Part shown: one piece after another, positions 1 to 27,449 of the stretch
Position numbering within the stretch: the first letter of the stretch is position 1
Layout: each line of letters starts with the position of its first letter
From: a virus
Length of the DNA stretch: 27,449 bases
IMG/VR virus record: IMGVR_UViG_3300042301_000914
Span: 1-27,449 of that record
Strand: one strand, 5' to 3'
The notes under the pieces: generated by a model
Told to the model about the DNA's origin: nothing
Database searches by the model: none
What the model saw: the letters and a program-made list of their open reading frames with translations, nothing else
Position numbers and translations under genes: made by a program

Positions 1-1
1 A

Positions 2-220
2 CAGCTAGCCAAACGGAATAACCTAACGTCACGGATTGCCAGTTTACAGCTAGGCCAGGAGATCAAAACCGTTTCAAAACGTAACGGGATGACAATGGCC
101 AAGCTAGCTAAGGCTGCTGATATACCGTTAAGCTCCGTCATTAACTACCTCTACGGCACCTGTTTGATGTCTATCGAGTCGTATTCTAAGCTCTGGGAAC
201 AAGCCCAAAAGAAGCGATGA
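2..220 (+). CDS. Helix-turn-helix regulator, C-terminal part (5' truncated)
   Basis: An open frame enters from the left edge and ends at TGA 218-220, giving 72 residues with no start in view. The segment LAKAADIPLSSVINYLYGT is a classic helix-turn-helix: LAKAADI as the first helix and turn, PLSSVINYL as the recognition helix, then a YLYG tail as in XRE- and LacI-type DNA-binding domains. The protein ends soon after in a basic tail (QAQKKR), so this is either a small Cro/CI-like protein or the C-terminal DNA-binding end of something larger. ATGs at 89 and 95 could give shorter products of 43 and 41 residues. The position just before a promoter-like region and a run of small early genes fits a phage transcription regulator, which is an inference. 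The target site is unknown; the inverted repeat at 252-269 is a candidate. Confidence 0.7.
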   Translation, partial: QLAKRNNLTSRIASLQLGQEIKTVSKRNGMTMAKLAKAADIPLSSVINYLYGTCLMSIESYSKLWEQAQKKR

Positions 221-239
221 AAACTTTTAAAAGATTTAG

Positions 240-269
240 TTGCGTTAGTTTGGATAGGTATTATTATCC
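240..269 (+). promoter_or_regulatory. Candidate early promoter with overlapping operator-like inverted repeat
   Basis: TTGCGT (240-245) and TATTAT (262-267) are 16 bases apart and resemble sigma70 boxes, with 3/6 and 5/6 matches. The -10-like box lies inside the inverted repeat GGATA(252-256)/TATCC(265-269). A 10-base palindrome, CTTTTAAAAG, sits just upstream at 224-233. It lies between the helix-turn-helix gene and the first small early gene, where a phage operator/promoter is expected. Short AT-rich matches arise by chance, so this stays tentative. Confidence 0.3.
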
Positions 270-299
270 TGAGTAGTCGAAACCAAACACAACAACACT

Positions 300-539
300 A
301 TGACAATCTTTACCGCTGCAACTCTTGGAACAATCACAACAATCACTGCCATCGTTGGCGTAGACAATGGAGAACACTTCTCAGCACTTCGGGAAGTGAA
401 TAGAAAAGAATTGTCACTCAATTCTGGAGTTACGTGGAGCCTATGCAGAGACTTGGGTGACACCGTGGTTGATTATTACAACCAGCCACACCACCATGTG
501 AAGGTGGAAAAAGTAAACATCTGGGATGTGTTAGCATAA
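300..539 (+). CDS. Small early protein of unknown function
   Basis: A 79-residue frame starting at ATG 300. The N-terminus (MTIFTAATLGTITTITAIVG) is hydrophobic and threonine-rich and could be a membrane segment; the C-terminal half is soluble, with a His cluster (NQPHHHVKVEKVNIW). There is no SD sequence. The start is preceded by a CA-rich leader (CACAACAACACT), similar to that of the next gene at 599. I do not recognise a family. An antisense frame covers part of it (245-463), but direction and context favour the + strand. It is probably an early accessory protein. Confidence 0.5.
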   Translation: MTIFTAATLGTITTITAIVGVDNGEHFSALREVNRKELSLNSGVTWSLCRDLGDTVVDYYNQPHHHVKVEKVNIWDVLA

Positions 540-598
540 GTCCCAAACAATCAACTCAGGGGTGCGGCTGACCAACGCACGATTAAACACACAACACA

Positions 599-784
599 AT
601 GAAAACAGATAACATCTCACAAATGCGCCCGCTCTCCGAAGCTGGACCAGTTCCCGAAGGATGCCAGAGGTATTACTTCATCAGCACACTCTCTACTGGT
701 GGACGAGTGAAAATACAGGGTGATACCCACTTCGCAGACATCCGCTTGCCAGATGAATTCACATTCAAAAAGGACGCACAATGA
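599..784 (+). CDS. Small early protein of unknown function
   Basis: A 61-residue protein starting at ATG 599 after a CA-rich, SD-less leader (CACACAACACA). Its stop overlaps the next start in an ATGA junction (781-784), which indicates translational coupling. The sequence is soluble, with a stretch resembling a small beta fold (RYYFISTLSTGGRVKIQGD). No family is recognised. A short hairpin, GTGCG(562-566)/CGCAC(576-580), lies in the leader. Judged real from the coupling and the consistent gene packing. Confidence 0.55.
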   Translation: MKTDNISQMRPLSEAGPVPEGCQRYYFISTLSTGGRVKIQGDTHFADIRLPDEFTFKKDAQ

Positions 785-1092
785 AAACCTACCCTTACAT
801 GGACGGTGACCAACTCATTCAATTAGTCGAACAGCGCGATTATGACGAGCTAGCAGAGCTTGCTCTCAAGCTGGCTAATCTTCGAGCGGAAGATATGGCG
901 ACTATTAAGGCTCAATCTGTGATGATAGAAAAGCTCGCAAATGCCTTGGCTCTAATCACCGAAGAATACGAAGATCGAAGATTTCATTTCGGTGATGATC
1001 GTTCCTGGCAAAAGGATGAAGGCGTAAACCCCTTGCCGACTGCTTTCGCAGCTTTAGACGCCTATGAACTATTGAAAGGAGAACAGCCATGA
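781..1092 (+). CDS. Acidic, mostly helical small phage protein
   Basis: A 103-residue protein. The start at 781 overlaps the previous stop (ATGA) and has AAGGA six bases upstream, so it has both coupling and an SD signal. Residues 10-60 are predicted helical and amphipathic (QLVEQRDYDELAELALKLA and on through a second helix), followed by an aromatic, charged loop (YEDRRFHFGDDRSW). It ends four bases into the next gene. No enzyme motif is visible. It is probably a small early regulatory or adaptor protein, which is an inference. Confidence 0.6.
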   Translation: MKTYPYMDGDQLIQLVEQRDYDELAELALKLANLRAEDMATIKAQSVMIEKLANALALITEEYEDRRFHFGDDRSWQKDEGVNPLPTAFAALDAYELLKGEQP

Positions 1093-1331
1093 GTGATACA
1101 CCAAGAACAGACGAAGCGCAGTTTGGCACCGGGCGAGTTAGTGTTGACTTTGCCCGTCAACTGGAACGCGAACTCAACGAAGCACTAGCAGCCAACGCCG
1201 AGCTTTTAGAGCGTCTCCAAGAAGCCCGTGAGTCTCACATCATAGCAACAGCCAGAAAGGTGCAAACCATCCAGCAGCAGGCCGTCGAGATCGACAGGCT
1301 TAAAGGCTCTGCTGTCATAAACAATCTCTAG
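1089..1331 (+). CDS. Small coiled-coil phage protein of the 'TPRTD...FARQLEREL' type
   Basis: An 80-residue protein. ATG 1089 overlaps the previous stop (ATGA) and has AAAGGAG upstream, a strong SD. The N-terminus MSDTPRTDEA followed by VDFARQLERELNEALAANAE matches a small-protein pattern common in phage early regions, here recalled from memory. Residues 20-75 form one long heptad-rich helix (ERELNEALAANAELLERLQE), so oligomerisation is likely. The function of this group is not known to me. Confidence 0.65.
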   Translation: MSDTPRTDEAQFGTGRVSVDFARQLERELNEALAANAELLERLQEARESHIIATARKVQTIQQQAVEIDRLKGSAVINNL

Positions 1332-1389
1332 CGTCGTTAGAGGCCGCATCCTCGCCCAGGTGAGCATTGACATCTGGGAACATTACAAA

Positions 1390-1464
1390 GGAGGGTGCGG
1401 ATACTTGACTCGTAAAAGTATCGCTGTAATAGTATTAATGCTGGGCACAGGATTGGAACCCTCC
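1390..1464 (+). promoter_or_regulatory. SD-sequestering RNA element (tRNA-sized)
   Basis: GGAGGGT (1390-1396) pairs perfectly with ACCCTCC (1458-1464). Starting on the very next base, GC-G-GATACTT (1397-1406) pairs with AAGTATCGC (1416-1424), nine pairs with one bulged G and a nine-base loop, so the two helices could stack. The left arm contains AAGGAGG (1388-1394), an ideal Shine-Dalgarno sequence placed 10 bases before TTG 1405. The fold would hide this ribosome site. Its 75-base span suggests a tRNA, but no TTCRA T-loop exists on either strand. A cis translational switch is an inference. Confidence 0.4.
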
Positions 1465-1578
1465 AGCAATAACACAATGATCATTCAAACATTAATCCTT
1501 CAATCCTGCCGTCGGGACGCTTTTTCATTGGGCGTGTTCCAACTCGACGGCAGTGTTGAGGGTTTTTTATGTCTATGA
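1405..1578 (+). CDS. Possible small protein or leader peptide with masked ribosome site
   Basis: A 57-residue frame from TTG 1405; an in-frame GTG at 1360 would give 72 residues. Support is a consensus SD (AAGGAGG 1388-1394) at good spacing, and a stop (TGA 1576-1578) that overlaps an ATG of the next gene as ATGA. The C-terminus reads QSCRRDAFSLGVFQLDGS and is encoded by the hairpin at 1506-1553. A similar RRDAF-type peptide recurs, from memory, in short annotated phage/prophage ORFs; I could not check this. It may be a coupling leader peptide, or the frame may be a by-product of a conserved RNA. Confidence 0.35.
   Translation: MTRKSIAVIVLMLGTGLEPSSNNTMIIQTLILQSCRRDAFSLGVFQLDGSVEGFLCL
1506..1568 (+). 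terminator. Strong hairpin followed by T6: attenuator-like element
   Basis: CTGCCGTCG (1506-1514) is perfectly complementary to CGACGGCAG (1545-1553). A second stem is possible inside (GGACGC with GCGTGTTCC, with bulges). Nine bases after the stem comes a run of six T (1563-1568), followed directly by ATG 1569. This resembles an intrinsic terminator, but the stem-to-T gap is longer than usual. Because the element is inside an ORF that overlaps the next gene, an attenuator is a better guess than a simple end-of-operon terminator. Confidence 0.4.
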
Positions 1579-1763
1579 AATACACGTTACCCGCTCACAG
1601 CCTTCTTGAAATCGAAGAATTGCCAGAAGGCATATTAATAACCGAAACCCGTCCTCCTGGAGACTCTTCACATAGCGTGTTTATCTGCGAAGATAGACTT
1701 GAGGAAGTTATTGAAATATTTCGAATAGCACAAGCCACATATAATAACCTTAACAACTGTTAA
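1569..1763 (+). CDS. Small acidic protein of unknown function
   Basis: A 64-residue protein starting at ATG 1569, with GAGGG (1558-1562) six bases upstream. The alternative ATG at 1575 overlaps the stop of the preceding frame (ATGA) and would remove two residues. The sequence is acidic (LEIEELPEGILITETRPPGD, then EDRLEEVIEIFRIAQ), with a likely beta-hairpin followed by a helix. No family is recognised. It lies immediately before the replication initiator and after a structured RNA segment, so its expression may depend on that hairpin. Confidence 0.55.
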   Translation: MSMKYTLPAHSLLEIEELPEGILITETRPPGDSSHSVFICEDRLEEVIEIFRIAQATYNNLNNC

Positions 1764-1784
1764 ATGGCATAAGGATTGTGCATT

Positions 1785-2519
1785 ATGAGAATACGAACCA
1801 TCAAACCTGAGTTCTTCCTTCACGAAGATCTCTTCACTGCTGAAAAGGAAACCAAGATGCCGCTGCGAGTAGCCTTTGCTGGCCTATGGTGTGCGGCAGA
1901 TCGTGAAGGACGTTTCAAATGGGAGCCAAGGCGACTTGGAATCCAGATACTTCCATACGATGAAATTGACTTTTCACGCGTGCTTGACGCGTTAGCCACG
2001 CGTGGTTTCATTGTAAGCTACGCGTCCACTACGGGTAATTTCGGCTTCATTCCTTCTTTCTTGAGGCATCAAGTGATCAACAATCGTGAGAGAATGTCGG
2101 ATTTACCTGATCCGTTGGAATGCACACAAAATGAACACATTGACGCGTCAGCCACGCGTGACCCACGCGACGACCACGCCTGTAAAGAGGAAGGGAAGGG
2201 AAAGGAAGGGAACAAGGAAGGGAAAGGAAAGTTTCCCGTGGAAGGCTTCGATAACTTCTGGTCTGCTTACCCAAGGAAGACAGCCAAGGCTGATGCAGAA
2301 AGAGCATGGGCTAAGATTAGGCCAGATCTTCAGGCAGTTCTCACAGCATTGGAATGGCAGGCTAAGTCTGAAGACTGGACAAGAGACGGTGGGAAATACA
2401 TCCCCTATCCTGCCAGTTACCTCAACTCCAAACGCTATGAGGATGAGAAGCCATCACCCAGGTCTAGCTCAGAGAACTTCATCAAGCCTCGCCAACTCAG
2501 TAAATACGACATCCTATGA
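1785..2519 (+). CDS. Phage replication initiator / helicase loader (lambda O / DnaT-like)
   Basis: A 244-residue protein. Its role is inferred as binding the origin and delivering the DnaB-like helicase encoded next. The N-terminal domain (about 1-105) has the recognisable signature MRIRTIKPEFFLHEDL, then PLRVAFAGLWCAADREGRF and a winged-helix-like block. A low-complexity linker (about 106-150) is Lys/Glu/Gly-rich. The C-terminal domain has FDNFWSAYPRKTAKADAERA (155-174) and the YIPYPASYLNSKRY motif (205-218), typical of DnaT/O-type C-terminal domains that contact helicase. I chose ATG 1785 over TTG 1776 because AAGGA (1771-1775) lies nine bases before the ATG but abuts the TTG. Its 3' end overlaps the helicase start by four bases. 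The linker and the region before it hold phased repeats and a purine tract, a likely origin. Confidence 0.85.
   Translation: MRIRTIKPEFFLHEDLFTAEKETKMPLRVAFAGLWCAADREGRFKWEPRRLGIQILPYDEIDFSRVLDALATRGFIVSYASTTGNFGFIPSFLRHQVINNRERMSDLPDPLECTQNEHIDASATRDPRDDHACKEEGKGKEGNKEGKGKFPVEGFDNFWSAYPRKTAKADAERAWAKIRPDLQAVLTALEWQAKSEDWTRDGGKYIPYPASYLNSKRYEDEKPSPRSSSENFIKPRQLSKYDIL
1976..2181. repeat. 11-bp-phased ACGCGT iterons: candidate replication origin
   Basis: ACGCGT occurs at 1976, 1987, 1998 and 2020 (steps 11, 11, 22) and at 2143 and 2154, followed by variants ACGCGA at 2165 and ACGCCT at 2176 (steps 11, 11, 11). A longer direct repeat, TTGACGCGT(T/C)AGCCACGCGTG, is present in both clusters, 156 bases apart. 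An 11-base step is not a multiple of three, so it cannot come from a repeated peptide; it fits one DNA helical turn and protein sites on one face. The clusters lie within the replication initiator gene, as the lambda origin lies within gene O. Confidence 0.6.
2184..2237. repeat. 48-base purine tract with terminal hairpin beside the iterons
   Basis: Bases 2184-2231 contain only A and G apart from one C at 2213, built from AAGGGAAGGG- and GGAAAGG-like units. The tract ends in GGGAAA(2220-2225)/TTTCCC(2232-2237), a six-pair hairpin with a GGAAAG loop. It encodes the KEEGKGKEGNKEGKGKF linker of the initiator. Next to phased repeats it could be a strand-asymmetric unwinding, triplex-forming or primer-binding part of an origin (inference); it could also be only a flexible linker. 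Confidence 0.5.
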
Positions 2520-3778
2520 ACAGTATCCTGAAGCGAGCTAATGAGCAGTTGCTAATCAGCATCTTCTGCCAGCTTCCCCAAGCTCTGACTAAACATCTAC
2601 ATGCTATCTCCGTTGAGATGTTCTGTCCCACGATCAGACCTGTATTGGTTGAGCTAATCAACACCATTGGCCGAGATGAAACGCCAGAGCTAGTTACCAT
2701 GACTGCCAGCCTACGTCATCAAGGTAAGCTGGATGAGATTGGTGGAGCCGCTACCCTGTCCGAGTATTTCACAGGCTACGTTTCAGGTGAGAATGTAGCT
2801 CTAGCCGTCAGTGAGCTAAGACAACGTCATGAGCTACTTCAACGCATTCAAGCCTACAAAGATGCTGTTACGATGTCAGAGCAGGCTCTAGCGTTACCTC
2901 TGCATGAGATTCCAGCAGCACTCAACGAAGCTGAGAAGGTCATTGAGACTGCCAGCAAGATTCAAGGGAAACCGTTAGCCTCTAAATCCATCGCAGACCT
3001 CACGACGACTCTGATCGAGGACATTGAGAAGCGTATGCAAGCAGGTGGAGCTTTAGTTGGCATCTCGACTGGCTTCCCATGCATCGACAAGAAAACTGGA
3101 GGAATGCAGCCAGGTAGAGTCTGGGTGATAGCTGGAAAGCCTGGTGATGGGAAGTCAGTGCTAATGCAGAACTTCCTAGAGTCTGCTGTATCTCTCGGAA
3201 AGAAGGTTCGCATCTACCCTCTGGAAATGACTCAGCAGGAACAAGCCTACCGACTCCTATGCTCACAAGGTAATCTCGACAACCAATCCGTCTGGAAGGG
3301 GATGATGACCAGAGCAGAGCAACAGGCTTTGATGTTAGCAGTAAAGCAGCTAGCCAAGGCTCAGTGTGACGTCGTGGACGTCAATGGAGCCACTGCCAGT
3401 GAGATCCTAGCTGACATCGAGCAGTCTGATTGTGACGTGGCAATGGTGGATTATCTCCAGCTAATGGAGGATGACGGGAATAAGAAAGGATCTAGAGAAG
3501 AGATCATCGCTAGCATCTCCAGACGATTGAAGAGGACTGCTGTGAAGTGTGGGAAGGTGATCTTGACTGCATCACAGCTTAATGACTTCGGACAGTTGAG
3601 AGAGTCTAGAGCTATTGGCCAGGATGCTGATCACATCATTTACATCGAGAAGGTGGATGAAGATGACACGAAGCGAAACCTGAAGTGTATTAAGAATAGA
3701 ACTGGAGAACGATTCTGGGAGAAGCAATTGGACTTCTTGGGACAGTATTACAAGTTTAGGGAGCAGAGAGAAGACTAA
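2516..3778 (+). CDS. dnaB: Replicative DNA helicase, DnaB-like
   Basis: A 420-residue hexameric 5'-3' helicase of the RecA-like DnaB (SF4) family, expected to unwind the phage fork. It has an N-terminal DnaB-type helical domain (about 1-110), a linker, and an ATPase domain from about 150. Walker A is GKPGDGKS (207-214) and Walker B is DVAMVDYLQLM (307-317). RRLKRTAVKCGKVILTASQL (336-355) covers the DnaB helix and sensor strand. LRESRAIGQDAD (361-372) matches the diagnostic LRES-x-IxQDAD motif. Length is slightly below bacterial DnaB (about 450-470). ATG 2516 overlaps the initiator stop (ATGA), so the two replication proteins are coupled. No primase gene is recognisable nearby. Confidence 0.93.
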   Translation: MNSILKRANEQLLISIFCQLPQALTKHLHAISVEMFCPTIRPVLVELINTIGRDETPELVTMTASLRHQGKLDEIGGAATLSEYFTGYVSGENVALAVSELRQRHELLQRIQAYKDAVTMSEQALALPLHEIPAALNEAEKVIETASKIQGKPLASKSIADLTTTLIEDIEKRMQAGGALVGISTGFPCIDKKTGGMQPGRVWVIAGKPGDGKSVLMQNFLESAVSLGKKVRIYPLEMTQQEQAYRLLCSQGNLDNQSVWKGMMTRAEQQALMLAVKQLAKAQCDVVDVNGATASEILADIEQSDCDVAMVDYLQLMEDDGNKKGSREEIIASISRRLKRTAVKCGKVILTASQLNDFGQLRESRAIGQDADHIIYIEKVDEDDTKRNLKCIKNRTGERFWEKQLDFLGQYYKFREQRED

Positions 3779-3780
3779 TC

Positions 3781-3990
3781 ATGACAACAGACTCACTCAC
3801 CCACCAACTAGCCAGAGCACTCGCCAAGATGCCAGTTCTCACTAAACAACAGGAGACTCTAAAGTTCACTGCTCTGGAGGATTACTTTAATCATTACAGA
3901 ATGGCGTTTAAACCGTCTTCAGATGCAGACGTGATAGATGACACCACAGACACTCTAAACATGCGTAGAATCGAAAGGAAACAGGCTTAA
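3781..3990 (+). CDS. Small protein of unknown function in the replication operon
   Basis: A 69-residue protein starting at ATG 3781, two bases after the helicase stop in the context GACTAATCATG, with no SD. The N-terminal half is helical (HQLARALAKMPVLTKQQETL); the C-terminal half is polar and acidic, ending in a basic tail (RRIERKQA). The stop shares one base with the next start (TAATGG). No domain is recognised. Placement suggests a small replication or DNA-binding accessory protein; this is inference only. Confidence 0.6.
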   Translation: MTTDSLTHQLARALAKMPVLTKQQETLKFTALEDYFNHYRMAFKPSSDADVIDDTTDTLNMRRIERKQA

Positions 3991-4451
3991 TGGAGCGATT
4001 ACCAACCACCAACAACCGGAACACTGGGAATCAGATACCAGAAGAGAAGCGTGAAGCTATTATTGCAGACCTTAAAGAAGGTCTTGGAGTCGTGGCTTGT
4101 GCTAAGAAGCATGAGAGTAGCACTCATGCTGTGACTGCTCTCAAGAATAAGCTGGAAGATGAAAGCGAAGGGTTCAACTTGGTTAGCTGGAAGAAGAGCA
4201 CTGCTGCGACCTTATCTCACTTTGTGTCTAAAGGGAGTGAGAGACTGGTTAAGGAGATTGATGATATGCCACTTGCTTCGTTACCCATCGCCATTGCCGT
4301 GGCGATTGACAAAATCCAAGCCCTTCACGATCAACCACAAACGGTGGTAGAGCACAGGCTCAGAATTGACCAATCTCAGGTGAATGAGCTACTCAGAAGT
4401 GAGGGATTAGTCATCGATGGTGAGTTCACGGAGGTCACTGAGTCTCAGTAA
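3990..4451 (+). CDS. Helix-turn-helix DNA-binding protein, possibly small-terminase-like
   Basis: A 153-residue protein. Residues 17-52 (IPEEKREAIIADLKEG, then VVACAKKHESSTHAV and TALKNKL) look like a helix-turn-helix that senses or binds DNA. The central part (ATLSHFVSKGSERLVKEIDD and PIAIAVAIDKIQALHDQPQT) resembles a segment seen in phage small-terminase or DNA-binding proteins, where a hydrophobic helix precedes a DK motif (recalled). The C-terminus is acidic. It starts on the last base of the previous stop and has AGGAAA upstream. A small terminase role is possible, but the gene is about 4 kb from the large subunit, so I do not assign it. Confidence 0.6.
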   Translation: MERLPTTNNRNTGNQIPEEKREAIIADLKEGLGVVACAKKHESSTHAVTALKNKLEDESEGFNLVSWKKSTAATLSHFVSKGSERLVKEIDDMPLASLPIAIAVAIDKIQALHDQPQTVVEHRLRIDQSQVNELLRSEGLVIDGEFTEVTESQ

Positions 4452-4480
4452 GCAGGCATTAACTACAAACAATAACCGTA

Positions 4481-4723
4481 ATGTCAAATAGATCATCGCT
4501 CAGTATCAACGAGTTAGCACTGATGAGACGCAACATCAACAGTGAGCAGACAGATAGGGGAGGAGGGGGTCGAGAAAGTTTCGAGCTGAAAAAACTGGAT
4601 GAATCACCGCCTTCAGAAAATTTCCACAAAAGACTCCCTCCAGCTAACCCTAGACTTGCAAACGCTCTTAACTGGTGTCACAAGAGGAAGCTAGAGCGTG
4701 AAAGTTGCCATTCAACCCGCTAA
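4481..4723 (+). CDS. Basic, low-complexity small protein, function unknown
   Basis: An 80-residue, strongly basic protein with a glycine run (DRGGGGRESF) and a C-terminal KRKLERES segment. The DNA coding the glycines is a G-rich tract (4557-4569) that could form a two-tier G-quadruplex. There is no SD before ATG 4481. No domain is recognised. It looks like a disordered nucleic-acid-binding protein, which is inference from charge and composition. Confidence 0.45.
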   Translation: MSNRSSLSINELALMRRNINSEQTDRGGGGRESFELKKLDESPPSENFHKRLPPANPRLANALNWCHKRKLERESCHSTR

Positions 4724-4734
4724 TAAGGAAACAT

Positions 4735-5235
4735 ATGAACCGATCCAAAGCCATTAGACCACCGGAGGGCACTGTCCCTCTCTTAATTGCAGCCGAGAAA
4801 TACGGTATGACCAAGAAGGAAGCCAAAGAAATCCTTCTGGCAGTTCCACTGTCCTTCGTGAAAGTAGGCCACAAGTTCTTCGTGAATGACTTCGGTGACA
4901 ACCTGTTGAAGCTACGCATGACATTTGCGGATGTAGAAAAAGACCAAACGGAAGAGGAGCCGATTAACGAGCAGGCTTTAGATGAGCCTGAGAGTGAAGA
5001 TGTTCCACAGGTGTTAAATGCGACTCAACGACTCTTTGCGGATGAGGAGACTGCGATTGTGAAGCGTTGCAGGCTTCCTAATAAGCAGATGATGATCGTG
5101 GAGTATCGAGGGAAAGAGGTCATTTGTCGGTGTAAAGACTCATCCATGTTTATACCTGGGATGAAGATCATCATTCGGATGGACGGCTTGAACCTGATGA
5201 GTAAGTATCAACCGAGGAAGCTAGGCAGATACTAA
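4735..5235 (+). CDS. Two-domain phage protein of unknown function
   Basis: A 166-residue protein. I chose ATG 4735 because AAGGA lies six bases upstream; an in-frame ATG at 4705 falls inside the previous gene. Residues 10-60 (TVPLLIAAEKYGMTKKEAKE and following) read as a helix-turn-helix or winged-helix unit. Residues 70-105 are an acidic linker. Residues 108-166 are beta-rich and basic (KQMMIVEYRGKEVICRCKDS, then MKIIIRMDG), possibly an OB-like nucleic-acid-binding fold. It sits in the replication cluster, four bases before the DUF3310 gene. Confidence 0.6.
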   Translation: MNRSKAIRPPEGTVPLLIAAEKYGMTKKEAKEILLAVPLSFVKVGHKFFVNDFGDNLLKLRMTFADVEKDQTEEEPINEQALDEPESEDVPQVLNATQRLFADEETAIVKRCRLPNKQMMIVEYRGKEVICRCKDSSMFIPGMKIIIRMDGLNLMSKYQPRKLGRY

Positions 5236-5239
5236 CGCT

Positions 5240-5461
5240 ATGGACGTCGTAAACCATCCTTTACACTACACCCAGCATCCGTCTGGAGTGGAATGCATCC
5301 AAGTAACGGAGTGCATGAACTTCTGCCTTGGTAACGCAGTGAAATACATCTGGCGTGCTGATCTCAAGAATGATGCCATTGAAGACTTAGAGAAGGCTAG
5401 ATGGTATGTCTCACGTGAGATTGAGAGGCGTAAAAGACAACAAGCATCTGATTATCAATGA
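5240..5461 (+). CDS. DUF3310 (SaV-like) protein
   Basis: A 73-residue protein matching the DUF3310 family: NHPLHYTQHPSGVECIQVTE at the N-terminus, then LGNAVKYIWRADLKNDAIEDLEKARWYV in two pieces. The HYxxxxxxxECI and GNAxKYxWRxxxKN...DLxKAxWYL blocks are diagnostic. The family is widespread in phages; some members are annotated as nucleotide kinase-like through T7 gp1.7, but I see no P-loop here, so no activity is claimed. The stop overlaps the next ATG (ATGA). The location among replication genes suggests a role in nucleotide or DNA metabolism. Confidence 0.85.
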   Translation: MDVVNHPLHYTQHPSGVECIQVTECMNFCLGNAVKYIWRADLKNDAIEDLEKARWYVSREIERRKRQQASDYQ

Positions 5462-5769
5462 AATACAACAAAGTTGACTTCAGTTCCATCACAGACTGGA
5501 ACCAGCCTAATGAAGCTATTGCGGATCAGGTAGGCTGCTGTGAGAAGACGGTGAGGAATGAACGACGTGCTAGAGGTTTGCCTAGGGCACCTGATAAGCC
5601 GATTAGGACGGAACTGAAGGAGAAGCTGCCACAGATCAGTGACAGAGCATGGAGAACGCATTCCAATCTTGATATTGCGTTGATTGTGAGGTGTTCAAAG
5701 TCTGCTGTTCGAGTTTTTCGAATAACTCACAACAAGCCAAAGTATGAGCGGAAACGCTTAGTTTCATAA
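5458..5769 (+). CDS. Tandem helix-turn-helix DNA-binding protein
   Basis: A 103-residue basic protein with two similar units: ITDWNQPNEAIADQVGCCEK followed by TVRNERRARGLP, and RAWRTHSNLDIALIVRCSKS followed by AVRVFRITHNKPK. Each has an Asp/Arg-Trp lead, a helix with AIA/DIA, a turn, and a V-rich recognition helix, as in small phage proteins of the 'W...sn.eIA...g.s...V...R..lg' type. Tandem units suggest binding to a two-part site. The start overlaps the DUF3310 stop (ATGA). It is the last gene before a structured leader and could regulate the switch from early to late genes, which is inference. Confidence 0.7.
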   Translation: MKYNKVDFSSITDWNQPNEAIADQVGCCEKTVRNERRARGLPRAPDKPIRTELKEKLPQISDRAWRTHSNLDIALIVRCSKSAVRVFRITHNKPKYERKRLVS

Positions 5770-5812
5770 ACCCTTTTGCCGTGCTTTCGCTAGCCGACCT
5801 ACTAAGGACAGT

Positions 5813-5855
5813 CTAAAACAGCGTCAACCTCTGGGAATCCACGGAGGAGTTTTAG
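5813..5855 (+). promoter_or_regulatory. Structured leader before the 211-residue gene
   Basis: CTAAAAC (5813-5819) pairs with GTTTTAG (5849-5855). Inside, CCTCTG (5828-5833) pairs with CGGAGG (5842-5847) with one G.U. The T-run near 5869-5873 is about 15 bases downstream, too far for a classical terminator. It may be an attenuator or a leader fold for the gene at 5882, which has no SD. The remainder of 5770-5881 shows no ORF. Confidence 0.35.
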
Positions 5856-5881
5856 AGCGGCAGATCTTTTTACCACTTAAA

Positions 5882-6517
5882 ATGCCACTACACGAAGCCT
5901 CAATCCCACCGCTCAAATGTCTCGTTCGACGTGAGTTTATGACGGGTAATGATGAGCACAAAGGTCAATACGAGAAGGGGGTTGCAGTCTCAGTTCGTTC
6001 AATCCCAGGCTCTTGTGCCTTGTTTCAGGTGCTTTTGGAGAACGGTGCTCTACGGGATAAGCTGCCGATTCACGCTTTGCATGACTACGAGCATGAGCAC
6101 GAACATCCTTTTCATCATCTCCAGTTGTGGAACAGCTTCTCAGCGAACTTCTCGATTGTGGAACTTAACTTCCTTTCCGGCCTGCGGGTATCGGTGAAGA
6201 TGAAGGATGGTAAATGGGCGGATGGAATCTACCTGTGGACGATGCAATGGGGGCCAGATTATACTAACGGAGCCGACATCTCTCTGGCGATTCATCCTGA
6301 AGAGCATAAAAGCGGGCACTTTATCTGCCTTGATAACGGTGAGTTTGCGATTCAGCCTAATAACCGTCTCCGCTGGCATGAGCCTAGCCATGTGACTAAG
6401 CCCTTTCCTGAACGTCCTGAATACGTTGTGAATCAGGATGAGTGGAACTGTGAAGCTTTCGATAAGTGGACTACAGAGGACTCTAATGCTTGGCACTACG
6501 AGACTAAGGCTTGTTGA
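5882..6517 (+). CDS. Conserved phage protein of unknown function (LQNNRLRW type)
   Basis: A 211-residue protein. I recognise the general pattern of a phage protein widespread in podo- and siphoviruses: ALFQVLLENGALRDKLPIHA, then HHLQLWNSFSANFSIVEL, a short charged block (VKMKDGKWADGIYLWTMQW), and HPEEHKSGHFICLDNGEFAI ending in QPNNRLRW. Such proteins are usually uncharacterised. The domain is all-beta/mixed with conserved Trp, His and Asn residues but has no familiar catalytic motif. ATG 5882 lies in an A/T-rich context (CACTTAAAATG) without SD. The 3' end overlaps a convergent short minus-strand frame (6504-6656) by 14 bases. Confidence 0.75.
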   Translation: MPLHEASIPPLKCLVRREFMTGNDEHKGQYEKGVAVSVRSIPGSCALFQVLLENGALRDKLPIHALHDYEHEHEHPFHHLQLWNSFSANFSIVELNFLSGLRVSVKMKDGKWADGIYLWTMQWGPDYTNGADISLAIHPEEHKSGHFICLDNGEFAIQPNNRLRWHEPSHVTKPFPERPEYVVNQDEWNCEAFDKWTTEDSNAWHYETKAC

Positions 6518-6656
6518 AAGAACTGTGCTGTATTCTTCTCTCTTTTGCAGCATCTCGTTTCTCCTTTATAATCTTCTCAATTCTAGGATCATCCCTCCTG
6601 AATCCATCTCTGATGTAATTCTCTTTAGTTGTTGGTTGTGTAATATATTGATTCAT
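6504..6656 (-). CDS. Short convergent minus-strand ORF, highly charged helical protein
   Basis: ATG at 6656 (minus) to TAG at 6504-6506 gives 50 residues, starting MNQYITQPTTKENYIRDGFR, continuing RDDPRIEKIIKEKRDAAKER and ending RIQHSSFNKP. The composition is protein-like: a polar N-terminus, then a charged amphipathic helix, with AGA/GAG/AAG codons as in the phage. It is the only minus-strand frame that looks like a real protein. There is no SD before the ATG. It converges on, and overlaps by 14 bases, the 211-residue gene. An imperfect hairpin (6697-6724) lies just upstream. It could be a regulator or anti-host peptide; function is not known. Confidence 0.45.
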   Translation of the reverse strand: MNQYITQPTTKENYIRDGFRRDDPRIEKIIKEKRDAAKERRIQHSSFNKP

Positions 6657-6696
6657 AAGCACTTATTCAGAGGGTTTGAGCGGTTTCATCTGAGCA

Positions 6697-6724
6697 TAGC
6701 AGTCCCATTGCTGGGATACTGCTA
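6697..6724. other. Long imperfect hairpin, possible terminator or operator
   Basis: TAGCAGT (6697-6703) pairs with ACTGCTA (6718-6724), and CCCA pairs with TGGG inside, leaving a TTGC loop and an AT bulge. This gives 11 pairs in a 28-base hairpin. It is not followed by a T-run on either strand, so it is not a standard terminator. It lies about 40 bases upstream of the minus-strand ORF at 6656 and may regulate that ORF. Confidence 0.45.
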
Positions 6725-6761
6725 GCTTGGTAATTCTTATTCGTCAGGAATCGGGAACACC

Positions 6762-6879
6762 GTCGCACTGTTGAATCTCTCCGCTCGGCTGTCTCAGTAA
6801 ACACGGATCAAACGATTCAACGGCAGCCCAGGCTTTCACCTGCGACTTTTGCACGGCTGATTCTGCTACTCCACCGTGC
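6762..6879. other. Multi-stem inverted-repeat region in the long gene-poor interval
   Basis: The gene-poor interval runs 6657-7131. In it, GTCGCA (6762-6767) pairs with TGCGAC (6841-6846), directly continued by CTGTTGAATC (6768-6777) with GATTCAACGG (6814-6823, one T.G pair), which makes a junction. A separate GCACGG (6851-6856)/CCGTGC (6874-6879) hairpin follows. No tRNA T-loop fits on either strand. On the minus strand, 6998-6744 is an 85-codon open frame without ATG, including the startless stretch SVTACAPWEGVEISAHGGVA; it may be a decayed gene. Between 6880 and 6950 I see nothing else. Confidence 0.4.
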
Positions 6880-6956
6880 GCCGAAATCTCAACACCTTCC
6901 CATGGAGCACACGCAGTGACACTGAAGGCTATTTCAGGCAGAGATGCCCGATAAAC

Positions 6957-6989
6957 AAAAAGCCCGACATCGTAGAGAGATGCCGAGCT
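6957..6989 (-). terminator. Intrinsic terminator on the minus strand
   Basis: On the minus strand AGCTCGGCATC (6989-6979) pairs with GATGTCGGGCT (6971-6961) in 11 pairs, two of them G.T wobbles, around the loop TCTCTAC, then TTTTT (6961-6957). On the plus strand the same positions give A/C mismatches, so the element is directional. It implies real leftward transcription entering from about 7050. Confidence 0.75.
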
Positions 6990-7046
6990 AGTTGCGGTTT
7001 ACAAGTAGATCAGATCACACCTCTCTACAGTGTAAACCTTATTTAT
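6957..7046 (-). ncRNA. Predicted minus-strand small RNA
   Basis: Read on the minus strand from about 7046, the RNA would contain GGTTTACA (7038-7031) closing on TGTAAACC (7003-6996), with an inner GTAGA (7028-7024)/TCTAC (7010-7006) stem. An 11-pair intrinsic terminator hairpin with T5 follows (6989-6957). The segment GTAGAGAG (7028-7021) in the first hairpin is perfectly complementary to CTCTCTAC (6979-6972), which is the terminator loop plus one stem base. So a kissing, pseudoknot or anti-terminator state is possible. No coding frame of note lies within it. It resembles a short regulatory RNA or a transcript-ending switch located between the early and late halves. About 90 nt is predicted. 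Confidence 0.5.
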
Positions 7047-7052
7047 GATGCC

Positions 7053-7081
7053 ATTTTAGAGCTATACGTCAACTGGAACAA
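7053..7081 (-). promoter_or_regulatory. Candidate minus-strand promoter for the small RNA
   Basis: On the minus strand TTGTTC (7081-7076) and TAAAAT (7058-7053, 5/6 match to TATAAT) are separated by exactly 17 bases. A second -35-like box, TTGACG (7072-7067), lies closer in. Transcription from TAAAAT would begin near 7046, ending at the terminator at 6957. Plausible but not unique. Confidence 0.35.
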
Positions 7082-7131
7082 GGGGCAATCTCACTCTTGC
7101 CAGTGCTTTTTCGTGACTTACTTTCTCAAAA

Positions 7132-7311
7132 ATGAAAGCCACGGATTCAACCAGATTCAGCCTTGAGGAACTTGATGTGATGTCACTCTTCCTAGAAGAT
7201 TTCTATCCTGAGTTTCTCGACTTCATCTCTGATTCTGGGCTAGATCAAGATTTCGCTGAAAGACTGCTGGCAAAGTTGGCCTGTGCATGTATCGCAAAAG
7301 GTGACTCATAG
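7132..7311 (+). CDS. Small acidic helical protein (59 residues)
   Basis: ATG 7132 to TAG 7309-7311: MKATDSTRFSLEELDVMSLF, then LEDFYPEFLDFISDSGLDQD and an amphipathic C-terminal helix (FAERLLAKLACACIAKGDS). It is protein-like, with four likely helices and many acidic residues, on the same strand and 17 bases before the methylase gene. There is no SD; the upstream context is CTCAAAAATG. No family is recognised; size and charge fit a phage-encoded host-modifying or regulatory peptide (inference). It is the first gene of the late-side + strand run. Confidence 0.6.
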   Translation: MKATDSTRFSLEELDVMSLFLEDFYPEFLDFISDSGLDQDFAERLLAKLACACIAKGDS

Positions 7312-7328
7312 AGTCCCTCCAAAAAGCT

Positions 7329-7811
7329 ATGAATACAGAATCAACTACCGCCGGTACTCTGTTAAGTCCACCGCCTTGTTCGGAATCTTCCGTTCACTTC
7401 TCTAGCGCGTCCGATGACTGGCCTACTCCGCAAGACTTCTTCGACCGGATGAACTCCCTGCATGGCCCGTTGGAACTCGACGTGTGCGCCTCTCCGACGA
7501 ATGCTAAATGCCCGCGCTACTACACACGCGAGGATGATGGGCTGACGCAACCTTGGGAAGGCAAGTGCTGGATGAATCCGCCGTATGGGCGGACAATCGG
7601 CCAGTGGATGAAAAAGGCATACGAGGAAAGCCAACGCGGTGCGCTGGTGGTATGCCTCGTCCCAGCGCGGACTGATACGGCATGGTGGCACGACTACGCG
7701 ACGAAAGGGCAAGTGGCCTTCATCCGTGGACGGCTCAAATTCGGAGGGCATGTGAACTCGGCACCATTCCCCAGCGCGACCGTTGTATTTATGCCGAACA
7801 GATCAGAGTAA
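7329..7811 (+). CDS. dam: Phage DNA N6-adenine methyltransferase (Dam-type)
   Basis: A 160-residue enzyme of the phage 'DNA N-6-adenine-methyltransferase' family (PF05869 type), which transfers a methyl group from S-adenosylmethionine to adenine in DNA. Diagnostic blocks are DDWPTPQDFFDRM (29-41), LELDVCASPTNAKCPRYYT (48-66), the catalytic CWMNPPYGR (80-88, D/N-PP-Y motif with Asn as usual in this family), VPARTDTAWWHDY (111-123), and IRGRLKFGG with APFPSATVVF (132-154). The length is normal for the family. A role in protecting phage DNA from host restriction is inferred. The gene is GC-richer than its neighbours (about 57% in a counted 60-base sample against about 45% elsewhere), with many GCG, CGC and CCG codons, which suggests recent transfer. 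Recognition sequence cannot be read here. Confidence 0.9.
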   Translation: MNTESTTAGTLLSPPPCSESSVHFSSASDDWPTPQDFFDRMNSLHGPLELDVCASPTNAKCPRYYTREDDGLTQPWEGKCWMNPPYGRTIGQWMKKAYEESQRGALVVCLVPARTDTAWWHDYATKGQVAFIRGRLKFGGHVNSAPFPSATVVFMPNRSE

Positions 7812-7820
7812 TTTACCCAC

Positions 7821-8099
7821 ATGAAAGACTCAAGACTCACTAGAGTAGGCGTGACTGGCTACAACAAGCCCAAGCGCACGCCATCACATCCCACGAAAAG
7901 CCATGTTGTCGTGGCCAAGCAGGGCGAACAGGTCAAAACGATCCGATTCGGGCAGCAAGGCGTCTCTGGCTCTCCACCAAAGAAGGGCGAGAGTGAAGCT
8001 GCTAAGGATCGCAGAGCCTCGTTCAAGGCACGCCACGCTGACAACATCAAGAAGGGCAAGATGTCCGCTGCTTACTGGGCAGATAAGGCAAAGTGGTAA
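7821..8099 (+). CDS. DUF6321-like small basic phage protein
   Basis: A 92-residue, very basic protein with the recognisable blocks RVGVTGYNKPKRTPSHPTKS, HVVVAKQGEQVKTIRFGQQG, and FKARHADNIKKGKMSAAYWA ending in DKAKW. This matches a small family found in many podoviruses (DUF6321 as I recall it). Its position just before the large terminase is typical. Function is not established; a DNA-binding or packaging-related role is plausible from charge alone. Starts 9 bases after the methylase stop. Confidence 0.85.
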   Translation: MKDSRLTRVGVTGYNKPKRTPSHPTKSHVVVAKQGEQVKTIRFGQQGVSGSPPKKGESEAAKDRRASFKARHADNIKKGKMSAAYWADKAKW

Positions 8100-8180
8100 A
8101 CATTTGATGGTTAGCCTCGGCCTCAAACAGACCAACGACCGAACTGGCGGGTGCGAAAATACCAGTAATACTCTAAGCGC

Positions 8181-9830
8181 ATGTTTATCAACGAAGTATC
8201 CAAGGAGACGCTTGGCAAATACACGCCTACGCCTCACCCGATCATGGTGGCTCCTACGGCGGAGCAGATAGCTAACATCGTTAAGAACAAGGGCATTGAC
8301 CGAGCTTGTGAGCTTCTTCAGTTACGAGAGGACAAGATTCTAGCCGAGACGATGGACCCTTACAGACACGGTTATGAGCCTGAACACTGGAAGACTGCTG
8401 ATGGCCTTCTTTCCGATCCTTCCATCTCAGAACTGATGATCTTTGGCGGAAACCGCGCCAGTAAGACCGAGTATGCCGCCAAACGTGTGGCGCAATACCT
8501 AAGCCAGAACCCAGGTAAACGAGTCTGGTGCATTCATACGACTAACATGAGCAGCGTGCAGATGCAGCAGCCCGTTGTCTATAAATACCTGCCGGCGGAG
8601 TATAAAACAGCACGCAAGACCAAGATTACCAACGTAGCTTTCACCCAGAAGAATGGCTTTTCTGACAACACCTTCGTGCTTCCCAACAAAAGCCAGTGTT
8701 GGTTTCTCAACCAGTCGCAGGACATCAAGGTGATTGAAGGTGGTGAAGTCGATCTAATCTGGATTGACGAAGAAATCACGGCTGACTGGATCAAGACGCT
8801 ACGTTATCGAACGGCAACACGGCGAGGGAAGATGATTCTGACCTTCACGCCGATCAGTGGTTACACTTCCGTAGTCAAAGAATACATCGCAGGAGCCATG
8901 ATCACGAAATGGCTTCCAGCTTCCCTACTCAAGGACTCAATTAACGTCCCAGGTGGTGAACGTGGCACCATGCCGTTTCAAGCTACCTGTCACAATCCGA
9001 GTAACCGAGCCATCTGGTTCCATTCAGAACTGAATCTTTACTCTCCATTCAGCGAGATCAAGCGTGCTCTCCATGGCCGAACCAATTACGAGGTCAAAAT
9101 CCGTGCTTATGGGTGGGCAGAGAGTCTTTCAGGCTCTCAATTCCCTAAATTTGGCAACTGGAACGTCATCCCAGACGATCAGATACCAGAAAAGGGCACC
9201 AATTACATGGCAATGGACCCCGCTGGTGCTCGTAACTGGTTCATGCTGTGGCTCCGAGTGGATGAACACGGCAGAAAGTTCATTTACAGAGAGTGGCCTG
9301 GCATCGATCTAGGTGAATGGGCGATTCCGAGCGATAAACCAGACGGAAAAGCGGGTGCAGCACAACGAAACGGTGCAGGACGAGGGATTAACGACTACAA
9401 AGCATTAATCAACGAGCTAGAAGGCAAGGAAGAGATCGCTGATAGGTTCATTGACCCGCGTGCAGGTGGAACTCAAGCCATCGGCAAGGACGGTGGAACT
9501 AGCCTGACTGACCTCCTAGCCGAAGACCCGAATCCCATGTGGTTTACGCCTGCTGCTGGACTCCGAATCGAGGAGGGAATCAGCATCATTAACGACTGGC
9601 TTTCGTGGAATAAGGACGAACCCTTGCTTGCAATCCACAACGAGCCTAACCTCTACGTTAGTGAAACGTGCAAAAACATCATTTATTCTCTCCGAGAGTG
9701 GACAGGTGCAGACGGTGACAAGGGTGCAACTAAAGACCCTGTCGATGTCTTGCGCTATCTCGCAGTGATGAATCCGACCCATCAAAACAGTCAAAGCTTC
9801 CAACCTCAAGGCGAAATAGGCTCCTACTAA
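8181..9830 (+). CDS. terL: Terminase large subunit
   Basis: A 549-residue packaging ATPase/nuclease that cuts phage DNA and pumps it into the prohead via the portal. ATPase domain: Walker A GGNRASKT (89-96, with the Arg variant of TerL), Walker B DLIWIDEE (191-198), and a coupling motif ILTFTPISG (219-227). Nuclease domain (about 330-549): NYMAMDPAGA with Asp346, DRFIDPRAGG with Asp424, and DPVDVLRY near 518-525, which are the acidic residues of the RNase H-like site. The upstream 8100-8180 has no gene. Start ATG 8181 lacks an SD. A small terminase is not obvious next to it. Length is normal for podovirus TerL. Confidence 0.92.
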   Translation: MFINEVSKETLGKYTPTPHPIMVAPTAEQIANIVKNKGIDRACELLQLREDKILAETMDPYRHGYEPEHWKTADGLLSDPSISELMIFGGNRASKTEYAAKRVAQYLSQNPGKRVWCIHTTNMSSVQMQQPVVYKYLPAEYKTARKTKITNVAFTQKNGFSDNTFVLPNKSQCWFLNQSQDIKVIEGGEVDLIWIDEEITADWIKTLRYRTATRRGKMILTFTPISGYTSVVKEYIAGAMITKWLPASLLKDSINVPGGERGTMPFQATCHNPSNRAIWFHSELNLYSPFSEIKRALHGRTNYEVKIRAYGWAESLSGSQFPKFGNWNVIPDDQIPEKGTNYMAMDPAGARNWFMLWLRVDEHGRKFIYREWPGIDLGEWAIPSDKPDGKAGAAQRNGAGRGINDYKALINELEGKEEIADRFIDPRAGGTQAIGKDGGTSLTDLLAEDPNPMWFTPAAGLRIEEGISIINDWLSWNKDEPLLAIHNEPNLYVSETCKNIIYSLREWTGADGDKGATKDPVDVLRYLAVMNPTHQNSQSFQPQGEIGSY

Positions 9831-9831
9831 C

Positions 9832-11964
9832 ATGAAGAAATCAAACAGCAGCGACAAACTAGCGTTTTACACTGAGACGCCAGACGTTCTCGAACTTTCC
9901 AAGGAGCTAACCCGCTCACTTTACACAACCGCCAATGTAGAAAGGCTAAACGCTGCCGATGACATCCGATTCTGCCGATGGGCAGGACAATCTGACGACG
10001 GAAAGAAGCACTCAGAGAATCTGCCTAACAATCGACAAGCGTTCCCGTTTGAAGGCGCGTCTGATGTTAGGAATCGACTGGCTGATTCGACTATTAACGA
10101 ACTTTCTTGCCTTCTGACTACTTCTTTTGAGCGTTCCCAGTTAGGCGTTCTGCCTACCGAGTTCAACGACATGGCAACTGCCAGTGCAGCCAGCACGCTC
10201 ATGAACTGGATCACGCAGCAGAAGCTCAGGACTGAGATTTCTCGTGAGGTAGAGCTAGGTTCACAGTATGGACTTCACTACGGATGGATGATTTACCACG
10301 TCGGATGGGATCAGGAGTTCTCGAAGCGAATCCAAAAGATTAGCATCGACGAGATTGCTGCATTAGCTGAACAGGCAGGCCCAGAATCAGCACTCTTTCA
10401 GCTTCCTGACTTGATCATGAATCCTGAAGCAGCCGATCAAGCTGCTCAGTTGATTTCCATGAATCTTCCTGACTTCAAGTTAGGCGACATCAAGAAGTTC
10501 GTGAAGCAGCTTCGTGAGACTGGTGAAGGTGAGATGTATGAGACGTATGTGAGCAAGAACCTCCCTTGTGTCACTGCTCTGAAGCCATTTGAGGAGATTG
10601 CACTGCCACCAGAGACGATGGACTTGCAATCTGCCCGTGTCATCTTCCGCCGTATCTACATGAACGAGGTAGATCTACGTTCCAAGGTCAAAGAAGAAGA
10701 CTGGAATGAAGAGTTCATCGACCAAGCCGTTGAAACAGCAGGCAAGCAGTCATGGTACACTAACCCTCTCGACACGATTACAGCCCTTGGTGCCTCTCCG
10801 ATCATCCGCCAAGACAATCTGATTGAGATTTGCTACGCTTACACTCGCCAGATCGACAAGGATGGCATTGCTGCAATCTATTGCACCGTCTTCTCTCCAC
10901 TTGTAGAACAGGACTTGTATGCCAAGCATGAGCTACTAGACTATGCCCATGGCGAGTATCCGTTCATTGAGTTCAGGCGTGAAGTTGTCCGTCGTCCGAT
11001 CACCGAAAGCCGAGGCATTCCAGAGCTAACCATCACCGATCAGGACGAAATCAAAGCTCAACACGACTCGATTCGTGACCGGACAGCGTTTGAGACGTTG
11101 CCACCGATGAAAGTGGTGAAGCGTATCGGACAGATCAACAAGATTGGCCCAGGTGTCCAGCTTCCTGTCACACGTCCTGATGATTACTCTTGGTTAGAGT
11201 CTCCTAACCGTGCTCCAACGACTGCCTTCAACCTGATTGAGCGCGTCGAGAACAATCACGCCAATTACTTCGGTTTGAGCCGTGCAACTGTGGTGCCGAT
11301 CAAGACACAACTCATGCAGCAACAGCTTGTGAACCGCTGGCTCTGCACTTGGTCGAAGATATATAACCAGATGTTCAGCCTTTGCCTGCAATACATGCCG
11401 CCAGAAGAGATTCAGCGCATTACAGGCGTTCAGCTTCCAAGTAACATGAGTGACATTGCAAGTGGCTTTGACTTCATTGTGCGATTCAACATCCAATCTC
11501 TTGATAATGACCTTGTTGCGAAGAAGCTACAGGCCATTTCCCAGTTCGTTGTGCCTCTTGATGCAGGTGGAGTGCTCAACCGTAATAAGCTCATTCAGAT
11601 GATCATCGAAGCCGTTGCTCCTGAGTCTGCCCGTGACTTGATCATGGATAACTCCAGCGCATCCGAGAAGATGTTCAGAGAAGTTCAGTCTGATATCGGA
11701 ATGATGATGTTAGGCAATGAACCGATGTATAAAGAGAACGACCCTACTGCCGAAACTCGCATGCAGTATGTGCAGGATGTTATGTCCAAGAATCCAAAAG
11801 CACAGGCAGCAGCGCAGCAAGACCCAGTGTTCCAGACTTTGATGCAGAATTACATCAAGAACATGCAAATGAGCGTCATGCAGCAGCAGAATGCTCAGAT
11901 TGGCCGAACTGGTGTAACGCCAGTTGGTGACCAGATGGCACAACAACAACCTCCTCAGATGTAA
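9832..11964 (+). CDS. Portal protein (podovirus type)
   Basis: A 710-residue protein that would form the dodecameric portal through which DNA is packaged. It starts one base after the terminase stop (context TAACATG). Recognisable parts are RFCRWAGQSDDGKKHSEN with AFPFEGASDVRNRLAD (about 47-84), typical of the N-terminal portal of P22/podovirus type, then a long alpha-helical wing/stem, EYPFIEFRREVVRRPITESR with GIPELTITDQ (about 378-408), and a Gln/Met-rich C-terminal tail (MQNYIKNMQMSVMQQQNAQ). Length is typical of large podovirus portals. The position between terminase and scaffold is conserved. Confidence 0.9.
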   Translation: MKKSNSSDKLAFYTETPDVLELSKELTRSLYTTANVERLNAADDIRFCRWAGQSDDGKKHSENLPNNRQAFPFEGASDVRNRLADSTINELSCLLTTSFERSQLGVLPTEFNDMATASAASTLMNWITQQKLRTEISREVELGSQYGLHYGWMIYHVGWDQEFSKRIQKISIDEIAALAEQAGPESALFQLPDLIMNPEAADQAAQLISMNLPDFKLGDIKKFVKQLRETGEGEMYETYVSKNLPCVTALKPFEEIALPPETMDLQSARVIFRRIYMNEVDLRSKVKEEDWNEEFIDQAVETAGKQSWYTNPLDTITALGASPIIRQDNLIEICYAYTRQIDKDGIAAIYCTVFSPLVEQDLYAKHELLDYAHGEYPFIEFRREVVRRPITESRGIPELTITDQDEIKAQHDSIRDRTAFETLPPMKVVKRIGQINKIGPGVQLPVTRPDDYSWLESPNRAPTTAFNLIERVENNHANYFGLSRATVVPIKTQLMQQQLVNRWLCTWSKIYNQMFSLCLQYMPPEEIQRITGVQLPSNMSDIASGFDFIVRFNIQSLDNDLVAKKLQAISQFVVPLDAGGVLNRNKLIQMIIEAVAPESARDLIMDNSSASEKMFREVQSDIGMMMLGNEPMYKENDPTAETRMQYVQDVMSKNPKAQAAAQQDPVFQTLMQNYIKNMQMSVMQQQNAQIGRTGVTPVGDQMAQQQPPQM

Positions 11965-12209
11965 TGGAAGAGAACAAAGTCATCGAAGCCTTCACGCTCA
12001 AACTAGGCGCTAAAGCATTCTGGGATGCCCTCTACGCAGTCATCCAGAGTGAGCACAACTCTGCCCTGTCTAGCGTTCTAGATGTGGTCAACAAGGGCGA
12101 GGAAAGGGCATACTATGCCGGACAAGTGGCTGCTTTAATCGACTTGAGGGCAATCATTGAGGACTATGCAACGAGATCACTGACTGAGGTGGAATTTAGC
12201 GACCCTTGA
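11964..12209 (+). CDS. Small protein of unknown function between portal and scaffold
   Basis: An 81-residue helical protein starting on the last base of the portal stop (TAATGG). MEENKVIEAFTLKLGAKAFW begins it, with further helices including EERAYYAGQVAALIDLRAII. No domain is recognised. Similar small genes in this position are common in podoviruses and usually have unknown function. Judged real by tight packing. Confidence 0.65.
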   Translation: MEENKVIEAFTLKLGAKAFWDALYAVIQSEHNSALSSVLDVVNKGEERAYYAGQVAALIDLRAIIEDYATRSLTEVEFSDP

Positions 12210-12245
12210 CGCTGAAAGAAGTGGGCTTAGGCTTTTTACGTTCCT

Positions 12246-12289
12246 GAGCTTCTCAAGCTCTGCTCGTTAGTCTTGACCTCTAGACGGTC
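12246..12289 (+). promoter_or_regulatory. Two short hairpins before the scaffold gene
   Basis: In the 96-base gap between stop 12209 and ATG 12306, GAGCTT (12246-12251) pairs with AAGCTC (12255-12260) and GACC (12275-12278) pairs with GGTC (12286-12289). A T5 run (12232-12236) lies before rather than after the hairpins. The likely role is RNA processing or translation control of the capsid operon; no T-run follows, so a terminator is unlikely. Confidence 0.35.
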
Positions 12290-12305
12290 ATTAAACCTCT
12301 TGCTT

Positions 12306-13325
12306 ATGCCTACATCACCCCAACAGGTTAGTGAACCTACCAAAACCACGTTGCCAAGTAGTCCGTTAGACACTGATGGTCTGACTTCTTTACTTCGCCA
12401 GACTCTCTTCGCTGATCCAGAAGAGGAGCAAACTCAGGCTCAGACTGAGACAGAAACCGAAGAAGAGGAATCAGAATCTAGCGAGGAAATCGCAGAGGAT
12501 GATGCTGAATCTGAAGAATCTGAAACTGAATCTAATGTCGAAGACGATAATGCTGACGAGGCAGAAGAGTCTAAAGCTGACGATGAAGAAAAGCAGGATA
12601 AACAACTTTCCAAAGGTGTCCAGAAGCGGATCGACAAGTTAGTCGCTCAGAAGAAGGAAGCCGAGGCAAAGTTGCAAGCTCTCGCTGAAAAACTAGCCGA
12701 AACAGAGTCACAAGCTGCCAATTCCCAAAAGGAAGTGATTGTGAGTGACAAAGGATTGAACCCATACTTCAAGCTGCAAAGCGATACTGATGTTCATGCG
12801 GAAATCCGAAATGCAAGGCAGGTTAGACGGTGGGCTGAAGAGAATCCTGATGGTGCTGTTGTCCCTGGCAAGAATGGTGAGGAGATTGAATACTCTGCGG
12901 AAGACATCCGCAAGATCAAGCTCAACGCTATCGATGCACTGGAGGAACACTTGCCTTCGCAGTTAAACTACATCCAAACGCGCAAGCAATTCGATGCAGA
13001 GGCTGAAAAGACTTATCCCTTCTGGAAACAACGCAGTAGCCAAGAATATCAGTATGCTAACGCTTTGATTCGTGAGTTCCCAGAGATCCAAAAGTTCCCT
13101 GATTTCAAGCTCTCCATTGGAGATATGATCGAAGGCAAACGGATTCGGGAATCTAAGGTCAAGCCAACATCTGCTATTAAAAAGGCTCCATCAAATCCGA
13201 AGCAGACAGCATCTGCTCCTGTTCAAACTTCAAAGTCAATGAAAGCTCGCTCTACCGAGGAAGCATTCAGGAAAAACCCCAATCAGGATTCACTCAAAGC
13301 ACTTCTTGCTGAGAGGTTCCTGTAA
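12306..13325 (+). CDS. Scaffolding-like protein (acidic, coiled coil)
   Basis: A 339-residue protein from ATG 12306; TTG 12273 is in frame but would extend into the hairpin leader. It has a very acidic N-terminal domain (about 40-100; runs such as QTETETEEEESESSEE), then a basic-acidic coiled coil (KRIDKLVAQKKEAEAKLQAL, EKLAETESQ), and a basic C-terminus. Position between portal and major capsid, acidic start and coiled coil are what capsid scaffolding proteins show. No sequence match was made; the assignment rests on composition and synteny. Prohead assembly would use the C-terminus to contact the capsid. Confidence 0.7.
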   Translation: MPTSPQQVSEPTKTTLPSSPLDTDGLTSLLRQTLFADPEEEQTQAQTETETEEEESESSEEIAEDDAESEESETESNVEDDNADEAEESKADDEEKQDKQLSKGVQKRIDKLVAQKKEAEAKLQALAEKLAETESQAANSQKEVIVSDKGLNPYFKLQSDTDVHAEIRNARQVRRWAEENPDGAVVPGKNGEEIEYSAEDIRKIKLNAIDALEEHLPSQLNYIQTRKQFDAEAEKTYPFWKQRSSQEYQYANALIREFPEIQKFPDFKLSIGDMIEGKRIRESKVKPTSAIKKAPSNPKQTASAPVQTSKSMKARSTEEAFRKNPNQDSLKALLAERFL

Positions 13326-13353
13326 CCCAACAAACTCAAGAAAATAAAATATT

Positions 13354-14346
13354 ATGCCCGCTCTATTTGAACGCACTCAGGTCGGTAAGCGCGAAGACCT
13401 CGCCGATTACATCACACTCGTCGATGCCAAGGACACTCCCGTGACCTCGATGATCCCTAAAGGTAACAAACCAGGTAACACCTTGCTCCAATGGCAGGCT
13501 GACAATATGCCTACTCCATCTACCGCTGGTTCTGTTGACGGTGTTGACGTTACCTCATACGAAAACCTTAACTCTGGTCGCGCAATCCTGACTAACTATA
13601 TTCAGGTCTTCCAACGTGCAATCCGTGTCTCTCCTCTTTCGGTGGATGTTTCGATTGTTGCTGGTCTTCGTGATGAGCTTGCCGGAATGGTCGCTAAAGG
13701 TATCAAAACCCTTAAGCGCGACATGGAAGCTACTGTTTGCAGTGACAACGCCGCTCAGGTTGATGCAATCGTTAGCGATGTAGCAGTTCCATATAAAACC
13801 AAAGCTCTTGGCGTTTGGATTGCCAATGCTGCTGGCACTGTCGCACCAATCCCAACGGCATACTTGACCCCAACCACTAGCATTAACACCACTGCCACAG
13901 CTTCCTTCGCTGAAACTGATGCACAAGGCGTTCTGACTAGCATTTACAATCAGACCGGACAGATGAAAACCTATGACACTGTTGTAGGCCCAACCCTGAA
14001 ACGTGCTTTCAGTAACCTGCTCTACACTGCGACTGCTTCCGGCACGAATGCCTATGCAAGCATCCGCACTCTCCAGCGGGACGCCTTCAGCGATACGATC
14101 AGCTCTAGCGTTGATCTTTTTGAAGGTGACTTCGGTTCCCTCCGCCTGCATCCAACTCTGTTCAATCCTAATGCTTTCCGTGGTTATGTCCTTGATATGG
14201 ACCTCCTGGAGTTGCGTTATACTAACCTCCCACAGGTGACAGAGCTTCCTGATGCTGGTGGCGGCCCCGCACGGCTCATAAAAGCCGTGGCCGGACTGGT
14301 CTGCAAAAGTCCTCTAGGACTAGGAAAATTTGCTGCTACTGAATAA
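13354..14346 (+). CDS. Major capsid protein, SU10-like HK97-fold
   Basis: A 330-residue protein. The N-terminal region (GKREDLADYITLVDAKDTPV, then TSMIPKGNKPGNTLLQW) and YENLNSGRAILTNYIQVFQR match the SU10-like major capsid family (DUF5309/PF17236), which adopts the HK97 fold. The C-terminal part (RLHPTLFNPNAFRGYVLDMD, then KAVAGLVCKSPLG) is also typical. It follows the scaffold-like gene. The start is in an A/T-rich SD-less context (AAAATATTATG). Two hairpins sit in the last 80 bases of the coding sequence (14270-14321). High expression is expected. Confidence 0.9.
   Translation: MPALFERTQVGKREDLADYITLVDAKDTPVTSMIPKGNKPGNTLLQWQADNMPTPSTAGSVDGVDVTSYENLNSGRAILTNYIQVFQRAIRVSPLSVDVSIVAGLRDELAGMVAKGIKTLKRDMEATVCSDNAAQVDAIVSDVAVPYKTKALGVWIANAAGTVAPIPTAYLTPTTSINTTATASFAETDAQGVLTSIYNQTGQMKTYDTVVGPTLKRAFSNLLYTATASGTNAYASIRTLQRDAFSDTISSSVDLFEGDFGSLRLHPTLFNPNAFRGYVLDMDLLELRYTNLPQVTELPDAGGGPARLIKAVAGLVCKSPLGLGKFAATE
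14270..14321 (+). other. Two hairpins at the 3' end of the capsid gene
   Basis: CACGGCT (14270-14276) pairs with AGCCGTG (14283-14289) around a CATAAA loop, in a locally GC-rich stretch. AGTCCT (14308-14313) pairs with AGGACT (14316-14321). They lie inside the coding frame, about 25 bases before the stop. They may protect the 3' end of the capsid message or reduce read-through; no T-run follows. Visible in sequence, role inferred. Confidence 0.5.
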
Positions 14347-14380
14347 TAGCAAATCCTAGACCAAGCATCGCGTAACACAT

Positions 14381-14483
14381 CCTCAGCCATTACCTATGAT
14401 CGAACAAATCCCCGAAGAACTTCACGGCGCTATGCTTAAAGAGTTCAAGACAGGATGGAACTTTCAGAAGGTAATGGCTGAGG
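14381..14483 (+). promoter_or_regulatory. Perfect 15-bp inverted repeat flanking a start codon
   Basis: CCTCAGCCATTACCT (14381-14395) is the exact reverse complement of AGGTAATGGCTGAGG (14469-14483). The left arm ends one base before ATG 14396; the right arm is inside the new gene (codons 25-30). In RNA this makes a 15-bp stem with a 73-base loop that starts at the start codon. It is far too long a match for chance. Likely a translational control or RNase III-processing site, setting the ratio between capsid and neck genes (inference). Confidence 0.65.
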
Positions 14484-14755
14484 CTCAAACGCAAGCAGTA
14501 GGCAAGGTTAACCAAATCCGAGCCAAGTCGATTGACGGCATTGGCCAACTACAAATGCGAGTCAATGCAGACTCGTTTCATTACTGGGGACAGCGTTTAG
14601 GCTATGACTGCTGGAAGGATGCAGCATTTCGTAAGCGTTACATGGAGAAGAATCCCTACTGTAAAGTGAACAGCGGTGGAACAAAGGAAATTCATGTCGG
14701 TTACACTGGTTCACCCTCGACTCGTAACGTAAAATACCGTAAAGTCTTCGCGTGA
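14396..14755 (+). CDS. Phage structural or assembly protein of unknown function (119 aa)
   Basis: A 119-residue protein right after the capsid gene and before the neck gene. It has an N-terminal helix (IPEELHGAMLKEFKTGWNFQ) and a central aromatic segment (SFHYWGQRLGYDCWKDAAFR, then KRYMEKNPYC). The stop overlaps the next start in GTGA. No family is recognised. The pattern of small head-tail genes at this position suggests a neck or completion protein. The start codon sits in the loop of a 15-bp RNA stem. Confidence 0.7.
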   Translation: MIEQIPEELHGAMLKEFKTGWNFQKVMAEAQTQAVGKVNQIRAKSIDGIGQLQMRVNADSFHYWGQRLGYDCWKDAAFRKRYMEKNPYCKVNSGGTKEIHVGYTGSPSTRNVKYRKVFA

Positions 14756-15513
14756 GAACAACCAACTTTAGTGAGATTCTATACCGTGCCGTGACGTTAT
14801 GCGGAATGGATCGTTCAGCGATTCAAGACTCGACGTTTCGCATGATTCGAGATTTCACGACTCAGCGCATCTCTGACATCTGGGAGCAGGAACCCTGGCC
14901 TGATATTGTCCGAGTGGAAGAGATGGCTGTAACGACTGGAGACGATTCTGTCGCCTACATCGACATAACAGAATCTTATGGTGACATTTTGAATGTTTAT
15001 CAACTTAACCCTCGCGTTACTGCCAGAGCAGTCAATGTGAGTTACTATCTCGACAATAGCGGTGCTTCTTCCCGCATTGTGATGATGAGTTCCACAAACC
15101 CTGTCTGGGTAGAGTATCGTTTGCCACCTCCGACGTTCTTTGGTGAGGCTTATGATGCCAGCGCAAACTATTCGGCTGGCGCACAGATCTACTTCGATAC
15201 TGGGACATTAACAGGAAGTTATCAGCCATCGAAGACTTCAGGCGGATCAGGTAACTTTTACACCTGCTTGTCTGCTGGTAACTCAGGAGAGAATCCGGTG
15301 AATACACCAGCACGCTGGCAGATGGTTGAAATCCCATATTTCACCACTGATTACCTTGTCCGAGCTATCTTTTCAGACTATCTTCGTTCTGAGTCTCAGT
15401 TTGATTCTGCTGCTATTGCAGATCAGGAAGCAGACCAAGCTAAGATGATGCAAGTTGACCGTGTTCTTCGCTCTGAGGGACAGATTAAGACAATGAGAGT
15501 TTACACTTACTAA
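14752..15513 (+). CDS. Head-tail adaptor (neck) protein with a carbohydrate-binding-like insert
   Basis: A 253-residue protein with GTG start 14752 overlapping the preceding stop (GTGA). The N-terminus (SEILYRAVTLCGMDRSAIQD, then RMIRDFTTQRISDIWEQEPW) resembles podovirus adaptor proteins that join portal to tail. In the middle, GAQIYFDTGTLTGSYQPSKT and GNFYTCLSAG-x-SGENPVN-x-PARWQMVEIP resemble a CBM5/12-like chitin/carbohydrate-binding module (aromatic Y/W, with W before the final V.IP). The C-terminus is helical with YLRSESQFDSAAIADQEADQ. Such modules in adaptor proteins are known in phages, and their ligand is not predictable here. Confidence 0.75.
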   Translation: MRTTNFSEILYRAVTLCGMDRSAIQDSTFRMIRDFTTQRISDIWEQEPWPDIVRVEEMAVTTGDDSVAYIDITESYGDILNVYQLNPRVTARAVNVSYYLDNSGASSRIVMMSSTNPVWVEYRLPPPTFFGEAYDASANYSAGAQIYFDTGTLTGSYQPSKTSGGSGNFYTCLSAGNSGENPVNTPARWQMVEIPYFTTDYLVRAIFSDYLRSESQFDSAAIADQEADQAKMMQVDRVLRSEGQIKTMRVYTY

Positions 15514-15515
15514 TT

Positions 15516-15779
15516 ATGCTAAATAACGTAAATATCGCAGGAGCAGCAGGTGCTTGCCATGGTGTTGATGTTGAAACATCTACAACCGCAGTAACAGGCA
15601 AGTTCTATGCCATCCAGGTTCTCGCTGATGCCAACTTTTCCGTGTTCACCGAGAACGGCAAGACTGGCGATGCTATGACAGGCTTTACCATTCCAGCAGG
15701 AACGACACTAATCAACGGTTTAGGCATCACGGCCTTCACCTTGGCTTCTGGACGAGTCCGTGCTTACAAACTCCCATAG
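15516..15779 (+). CDS. Small virion-associated protein, beta-rich
   Basis: An 87-residue protein, two bases after the neck gene stop (context TACTAATTATG), no SD. It has an all-beta layout with alternating hydrophobics (GKFYAIQVLADANFSVFTEN, then MTGFTIPAGTTLINGLGITAF). This resembles short phage proteins of the 'tG.f.aI....dt.f....g......l.g..ip.Gt.l.g.it.f.l.sG.v.ay' type often near neck and fibre genes (recalled). Probably a small head-fibre or decoration protein; uncertain. Confidence 0.7.
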   Translation: MLNNVNIAGAAGACHGVDVETSTTAVTGKFYAIQVLADANFSVFTENGKTGDAMTGFTIPAGTTLINGLGITAFTLASGRVRAYKLP

Positions 15780-15788
15780 TAATCTCTG

Positions 15789-15935
15789 ATGATTGCAATT
15801 ACCCTTTCGGTTAACATCAAGCCAGTTGACGGCTTCTCTGGTGAACCACCAGAGCCAGCTTTCTTGCTGTTGGCTGATGGGGCTAGCTTCTTCCTGCTTG
15901 CTGATGGAACTTCAAAACTTTTGCTTAACGACTAA
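15789..15935 (+). CDS. Very small repeat protein (48 aa)
   Basis: ATG 15789 to TAA 15933-15935, 48 residues: MIAITLSVNIKPVDGFSGEP, then PEPAFLLLADGASFFLLADG and TSKLLLND. The repeat LLLADGAS/FLLADGTS is a direct internal duplication. It fills the gap between the 15516 gene and the fibre gene at 15938, whose ATG follows the stop by two bases. Similar short LLLADG-type proteins accompany virion genes in some phages (recalled). A hydrophobic-plus-Asp/Gly repeat would suit a beta-stacked peptide. Confidence 0.65.
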   Translation: MIAITLSVNIKPVDGFSGEPPEPAFLLLADGASFFLLADGTSKLLLND

Positions 15936-15937
15936 TT

Positions 15938-17107
15938 ATGCCAGACTCGACACTCGCCAACTTAACAGCAGCTACTGCTGCAACTGGTGGATTGTTTTAC
16001 GGAACTCAATCTGGAGTCGATAAGAAGTTCACTTCAACCGCTGCTGGAGCTGCTCTAATCGAAGCTGCTGACGTAGCTGCACAGCAGTCTCTACTCTCAG
16101 TCCTTCCTCTTTCTGGTGGCACTCTCACAGGCACGTTGACAGGCACAACCTTTGTGGGTGCTTTAACAGGAACAGCAAGCGGAAACCTTGTCGCAGGTGG
16201 AGCACTCGGAACGCCTTCTAGCGGCACGTTAACTAACTGCACCAACATTCCAGCAGCTAACCTGACTGGAACGATTGACACAGCTAGACTGCCTGCAACG
16301 ATTACAGGTCTAACCAGTGTCACAAGCACGACATTTGTTGGCGCATTGACTGGCACAGCATCGGGCAATCTAGTTGCTGGCGGAGCTTTAGGCACACCAT
16401 CAAGCGGAACGCTGACAAGCTGTACAGGGCTTCCATTAAGCACTGGCGTTACAGGTGACTTACCTCTTGCTAATCTTGCACAGTCTTCAGCGGCATCGAA
16501 ACTGCTTGGACGAGGATCAGAATCAGGTGCAGGCGATTTTCAAGAGATCACGATTGGCTCTGGACTTAGCATGTCAGGCACAACTCTAAGTGCCAGCGGT
16601 GGCGGTGGTGGTGGATCATCTAACGTGTGGATTCCGGCTTCTGCGTGGATACCAAAAACAACGGCAGGTTGCGGTGTTGATTCCGTTGAAACGACGACAA
16701 ACGACCAGAATTTTGACCAGCTTCTTTTTGATGCCGGAACTGATGAATTTGCCGACGCTCTAGTCATCTTACCGAACAATTACAACAATGGCTCAATCAC
16801 GGCTCGGTTTTATTGGACTGCCAGCAGTGGCAGTGGCGATGTCATCTGGGCCATTCAAGGACGCGCATTTGCAAACGACGACGCTCTTGATACCGCAGCC
16901 GGAACAGCGCAGACGGTGACTGACACGCTGATTGCTGCAAATGACATGCACGTTAGCTCGGCAACGTCAGCCTGCACTATTGGGGGAACTCCTGCGGCCA
17001 ATACACCAGTGCAATTAACCATCTACCGCGATGCCAACGCTGGCGGCGATACGCTTGGAGCAGACGCTCGTTTGCTTGGCGTTGAAATCCTTTACACCAC
17101 GGCATAA
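15938..17107 (+). CDS. Tail fibre protein A with codon-scrambled repeats
   Basis: A 389-residue fibre. The N-terminal domain (about 1-55; MPDSTLANLTAATAATGGLF, then YGTQSGVDKKFTSTAAGAAL) is shared with the fibre gene at 18202 and is probably the virion anchor. Residues 70-99 and 131-160 are two copies of a 30-residue Gly/Thr/Ala repeat (starts TTFVGALTGTASGNLVAGGA), typical of phage fibre stalks. A poly-Gly linker (ASGGGGGGSS, about 221-231) joins a C-terminal beta-sandwich (SNVWIPASAWIPKTTAGCGV onward) likely to bind receptor. The start context is TAATTATG, no SD. A lectin-like gene follows at once. Role: host recognition. Confidence 0.8.
   Translation: MPDSTLANLTAATAATGGLFYGTQSGVDKKFTSTAAGAALIEAADVAAQQSLLSVLPLSGGTLTGTLTGTTFVGALTGTASGNLVAGGALGTPSSGTLTNCTNIPAANLTGTIDTARLPATITGLTSVTSTTFVGALTGTASGNLVAGGALGTPSSGTLTSCTGLPLSTGVTGDLPLANLAQSSAASKLLGRGSESGAGDFQEITIGSGLSMSGTTLSASGGGGGGSSNVWIPASAWIPKTTAGCGVDSVETTTNDQNFDQLLFDAGTDEFADALVILPNNYNNGSITARFYWTASSGSGDVIWAIQGRAFANDDALDTAAGTAQTVTDTLIAANDMHVSSATSACTIGGTPAANTPVQLTIYRDANAGGDTLGADARLLGVEILYTTA
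16145..16417. repeat. Two 30-codon repeats with identical protein but different codons
   Basis: Codons at 16145-16234 and 16328-16417 encode 30 identical residues, but only 6 of 30 codons are the same; all 24 others differ synonymously. Repeats of this quality should share DNA sequence if the duplication were recent. The pattern may prevent recombination between copies, or reflect a very old duplication under strong protein-level selection. Seen directly in the sequence; the cause is inference. Confidence 0.85.
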
Positions 17108-17785
17108 ATGAGAGCGCGTCATCGTCATTTTAACCCAAAGGGTACTGGTGCTGTTTTAGCTTTGGATGCTCGTTTTATAACTGGCCTTGCAGATGGCGCT
17201 AATGTTAGCACTTGGACCAGTCGAACCGGCAGCAATAATGCTACTCAAGCCACATCTGGAAACCAGCCTACATACGAAACCAACGAATTAAACGGTAATC
17301 CTGTGGTGTTGTTCAACGGCAGTAAAGTGATGACAACTCCAGGGCTTTCAGCTCAACCCATGTCTGTTGTTTGCATTGCTCGACACAATACTGGAACCTC
17401 GTATATATTTGATGGAGTTAGCAACAACCGAGCCGCACTAGGATCAGGTTTATCAACTGGTAGTTCTAATTCCAAAATGGAATCCTTTGCCGGAACAACG
17501 GTTTATGGTGCTGATCAGTCGTTCAACACTGGAGAATATTTTATATGGAGAACCATATTTAATGATTCATCTTCTTCCATTTCAAAAAATGGTTCCTCAT
17601 TTGCCAGCGGAAATCCTGGAACTCAAAGCCTTTCAGGCGGAATGACTATAGGAAATCGTTTTGCTTTGTCGTTTTATCTTAATGGAGCCATTGCTTTTAT
17701 TAACGTCATTCCAAGCGTCAGTGTTACTTTGCTTAAGAGGTTGGAACAAGTCGCTGCCTTTAGCTTTAAAATTCCATGCTCATGA
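17108..17785 (+). CDS. Lectin-like (LamG/concanavalin fold) virion protein
   Basis: A 225-residue protein beginning immediately after fibre A (TAA then ATG 17108). The pattern VLALDARFITGLADGANVST, then WTSRTGSNNATQATSGNQPT and LNGNPVVLFNGSKVMTT resembles LamG/concanavalin-like beta-sandwich domains (WxDxSGxxxxaxQ, PxyxxxxxNGxPvvxFdG). No signal peptide. The gene is much AT-richer (about 30% GC in the 60-base sample 17521-17580, against about 52% in fibre A), so it may be a newly acquired receptor-binding module. The next gene overlaps its stop by four bases (ATGA 17782-17785). Probably part of the receptor-binding complex with fibre A. Confidence 0.65.
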   Translation: MRARHRHFNPKGTGAVLALDARFITGLADGANVSTWTSRTGSNNATQATSGNQPTYETNELNGNPVVLFNGSKVMTTPGLSAQPMSVVCIARHNTGTSYIFDGVSNNRAALGSGLSTGSSNSKMESFAGTTVYGADQSFNTGEYFIWRTIFNDSSSSISKNGSSFASGNPGTQSLSGGMTIGNRFALSFYLNGAIAFINVIPSVSVTLLKRLEQVAAFSFKIPCS

Positions 17786-18198
17786 CATATCTTACTTATA
17801 ATCTTCAGCTTAGAAAAGAATCCGACGCAAATGTCATTTCAAATTTATTGCGTAAGGGTTGGAAAGAAGCCCCTCCGCCAAGTTACGACATCAATACTCA
17901 ATTTATTGAATGGGTAAATGGCGATTGGGTTGTGAAGCCGATTCAGTTGTCATCTGCGGTGGTTTCTATGCGAAGTTTCCGTGAGGCGTGTGGACGTGAA
18001 TTGATGATCCAGATCAACGCCTTTGTTGCCAGCATCGAAGACCTTAATGAACGCTTTAAAGCGCAGACTGACCTAGAGTTTGCAACTACTGTATCAAGAG
18101 CACATCCTCGCGTTGCTCAAGTCGCTGCTGCTCTCAACAAAACTGACGCTGAGATTGATCAGGTATTTATCAACGCACAGCAACTAGACGCCTCCTAA
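17782..18198 (+). CDS. Fibre-associated protein, possible assembly chaperone
   Basis: A 138-residue protein starting at ATG 17782 overlapping the previous stop in ATGA (the upstream ATG 17776 would add two residues). The C-terminal half (VSMRSFREACGRELMIQINA, then ARVAQ-like AHPRVAQVAAALNKTDAEIDQVF) resembles the small helical proteins that follow phage fibre genes and end in a 'A-LxxTxxxIDxxFxxA' signature; I recall this from tail-fibre assembly or accessory proteins. The N-terminus contains QFIEWVNGDWVVKP, a WxxGxW-type motif. A chaperone or fibre-tip function is inferred from position. Confidence 0.6.
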   Translation: MTYLTYNLQLRKESDANVISNLLRKGWKEAPPPSYDINTQFIEWVNGDWVVKPIQLSSAVVSMRSFREACGRELMIQINAFVASIEDLNERFKAQTDLEFATTVSRAHPRVAQVAAALNKTDAEIDQVFINAQQLDAS

Positions 18199-18201
18199 AA
18201 T

Positions 18202-18897
18202 ATGCCTGACTCAACTTTAAGCAACTTAACAGCAGCAACCACTGGACTAGGTGGTTTGTTCTATGGGACTCAATCAGGCATTGACAAGAAATTCACCTCG
18301 ACGGCAGCAGGTGCAGCATTGCTTGAAGCAGCTAATGCAGCGGCTCAGAGGACAGCGATGGGGGTGCCTTCAACGACTGACCTCGACGCCAAGCTGAATC
18401 TAGCTGGTGGTGCATTGACTGGTGCAATCTCCATGCCTCTGGCTGCTAGTGAAACTCTGGCTAACGCAAGGATCAACGGAATCTGTTTTGGTGCGGATGC
18501 AGCATCTTCAACCAATACAATCTCAAGTTACAATAACAGCTTCCATTTTTATACGGGATCGAGGCTGAGTATGTTGAATACATCTCTTGAATTAGGGCTG
18601 CATCCAGACATCAAGATTGGATGGGCTGCTCATTCTGGTGCTAACGTAGGAAAAGACTTGTATGTTGGAAGAGCGTCTGCTGCTGTTCTACAGCTAGGTG
18701 AGAACGCTGCAACAACTGCCACGAATCAAACGATCAAAGCTCATAACGTCACAGCTGGCACAGGTGCAAACCTGATCCTAAGCGGTGGCACTGGCAGCGT
18801 TTCGAACGGTGTTGTGATTATCTCACGACTTCCTACTTCTAACCCTGGGCCAGGCATCCTTTGGAACAACGACGGAACACCTGCAATCGGAACCTAA
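18202..18897 (+). CDS. Tail fibre protein B sharing the anchor domain of fibre A
   Basis: A 231-residue protein. The first 40 residues align without gaps with fibre A (35 identical), but 23 of the 35 matching codons are different synonyms. After this anchor the sequence is unrelated: LNLAGGALTGAISMPLAASE, then a beta-helix-like body and the end SNGVVIISRLPTSN-x-GPGILWNNDGT. The last motif resembles the 'lwnddG' end of many phage fibre and structural tips. Start context CCTCCTAAAATATG, without SD. Two fibre types on one anchor suggest interchangeable receptor-binding units. Confidence 0.75.
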   Translation: MPDSTLSNLTAATTGLGGLFYGTQSGIDKKFTSTAAGAALLEAANAAAQRTAMGVPSTTDLDAKLNLAGGALTGAISMPLAASETLANARINGICFGADAASSTNTISSYNNSFHFYTGSRLSMLNTSLELGLHPDIKIGWAAHSGANVGKDLYVGRASAAVLQLGENAATTATNQTIKAHNVTAGTGANLILSGGTGSVSNGVVIISRLPTSNPGPGILWNNDGTPAIGT

Positions 18898-18899
18898 TC

Positions 18900-19058
18900 A
18901 TGACACCAGCAGAGATCAGAGAACTGGCTAAGATGCTCGCTGTAAACCTTGCAGCAGCAGCAGAAACACGCAATCAGTTCGTTTACAACGCTACCCTCGC
19001 CGGAGTGGAGCAAGTCCTGCTGGAGCAGATGCCAGACGAACAAACAGTAGAACAATAA
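18900..19058 (+). CDS. Small helical protein before the lysis cassette (52 aa)
   Basis: ATG 18900 directly follows the fibre B stop (TAATCATG) and ends at TAA 19056-19058: MTPAEIRELAKMLAVNLAAA, then AETRNQFVYNATLAGVEQVL. It is helical and partly hydrophobic without a clear membrane segment. A longer TTG start at 18861 overlaps the fibre gene and is less likely. Function unknown; location suggests a fibre- or lysis-related helper. Confidence 0.6.
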   Translation: MTPAEIRELAKMLAVNLAAAAETRNQFVYNATLAGVEQVLLEQMPDEQTVEQ

Positions 19059-19062
19059 CTTC

Positions 19063-19230
19063 ATGCAAGACAACCACGTCACACCTTTTATTGGCTCACT
19101 AATTGCCTTTGCAAGCACTGTGACGAGCATGGCAGAGATCGAAGTTTGGTTGAAGCTGAGTTCTCTCGCAGTCGGGACTCTAGCTGGCATTCTAGGCTGC
19201 ATTTCAGCAATCAATAACCTCCGTAAATAA
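19063..19230 (+). CDS. Holin-like small membrane protein
   Basis: ATG 19063 to TAA 19228-19230, 55 residues: MQDNHVTPFIGSLIAFASTV, then TSMAEIEVWLKLSSLAVGTL and AGILGCISAINNLRK. There are two hydrophobic segments (about 9-22 and 35-50) joined by a charged loop, and a basic end. Short length, two transmembrane segments and adjacency to the endolysin are typical of class II holins that open the inner membrane at lysis. No sequence family is claimed. Confidence 0.65.
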   Translation: MQDNHVTPFIGSLIAFASTVTSMAEIEVWLKLSSLAVGTLAGILGCISAINNLRK

Positions 19231-19231
19231 T

Positions 19232-19408
19232 ATGAAAAAGAACATCTTCAAAAACTGGAAAACGAGCATCGCTGGATTCTTTGGCGTTGCCTCTGTCGTT
19301 GTCCCTGTAATGTTTCCACAGTATGCCACAGTTGCTCACCAAGTAACGGCTCTCGCTGTGAGTCTTGGCTTGATTGCTGCCAAGGATGGAGATAAGAGCG
19401 GCATCTAG
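19232..19408 (+). CDS. Second holin-like protein (AKD type)
   Basis: ATG 19232 to TAG 19406-19408, 58 residues: MKKNIFKNWKTSIAGFFGVA, then SVVVPVMFPQYATVAHQVTA and LAVSLGLIAAKDGDKSGI. There is a basic N-terminus, two hydrophobic segments, and the LGLIAAKDGDKSG end common to a group of phage holin-like proteins (recalled). The start follows the previous stop by one base. The pair with the 19063 gene may form a holin/antiholin couple, which is an inference. Confidence 0.65.
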   Translation: MKKNIFKNWKTSIAGFFGVASVVVPVMFPQYATVAHQVTALAVSLGLIAAKDGDKSGI

Positions 19409-19431
19409 TCCTGTCTCAGATCCATTGCGCC

Positions 19432-19575
19432 ATGACCGTTCTCGCTGTTATTCTAGGCATTATCTTTGCCTTGATATCAGTGGGGGCGCTCGGCTTAATC
19501 GCATTGTTTATGGCTTGCGACCGTGAGGCGGAAAACGAAAAGAATAAACGTCATGCGAACAAAGAGAACCATTGA
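19432..19575 (+). CDS. Small membrane protein overlapping the endolysin start
   Basis: ATG 19432 to TGA 19573-19575, 47 residues: MTVLAVILGIIFALISVGAL, then GLIALFMACDREAENEKNKR and HANKENH. One strong N-terminal membrane segment with a short charged tail suggests an inner-membrane spanin- or holin-like protein. Its last 23 bases overlap the endolysin start at 19553. Cys29 after LFMA is only a weak lipobox. Probably part of the lysis cassette. Confidence 0.55.
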   Translation: MTVLAVILGIIFALISVGALGLIALFMACDREAENEKNKRHANKENH

Positions 19576-20029
19576 GAATCTTGGCAGTCTAAACAAGAAG
19601 GCCGCTGCTAAGTTTGAGCCGTTTATTGCTCAGGTAGAGGCTTTTCTGGCACCTAAAGGCGTGACCGTTGAGGTAATCTCTGGCTTACGTTCATGGGCTG
19701 CTCAGGCTGCTCTCTATGCGTCAGGAAGGACTAAGCCTGGGCCGATTGTCACCAAAGCAAGACCTGGTTCAAGCTGGCACAACTACGGCTTGGCTATTGA
19801 CCTAGGCTTGTTCAAGGGTGGCATCTACCTCGACGAGAAGAAGCCTGCTGAAGCTGACAAGCTATATGCCGAGATTGGCAAGATAGCAGCAAAGCTAGGC
19901 ATTGAATGGGCTGGAACGTGGAAGAGCTTCACAGAGACTCCACACTTCCAAGTTACCTTTGGGCTGTCTCTTGCTCAGGCGAGGGAAAAGATGGAAAGTA
20001 ACGGCAAAGACATTCAGAAGATCGTGTAA
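19553..20029 (+). CDS. Endolysin: M15-family (VanY/L-Ala-D-Glu-type) peptidase
   Basis: A 158-residue protein. It cleaves the peptide side chains of the peptidoglycan; it is a zinc peptidase of the M15/VanY-like group (as in phage T5-type endolysins). ISGLRSWAAQAALYASGRTK (42-61) is the family's SGxRSxxxQxxLYxxGR motif. SSWHNYGLAIDLGLF (73-87) carries zinc ligands His76 and Asp83. WAGTWKSFTETPHFQ (119-133) carries the third ligand His131 and the catalytic Glu128 candidate. No signal peptide is seen, consistent with holin-dependent release. I prefer ATG 19553 over a GTG at 19523, which lies deep inside the preceding gene. Confidence 0.88.
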   Translation: MRTKRTIENLGSLNKKAAAKFEPFIAQVEAFLAPKGVTVEVISGLRSWAAQAALYASGRTKPGPIVTKARPGSSWHNYGLAIDLGLFKGGIYLDEKKPAEADKLYAEIGKIAAKLGIEWAGTWKSFTETPHFQVTFGLSLAQAREKMESNGKDIQKIV

Positions 20030-20032
20030 CCT

Positions 20033-21979
20033 ATGCCTAACAATCCATATCAAACAGAAGGTGACCTTGGCTTTGTTGGTATCTCCAGCCGAGAAAACCC
20101 TGTTAACGTCCAACCTGGCTTTGTGCAATACGCGCAGAACATGAGGATGGATCGTGGAGAGGCTAAGGTTAGAGCAGGCTGTTTAGACCTAACAACTCCC
20201 GAACTTGTATCTGGTGGGAAGAAGTTCCTGACTAGCTGCCTTTACACAAATGCCACAGGTGAGCAGTTCATTGTCCTAGTCTCTGAGACTGGGCTTTACA
20301 CCTACAACACGACAACGAAGGTCTTTTCTTCAGTCAGGAACTATCCTTCACAGGTAATCGGTGGGACTACTTACATCCGTTCTATCTCCGAGTCTGATCC
20401 AGTTGATGCCTTCCAAGCTGAAAACAAGGTTTACATCTTGCGAGGTTATAGCAGGAATGAAGTGAAGACTAATACAGGGACAGCAGTGGTTAGCCGAAGC
20501 GGAACAACTGTTACACTCACTTTCTCTGCTGATCATGGTTATTCAATCGGTGACGAGCTTATTGTTTATGTTCCTGAGCATCCAGACCTTTCAGGCTCCC
20601 ACTTTGTAGAGACTCTGCCAAGCTCAACCACGTTGACTTATACAGTCACAGCTTCAGGCTCTAAGAATCACACAACCTTTCAATGCATCAAGGCAAAAAC
20701 TCCCTTGGTATTTGATGGAGTTTCGACTGTAACCGCAGTTCCTCAAGCGGTGGACAACGCAACTGATGCTGCTGATCAATACCCGTATCTCTCAAACGAA
20801 ACAGACACTTGTATGCCTCCCGCTGACTTTGGGATGTATTTCCAAGGCCGAATTGTTCTTTGTGTTAGCCGTGATGAGATTGCAGCGTCTAACTACTATG
20901 AGCCGAACGTCTTCGATGTCTCGCTTGATCAATTCAAGATCAACCTGGGTGACAATGACTACATAGTGGGCTTTGTGCCGTTCCAAGAGGACAAGTTCCT
21001 GATCTTCAAGCGGAACAGCATCTATTATGCTTATATTCCTCCGCCTGCGATCACGAACACGACGATTGAGCGAGGAATCGACAACTCTTCCTTCGTTCAG
21101 ACGCTAACCAACCAGTTTGGATGTATTGCAAGACGCAGCATTACCTTTGCCGGACAACAGGTGTTCTTCCTGTCTGACCGTGGTGTTTACCTGCTCAATA
21201 ACACGCTAGATCTAAAGTTGGTTGGAGATCAAAAGCCGCTGTCTGATCTTATTTCAGACATCATTGAGGACATCAACACGCAGTATGCCCAGAACGCTTG
21301 TGGCTTGTTCTTTAACAACCGTTATTACCTATCAATCCCCTTGGTTGATTCCGTTGTAGCTCCCACGACTAACAACGCTACGCTAGTTTATTCACTGCTG
21401 AATCAAGCGTGGGAATCGGTGGACAAGTATCCGCAAGATATCAATGTCGGTTCGTATGCTCCTAGAGTGCTATTGCAGGCAGTTTACAACAACAGGAATC
21501 AGATGTTTGCAGTATCGTTAAGGAAGCTGCATCTAAGCGAACAAGGTGACATTGACATCCTTAACAATGGGAGTGGAACGCCAGTTCTAGGTGTGATGAG
21601 ACTTGGAGATACTTCAGGCGCAGACTCAGCCGTATTCGTCACAGGAGTGATTCAGACGCCGATTCCCGCTATCCTCACAAGCCGTCGATACAGCTTCAAG
21701 ACCTTTGATCAAAAGCGGTTCTCTGGCCTGCAAACAGACATGCTTCTCGATGATAACACTAATATTGATATTTCTGCTATTGCAATTAATCCAGATACGG
21801 CAATCAGCTTGATTAACTTCACAAGCACGACTGTTGCAGATAAGAACGTCAGGGCTAAGGTTTCACGCCGAGCTTATGCTCTAGATATCAAGTTCACAAT
21901 CAATTCAGGACGGCCAACCATTCGTGGTTTGACCATTGATGCCGTAATTCCTGGGCGTAACCTAGTCTCAACCGAATAA
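20033..21979 (+). CDS. Tail nozzle-like protein (large podovirus tail protein)
   Basis: A 648-residue protein. It starts with MPNNPYQTEGDLGFVGISSR, then ENPVNVQPGFVQYAQNMRMD-RGEAKVRAG, a pattern seen in podovirus tail proteins near the tail tip ('NMR...G.v..R.G'). A long beta-propeller-like body follows (repeated blades such as NRYYLSIPLVDSVVAPTTNN). Residues about 151-210 hold an inserted domain (VVSRSGTTVTLTFSADHGYS, then IGDELIVYV) that recurs twice in the 21983 fibre. It lies between endolysin and fibre C. Role: nozzle of the short tail, by synteny and length; the match is from memory. Confidence 0.7.
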   Translation: MPNNPYQTEGDLGFVGISSRENPVNVQPGFVQYAQNMRMDRGEAKVRAGCLDLTTPELVSGGKKFLTSCLYTNATGEQFIVLVSETGLYTYNTTTKVFSSVRNYPSQVIGGTTYIRSISESDPVDAFQAENKVYILRGYSRNEVKTNTGTAVVSRSGTTVTLTFSADHGYSIGDELIVYVPEHPDLSGSHFVETLPSSTTLTYTVTASGSKNHTTFQCIKAKTPLVFDGVSTVTAVPQAVDNATDAADQYPYLSNETDTCMPPADFGMYFQGRIVLCVSRDEIAASNYYEPNVFDVSLDQFKINLGDNDYIVGFVPFQEDKFLIFKRNSIYYAYIPPPAITNTTIERGIDNSSFVQTLTNQFGCIARRSITFAGQQVFFLSDRGVYLLNNTLDLKLVGDQKPLSDLISDIIEDINTQYAQNACGLFFNNRYYLSIPLVDSVVAPTTNNATLVYSLLNQAWESVDKYPQDINVGSYAPRVLLQAVYNNRNQMFAVSLRKLHLSEQGDIDILNNGSGTPVLGVMRLGDTSGADSAVFVTGVIQTPIPAILTSRRYSFKTFDQKRFSGLQTDMLLDDNTNIDISAIAINPDTAISLINFTSTTVADKNVRAKVSRRAYALDIKFTINSGRPTIRGLTIDAVIPGRNLVSTE

Positions 21980-21982
21980 AAT

Positions 21983-23293
21983 ATGCCTACTCTTGCTTCT
22001 ACCCAATCTTTCACTGACGGCAATGTTCTGAGTGCTACTGCACTGACTAACCATGTTATTGATGCAACGCCACTGGCAACATTCATCTCTGGTCAAACGG
22101 CTGTATCCGCTCCAGTTCCTGCCGATGAGTTCCTCATTGCCACATCTGGTTCTGCATCAGCTAAGAAGGTCAGTCTTTCAACGCTAGCCGCTAACCTTCC
22201 AACTGGCACAACTGCCGTAGATTTAGCTGTAACAGGTGCAACGACATTAACCGGAGTATTAACGGCAAACGGAAATACGATTATCGGCAACGCTGCCACT
22301 GACACTCTGACGGTCAACGCAGCTTCTAGCTTTGGAGGTGACACGACTCTCGGAGGCTCTGCTGTAACAAGTGCAACATGGGCACGATCCACAACCACGC
22401 TGACTGTCACAAAGACTGCCCACGGCCTAACAACTGGCAATTCTCGTTACTTTGTATTCACAGGCACAAGTTCAACGCCAGTGACTAGCAGCGTGCTCAA
22501 TGGCACTTATACCGTGACTGTCACATCTGTTGACGTGTTCACCATCACCGTTGCAGATGCAGGTGACGTGGTTGGAACTGTCACTTGGTATGAAAGGACG
22601 CTTACTCTGAGTTCTACCATCACTGGGCCGCTACAGGGTAACATTCCCGTAAATGTTGCCAGTGTTGAACTAGGCACAGGCGATGAGTTCTTGGTAAAAG
22701 ACGTTTCAGACTCAAACCGAGTCAAAACAACGACTGGCGGTTTGTTTAAAGCCTGGGCCAATATCAACGCCAACTTTACGTCAATCAATGGTTCTGTGCT
22801 TCGTTCTGCAAACACAGCGACCATCACAAAGACAGATCACAACCTTCGTGTTGGTGACGTTATTTACATCACCGGAGGCTCTGGAAGTATTGCAACCAGT
22901 TGGTATGCTGTTTTCAGTGTCCCTAGTTCCTCAACCTTTACCGTCATTACAGCAGCCAGTGGCACCATTTCGACGCCTGCGGGTGTCACTTGGTATCAGC
23001 ACACCATTTTAGCTGGCAACAATGTTTATGCGGCCTATGGCAAGAACACGGAAAGAGTGATTCACGTGAGTTTTATCAATAAACCACCGTCAGTGGATTC
23101 ATACATTGTTAACCTCGCTGCTGCTAAGTTTACACTGGGTAACAACTGTTTACCTCCCCAAATTAACAATATTGATGATAAGTTTCCATCTGACATCATC
23201 AAGACCGTCAATGGTTTTGGCTTTGTCAGTTATACTACAACTGGCACTGTCACAGCCACAACTGGCGAATATCACATCCAAGCAATTTGGTAA
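21983..23293 (+). CDS. Tail fibre protein C with two HGL/HNL-type beta domains
   Basis: A 436-residue protein beginning in the TAAAATATG context with MPTLASTQSFTDGNVLSATA, and a typical fibre attachment linker (FLIATSGSASAKKVSLSTLA, later GATTLTGVLTANGNTIIGNA). Residues about 131-205 (TLTVTKTAHGLTTGNSRYFV, LNGTYTVTVTSVDVFTITVA) and 273-340 (ATITKTDHNLRVGDVIYITG, SSSTFTVITAASG) are two copies of a 70-residue beta domain, also present in the 20033 protein. The C-terminus ends in an immunoglobulin-like or jelly-roll-like domain. Likely receptor-binding fibre. Confidence 0.75.
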   Translation: MPTLASTQSFTDGNVLSATALTNHVIDATPLATFISGQTAVSAPVPADEFLIATSGSASAKKVSLSTLAANLPTGTTAVDLAVTGATTLTGVLTANGNTIIGNAATDTLTVNAASSFGGDTTLGGSAVTSATWARSTTTLTVTKTAHGLTTGNSRYFVFTGTSSTPVTSSVLNGTYTVTVTSVDVFTITVADAGDVVGTVTWYERTLTLSSTITGPLQGNIPVNVASVELGTGDEFLVKDVSDSNRVKTTTGGLFKAWANINANFTSINGSVLRSANTATITKTDHNLRVGDVIYITGGSGSIATSWYAVFSVPSSSTFTVITAASGTISTPAGVTWYQHTILAGNNVYAAYGKNTERVIHVSFINKPPSVDSYIVNLAAAKFTLGNNCLPPQINNIDDKFPSDIIKTVNGFGFVSYTTTGTVTATTGEYHIQAIW

Positions 23294-23631
23294 TGAAACC
23301 ATGGGAACGAGCAAAACAATGGCTTGAAAGGTGGCCTGATGCGGTCCCCTTTGAGAACTTGTTGGGCAGTTGCCTTCGGTATGGAGTCGTTTACTCGTCT
23401 GATACTAGCTTCTGCTTGGCTCAACAATGTTATTGGGATGGATATAAACCATTCTTTTTGACTGATAGACATAACGGATGGTTTGTGCATCTTGCTTCCG
23501 GCGACTTAGGGGATATACTTCTCAAAGCTCCTCACGCTTTAGAGTATCTTGTCTTTCAGCGTCATGGTTTGGATAAATATCACGCTCGTAAATTTAACAA
23601 AATGAAGGAAAAATATGGGATCATCAGCTGA
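23293..23631 (+). CDS. Phage protein of unknown function, AT-rich gene
   Basis: A 112-residue protein starting at ATG 23293, whose first base is the last base of the fibre stop (TAATG). It has tryptophans and aromatic patches (MKPWERAKQWLERWPDAVPF, DGYKPFFLTDRHNGWFVHLA) and a helix near the C-terminus. This is like small conserved proteins that follow fibre genes in some phages ('HxLA-G-D...L...P' recalled). The gene is AT-richer (about 37% GC in a 60-base sample) than its neighbours. The next gene overlaps it by 17 bases. Function unknown. Confidence 0.65.
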   Translation: MKPWERAKQWLERWPDAVPFENLLGSCLRYGVVYSSDTSFCLAQQCYWDGYKPFFLTDRHNGWFVHLASGDLGDILLKAPHALEYLVFQRHGLDKYHARKFNKMKEKYGIIS

Positions 23632-24400
23632 AGCACCACGACCAACTAGCTACGAGAAAATGATGACGGACAGCTTAGCCGCTCAGGGCAAGATTGCACC
23701 TAAGCTGCTACGGGCTGAACAGAGGTATCAACCTCTTTATACTGCGTTAAACATCTCTCAGTTAGGACAAGCCACTCAAGGATTGCAAGGTGTTTACAAC
23801 CAAGGATTGCCAGGTGCCATTGATTTTCAGAATCAACTCACTGAAGCCGATATGGCACAGCAGGCAAAATACCTGCCTCAATTTGTGCAGCAGTATCGAG
23901 AAGGCGCTGGCTCTGCTAACCTGCTCTCACAACTCCAAACTCAAGCCGAGGAAGGTCTAGCCGCTGGTTCTAGCTTAACACCGGAACAGCAGAGAGTTGC
24001 ACAGCAACAAGCTAGGGCTGCTTATGCTGCTAGAGGCATGGGCACAGGCAACCGTGCTATTGGTGCCGAGATCATGAGCCAGTATGGAATGGGCGAAGCT
24101 CTACAACGCCAACGTCAACAGTTCGCTGGTAATGTGGCAGGACAGCTAGAGCAATCTGGTGTCCCTCAATACTACAACACGACCTATCAACCAGTCGGTC
24201 AGACTCTTTCTGGTCTAGTCAGCGGTTCATCTGGCCTAATGGCAGGGAGACAGTTCCAGCCTGAATCGCAGATGTCTTCTGACATTTACTCACAGAACGC
24301 TCAGAATAAGTTCACCGCTGGCGCTGCTAGTGATGCTAATAGATCGTCAATGATTGGTGCAGGTGCAAGTGTTGCCGTGACTGGTGCAATCCTTATCTAA
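23615..24400 (+). CDS. Internal virion protein (glutamine-rich)
   Basis: A 261-residue protein with many Gln, Ala and Gly residues: EKMMTDSLAAQGKIAPKLLR, then QATQGLQGVYNQGLPGAIDF, then LTPEQQRVAQQQARAAYAAR and a C-terminal hydrophobic segment (SSMIGAGASVAVTGAILI). This composition and place, after the tail genes, matches podovirus internal (ejection) proteins that help pass DNA through the cell envelope. The start lies within the 3' end of the previous gene. No family is certain. Confidence 0.6.
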   Translation: MGSSAEAPRPTSYEKMMTDSLAAQGKIAPKLLRAEQRYQPLYTALNISQLGQATQGLQGVYNQGLPGAIDFQNQLTEADMAQQAKYLPQFVQQYREGAGSANLLSQLQTQAEEGLAAGSSLTPEQQRVAQQQARAAYAARGMGTGNRAIGAEIMSQYGMGEALQRQRQQFAGNVAGQLEQSGVPQYYNTTYQPVGQTLSGLVSGSSGLMAGRQFQPESQMSSDIYSQNAQNKFTAGAASDANRSSMIGAGASVAVTGAILI

Positions 24401-25203
24401 TGACTAAACTCGACAACACAAAGAAGATTATTGCCAACGGCATCAAAGCCTTTCCCAAGGGAATGGTTTGTTGGAGTGGTGGCAAGGATTCGATGGTGCT
24501 CCTTCACATCATGAAAAGCATGGGCTTAAACATGCCTATCGTCTTCTTTCGTGAACCATGGCAACCTAGGAAGTATGTCTTCGCAGATGACCTGATCAAA
24601 CGGTGGAACTTGCTGGTTTACACTTGGCACCCACAAGAGTCTGCATTCCAGCAGACAGGTGATGAGTTTGAGGTGCAAAACGTCTATCAGGTCAACTCAA
24701 CCATTCTAACGTGTCCGACGGGCATTGTGGAGCCAGTGCAAGGCTGCTCGTTTACTTGCTCTTTAGACATACTTAAAAGGCCTAAGCAGTTGATGCTTGA
24801 GGTGCCTCAGTTTGATGCCTTGTGGATAGGTCACAAAGGCTGTGATTCAGATCCAATTCTAGGTGGTGACGCTGGCACTCGTATTGAATCCAGAGTTCTC
24901 TGGAGTCAGTCGAATATGATGTTCCCTCTGCGTGATTGGACTCATGATGATATCTGGGACTACATCGAACGCTATGATGTCCCTTACGATTCAGATCGAT
25001 ACGAGAAAGCTGACGGCAAGTGGCGTGAGAAAGCAGACAAGGCTCACAATGTCGATTACGTCCATGCTTGCACACGTTGCGTGGATCGTAGAGCTAACGC
25101 TCCTAAGTTCGTGCATTGTCCCAAGCTGGACATGACGATTGAGAACATTTCAGGACAGGTGCCATGGGCATCACAGGAAAAAGCAACCTACATGAAAGAC
25201 TAA
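24400..25203 (+). CDS. PAPS-reductase-like protein (PP-loop) embedded in virion genes
   Basis: A 267-residue protein of the PAPS reductase/CysH-like superfamily with a PP-loop pyrophosphatase motif CWSGGKDSMVLLHIM (24-38, SGGKDS at 26-31). Downstream blocks are CSLDILKRPKQLM (120-132), IGHKGCDSDPILG (143-155, near the phosphosulfate/AMP contact) and FPLRDWTHDDIWDYIERYDV (175-194), which match CysH-type proteins. The CysH C-terminal ECGLH motif is missing; a C-terminal CTRC pair (Cys224, Cys227) and HCP (Cys240) suggest metal or Fe-S binding instead. The start shares a base with the previous stop. Substrate is not predictable; sulfur activation, tRNA/DNA modification or phage protein chemistry are possible. 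Confidence 0.8.
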   Translation: MTKLDNTKKIIANGIKAFPKGMVCWSGGKDSMVLLHIMKSMGLNMPIVFFREPWQPRKYVFADDLIKRWNLLVYTWHPQESAFQQTGDEFEVQNVYQVNSTILTCPTGIVEPVQGCSFTCSLDILKRPKQLMLEVPQFDALWIGHKGCDSDPILGGDAGTRIESRVLWSQSNMMFPLRDWTHDDIWDYIERYDVPYDSDRYEKADGKWREKADKAHNVDYVHACTRCVDRRANAPKFVHCPKLDMTIENISGQVPWASQEKATYMKD

Positions 25204-25207
25204 TATT

Positions 25208-25780
25208 ATGAATCAAGGTGGATACTTCGGAGCTTACAGACAAGGATTTCAGACATTGCCAGACAATGCCTATCAGATGATGACGGCACCAACTCAGCAA
25301 CTTGCCAGCACAATTACAAATCTTGCTGGAACTGCTACAGGCGCTATTAAAGATTACCGATTGGGAAAGGCTAACGATAAAGCCTTCAAACAAGGTGCTG
25401 CCACTCAATACCAAGGACTAGAATCTACGTCTCAAGCTACTGGAGTTCCTATAAATCCAGAGCTAGCAAACCAATACATGAACATGGGAGAGATGAGCAC
25501 GCCACAGCAACAGGCTGCTTTCCAGCAATCCTTGAATCAAGAGCTTCAACGTCAGCAGATGCTTTACGGCATTGCCAATCAGCAGAGGCAGGCACAGCAA
25601 GCTCAGGGAATGCAGCAAATGCAACGAGGTGTTTCGGCAGGCTTAAGCACGGTTCCTCCACCTGATCCTTCGAGGTATGGTGGAGGTTCTGCAATTAACA
25701 TGAGTGGATCACTTCCTTTGCCAGTTCAAAATACTGGGCCAAGAGTTAATTTCCCTCAATATAATTATGGCCAATATTAA
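25208..25780 (+). CDS. Glutamine-rich internal virion protein
   Basis: A 190-residue protein, four bases after the PAPS-reductase-like gene (TAATATTATG start, no SD). It has a Gln/Met/Ala-rich middle (QQAAFQQSLNQELQRQQMLY, GIANQQRQAQQAQGMQQM), a Gly/Tyr/Pro-rich end (RYGGGSAINMSGSLPLPVQN), and helical N-terminal segments (TAPTQQLASTITNLAGTATG). By position it is part of the internal or ejection protein set. No domain is claimed. Confidence 0.65.
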   Translation: MNQGGYFGAYRQGFQTLPDNAYQMMTAPTQQLASTITNLAGTATGAIKDYRLGKANDKAFKQGAATQYQGLESTSQATGVPINPELANQYMNMGEMSTPQQQAAFQQSLNQELQRQQMLYGIANQQRQAQQAQGMQQMQRGVSAGLSTVPPPDPSRYGGGSAINMSGSLPLPVQNTGPRVNFPQYNYGQY

Positions 25781-25805
25781 CCATTGAACATAACAAATAA
25801 TCATT

Positions 25806-26816
25806 ATGCCTCAACAATTTGATCCGGCTGCGTTACAGCAGTATTATTCTATTGCTATGGGGCGACCCATGGCAGAACCAGTAGTTAATCCAGAACAGAT
25901 TAACCAATATAACCAGCAATCTATTCCTGTTGCTGTGCCTGTTCCTGAAGTTCAGAACTACGCTCCACAGCAAGCGCCTCAACAGAATCCTCAGCTTCAA
26001 ATTCAGCAGCAACGCATGAACTATGCTGCAATGATTGAGCAACGATTCAATGAGATTGCTGACCATGTTGGTGGCATTAACGCTTTAGTGCAGACTAACA
26101 ACCTTGAGGCTGCTAGAAAGAAGGCAGTTGATGACATTGGTATGATTTTTGGCCCACCTCCTGCGATTGAACAGCCAATGTCTGAGCTTGAACGCATTCA
26201 GCTTGAGAAGGAAAGACTAGCTTTAGAGAAAGCAAGAAATCCTCAAATGACTGAGCTTGATCGTGTTAAGTTGGAGCAAGAGAAGCTAGCTTTAGAGCAA
26301 TCTCAAAAGGCTATTGGCAAGGTTGAGGCTGAACGCATGAAAGCTGAAACCGATAAGCTCAAAGCTGCTCAAGAGAATATTACTCTTGCCTCTGATGTCG
26401 TATCAACTGCCGACAGATTGCTTGCAAATGAGAACGCTTTGCAATGGGCAGGTGGAAAGACTGGCGCTGTTCTGAGCAGATTTCCTGGAGAAGCTAGAGG
26501 CATTAGACAGCAGATTGATCAGTTGCGTGATCAAATTGGTTTGTTTGGTCGAAAGGCTATTGTTGGACAAGGCCAAGGAAGCATTTCCGACGCTGAACAA
26601 AAGATGGCAAAAGAGGCTTTGGCGCAAGTTATCACTGAGGGAACTGATGAACAGCTTGTCGAAAGCTTGAAAGCAGTTCGCCAAAAGTTTGGTGGCATCT
26701 TAAGCCGTATTCAATCAGAAGCCACAGGACAGCAGCCAACAGCTCAACCAATGAGTCAACAAGCAGGCCAGCCAAGAGTCAGAACATTCGTCCCAGGTAA
26801 AGGTTTCCAAGACTAA
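25806..26816 (+). CDS. Glutamine-rich coiled-coil internal virion protein
   Basis: A 336-residue protein from ATG 25806 (context ATAATCATTATG), no SD. The N-terminal third is Gln/Pro/Asn-rich (NPEQINQYNQQSIPVAVPVP), the middle is a long coiled coil with two near-identical heptad blocks (SELERIQLEKERLALEKARN and TELDRVKLEQEKLALEQSQK), and the C-terminal part is helical (DRLLANENALQWAGGKTGAV, IDQLRDQIGLFGRKAIVGQG). A helical rod fits an internal core protein that crosses the envelope or lines the capsid core. The block duplication is in the protein. Confidence 0.7.
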   Translation: MPQQFDPAALQQYYSIAMGRPMAEPVVNPEQINQYNQQSIPVAVPVPEVQNYAPQQAPQQNPQLQIQQQRMNYAAMIEQRFNEIADHVGGINALVQTNNLEAARKKAVDDIGMIFGPPPAIEQPMSELERIQLEKERLALEKARNPQMTELDRVKLEQEKLALEQSQKAIGKVEAERMKAETDKLKAAQENITLASDVVSTADRLLANENALQWAGGKTGAVLSRFPGEARGIRQQIDQLRDQIGLFGRKAIVGQGQGSISDAEQKMAKEALAQVITEGTDEQLVESLKAVRQKFGGILSRIQSEATGQQPTAQPMSQQAGQPRVRTFVPGKGFQD

Positions 26817-26822
26817 TCATTT

Positions 26823-27449
26823 ATGCCAATCATTAACATCCCATCACGGAACGTACAGCTTAACTTCCCTGACACCATGTCAGACGAAGAGATTCAATCA
26901 GCGATTGAAAAGGAGTATCCGAGGAGTGGTGAGGATGTGGTATTTGATATTGACCAAGCAAAGAATGCCGCTCTTGAGGGGCAGAACTTAGTTAATCCAT
27001 TCGAGCAGATGTCTAATGATGACTATGTGCTTTATCGAAAGCATTTAGCTGATAAAAAGACCTCGTTTGGTGATGCTCTAGGCATTGCCAAGGATACGTT
27101 TACTAACATCATTAATGAGGTTGGAACTGGTATCGGAACAACTGCCTATAAAATGGCTCAAGGCGATATTGGCAACGTAGCTGAATCAGCAGGTGCTGGA
27201 GTGGTCGCTGGAACTGTTGGACTGGCTGATATTGCTGGCAAGATTCTAAACCCTGCTCAACCTATTCCTAGTAAGGAAGAGTTCATCGGCAAACCAACGA
27301 CTAGGCTTGTCGAAAAGCCACAACAGCAAGGTGTCACAGGCTTAACCTATGCATGGCCTTCAGAAGAGGCTGATGTGACGAATGAGGATGATTACAACAA
27401 GCTGATTGAGGCTGAAAAGCAGCGTGATGCTGGCATTGTTAACAACCTT
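26823..27449 (+). CDS. Large internal virion protein, N-terminal part (3' truncated)
   Basis: ATG 26823 opens a frame that stays open to the end of the window (209 codons so far). The start MPIINIPSRNVQLNFPDTMS, then DEEIQSAIEKEYP resembles the FPDxMSDEEIxxAIxxEYP motif found at the start of many large phage internal/tail proteins (recalled). A Gly/Ala-rich stretch (ESAGAGVVAGTVGLADIAGK, about 122-141) may be membrane-active. It is likely the large ejection protein (gp16-like) by position; its end is outside the window. Confidence 0.65.
   Translation, partial: MPIINIPSRNVQLNFPDTMSDEEIQSAIEKEYPRSGEDVVFDIDQAKNAALEGQNLVNPFEQMSNDDYVLYRKHLADKKTSFGDALGIAKDTFTNIINEVGTGIGTTAYKMAQGDIGNVAESAGAGVVAGTVGLADIAGKILNPAQPIPSKEEFIGKPTTRLVEKPQQQGVTGLTYAWPSEEADVTNEDDYNKLIEAEKQRDAGIVNNL

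Follow-up and report, generated by a model that had tools for sequence, protein, structure and literature searches.

The iterons of phage lambda are approximately 18 bp long, and initiators of the RepA_N type bind direct repeats through a winged-helix N-terminal domain. In Stx/lambdoid phages, ori lambda lies in the middle of gene O, where repeats bound by the initiator are followed by an unwinding tract, and additional iterons, as found in Stx phages, lengthen the initiator protein (PMC7466680). The locus analyzed here has the same layout, with repeats in the middle of an initiator gene, a tract behind them and a helicase-related gene next, and here too extra repeats add amino acids to the initiator. 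However, the parts differ. While the lambda repeats are flanked by an AT-rich tract, the tract at this locus is made of purines and is not AT-rich. Unlike the lambda iterons, the repeats are built on a step of 11 bp that contains a 6-bp palindrome, and they form two arrays. The gene that follows encodes a DnaB-like helicase, whereas in lambda it is a loader gene of the P type. A Pfam search with 17 members of the initiator family (E ≤ 1) gave no match to a phage O family. Judged from its layout, the locus would work like the lambda arrangement, and by sequence it is outside the lambda O family. Searches of the openly searchable literature turned up no account of this iteron class, which may still have been mentioned earlier in silico.

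Results

The initiator gene and its surroundings

The window, i.e., the whole stretch of DNA that was analyzed, is a virus record of 27,449 bases, which may be a fragment. The protein encoded at 1785-2519 (Table 1) matches replication initiation families of PHROGs (best E 2.1e-40), and searches of Pfam and NCBIfam with it matched no family. The product of the adjoining gene at 2516-3778 matches DnaB_C in Pfam (E 1.5e-40) and phrog_19 (E 1.9e-57), an order of genes also seen in the DnaB-linked phage replication module. The preliminary description had called the first gene a replication initiator, and the PHROGs match bears this out.

The full-length structure model of the initiator was poor (pLDDT 46), and a model of the N-domain alone (residues 1-112) was used in its place. 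This AlphaFold2 model (mean pLDDT 90) contains helices followed by a beta hairpin, and the domain models as a winged helix. Foldseek returned weak matches to the initiator N-domains 4pt7, 4pql and 5kbj (E 0.009-0.03), which we take to be RepA (RepA_N) of plasmid pSK1; these were among the top fold matches in the PDB, with a best E of 0.009 and a TM-score of only approximately 0.47. A search of the window initiator against solved structures by sequence gave no match.

Elsewhere in the window, the ORFs at 15938-17107 and 18202-18897 have almost the same N-terminal stretch (MPDSTL.NLTAAT...GGLFYGTQSG.DKKFTSTAAGAAL.EAA), which probably reflects duplication of a virion attachment domain. A PAPS-reductase-like gene (24400-25203; Pfam E 1.3e-12) is found among the late genes, and 7329-7811 encodes a Dam-type adenine methyltransferase (Pfam E 7.7e-29). 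The ACGCGT arrays of the window contain no GATC.

Table 1. Coordinates of the replication locus in the window.
Feature	Position	Strand	Remarks
Replication initiator gene	1785..2519	+	244 aa; ATG at 1785, AAGGA ahead of ATG
N-terminal winged-helix domain (predicted)	1785..2120	+	AlphaFold2 model
Array 1	1976..2025	.	ACGCGT at 1976, 1987, 1998, 2020
HQVINNRE motif codons	2067..2090	+	End of N-domain; marks clade with ACGCGT arrays
Array 2 (likely core)	2143..2181	.	ACGCGT at 2143, 2154; ACGCGA at 2165; ACGCCT at 2176
Polypurine tract	2184..2231	+	Candidate unwinding element, directly 3' of array 2
DnaB-like replicative helicase gene	2516..3778	+	Overlaps initiator stop

Phased ACGCGT arrays

The preliminary description reported ACGC(G/C) repeats in two clusters within the initiator gene, and all of its positions were found: ACGCG at the four sites of array 1 and at the first three of array 2 (2143, 2154 and 2165), and ACGCC at the fourth (2176). 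The palindrome ACGCGT itself occurs six times in the whole window, each time within 1785-2519. Steps are 11, 11 and 22 bp in array 1 and 11, 11 and 11 bp in array 2. The exact 11-base steps described earlier thus hold as multiples of 11, with 2020 sitting two steps from 1998. The direct repeat common to both clusters, TTGACGCGT(T/C)AGCCACGCGTG, is likewise present (1984-2004 and 2140-2160), but it is 21 letters long with one mismatch and not 20 bases. Array 1 lies within codons for residues 63-72, a predicted helix, and for the beginning of the wing, and array 2 in the interdomain linker between the N- and C-domains.

The combination ACGCGT-N5-ACGCGT is present three times in the window and in none of 100 dinucleotide shuffles. 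When the same peptide was recoded synonymously with the codon usage of the phage, the maximum in 200,000 trials was five ACGCGT, compared to six observed, and two ACGCGT pairs at 11 bp, compared to three observed. The Ala codon used in the motif, GCG, is the one that the phage uses least (51/552). The phased ACGCGT repeats are real and far above chance.

The polypurine tract

The tract that follows array 2, missed in the preliminary description, consists of a pure purine run of 29 nt (2184-2212), which is followed by 2214-2231. Nowhere else in the window is there a run of at least 20 bases that are all purines or all pyrimidines. For the window peptide alone, the tract length is mildly unusual (P = 0.045). 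In relatives, 278/281 of the Gly codons after array 2 are GGA or GGG, vs 125/370 in other genes of the window, and comparison of the sequences indicates that the purine composition of the tract is clearly selected across relatives. Self-identity within the tract peaks at a lag of 5 nt in both subfamilies of the initiator described below, and 5 nt does not correspond to a period of coding sequence. An inverted repeat, GGGAAAGGAAAGTTTCCC, is found at 2220-2237, at the 3' end of the tract.

No AT-rich unwinding element was found at the arrays; the purine tract is there instead, with a stability near the genome mean, and the stability profile of the duplex has no melting dip across the arrays. In this part of the window, stability over 50 bp is lowest in the stretch that starts at 1704, ahead of the initiator gene; in relatives, the region around the start of the gene is only mildly unstable. 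Within the window, 1704-1754 is among the least stable 50-bp stretches (top 0.4%).

Conservation in close relatives

The close set comprised 80 viral loci retrieved with peptide patterns located outside array 1, of which 59 sequences with distinct N-domain DNA were kept, window included. Across these, the gene (45 kb in total) contains 375 copies of ACGCGT, vs 5 in the 295 kb of flanking sequence. At the gene positions 192, 203 and 214 of array 1, 58, 58 and 59 of the 59 carry ACGCGT, and the motif codons TCA, GAC, GCG, ACG and CGT are each the sole codon used for their conserved residue. The same applies to the array 2 residues A121, T124, R125 and R128, with a single codon in 59/59. Mean normalized codon entropy is 0.05 at motif codons vs 0.58 at other conserved residues, which vary synonymously, and this contrast is conservative since the comparison set still holds codons of the linker and the tract. 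The repeats are therefore kept as DNA over synonymous variation, beyond what the peptide needs. The avoidance of ACGCGT outside the gene (5 seen vs 25 expected from a Markov estimate) is real, but was set aside as evidence of titration because other palindromes are avoided too.

Helical phase in the second subfamily and distant relatives

A second subfamily was fetched with the patterns TIKPEFF and HQVINN, both outside the linker, and all of its 72 distinct members have ACGCGT within the gene. Their short steps are 11 bp (99 pairs) or 10 bp (35 pairs), with few others, which means that the reading frame of the repeat changes while the helical face is held. In total, the phages and prophages related to the window that keep the sites and the purine tract as DNA number considerably more than 100. 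In one contig (L158), seven copies of ACGCGT follow each other in steps alternating between 11 and 10 bp, with a mean of 10.5. Among the sequence data, this 10/11-bp alternation is the strongest evidence for binding to one face of the helix. The most common distance in this subfamily between the first base of the last ACGCGT and the beginning of the tract is 12 nt. A Rayleigh period fit gave approximately 11.85 for the subfamily and was replaced by the step counts, because the period is blurred by sites that lie past the purine tract.

In distant relatives, array 2 and the purine tract are kept, whereas array 1 has in many cases been lost or has degenerated. This suggests that array 2 and the tract are the likely core, and that array 1 is an auxiliary part found in the close family. 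The preliminary description had treated the two clusters as equals, but it is the linker cluster that survives in distant relatives. It had also named loss of the repeats from a conserved peptide as evidence against an origin. Such a loss was seen once, in L090, and in array 1 only: the array 1 peptide is kept, and two of three ACGCGT have been lost by synonymous change. The C-terminal domains of relatives differ widely past the linker, while their N-domains are 70-90% alike. In L176, an HNH-endonuclease-like insertion (motif CVRCGSTDDL) is found between the N-domain and the linker; the ACGCGT array is displaced to gene positions 620-651, and its 10- and 21-bp steps remain.

Specificity of the array signature

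Viral contigs were also scanned from the DNA side for runs of three ACGCGT with steps of 10-11 bp, which gave at least 80 loci. Among the 80 matches listed, the triple array lies wholly inside the window-type initiator family in 70 and in other phage initiators in four more (L209, L236, L250 and L269), i.e., in a phage initiator gene in 74/80. Of the remaining listed loci, L249 has an additional array that lies outside its initiator. In L244 and L255 the array is in an unassigned gene, and in L206, L218 and L228 it is in no recognized initiator. In three whole bacterial genomes (4.8-7.4 Mb), the triple array is confined to a single contig per genome, where it is found at one place or at two neighboring ones, and its steps match those of prophage initiator genes in the same genomes. 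Prophages with arrays occur in Pseudomonadota, Acidobacteriota and Planctomycetota.

The four other initiators are of the phrog_9474 type (L209, L236 and L269) and the DUF1376 type (L250), and their phased ACGCGT is found in linker DNA. A tract of roughly 5-bp repeats follows the arrays in L250/L336 and L236/L330. Among DUF1376 genes in general, 10/11 are without ACGCGT and one has two at 24 bp, which makes L250 an exception. The presence of phased ACGCGT in other initiator families means that the binder need not be an N-domain of the window type.

Sister clades with other iterons

Phased ACGCGT is found in 139/145 initiators with HQx(I/V)NN, in 28/30 with other HQx(I/V)N and in 0/95 with HQxPH, with part of the HQxxN sample fetched with HQVINN as search peptide. 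The HQxPH sister initiators are homologous, with HQxPH replacing HQxIN, and have CTGATT repeats in 80/95. JBD44-type Pseudomonas phage initiators resemble the window in having a homologous N-domain and repeats in linker-coding DNA, but their core is CTGATT(C) at spacings of 7, 8 and 15 bp, unlike the ACGCGT steps of the window. They also differ from the window family in tract and phase, with a purine tract in 1/95 and phased ACGCGT in 0/95. In a small HQR(I/F)xG(K/S)E group, GGGGAA-type repeats at 11 bp were read by eye together with the same purine tract, and three HQRVDKPN contigs, also read by eye, have 11-bp TCCAAG/CTTGGA repeats with the tract again present. In the linker of L416, L418 and L419, 11-bp-phased TCCAAGA and its reverse complement TCTTGGA stand ahead of the same tract.

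The iteron core follows the N-domain tree with the minimum of three changes, a pattern that fits co-inheritance of initiator and site. With only three changes on the tree, the match between HQxxN and iteron is at clade level and not independent proof of contact residues.

Discussion

Collectively, our results point to 1976-2231 as a replication origin within the initiator gene, arranged as in lambda and probably bound by the initiator on one face of the helix, and we assign this reading a probability of approximately 0.86. The candidate origin proposed at this place in the preliminary description is supported by the identity of the initiator, by conservation at the DNA level and by the phase of the sites. 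The winged-helix N-domain would bind each ACGCGT, with one initiator unit per helical turn along a single face of the linker array. The bound complex might open or grip the adjacent purine tract, and the C-domain may then recruit the neighboring DnaB-like helicase. A cumulative GC skew minimum near 2000-2230, suggested earlier as a check, was not seen: the skew reaches its global minimum at 23279, and only a weak local one falls at 1837. GC skew is uninformative here because the record is linear and its main genes are on one strand.

The arrays might instead be an operator, through which the initiator or a repressor controls its own transcription or helicase expression, while replication starts elsewhere. 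The sites are palindromic like many operators and lie within an early operon, and binding at an origin and autoregulation may coexist. However, the linker array is coupled to a purine tract immediately 3' of it, conserved and with a period of 5 nt, for which an operator has no need; the array is in the middle of the gene (gene positions ~310-420) and not at a promoter; and the layout matches ori lambda (PMC7466680). We therefore regard a pure operator as unlikely. That a host protein binds the sites in place of the phage initiator is very unlikely, even though the phrog_9474-type and DUF1376-type initiators show that phased ACGCGT is not confined to one initiator family. The sites are kept across prophages of three bacterial phyla, sister initiators from other Pseudomonadota have repeats of other types, and the core tracks the N-domain clade of the initiator.

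The divergence of C-terminal domains after the linker, next to N-domains that are much alike, is also what would be expected if linker DNA were kept as a recombination joint for domain swaps, with no origin involved. Such a joint needs homology but not helical phase, and 10/11 steps prevail though copy number varies; array 1, moreover, is inside the N-domain and away from the joint. This makes the explanation highly improbable. A linker rich in Lys, Glu and Gly is expected to give some purine run, as the P value for the tract alone indicates, and the arrays could in principle be a by-product of such a low-complexity linker and codon bias. For the arrays, this reading is refuted by the counts in relatives and by the recoding, in which 0/200,000 trials reached the observed number, and the use of the rarest Ala codon argues in the same direction.

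Beyond the window, the chances are about even that the locus represents a widespread class of origins, in which ACGCGT every 10-11 bp is followed by a 5-nt-periodic purine tract, and in which related initiators read different cores (ACGCGT; GGGGAA type; TCCAAG/CTTGGA), with pitch and location unchanged. In that case, both the origin and its specificity would be readable from the initiator gene alone, and residues near HQxxNxxE would be candidate specificity determinants. The sister clades with other cores make the specificity between initiator and iteron directly testable. The locus would also be a natural case of one DNA stretch that carries both a protein code and a protein-binding code. For most environmental phages the origin is unknown, whereas an origin of the window type may be recognized from sequence with high specificity, so that origins can be predicted for numerous uncultured phages as well as for prophages from several phyla.

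Follow-up and report, generated by a model that had tools for sequence, protein, structure and literature searches.

The window analysed here is the whole of a 27,449-base virus record (IMGVR_UViG_3300042301_000914), in which PHROGs calls a DnaB-type helicase, a DNA methyltransferase-like gene, a major head protein, an endolysin and a PAPS-reductase-like gene. A 549-aa ORF at 8181, left without a name by PHROGs, is taken as the large terminase (TerL); its tblastn matches include proteins annotated TerL or large terminase, and the best match, in Phage C75C1, is only 29.6% identical. The window DNA had no match among 50,697 phage records, and neither its TerL nor the RNA region described below had a close match in any cultured phage. 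The region of interest (6957-7081) lies between the plus-strand ORFs 5882-6517 and 7132-7311 and was originally predicted to be a complete small RNA gene transcribed leftward. All the parts named for it (a promoter, a hairpin, a terminator-like hairpin and an 8-base complement of the first hairpin in the terminator loop) were found on the minus strand where they had been placed. The leftward direction was borne out by folding both strands: the minus strand reached -38.1 kcal/mol (z -3.74, equalled by 1 of 200 shuffles) against -25.3 kcal/mol (z -1.15) for the plus strand, and the class A body downstream (see below) folds at -67.2 against -44.3 kcal/mol on the other strand. The plus strand carries a terminator-like hairpin of its own at 7084-7101 (GGCAA..TTGCC, then GCTTTTT), immediately before ORF 7132, and this hairpin is kept in close relatives. 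The features of the locus are listed in Table 1.

Table 1. Features of the RNA locus, with positions in the window and the grounds for each assignment.
Feature	Position (strand)	Basis or remark
Sigma-70-like promoter: TTGTTC (7081-7076), 17-nt spacer, TAAAAT (7058-7053)	7053..7081 (-)	Sequence and conserved position
Putative transcription start and short 5' lead (~8 nt before P1)	7039..7046 (-)	Distance from the -10 box
Constant 83-nt 5' domain	6956..7038 (-)	Covariance model R1; 41 copies, E 1.9e-6 or better
P1, 5' strand, GGTTTACA	7031..7038 (-)	Pairs with the 3' strand, 6996..7003
Alternative nascent hairpin H1 (candidate)	7015..7035 (-)	TTACACT 7035-7029 with GGTGTGA 7021-7015; exclusive with P1
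Hypervariable segment J, GTAGAGAG	7021..7028 (-)	22 distinct J windows among 27 leaders
P1, 3' strand, TGTAAACC	6996..7003 (-)	Covariation
Hairpin P3, 11 pairs, terminator-like	6961..6989 (-)	Stem 6989-6979 with 6971-6961, then T5
P3 loop segment L3, CTCTCTAC	6972..6979 (-)	Exact complement of J
Interrupted U-tract TTTTTG	6956..6961 (-)	G invariant
Structured body, class A	6663..6955 (-)	13 sequences, 59 counted pairs; second pseudoknot TCGGC/GCCGA
Small ORF, 52 aa, GTG start	6504..6662 (-)	Directly downstream of the body; optional part of the cassette

Homologues were collected in several ways. A search with TerL gave 37 loci, in a number of which the RNA was located by nhmmer and BLAST, and their alignment revealed coordinated changes in the J segment and its P3-loop partner. 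A pattern made from P1 and the GATC loop brought in copies from other phages, and the covariance model R1 (17 sequences, built without the J-L3 pairing) recognized 7 further copies among the loci already collected. Including the loci from the body scans described below, there are 41 copies, 27 of them distinct, all in virus records and all matched by R1 at E 1.9e-6 or better; L008 was left out of the count because its RNA region does not differ from that of L007. One true copy per record was present in all 21 virus records searched in full, the weaker second R1 matches being opposite-strand shadows of true copies or, in the one inspected, a plain terminator (the second match of L065, at 22.4 bits, was an ordinary terminator). 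Among the 24 stretches returned by the pattern, L041, L042, L044, L047, L050, L052 and L059 were rejected as having neither P3 nor the J-L3 complement (L042 and L041 reached 22.6 and 18.6 bits elsewhere), while the pattern match L039 was dropped on reading, before counting. A scan of genome contigs with one strict pattern returned a single stretch, in Variovorax (L062); it lies within a long ORF whose translation resembles a Rieske-type oxygenase (named by eye), has no model match and was taken as chance. R1 gave no match at E 1e-4 in 300 genomes of the same order, a search run without a positive control. All copies thus counted come from uncultured virus contigs, and the evidence is wholly comparative. 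Rfam 15 yielded no gathering-level match in the window or in 14 loci, and no match to the large-RNA families of the GOLLD/ROOL/OLE/HEARO type at E up to 5 in 8 loci; no description of this RNA was recognized in the literature searched.

The RNA has its own sigma-70-like promoter roughly where the original prediction had put it. A hexamer pair occurs at this fixed upstream position in all 30 regions examined, with a mean of 7.67 of 12 matches compared with 3.17 in shuffles, although the flanks differ from phage group to phage group. The -10 box of close relatives reads TAAAAT, TATTAT, TATGAT, TAAAGT or TAAATT. In this scoring, the -10 box of the window lineage is identical and its best -35 box is GTTCCA at a spacing of 15, which overlaps the TTGTTC first proposed at a spacing of 17. 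An alternative promoter, TTGACG-16-CATCAT (9 of 12), would place the RNA start exactly at P1; it was dropped because only the close group keeps it, whereas the pair at the first site recurs in all 30 regions.

The first 83 nucleotides behind the short lead form a constant domain with two helices, P1 and P3. In P1, 99.5% of cells are paired and 5 of 7 pairs have changed on both sides, and P3 has two-sided changes in 8 of its 10 counted pairs; taken jointly, 98.9% of cells are paired and 13 of 17 pairs carry two-sided changes, values that none of 500 shuffles equalled on any of the five measures. Homologues without the terminator and the hairpin had been named as the finding that would speak against the element, and both hairpins are retained in 27 of 27 distinct copies. 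The other details of the original description held in part. An inner GTAGA/TCTAC helix is present in the window, but as a conserved element it was rejected: the homologues retain only the 3' half, the 5' half coinciding with the hypervariable segment. The strong terminator with T5 is there as regards the 11-pair stem and the T5, but its U-tract is weak and broken by an invariant G; among the 27 distinct copies the tract reads TTTTTG in 14, TCTTTG in 12 and TTTTG in 1, with the G closing every one. P3 of the window lineage scores as a terminator and, with its T5, is a fair candidate for an intrinsic one, so that a short form ended at P3 may coexist as a fraction of the transcripts. A closing helix formed by the two ends of the RNA, beyond P1 and P3, was also considered and rejected, the complement of a copy's own ends (6.46) being close to that of swapped ends (6.32; 1218 of 5000 permutations).

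The most conspicuous property of the domain is the pairing between J and the P3 loop. At least 6 contiguous Watson-Crick bases are formed in 27 of 27 distinct copies (mean 7.6), whereas with swapped partners the mean is 3.75, and none of 20,000 permutations was as good as the true partners; this permutation test ignores kinship, yet relatives differ almost completely in the letters of J. J is the fastest-changing part of the domain (mean pairwise difference per site of 0.53, compared with 0.08 in P1, among 10 close relatives), and it is independent of the body class, since identical J segments were found with different classes. The pairing was noticed when 12 of the 27 copies were known; the other 15 were found afterwards by searches that made no use of it, and it is preserved in every one of them. 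Thus the proposed kissing or pseudoknot contact linking the first hairpin with the loop of the terminator-type hairpin is real, the complement being kept in every distinct copy while its letters are almost wholly changed. The covariation fits either a pairing within one molecule or one between identical molecules. In the window CTCTCTAC has 3 sites (0.89 expected), including L3 and the complement of J itself at 7021-7028; the additional one is on the plus strand at 689-696, within an early ORF.

The 5' strand of P1 is shared with an alternative hairpin, H1, whose loop of 6-7 nt contains J. The covariation score of H1 (0.353) was reached in none of 500 shuffles (0.226 +/- 0.023), and its share of paired cells was above all 500; at columns 8-21 the pair is G-C in 9 copies, U-A in 8, A-U in 6 and broken in 4 (n = 27). 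H1 is less certain than P1 and P3, and the weakest among our structural claims, because its 3 pairs with two-sided change are an unremarkable number, matched by 61 of 500 shuffles. Among folds of the first ~25 nascent nucleotides, H1 ranks first in 22 of 27 copies; with the domain complete, the P1 conformation is the more stable one (mean -18.7 vs. -10.4 kcal/mol), which suggests a possible co-transcriptional switch. The switch to an antiterminator that had been proposed finds some support insofar as mutually exclusive helices, H1 and P1, do exist; H1, however, competes with P1 and is not an antiterminator for P3, and no covarying helix that invades the P3 stem was found.

The structured region does not end with P3. 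In the window it runs beyond 6957 to about 6663, and all copies inspected have, directly 3' of P3 on the same strand, a region that is structured or at least structure-like, giving bodies of 200-600 nt behind the 83-nt domain. In the class A body (13 sequences), 97.9% of cells are paired and 28 of 59 pairs show two-sided change; its covariation was reached by none of 500 shuffles on four measures and by 1 of 500 on the fifth, and the second pseudoknot reads TCGG(C/U) with (G/A)CCGA across the sequences. The evidence for structure in class B bodies is modest (two-sided change in 6 of 45 pairs, 6 sequences). Class C consists of two full copies only, and L043 and L051 each have a body known from one sequence, which stands outside the covariation analysis. 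Toward the 3' end of class B bodies (L003 5035-5280, minus strand, and its kin) a very G-rich run pairs with a strand rich in pyrimidines, and GAGAGAGAG comes next.

Domain and body occur together without exception. A scan with the class A core pattern, which includes nothing from the 83-nt domain, returned 29 stretches, 18 known and 11 new, and all 11 new ones have the domain upstream (E 4.7e-7 or better). The class B and class C patterns found 8 and 3 stretches, each with the domain, and no new contigs; in total, the body-only patterns gave 40 stretches with the domain on 40 of 40. A conserved promoter between domain and body was not found in 24 copies (mean 1.17 of 12 matches vs. 3.23 in shuffles), and promoter-like candidates of any kind are present there in 4 of the 24. 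Since domain and body are always together, the body has no promoter and the U-tract is interrupted, the body would most simply be made by read-through of P3. The gene is therefore probably not complete as first drawn: a larger structured RNA always continues on the same strand, with no second promoter and behind a weak U-tract.

The bodies are interchangeable behind one front domain. By a tally compiled by hand from several readings and scans, 29 of the 41 copies have class A bodies (with two sub-types carrying longer inserts), 8 class B and 2 class C, while L043 and L051 are unclassified. Bodies of several classes have been exchanged, partly as chimeras, as in L070, where the start of class C is joined to the core of class A. 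In L064, L066, L067 and L077 a stretch resembling a tRNA T-arm, GGTTCAAGTCC, with complementary ends flanking it, separates the 83-nt domain from the class A core; ARAGORN calls no tRNA there, and no tRNA genes were found in the window or in the 13 loci scanned.

The cassette as a whole is also optional, as judged from contigs, and would be mobile. L005, with a TerL 98.7% identical, is without it, and its flanks meet where L007 has the cassette; in L012 and L014 (TerL 96% identical) it is absent by the covariance model. Unrelated DNA occupies the cassette site in L014 (5044-5516) and L012 (1-209). The location varies, too: the cassette is upstream of the terminase in the group of the window, beside a capsid gene in L055 and its kin, and elsewhere again in L043, L051, L064 and L071. 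Homologues of the 52-aa ORF behind the body were found only in L001, L004 and L037 among the loci searched; other copies have at this position an HNH or restriction-type nuclease ORF or none. The clearest is the HNH ORF of L051 (Pfam HNH, 24.3 bits; cut-off 21.4), besides a weaker HNH ORF in L043, an ORF like a restriction-type nuclease below the cut-off in L019 and an HNH-like ORF read by eye in L011. These nuclease ORFs are small and belong to unrelated types, and most copies have none. The 66.5-kb virus contig that holds the L051 copy and its HNH ORF also has, at L051 4782-4846 on the minus strand, a stretch that matches the type-P1 twister ribozyme (RF03160) with 48.3 bits and E 1e-7, short of the gathering threshold of 67.2.

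Several known systems share traits with this RNA. Like HEARO, the omega RNA of IsrB/IscB, it is a structured RNA that in some copies has an HNH ORF directly behind it. In HEARO the ORF is optional. The Rfam scans, on the other hand, gave no HEARO match in the loci scanned, and the ORFs beside the RNA are small HNH or other nucleases of varying type or are lacking, with no IscB/IsrB-type nuclease among them. Phage small RNAs with intrinsic terminators likewise have a promoter, a short structured segment and a GC stem followed by U's, whereas here the RNA continues into a conserved structured body, with an invariant G interrupting its U-tract. What would mark a stand-alone small RNA was thus found in one respect, an own promoter, but not as a conserved uninterrupted U-tract or as independence from the downstream sequence.

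GOLLD and ROOL are, as here, large structured RNAs encoded by phages (and, in their case, prophages), of unknown function; a homo-oligomeric cage made of RNA alone is a mark of these two families. PMC12286853 describes GOLLD as having one conserved and one variable half, with linkers that sometimes contain tRNAs, and gives for both families a pairing between a joining segment and a loop, which was recognized from covariation and which cryo-EM showed to be intermolecular. The RNA of the window differs in being shorter (~384 nt), in having its conserved part at the 5' end and its bodies exchanged whole, and in having no sequence or structure match in Rfam 15. A covarying, complementary pair of loops is known also from the phi29 pRNA. 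The pRNA loops pair by 3-4 nt and J-L3 by 6-9, and pRNA is needed for packaging, whereas the cassette here is absent from near relatives. According to PMC12670572, the two pRNA loops vary together and remain complementary.

On these data, the most likely explanation, and one we consider well favoured, is that a single, larger noncoding RNA of ~384 nt is transcribed leftward (from ~7046 to ~6663), with the region first singled out as its constant 5' domain and not as a free-standing element; a small RNA gene complete in itself is improbable here. The opposite view, that a trans-acting RNA of ~90 nt is ended by P3 and the body is a separate element, appears unlikely: promoter and terminator-like hairpin are suitably spaced and the domain folds strongly, but domain and body always co-occur (11 of 11 new loci), the body lacks a promoter of its own, an invariant G breaks the U-tract, and J, the sole segment free to act as a seed, pairs with L3 in every copy. 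Somewhat less doubtful is an attenuator, in which the 83-nt domain would be a regulated terminator before a leftward unit of structured body and small ORF, with H1/P1 and the J-L3 kiss setting the read-through past P3. The terminator-like P3, the two exclusive helices and the body, at times with a nuclease ORF, downstream on the same strand would all suit such a device; against it, the P3 stem itself has no conserved competing helix, the U-tract is interrupted in all copies (as TCTTTG in 12 of 27), and the downstream ORF is missing or different in most.

The nuclease ORFs of L051, L043, L019 and L011 and the empty site in L005 bring to mind the RNA of a mobile nuclease element (HEARO/IscB-like or homing-endonuclease-like) that would serve the HNH or restriction-type enzyme encoded behind it. 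We hold this to be improbable, given nucleases that are small, unrelated in type and missing in most copies, a J segment matched inside the RNA and not to a target, and the lack of any Rfam match in the loci scanned, from which the lack of a HEARO match follows. A packaging RNA like that of phi29, whose loops would pair between molecules in a ring on the portal, seems very improbable indeed. It would account for a covarying loop pair such as PMC12670572 gives for pRNA, and in the window the RNA lies ~1.1 kb upstream of the terminase gene; this reading is unlikely because the close relatives L005, L012 and L014 (TerL 96-99% identical) are without the cassette, and other phages carry the RNA elsewhere, for instance upstream of the capsid gene.

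If the RNA is indeed a constant 5' domain with a body, its synthesis may be pictured as follows. The nascent RNA would first fold H1, displaying J in the loop; H1 would then rearrange to P1/P2, J would pair with the P3 loop, and the polymerase would normally read through P3 and run on into the body. The J-L3 pairing would act as a structural lock, in one molecule or between identical molecules, and the product would be a phage RNA that is stable, has a structural or oligomeric nature, can be dispensed with and passes among phages as a cassette. Self-recognition between copies is plausible because J and L3 change together and fastest yet stay complementary. Fast change of J and L3 beside a near-fixed P1 is what self-recognition predicts, and relaxed constraint on a purely structural helix would give the same. 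A bolder and tentative proposal, which we regard as possible at best, is that of a self-recognizing modular RNA: copies of the same RNA would assemble through the J-L3 kiss under diversifying selection, so that the RNAs of co-infecting phages stay unmixed, and the H1-to-P1 switch would expose the recognition loop first during transcription. The interchangeable bodies would have differing activities, such as binding, inhibiting or decoying host factors, and the whole cassette would be mobile, at times with a homing-type nuclease.

Overall, our best reading of the comparative evidence is that of a new, large and modular RNA family, previously undescribed, which would be an accessory module in many uncultured aquatic phages. 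It is at most comparable in kind to GOLLD and ROOL, with a function suggested by analogy, and is a member of no Rfam family. The call of a small RNA with a terminator can, as here, concern the front end of a longer RNA, which calls for caution with such predictions. Large structured RNA families known from phages are few, and this one is compact enough for testing. Nature has already provided the experiment: more than 20 different J/L3 pairs on one scaffold, exchanged bodies and a near relative with an empty site. With these natural variants, it can be asked directly whether the loops pair within or between molecules and what the role of the body is.

Follow-up and report, generated by a model that had tools for sequence, protein, structure and literature searches.

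A covarying long-range RNA helix at the start codon of a post-capsid gene in uncultured tailed phages

The blocking of a phage start codon by RNA structure is of a known kind. In the leader of the MS2 maturation gene, the pairing of the ribosome site includes a long-range partner, and in the RNase III sites of phage T7 two helices are separated by an asymmetric internal loop, a general form that resembles the element described here; sites of the T7 type are intergenic and have small loops. The MS2 maturation gene is translated from nascent strands (PMC6071253). In phage T4, the start regions of genes e, soc, 49 and I-TevI are sequestered in long transcripts by an intramolecular helix, from which gene e escapes through late promoters that omit the 5' strand of the helix (PMC3014915). 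At T4 genes 25 and 38, a helix between the Shine-Dalgarno sequence and the AUG aids initiation (PMC3014915).

The window analysed here, a stretch of 27,449 nt, is positions 1 to 27,449 of the IMG/VR record IMGVR_UViG_3300042301_000914. A translated open reading frame on the plus strand (14396-14755) encodes a protein of 119 amino acids, and two arms of 15 nt, 100% complementary and 73 nt apart, flank its start. The left arm (CCTCAGCCATTACCT, 14381-14395, plus strand) lies in the leader and ends at position -1; the right arm (AGGTAATGGCTGAGG, 14469-14483, plus strand) spans the second base of codon 25 through the first base of codon 30, and the start codon opens the loop between them. A first-pass annotation, made from the letters alone, had described a perfect 15-bp inverted repeat with its right arm within codons 25-30, and both points are borne out by the coordinates and by 15 of 15 complementary positions. 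It had also placed the left arm one base before the ATG, which is wrong: the arm abuts the ATG at 14396 with zero bases between them. The gene is aptly called post-capsid, its upstream neighbour (13354-14346, plus strand) being that for the major head (capsid) protein (phrog_1328, E 8e-37). The proposed 'neck' label finds no support, as the 119-aa product has no family match: Pfam, PHROG and PDB all returned nothing, and tblastn against cultured phages gave zero matches. Its AlphaFold model is weak (mean pLDDT 64), and its structure matches are to uncharacterised phage proteins only. A start further downstream can be ruled out, because residues 1-24 are conserved among relatives at the protein level while their codons change synonymously. 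Read by eye, a separate small hairpin (TTTGCT...AGCAAA, 14332-14356) spans the capsid stop codon, a site at which several relatives have small hairpins unrelated to that of the window.

The repeat is well beyond chance expectation, as had been claimed. With arms no more than 150 nt apart, a single exact 15-nt inverted repeat exists in the window, compared with none in 100 dinucleotide-preserving shuffles of the whole window. Two exact 14-nt repeats were observed against 0.02 expected, both of them sub-words of the 15-nt repeat.

A graded set of relatives was drawn from IMG/VR by means of three queries: the 119-aa protein, the capsid and a profile. Around 35 contigs carry the 119-aa protein at 63-100% identity, and the stem was present in every one examined. 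From an alignment of 34 sequences, RNAalifold recovers the inner helix unprompted. Uncompensated changes in one arm, which the first-pass annotation had named as grounds for rejecting the stem, are not what these relatives display: 99.1% of cells are paired, 35 cells are two-sided (compensatory), and the unpaired cells are confined to a single pair close to the stem's top. The covariation score is 0.315 against 0.191 when shuffled, with none of 500 shuffles as high, and sliding the partner by 1-3 columns reduces pairing to 36-60%. One pair is U-A in 16 distinct sequences, A-U in 10 and C-G in 7, with zero exceptions, and a tree made with the capsid and the remainder of the 119-aa gene requires four or more changes of it, every one of them two-sided. 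Several stem pairs are G-U in the sense strand and hence A-C in the antisense; these wobbles fit sense RNA only, which argues that selection acts on an mRNA element and not on a DNA site. The synonymous sites of the right arm are not unusually conserved (rank 35 of 91 six-codon windows), so it is pairing rather than sequence that is kept, and right-arm synonymous changes have matching changes in the left arm. In all 36 of 36 sequences the inner helix comprises 13-16 bp at -22 to -29 kcal/mol and terminates at the ATG or within about 3 nt of it. Judged by sequence comparison, the inner helix exists and is under selection. A conserved sense-RNA pairing over or beside the start codon would place it among the cis-acting mRNA structures that sequester start codons, and the earlier suggestion of an RNA stem governing access to the start codon is well supported by the covariation in 34 sequences. 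The pairing is almost certainly genuine, and it probably acts as an RNA brake or switch on the post-capsid gene.

Folding of 14340-14500, the segment singled out in the first-pass annotation, gives -45.7 kcal/mol (z -4.1). Opening positions -15 to +10 of the 119-aa gene is predicted to cost 23.8 kcal/mol, the highest value among the window's 37 candidate starts, not all of which need be correct. Extending the RNA of the window in the 3' direction leaves the cost at 2-4 kcal/mol as far as +78; by +90 it has risen to 22, a jump that coincides with completion of the right arm. The same step is found in 35 of 35 clade sequences (3.8 +/- 1.1 kcal/mol at +70, 23.0 +/- 2.7 at +140) and is absent from 20 outgroup starts (11.5 versus 12.5 kcal/mol), all of these costs being equilibrium energies for each RNA length and not simulated kinetics. 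In the finished mRNA, the region from -15 to +10 is modelled as closed, with an opening cost of about 23 kcal/mol, and hardly any initiation would be expected.

A short outer helix is stacked beneath the inner one; with it and the linker between the two, the stem belongs to a larger element than the first-pass annotation had described. Its 5' strand (GCGT, 14370-14373, plus strand) and its 3' strand within the 119-aa gene (ACGC, 14489-14492, plus strand) are seen in the window fold and covary in relatives, where the two strands vary in step (GCGT/ACGC, CTCGT/ACGAG, CCCGT/ACGGG, ACTGC/GCAGT). Each sequence's own pairing averages -8.9 kcal/mol against -7.2 with swapped partners, and none of 5000 permutations was as good, a statistic that ignores relatedness. 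Since this control is uncorrected for kinship and the register of the outer helix differs among members, we are less sure of the outer helix than of the inner. Between the helices on the 5' side lies a linker, AACACAT (14374-14380, plus strand), predicted unpaired in the fold, whose AACA is invariant in 34 of 34 sequences. A simple clamp could do without the outer helix and the AACA, and both may be signs of a bound factor; of the two, the invariant AACA is the best hint of such a factor or of a ribosome standby site.

Most genes in the window, including that for the 119-aa protein, are without a Shine-Dalgarno site, which rules out its absence as a peculiarity of this gene. Leaders are A-rich (39% A against 28% window-wide) and are enriched in AACA/TAAC tetramers. 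Scarce Shine-Dalgarno sites and A-rich leaders suggest that the openness of leaders probably matters more than usual, the phage relying on open leaders because it rarely uses Shine-Dalgarno sites. In Flavobacterium, which is also without Shine-Dalgarno sites, initiation is tuned by leader structure (PMC6847099).

We propose, at about even chances, that the element is a long-range RNA clamp in the sense transcript, which blocks initiation on finished mRNA and permits it for a brief window on nascent mRNA. The inner helix of 13-16 bp, the short outer helix and the unpaired AACA would together close a loop of 73 nt, with the start codon at its beginning. Because the leader would fold open until codons 25-30 have been transcribed, ribosomes would load mainly on nascent mRNA, reasoning that is modelled on the MS2 maturation gene; alternatively, ribosomes already on the gene might keep the right arm open. 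Once the nascent window had passed, the start site would shut. The likely purpose would be to keep the number of 119-aa protein copies low on a message that has to yield hundreds of capsid subunits, although this stoichiometry argument is a guess. The wider reading, that a tailed DNA phage with few Shine-Dalgarno sites uses a self-closing clamp to set the ratio of post-capsid to capsid product by folding time and not by ribosome-site strength, is put forward tentatively, as one that may well prove wrong.

Other explanations take up different parts of this evidence. The symmetry alone would suit a chance repeat or a DNA palindrome, either protein-bound or extruded as a cruciform, which we regard as hardly credible: none of 100 shuffles held such a repeat, the sequence varies while the pairing persists, and many sense-strand G-U pairs would be A-C mismatches in the antisense strand. 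The shuffles and the sense-strand covariation together rule this out. Two helices of about 19-20 bp in total, separated by an asymmetric internal loop and lying between the capsid gene and the next, could also serve RNase III-type processing or mRNA stability, the stacked helices being cut, or protecting an end, and so splitting the capsid message from the downstream one. This is unlikely, since a processing hairpin needs neither an arm in a coding region nor a helix end fixed at a start codon, a double-strand cut would strip the start codon from the message, and the loop consists of 73 nt of coding sequence.

It is somewhat unlikely that the element is a protein-controlled operator, at which the 119-aa product, the capsid protein or another phage or host protein would bind the two helices and the AACA and stabilise or open the clamp. 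The invariant, unpaired AACA would fit such binding, and T4 genes 32 and 43, under the control of proteins that attach to RNA at their own translation starts (PMC3014915), offer a precedent. However, by prediction the clamp has sufficient strength in the absence of a protein, and A/C-rich tetramers such as AACA are common in the other leaders here (16 seen versus 5.7 expected from window frequency), so that the AACA may merely serve ribosome standby. A stage switch of the T4 gene e type, in which the stem silences read-through transcripts and a promoter in or after the left arm gives rise to translated, stemless ones, matches the anatomy of the T4 e, soc, 49 and I-TevI helices (PMC3014915), yet we consider it very unlikely. 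With the left arm abutting the ATG, such a transcript would be almost leaderless; the sole sigma-70-like match places its second hexamer over the start codon and would yield a transcript without it; and the conserved leader block is found a single time in the window, whereas a shared phage promoter would recur. A promoter scan found no suitable sigma-70-like site and no repeated motif in the window, although the phage's own promoters may differ. The clamp in the sense transcript is our preferred reading.

The distribution of the element, as seen in these sequences, is that of one clade, and the data fit either gain or loss. Distant homologues (roughly 33-54%) keep the order of capsid and small gene and are without the arms; in many of them the small gene begins on the capsid stop codon or very close to it, or has a GGAG upstream. 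The starts at or near the capsid stop in these stemless homologues suggest that the clamp replaced coupling. The phages that carry the element are a group of uncultured tailed phages, and a search for the host in a genome collection yielded only capsid relatives of 38-44%, in uncultured bins. As a separate observation, in a sister clade with the same small gene a strong local hairpin lies around codons 28-38, near the location of the right arm in the window's clade. Its sequence is GCCCGGGCCGC-ACAAAA-GCGGCTCGGGC, with variants that have G-U pairs, and it is seen at L134:1501-1640 and at the equivalent places of L135-L145.

Searches for the element elsewhere returned little. At the gathering score, Rfam 15 gave zero families; of three sub-threshold matches, the best two lie on the other strand, and all three fall outside the clamp. 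Titles and abstracts of open-licence literature covering structured RNAs of phages and metagenomes, or the translational control of head-tail genes, contained no description of it, which is weak evidence of absence. A loose pattern matched three other places in six larger relatives, none of them a start-codon clamp. A looser scan of every ATG, GTG and TTG turned up other helices of 12-20 nt with G-U pairs, as expected for such a scan, and only the post-capsid clamp recurs at the same gene. Elsewhere in the window, a cluster of CACGCGT/ACGCGT repeats with long inverted repeats (1970-2187) lies inside a predicted replication initiation protein gene (1776-2519) and could represent origin iterons. 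A 151-nt direct repeat, 72% identical (15934-16084 and 18198-18348), stands at the starts of the open reading frames at 15938 and 18202, which suggests a shared N-terminal module. Possible auxiliary genes encode a protein of a PHROG labelled ferredoxin (5882-6517, phrog_3704), a Dam-type methyltransferase (7329-7811) and a PAPS-reductase-like protein (24400-25203).

Overall, our analysis describes a strongly covarying and apparently undescribed mRNA element at a late-gene start codon in one clade of uncultured tailed phages. With it, the idea that folding time limits translation in DNA phages can be put to a direct test, as can start-site control where Shine-Dalgarno sites are mostly missing. 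The element also has an arm in the leader that follows free synonymous changes inside a gene.

Set beside the known systems, the long coding loop, the in-gene arm, the two-helix design and the setting appear new. T7-type RNase III sites share the two helices, the asymmetric internal loop and a place between late genes, but here half of each helix lies within a gene and the loop is large. The split ribosome sites of T4 genes 25 and 38 share a conserved RNA structure at a late-gene start, restricted to a close clade (PMC3014915), whereas the clamp has its AUG within the loop and no upstream Shine-Dalgarno sequence, and so is not a split site. The helices of T4 e, soc, 49 and I-TevI are the nearest tailed-phage cases: there, as predicted here, a helix sequesters the start region and lowers initiation. 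They differ in that no promoter of the gene e type was found in the window, that the loop here is 73 nt of coding sequence, and that the arms covary widely. The maturation leader of MS2 is alike in that the finished RNA hides the ribosome site and the nascent RNA is open, here by equilibrium folding only, in which short RNA is open and full-length RNA closed. Its product is a minor virion protein, which we count as a further likeness, with the 119-aa protein as the putative counterpart. MS2 is an RNA phage with a Shine-Dalgarno sequence and a partner upstream in the leader, whereas the clamp belongs to a tailed DNA phage, without a Shine-Dalgarno site and with its partner downstream in the gene; the kinetic step that has been demonstrated in MS2 is, for the clamp, inferred.
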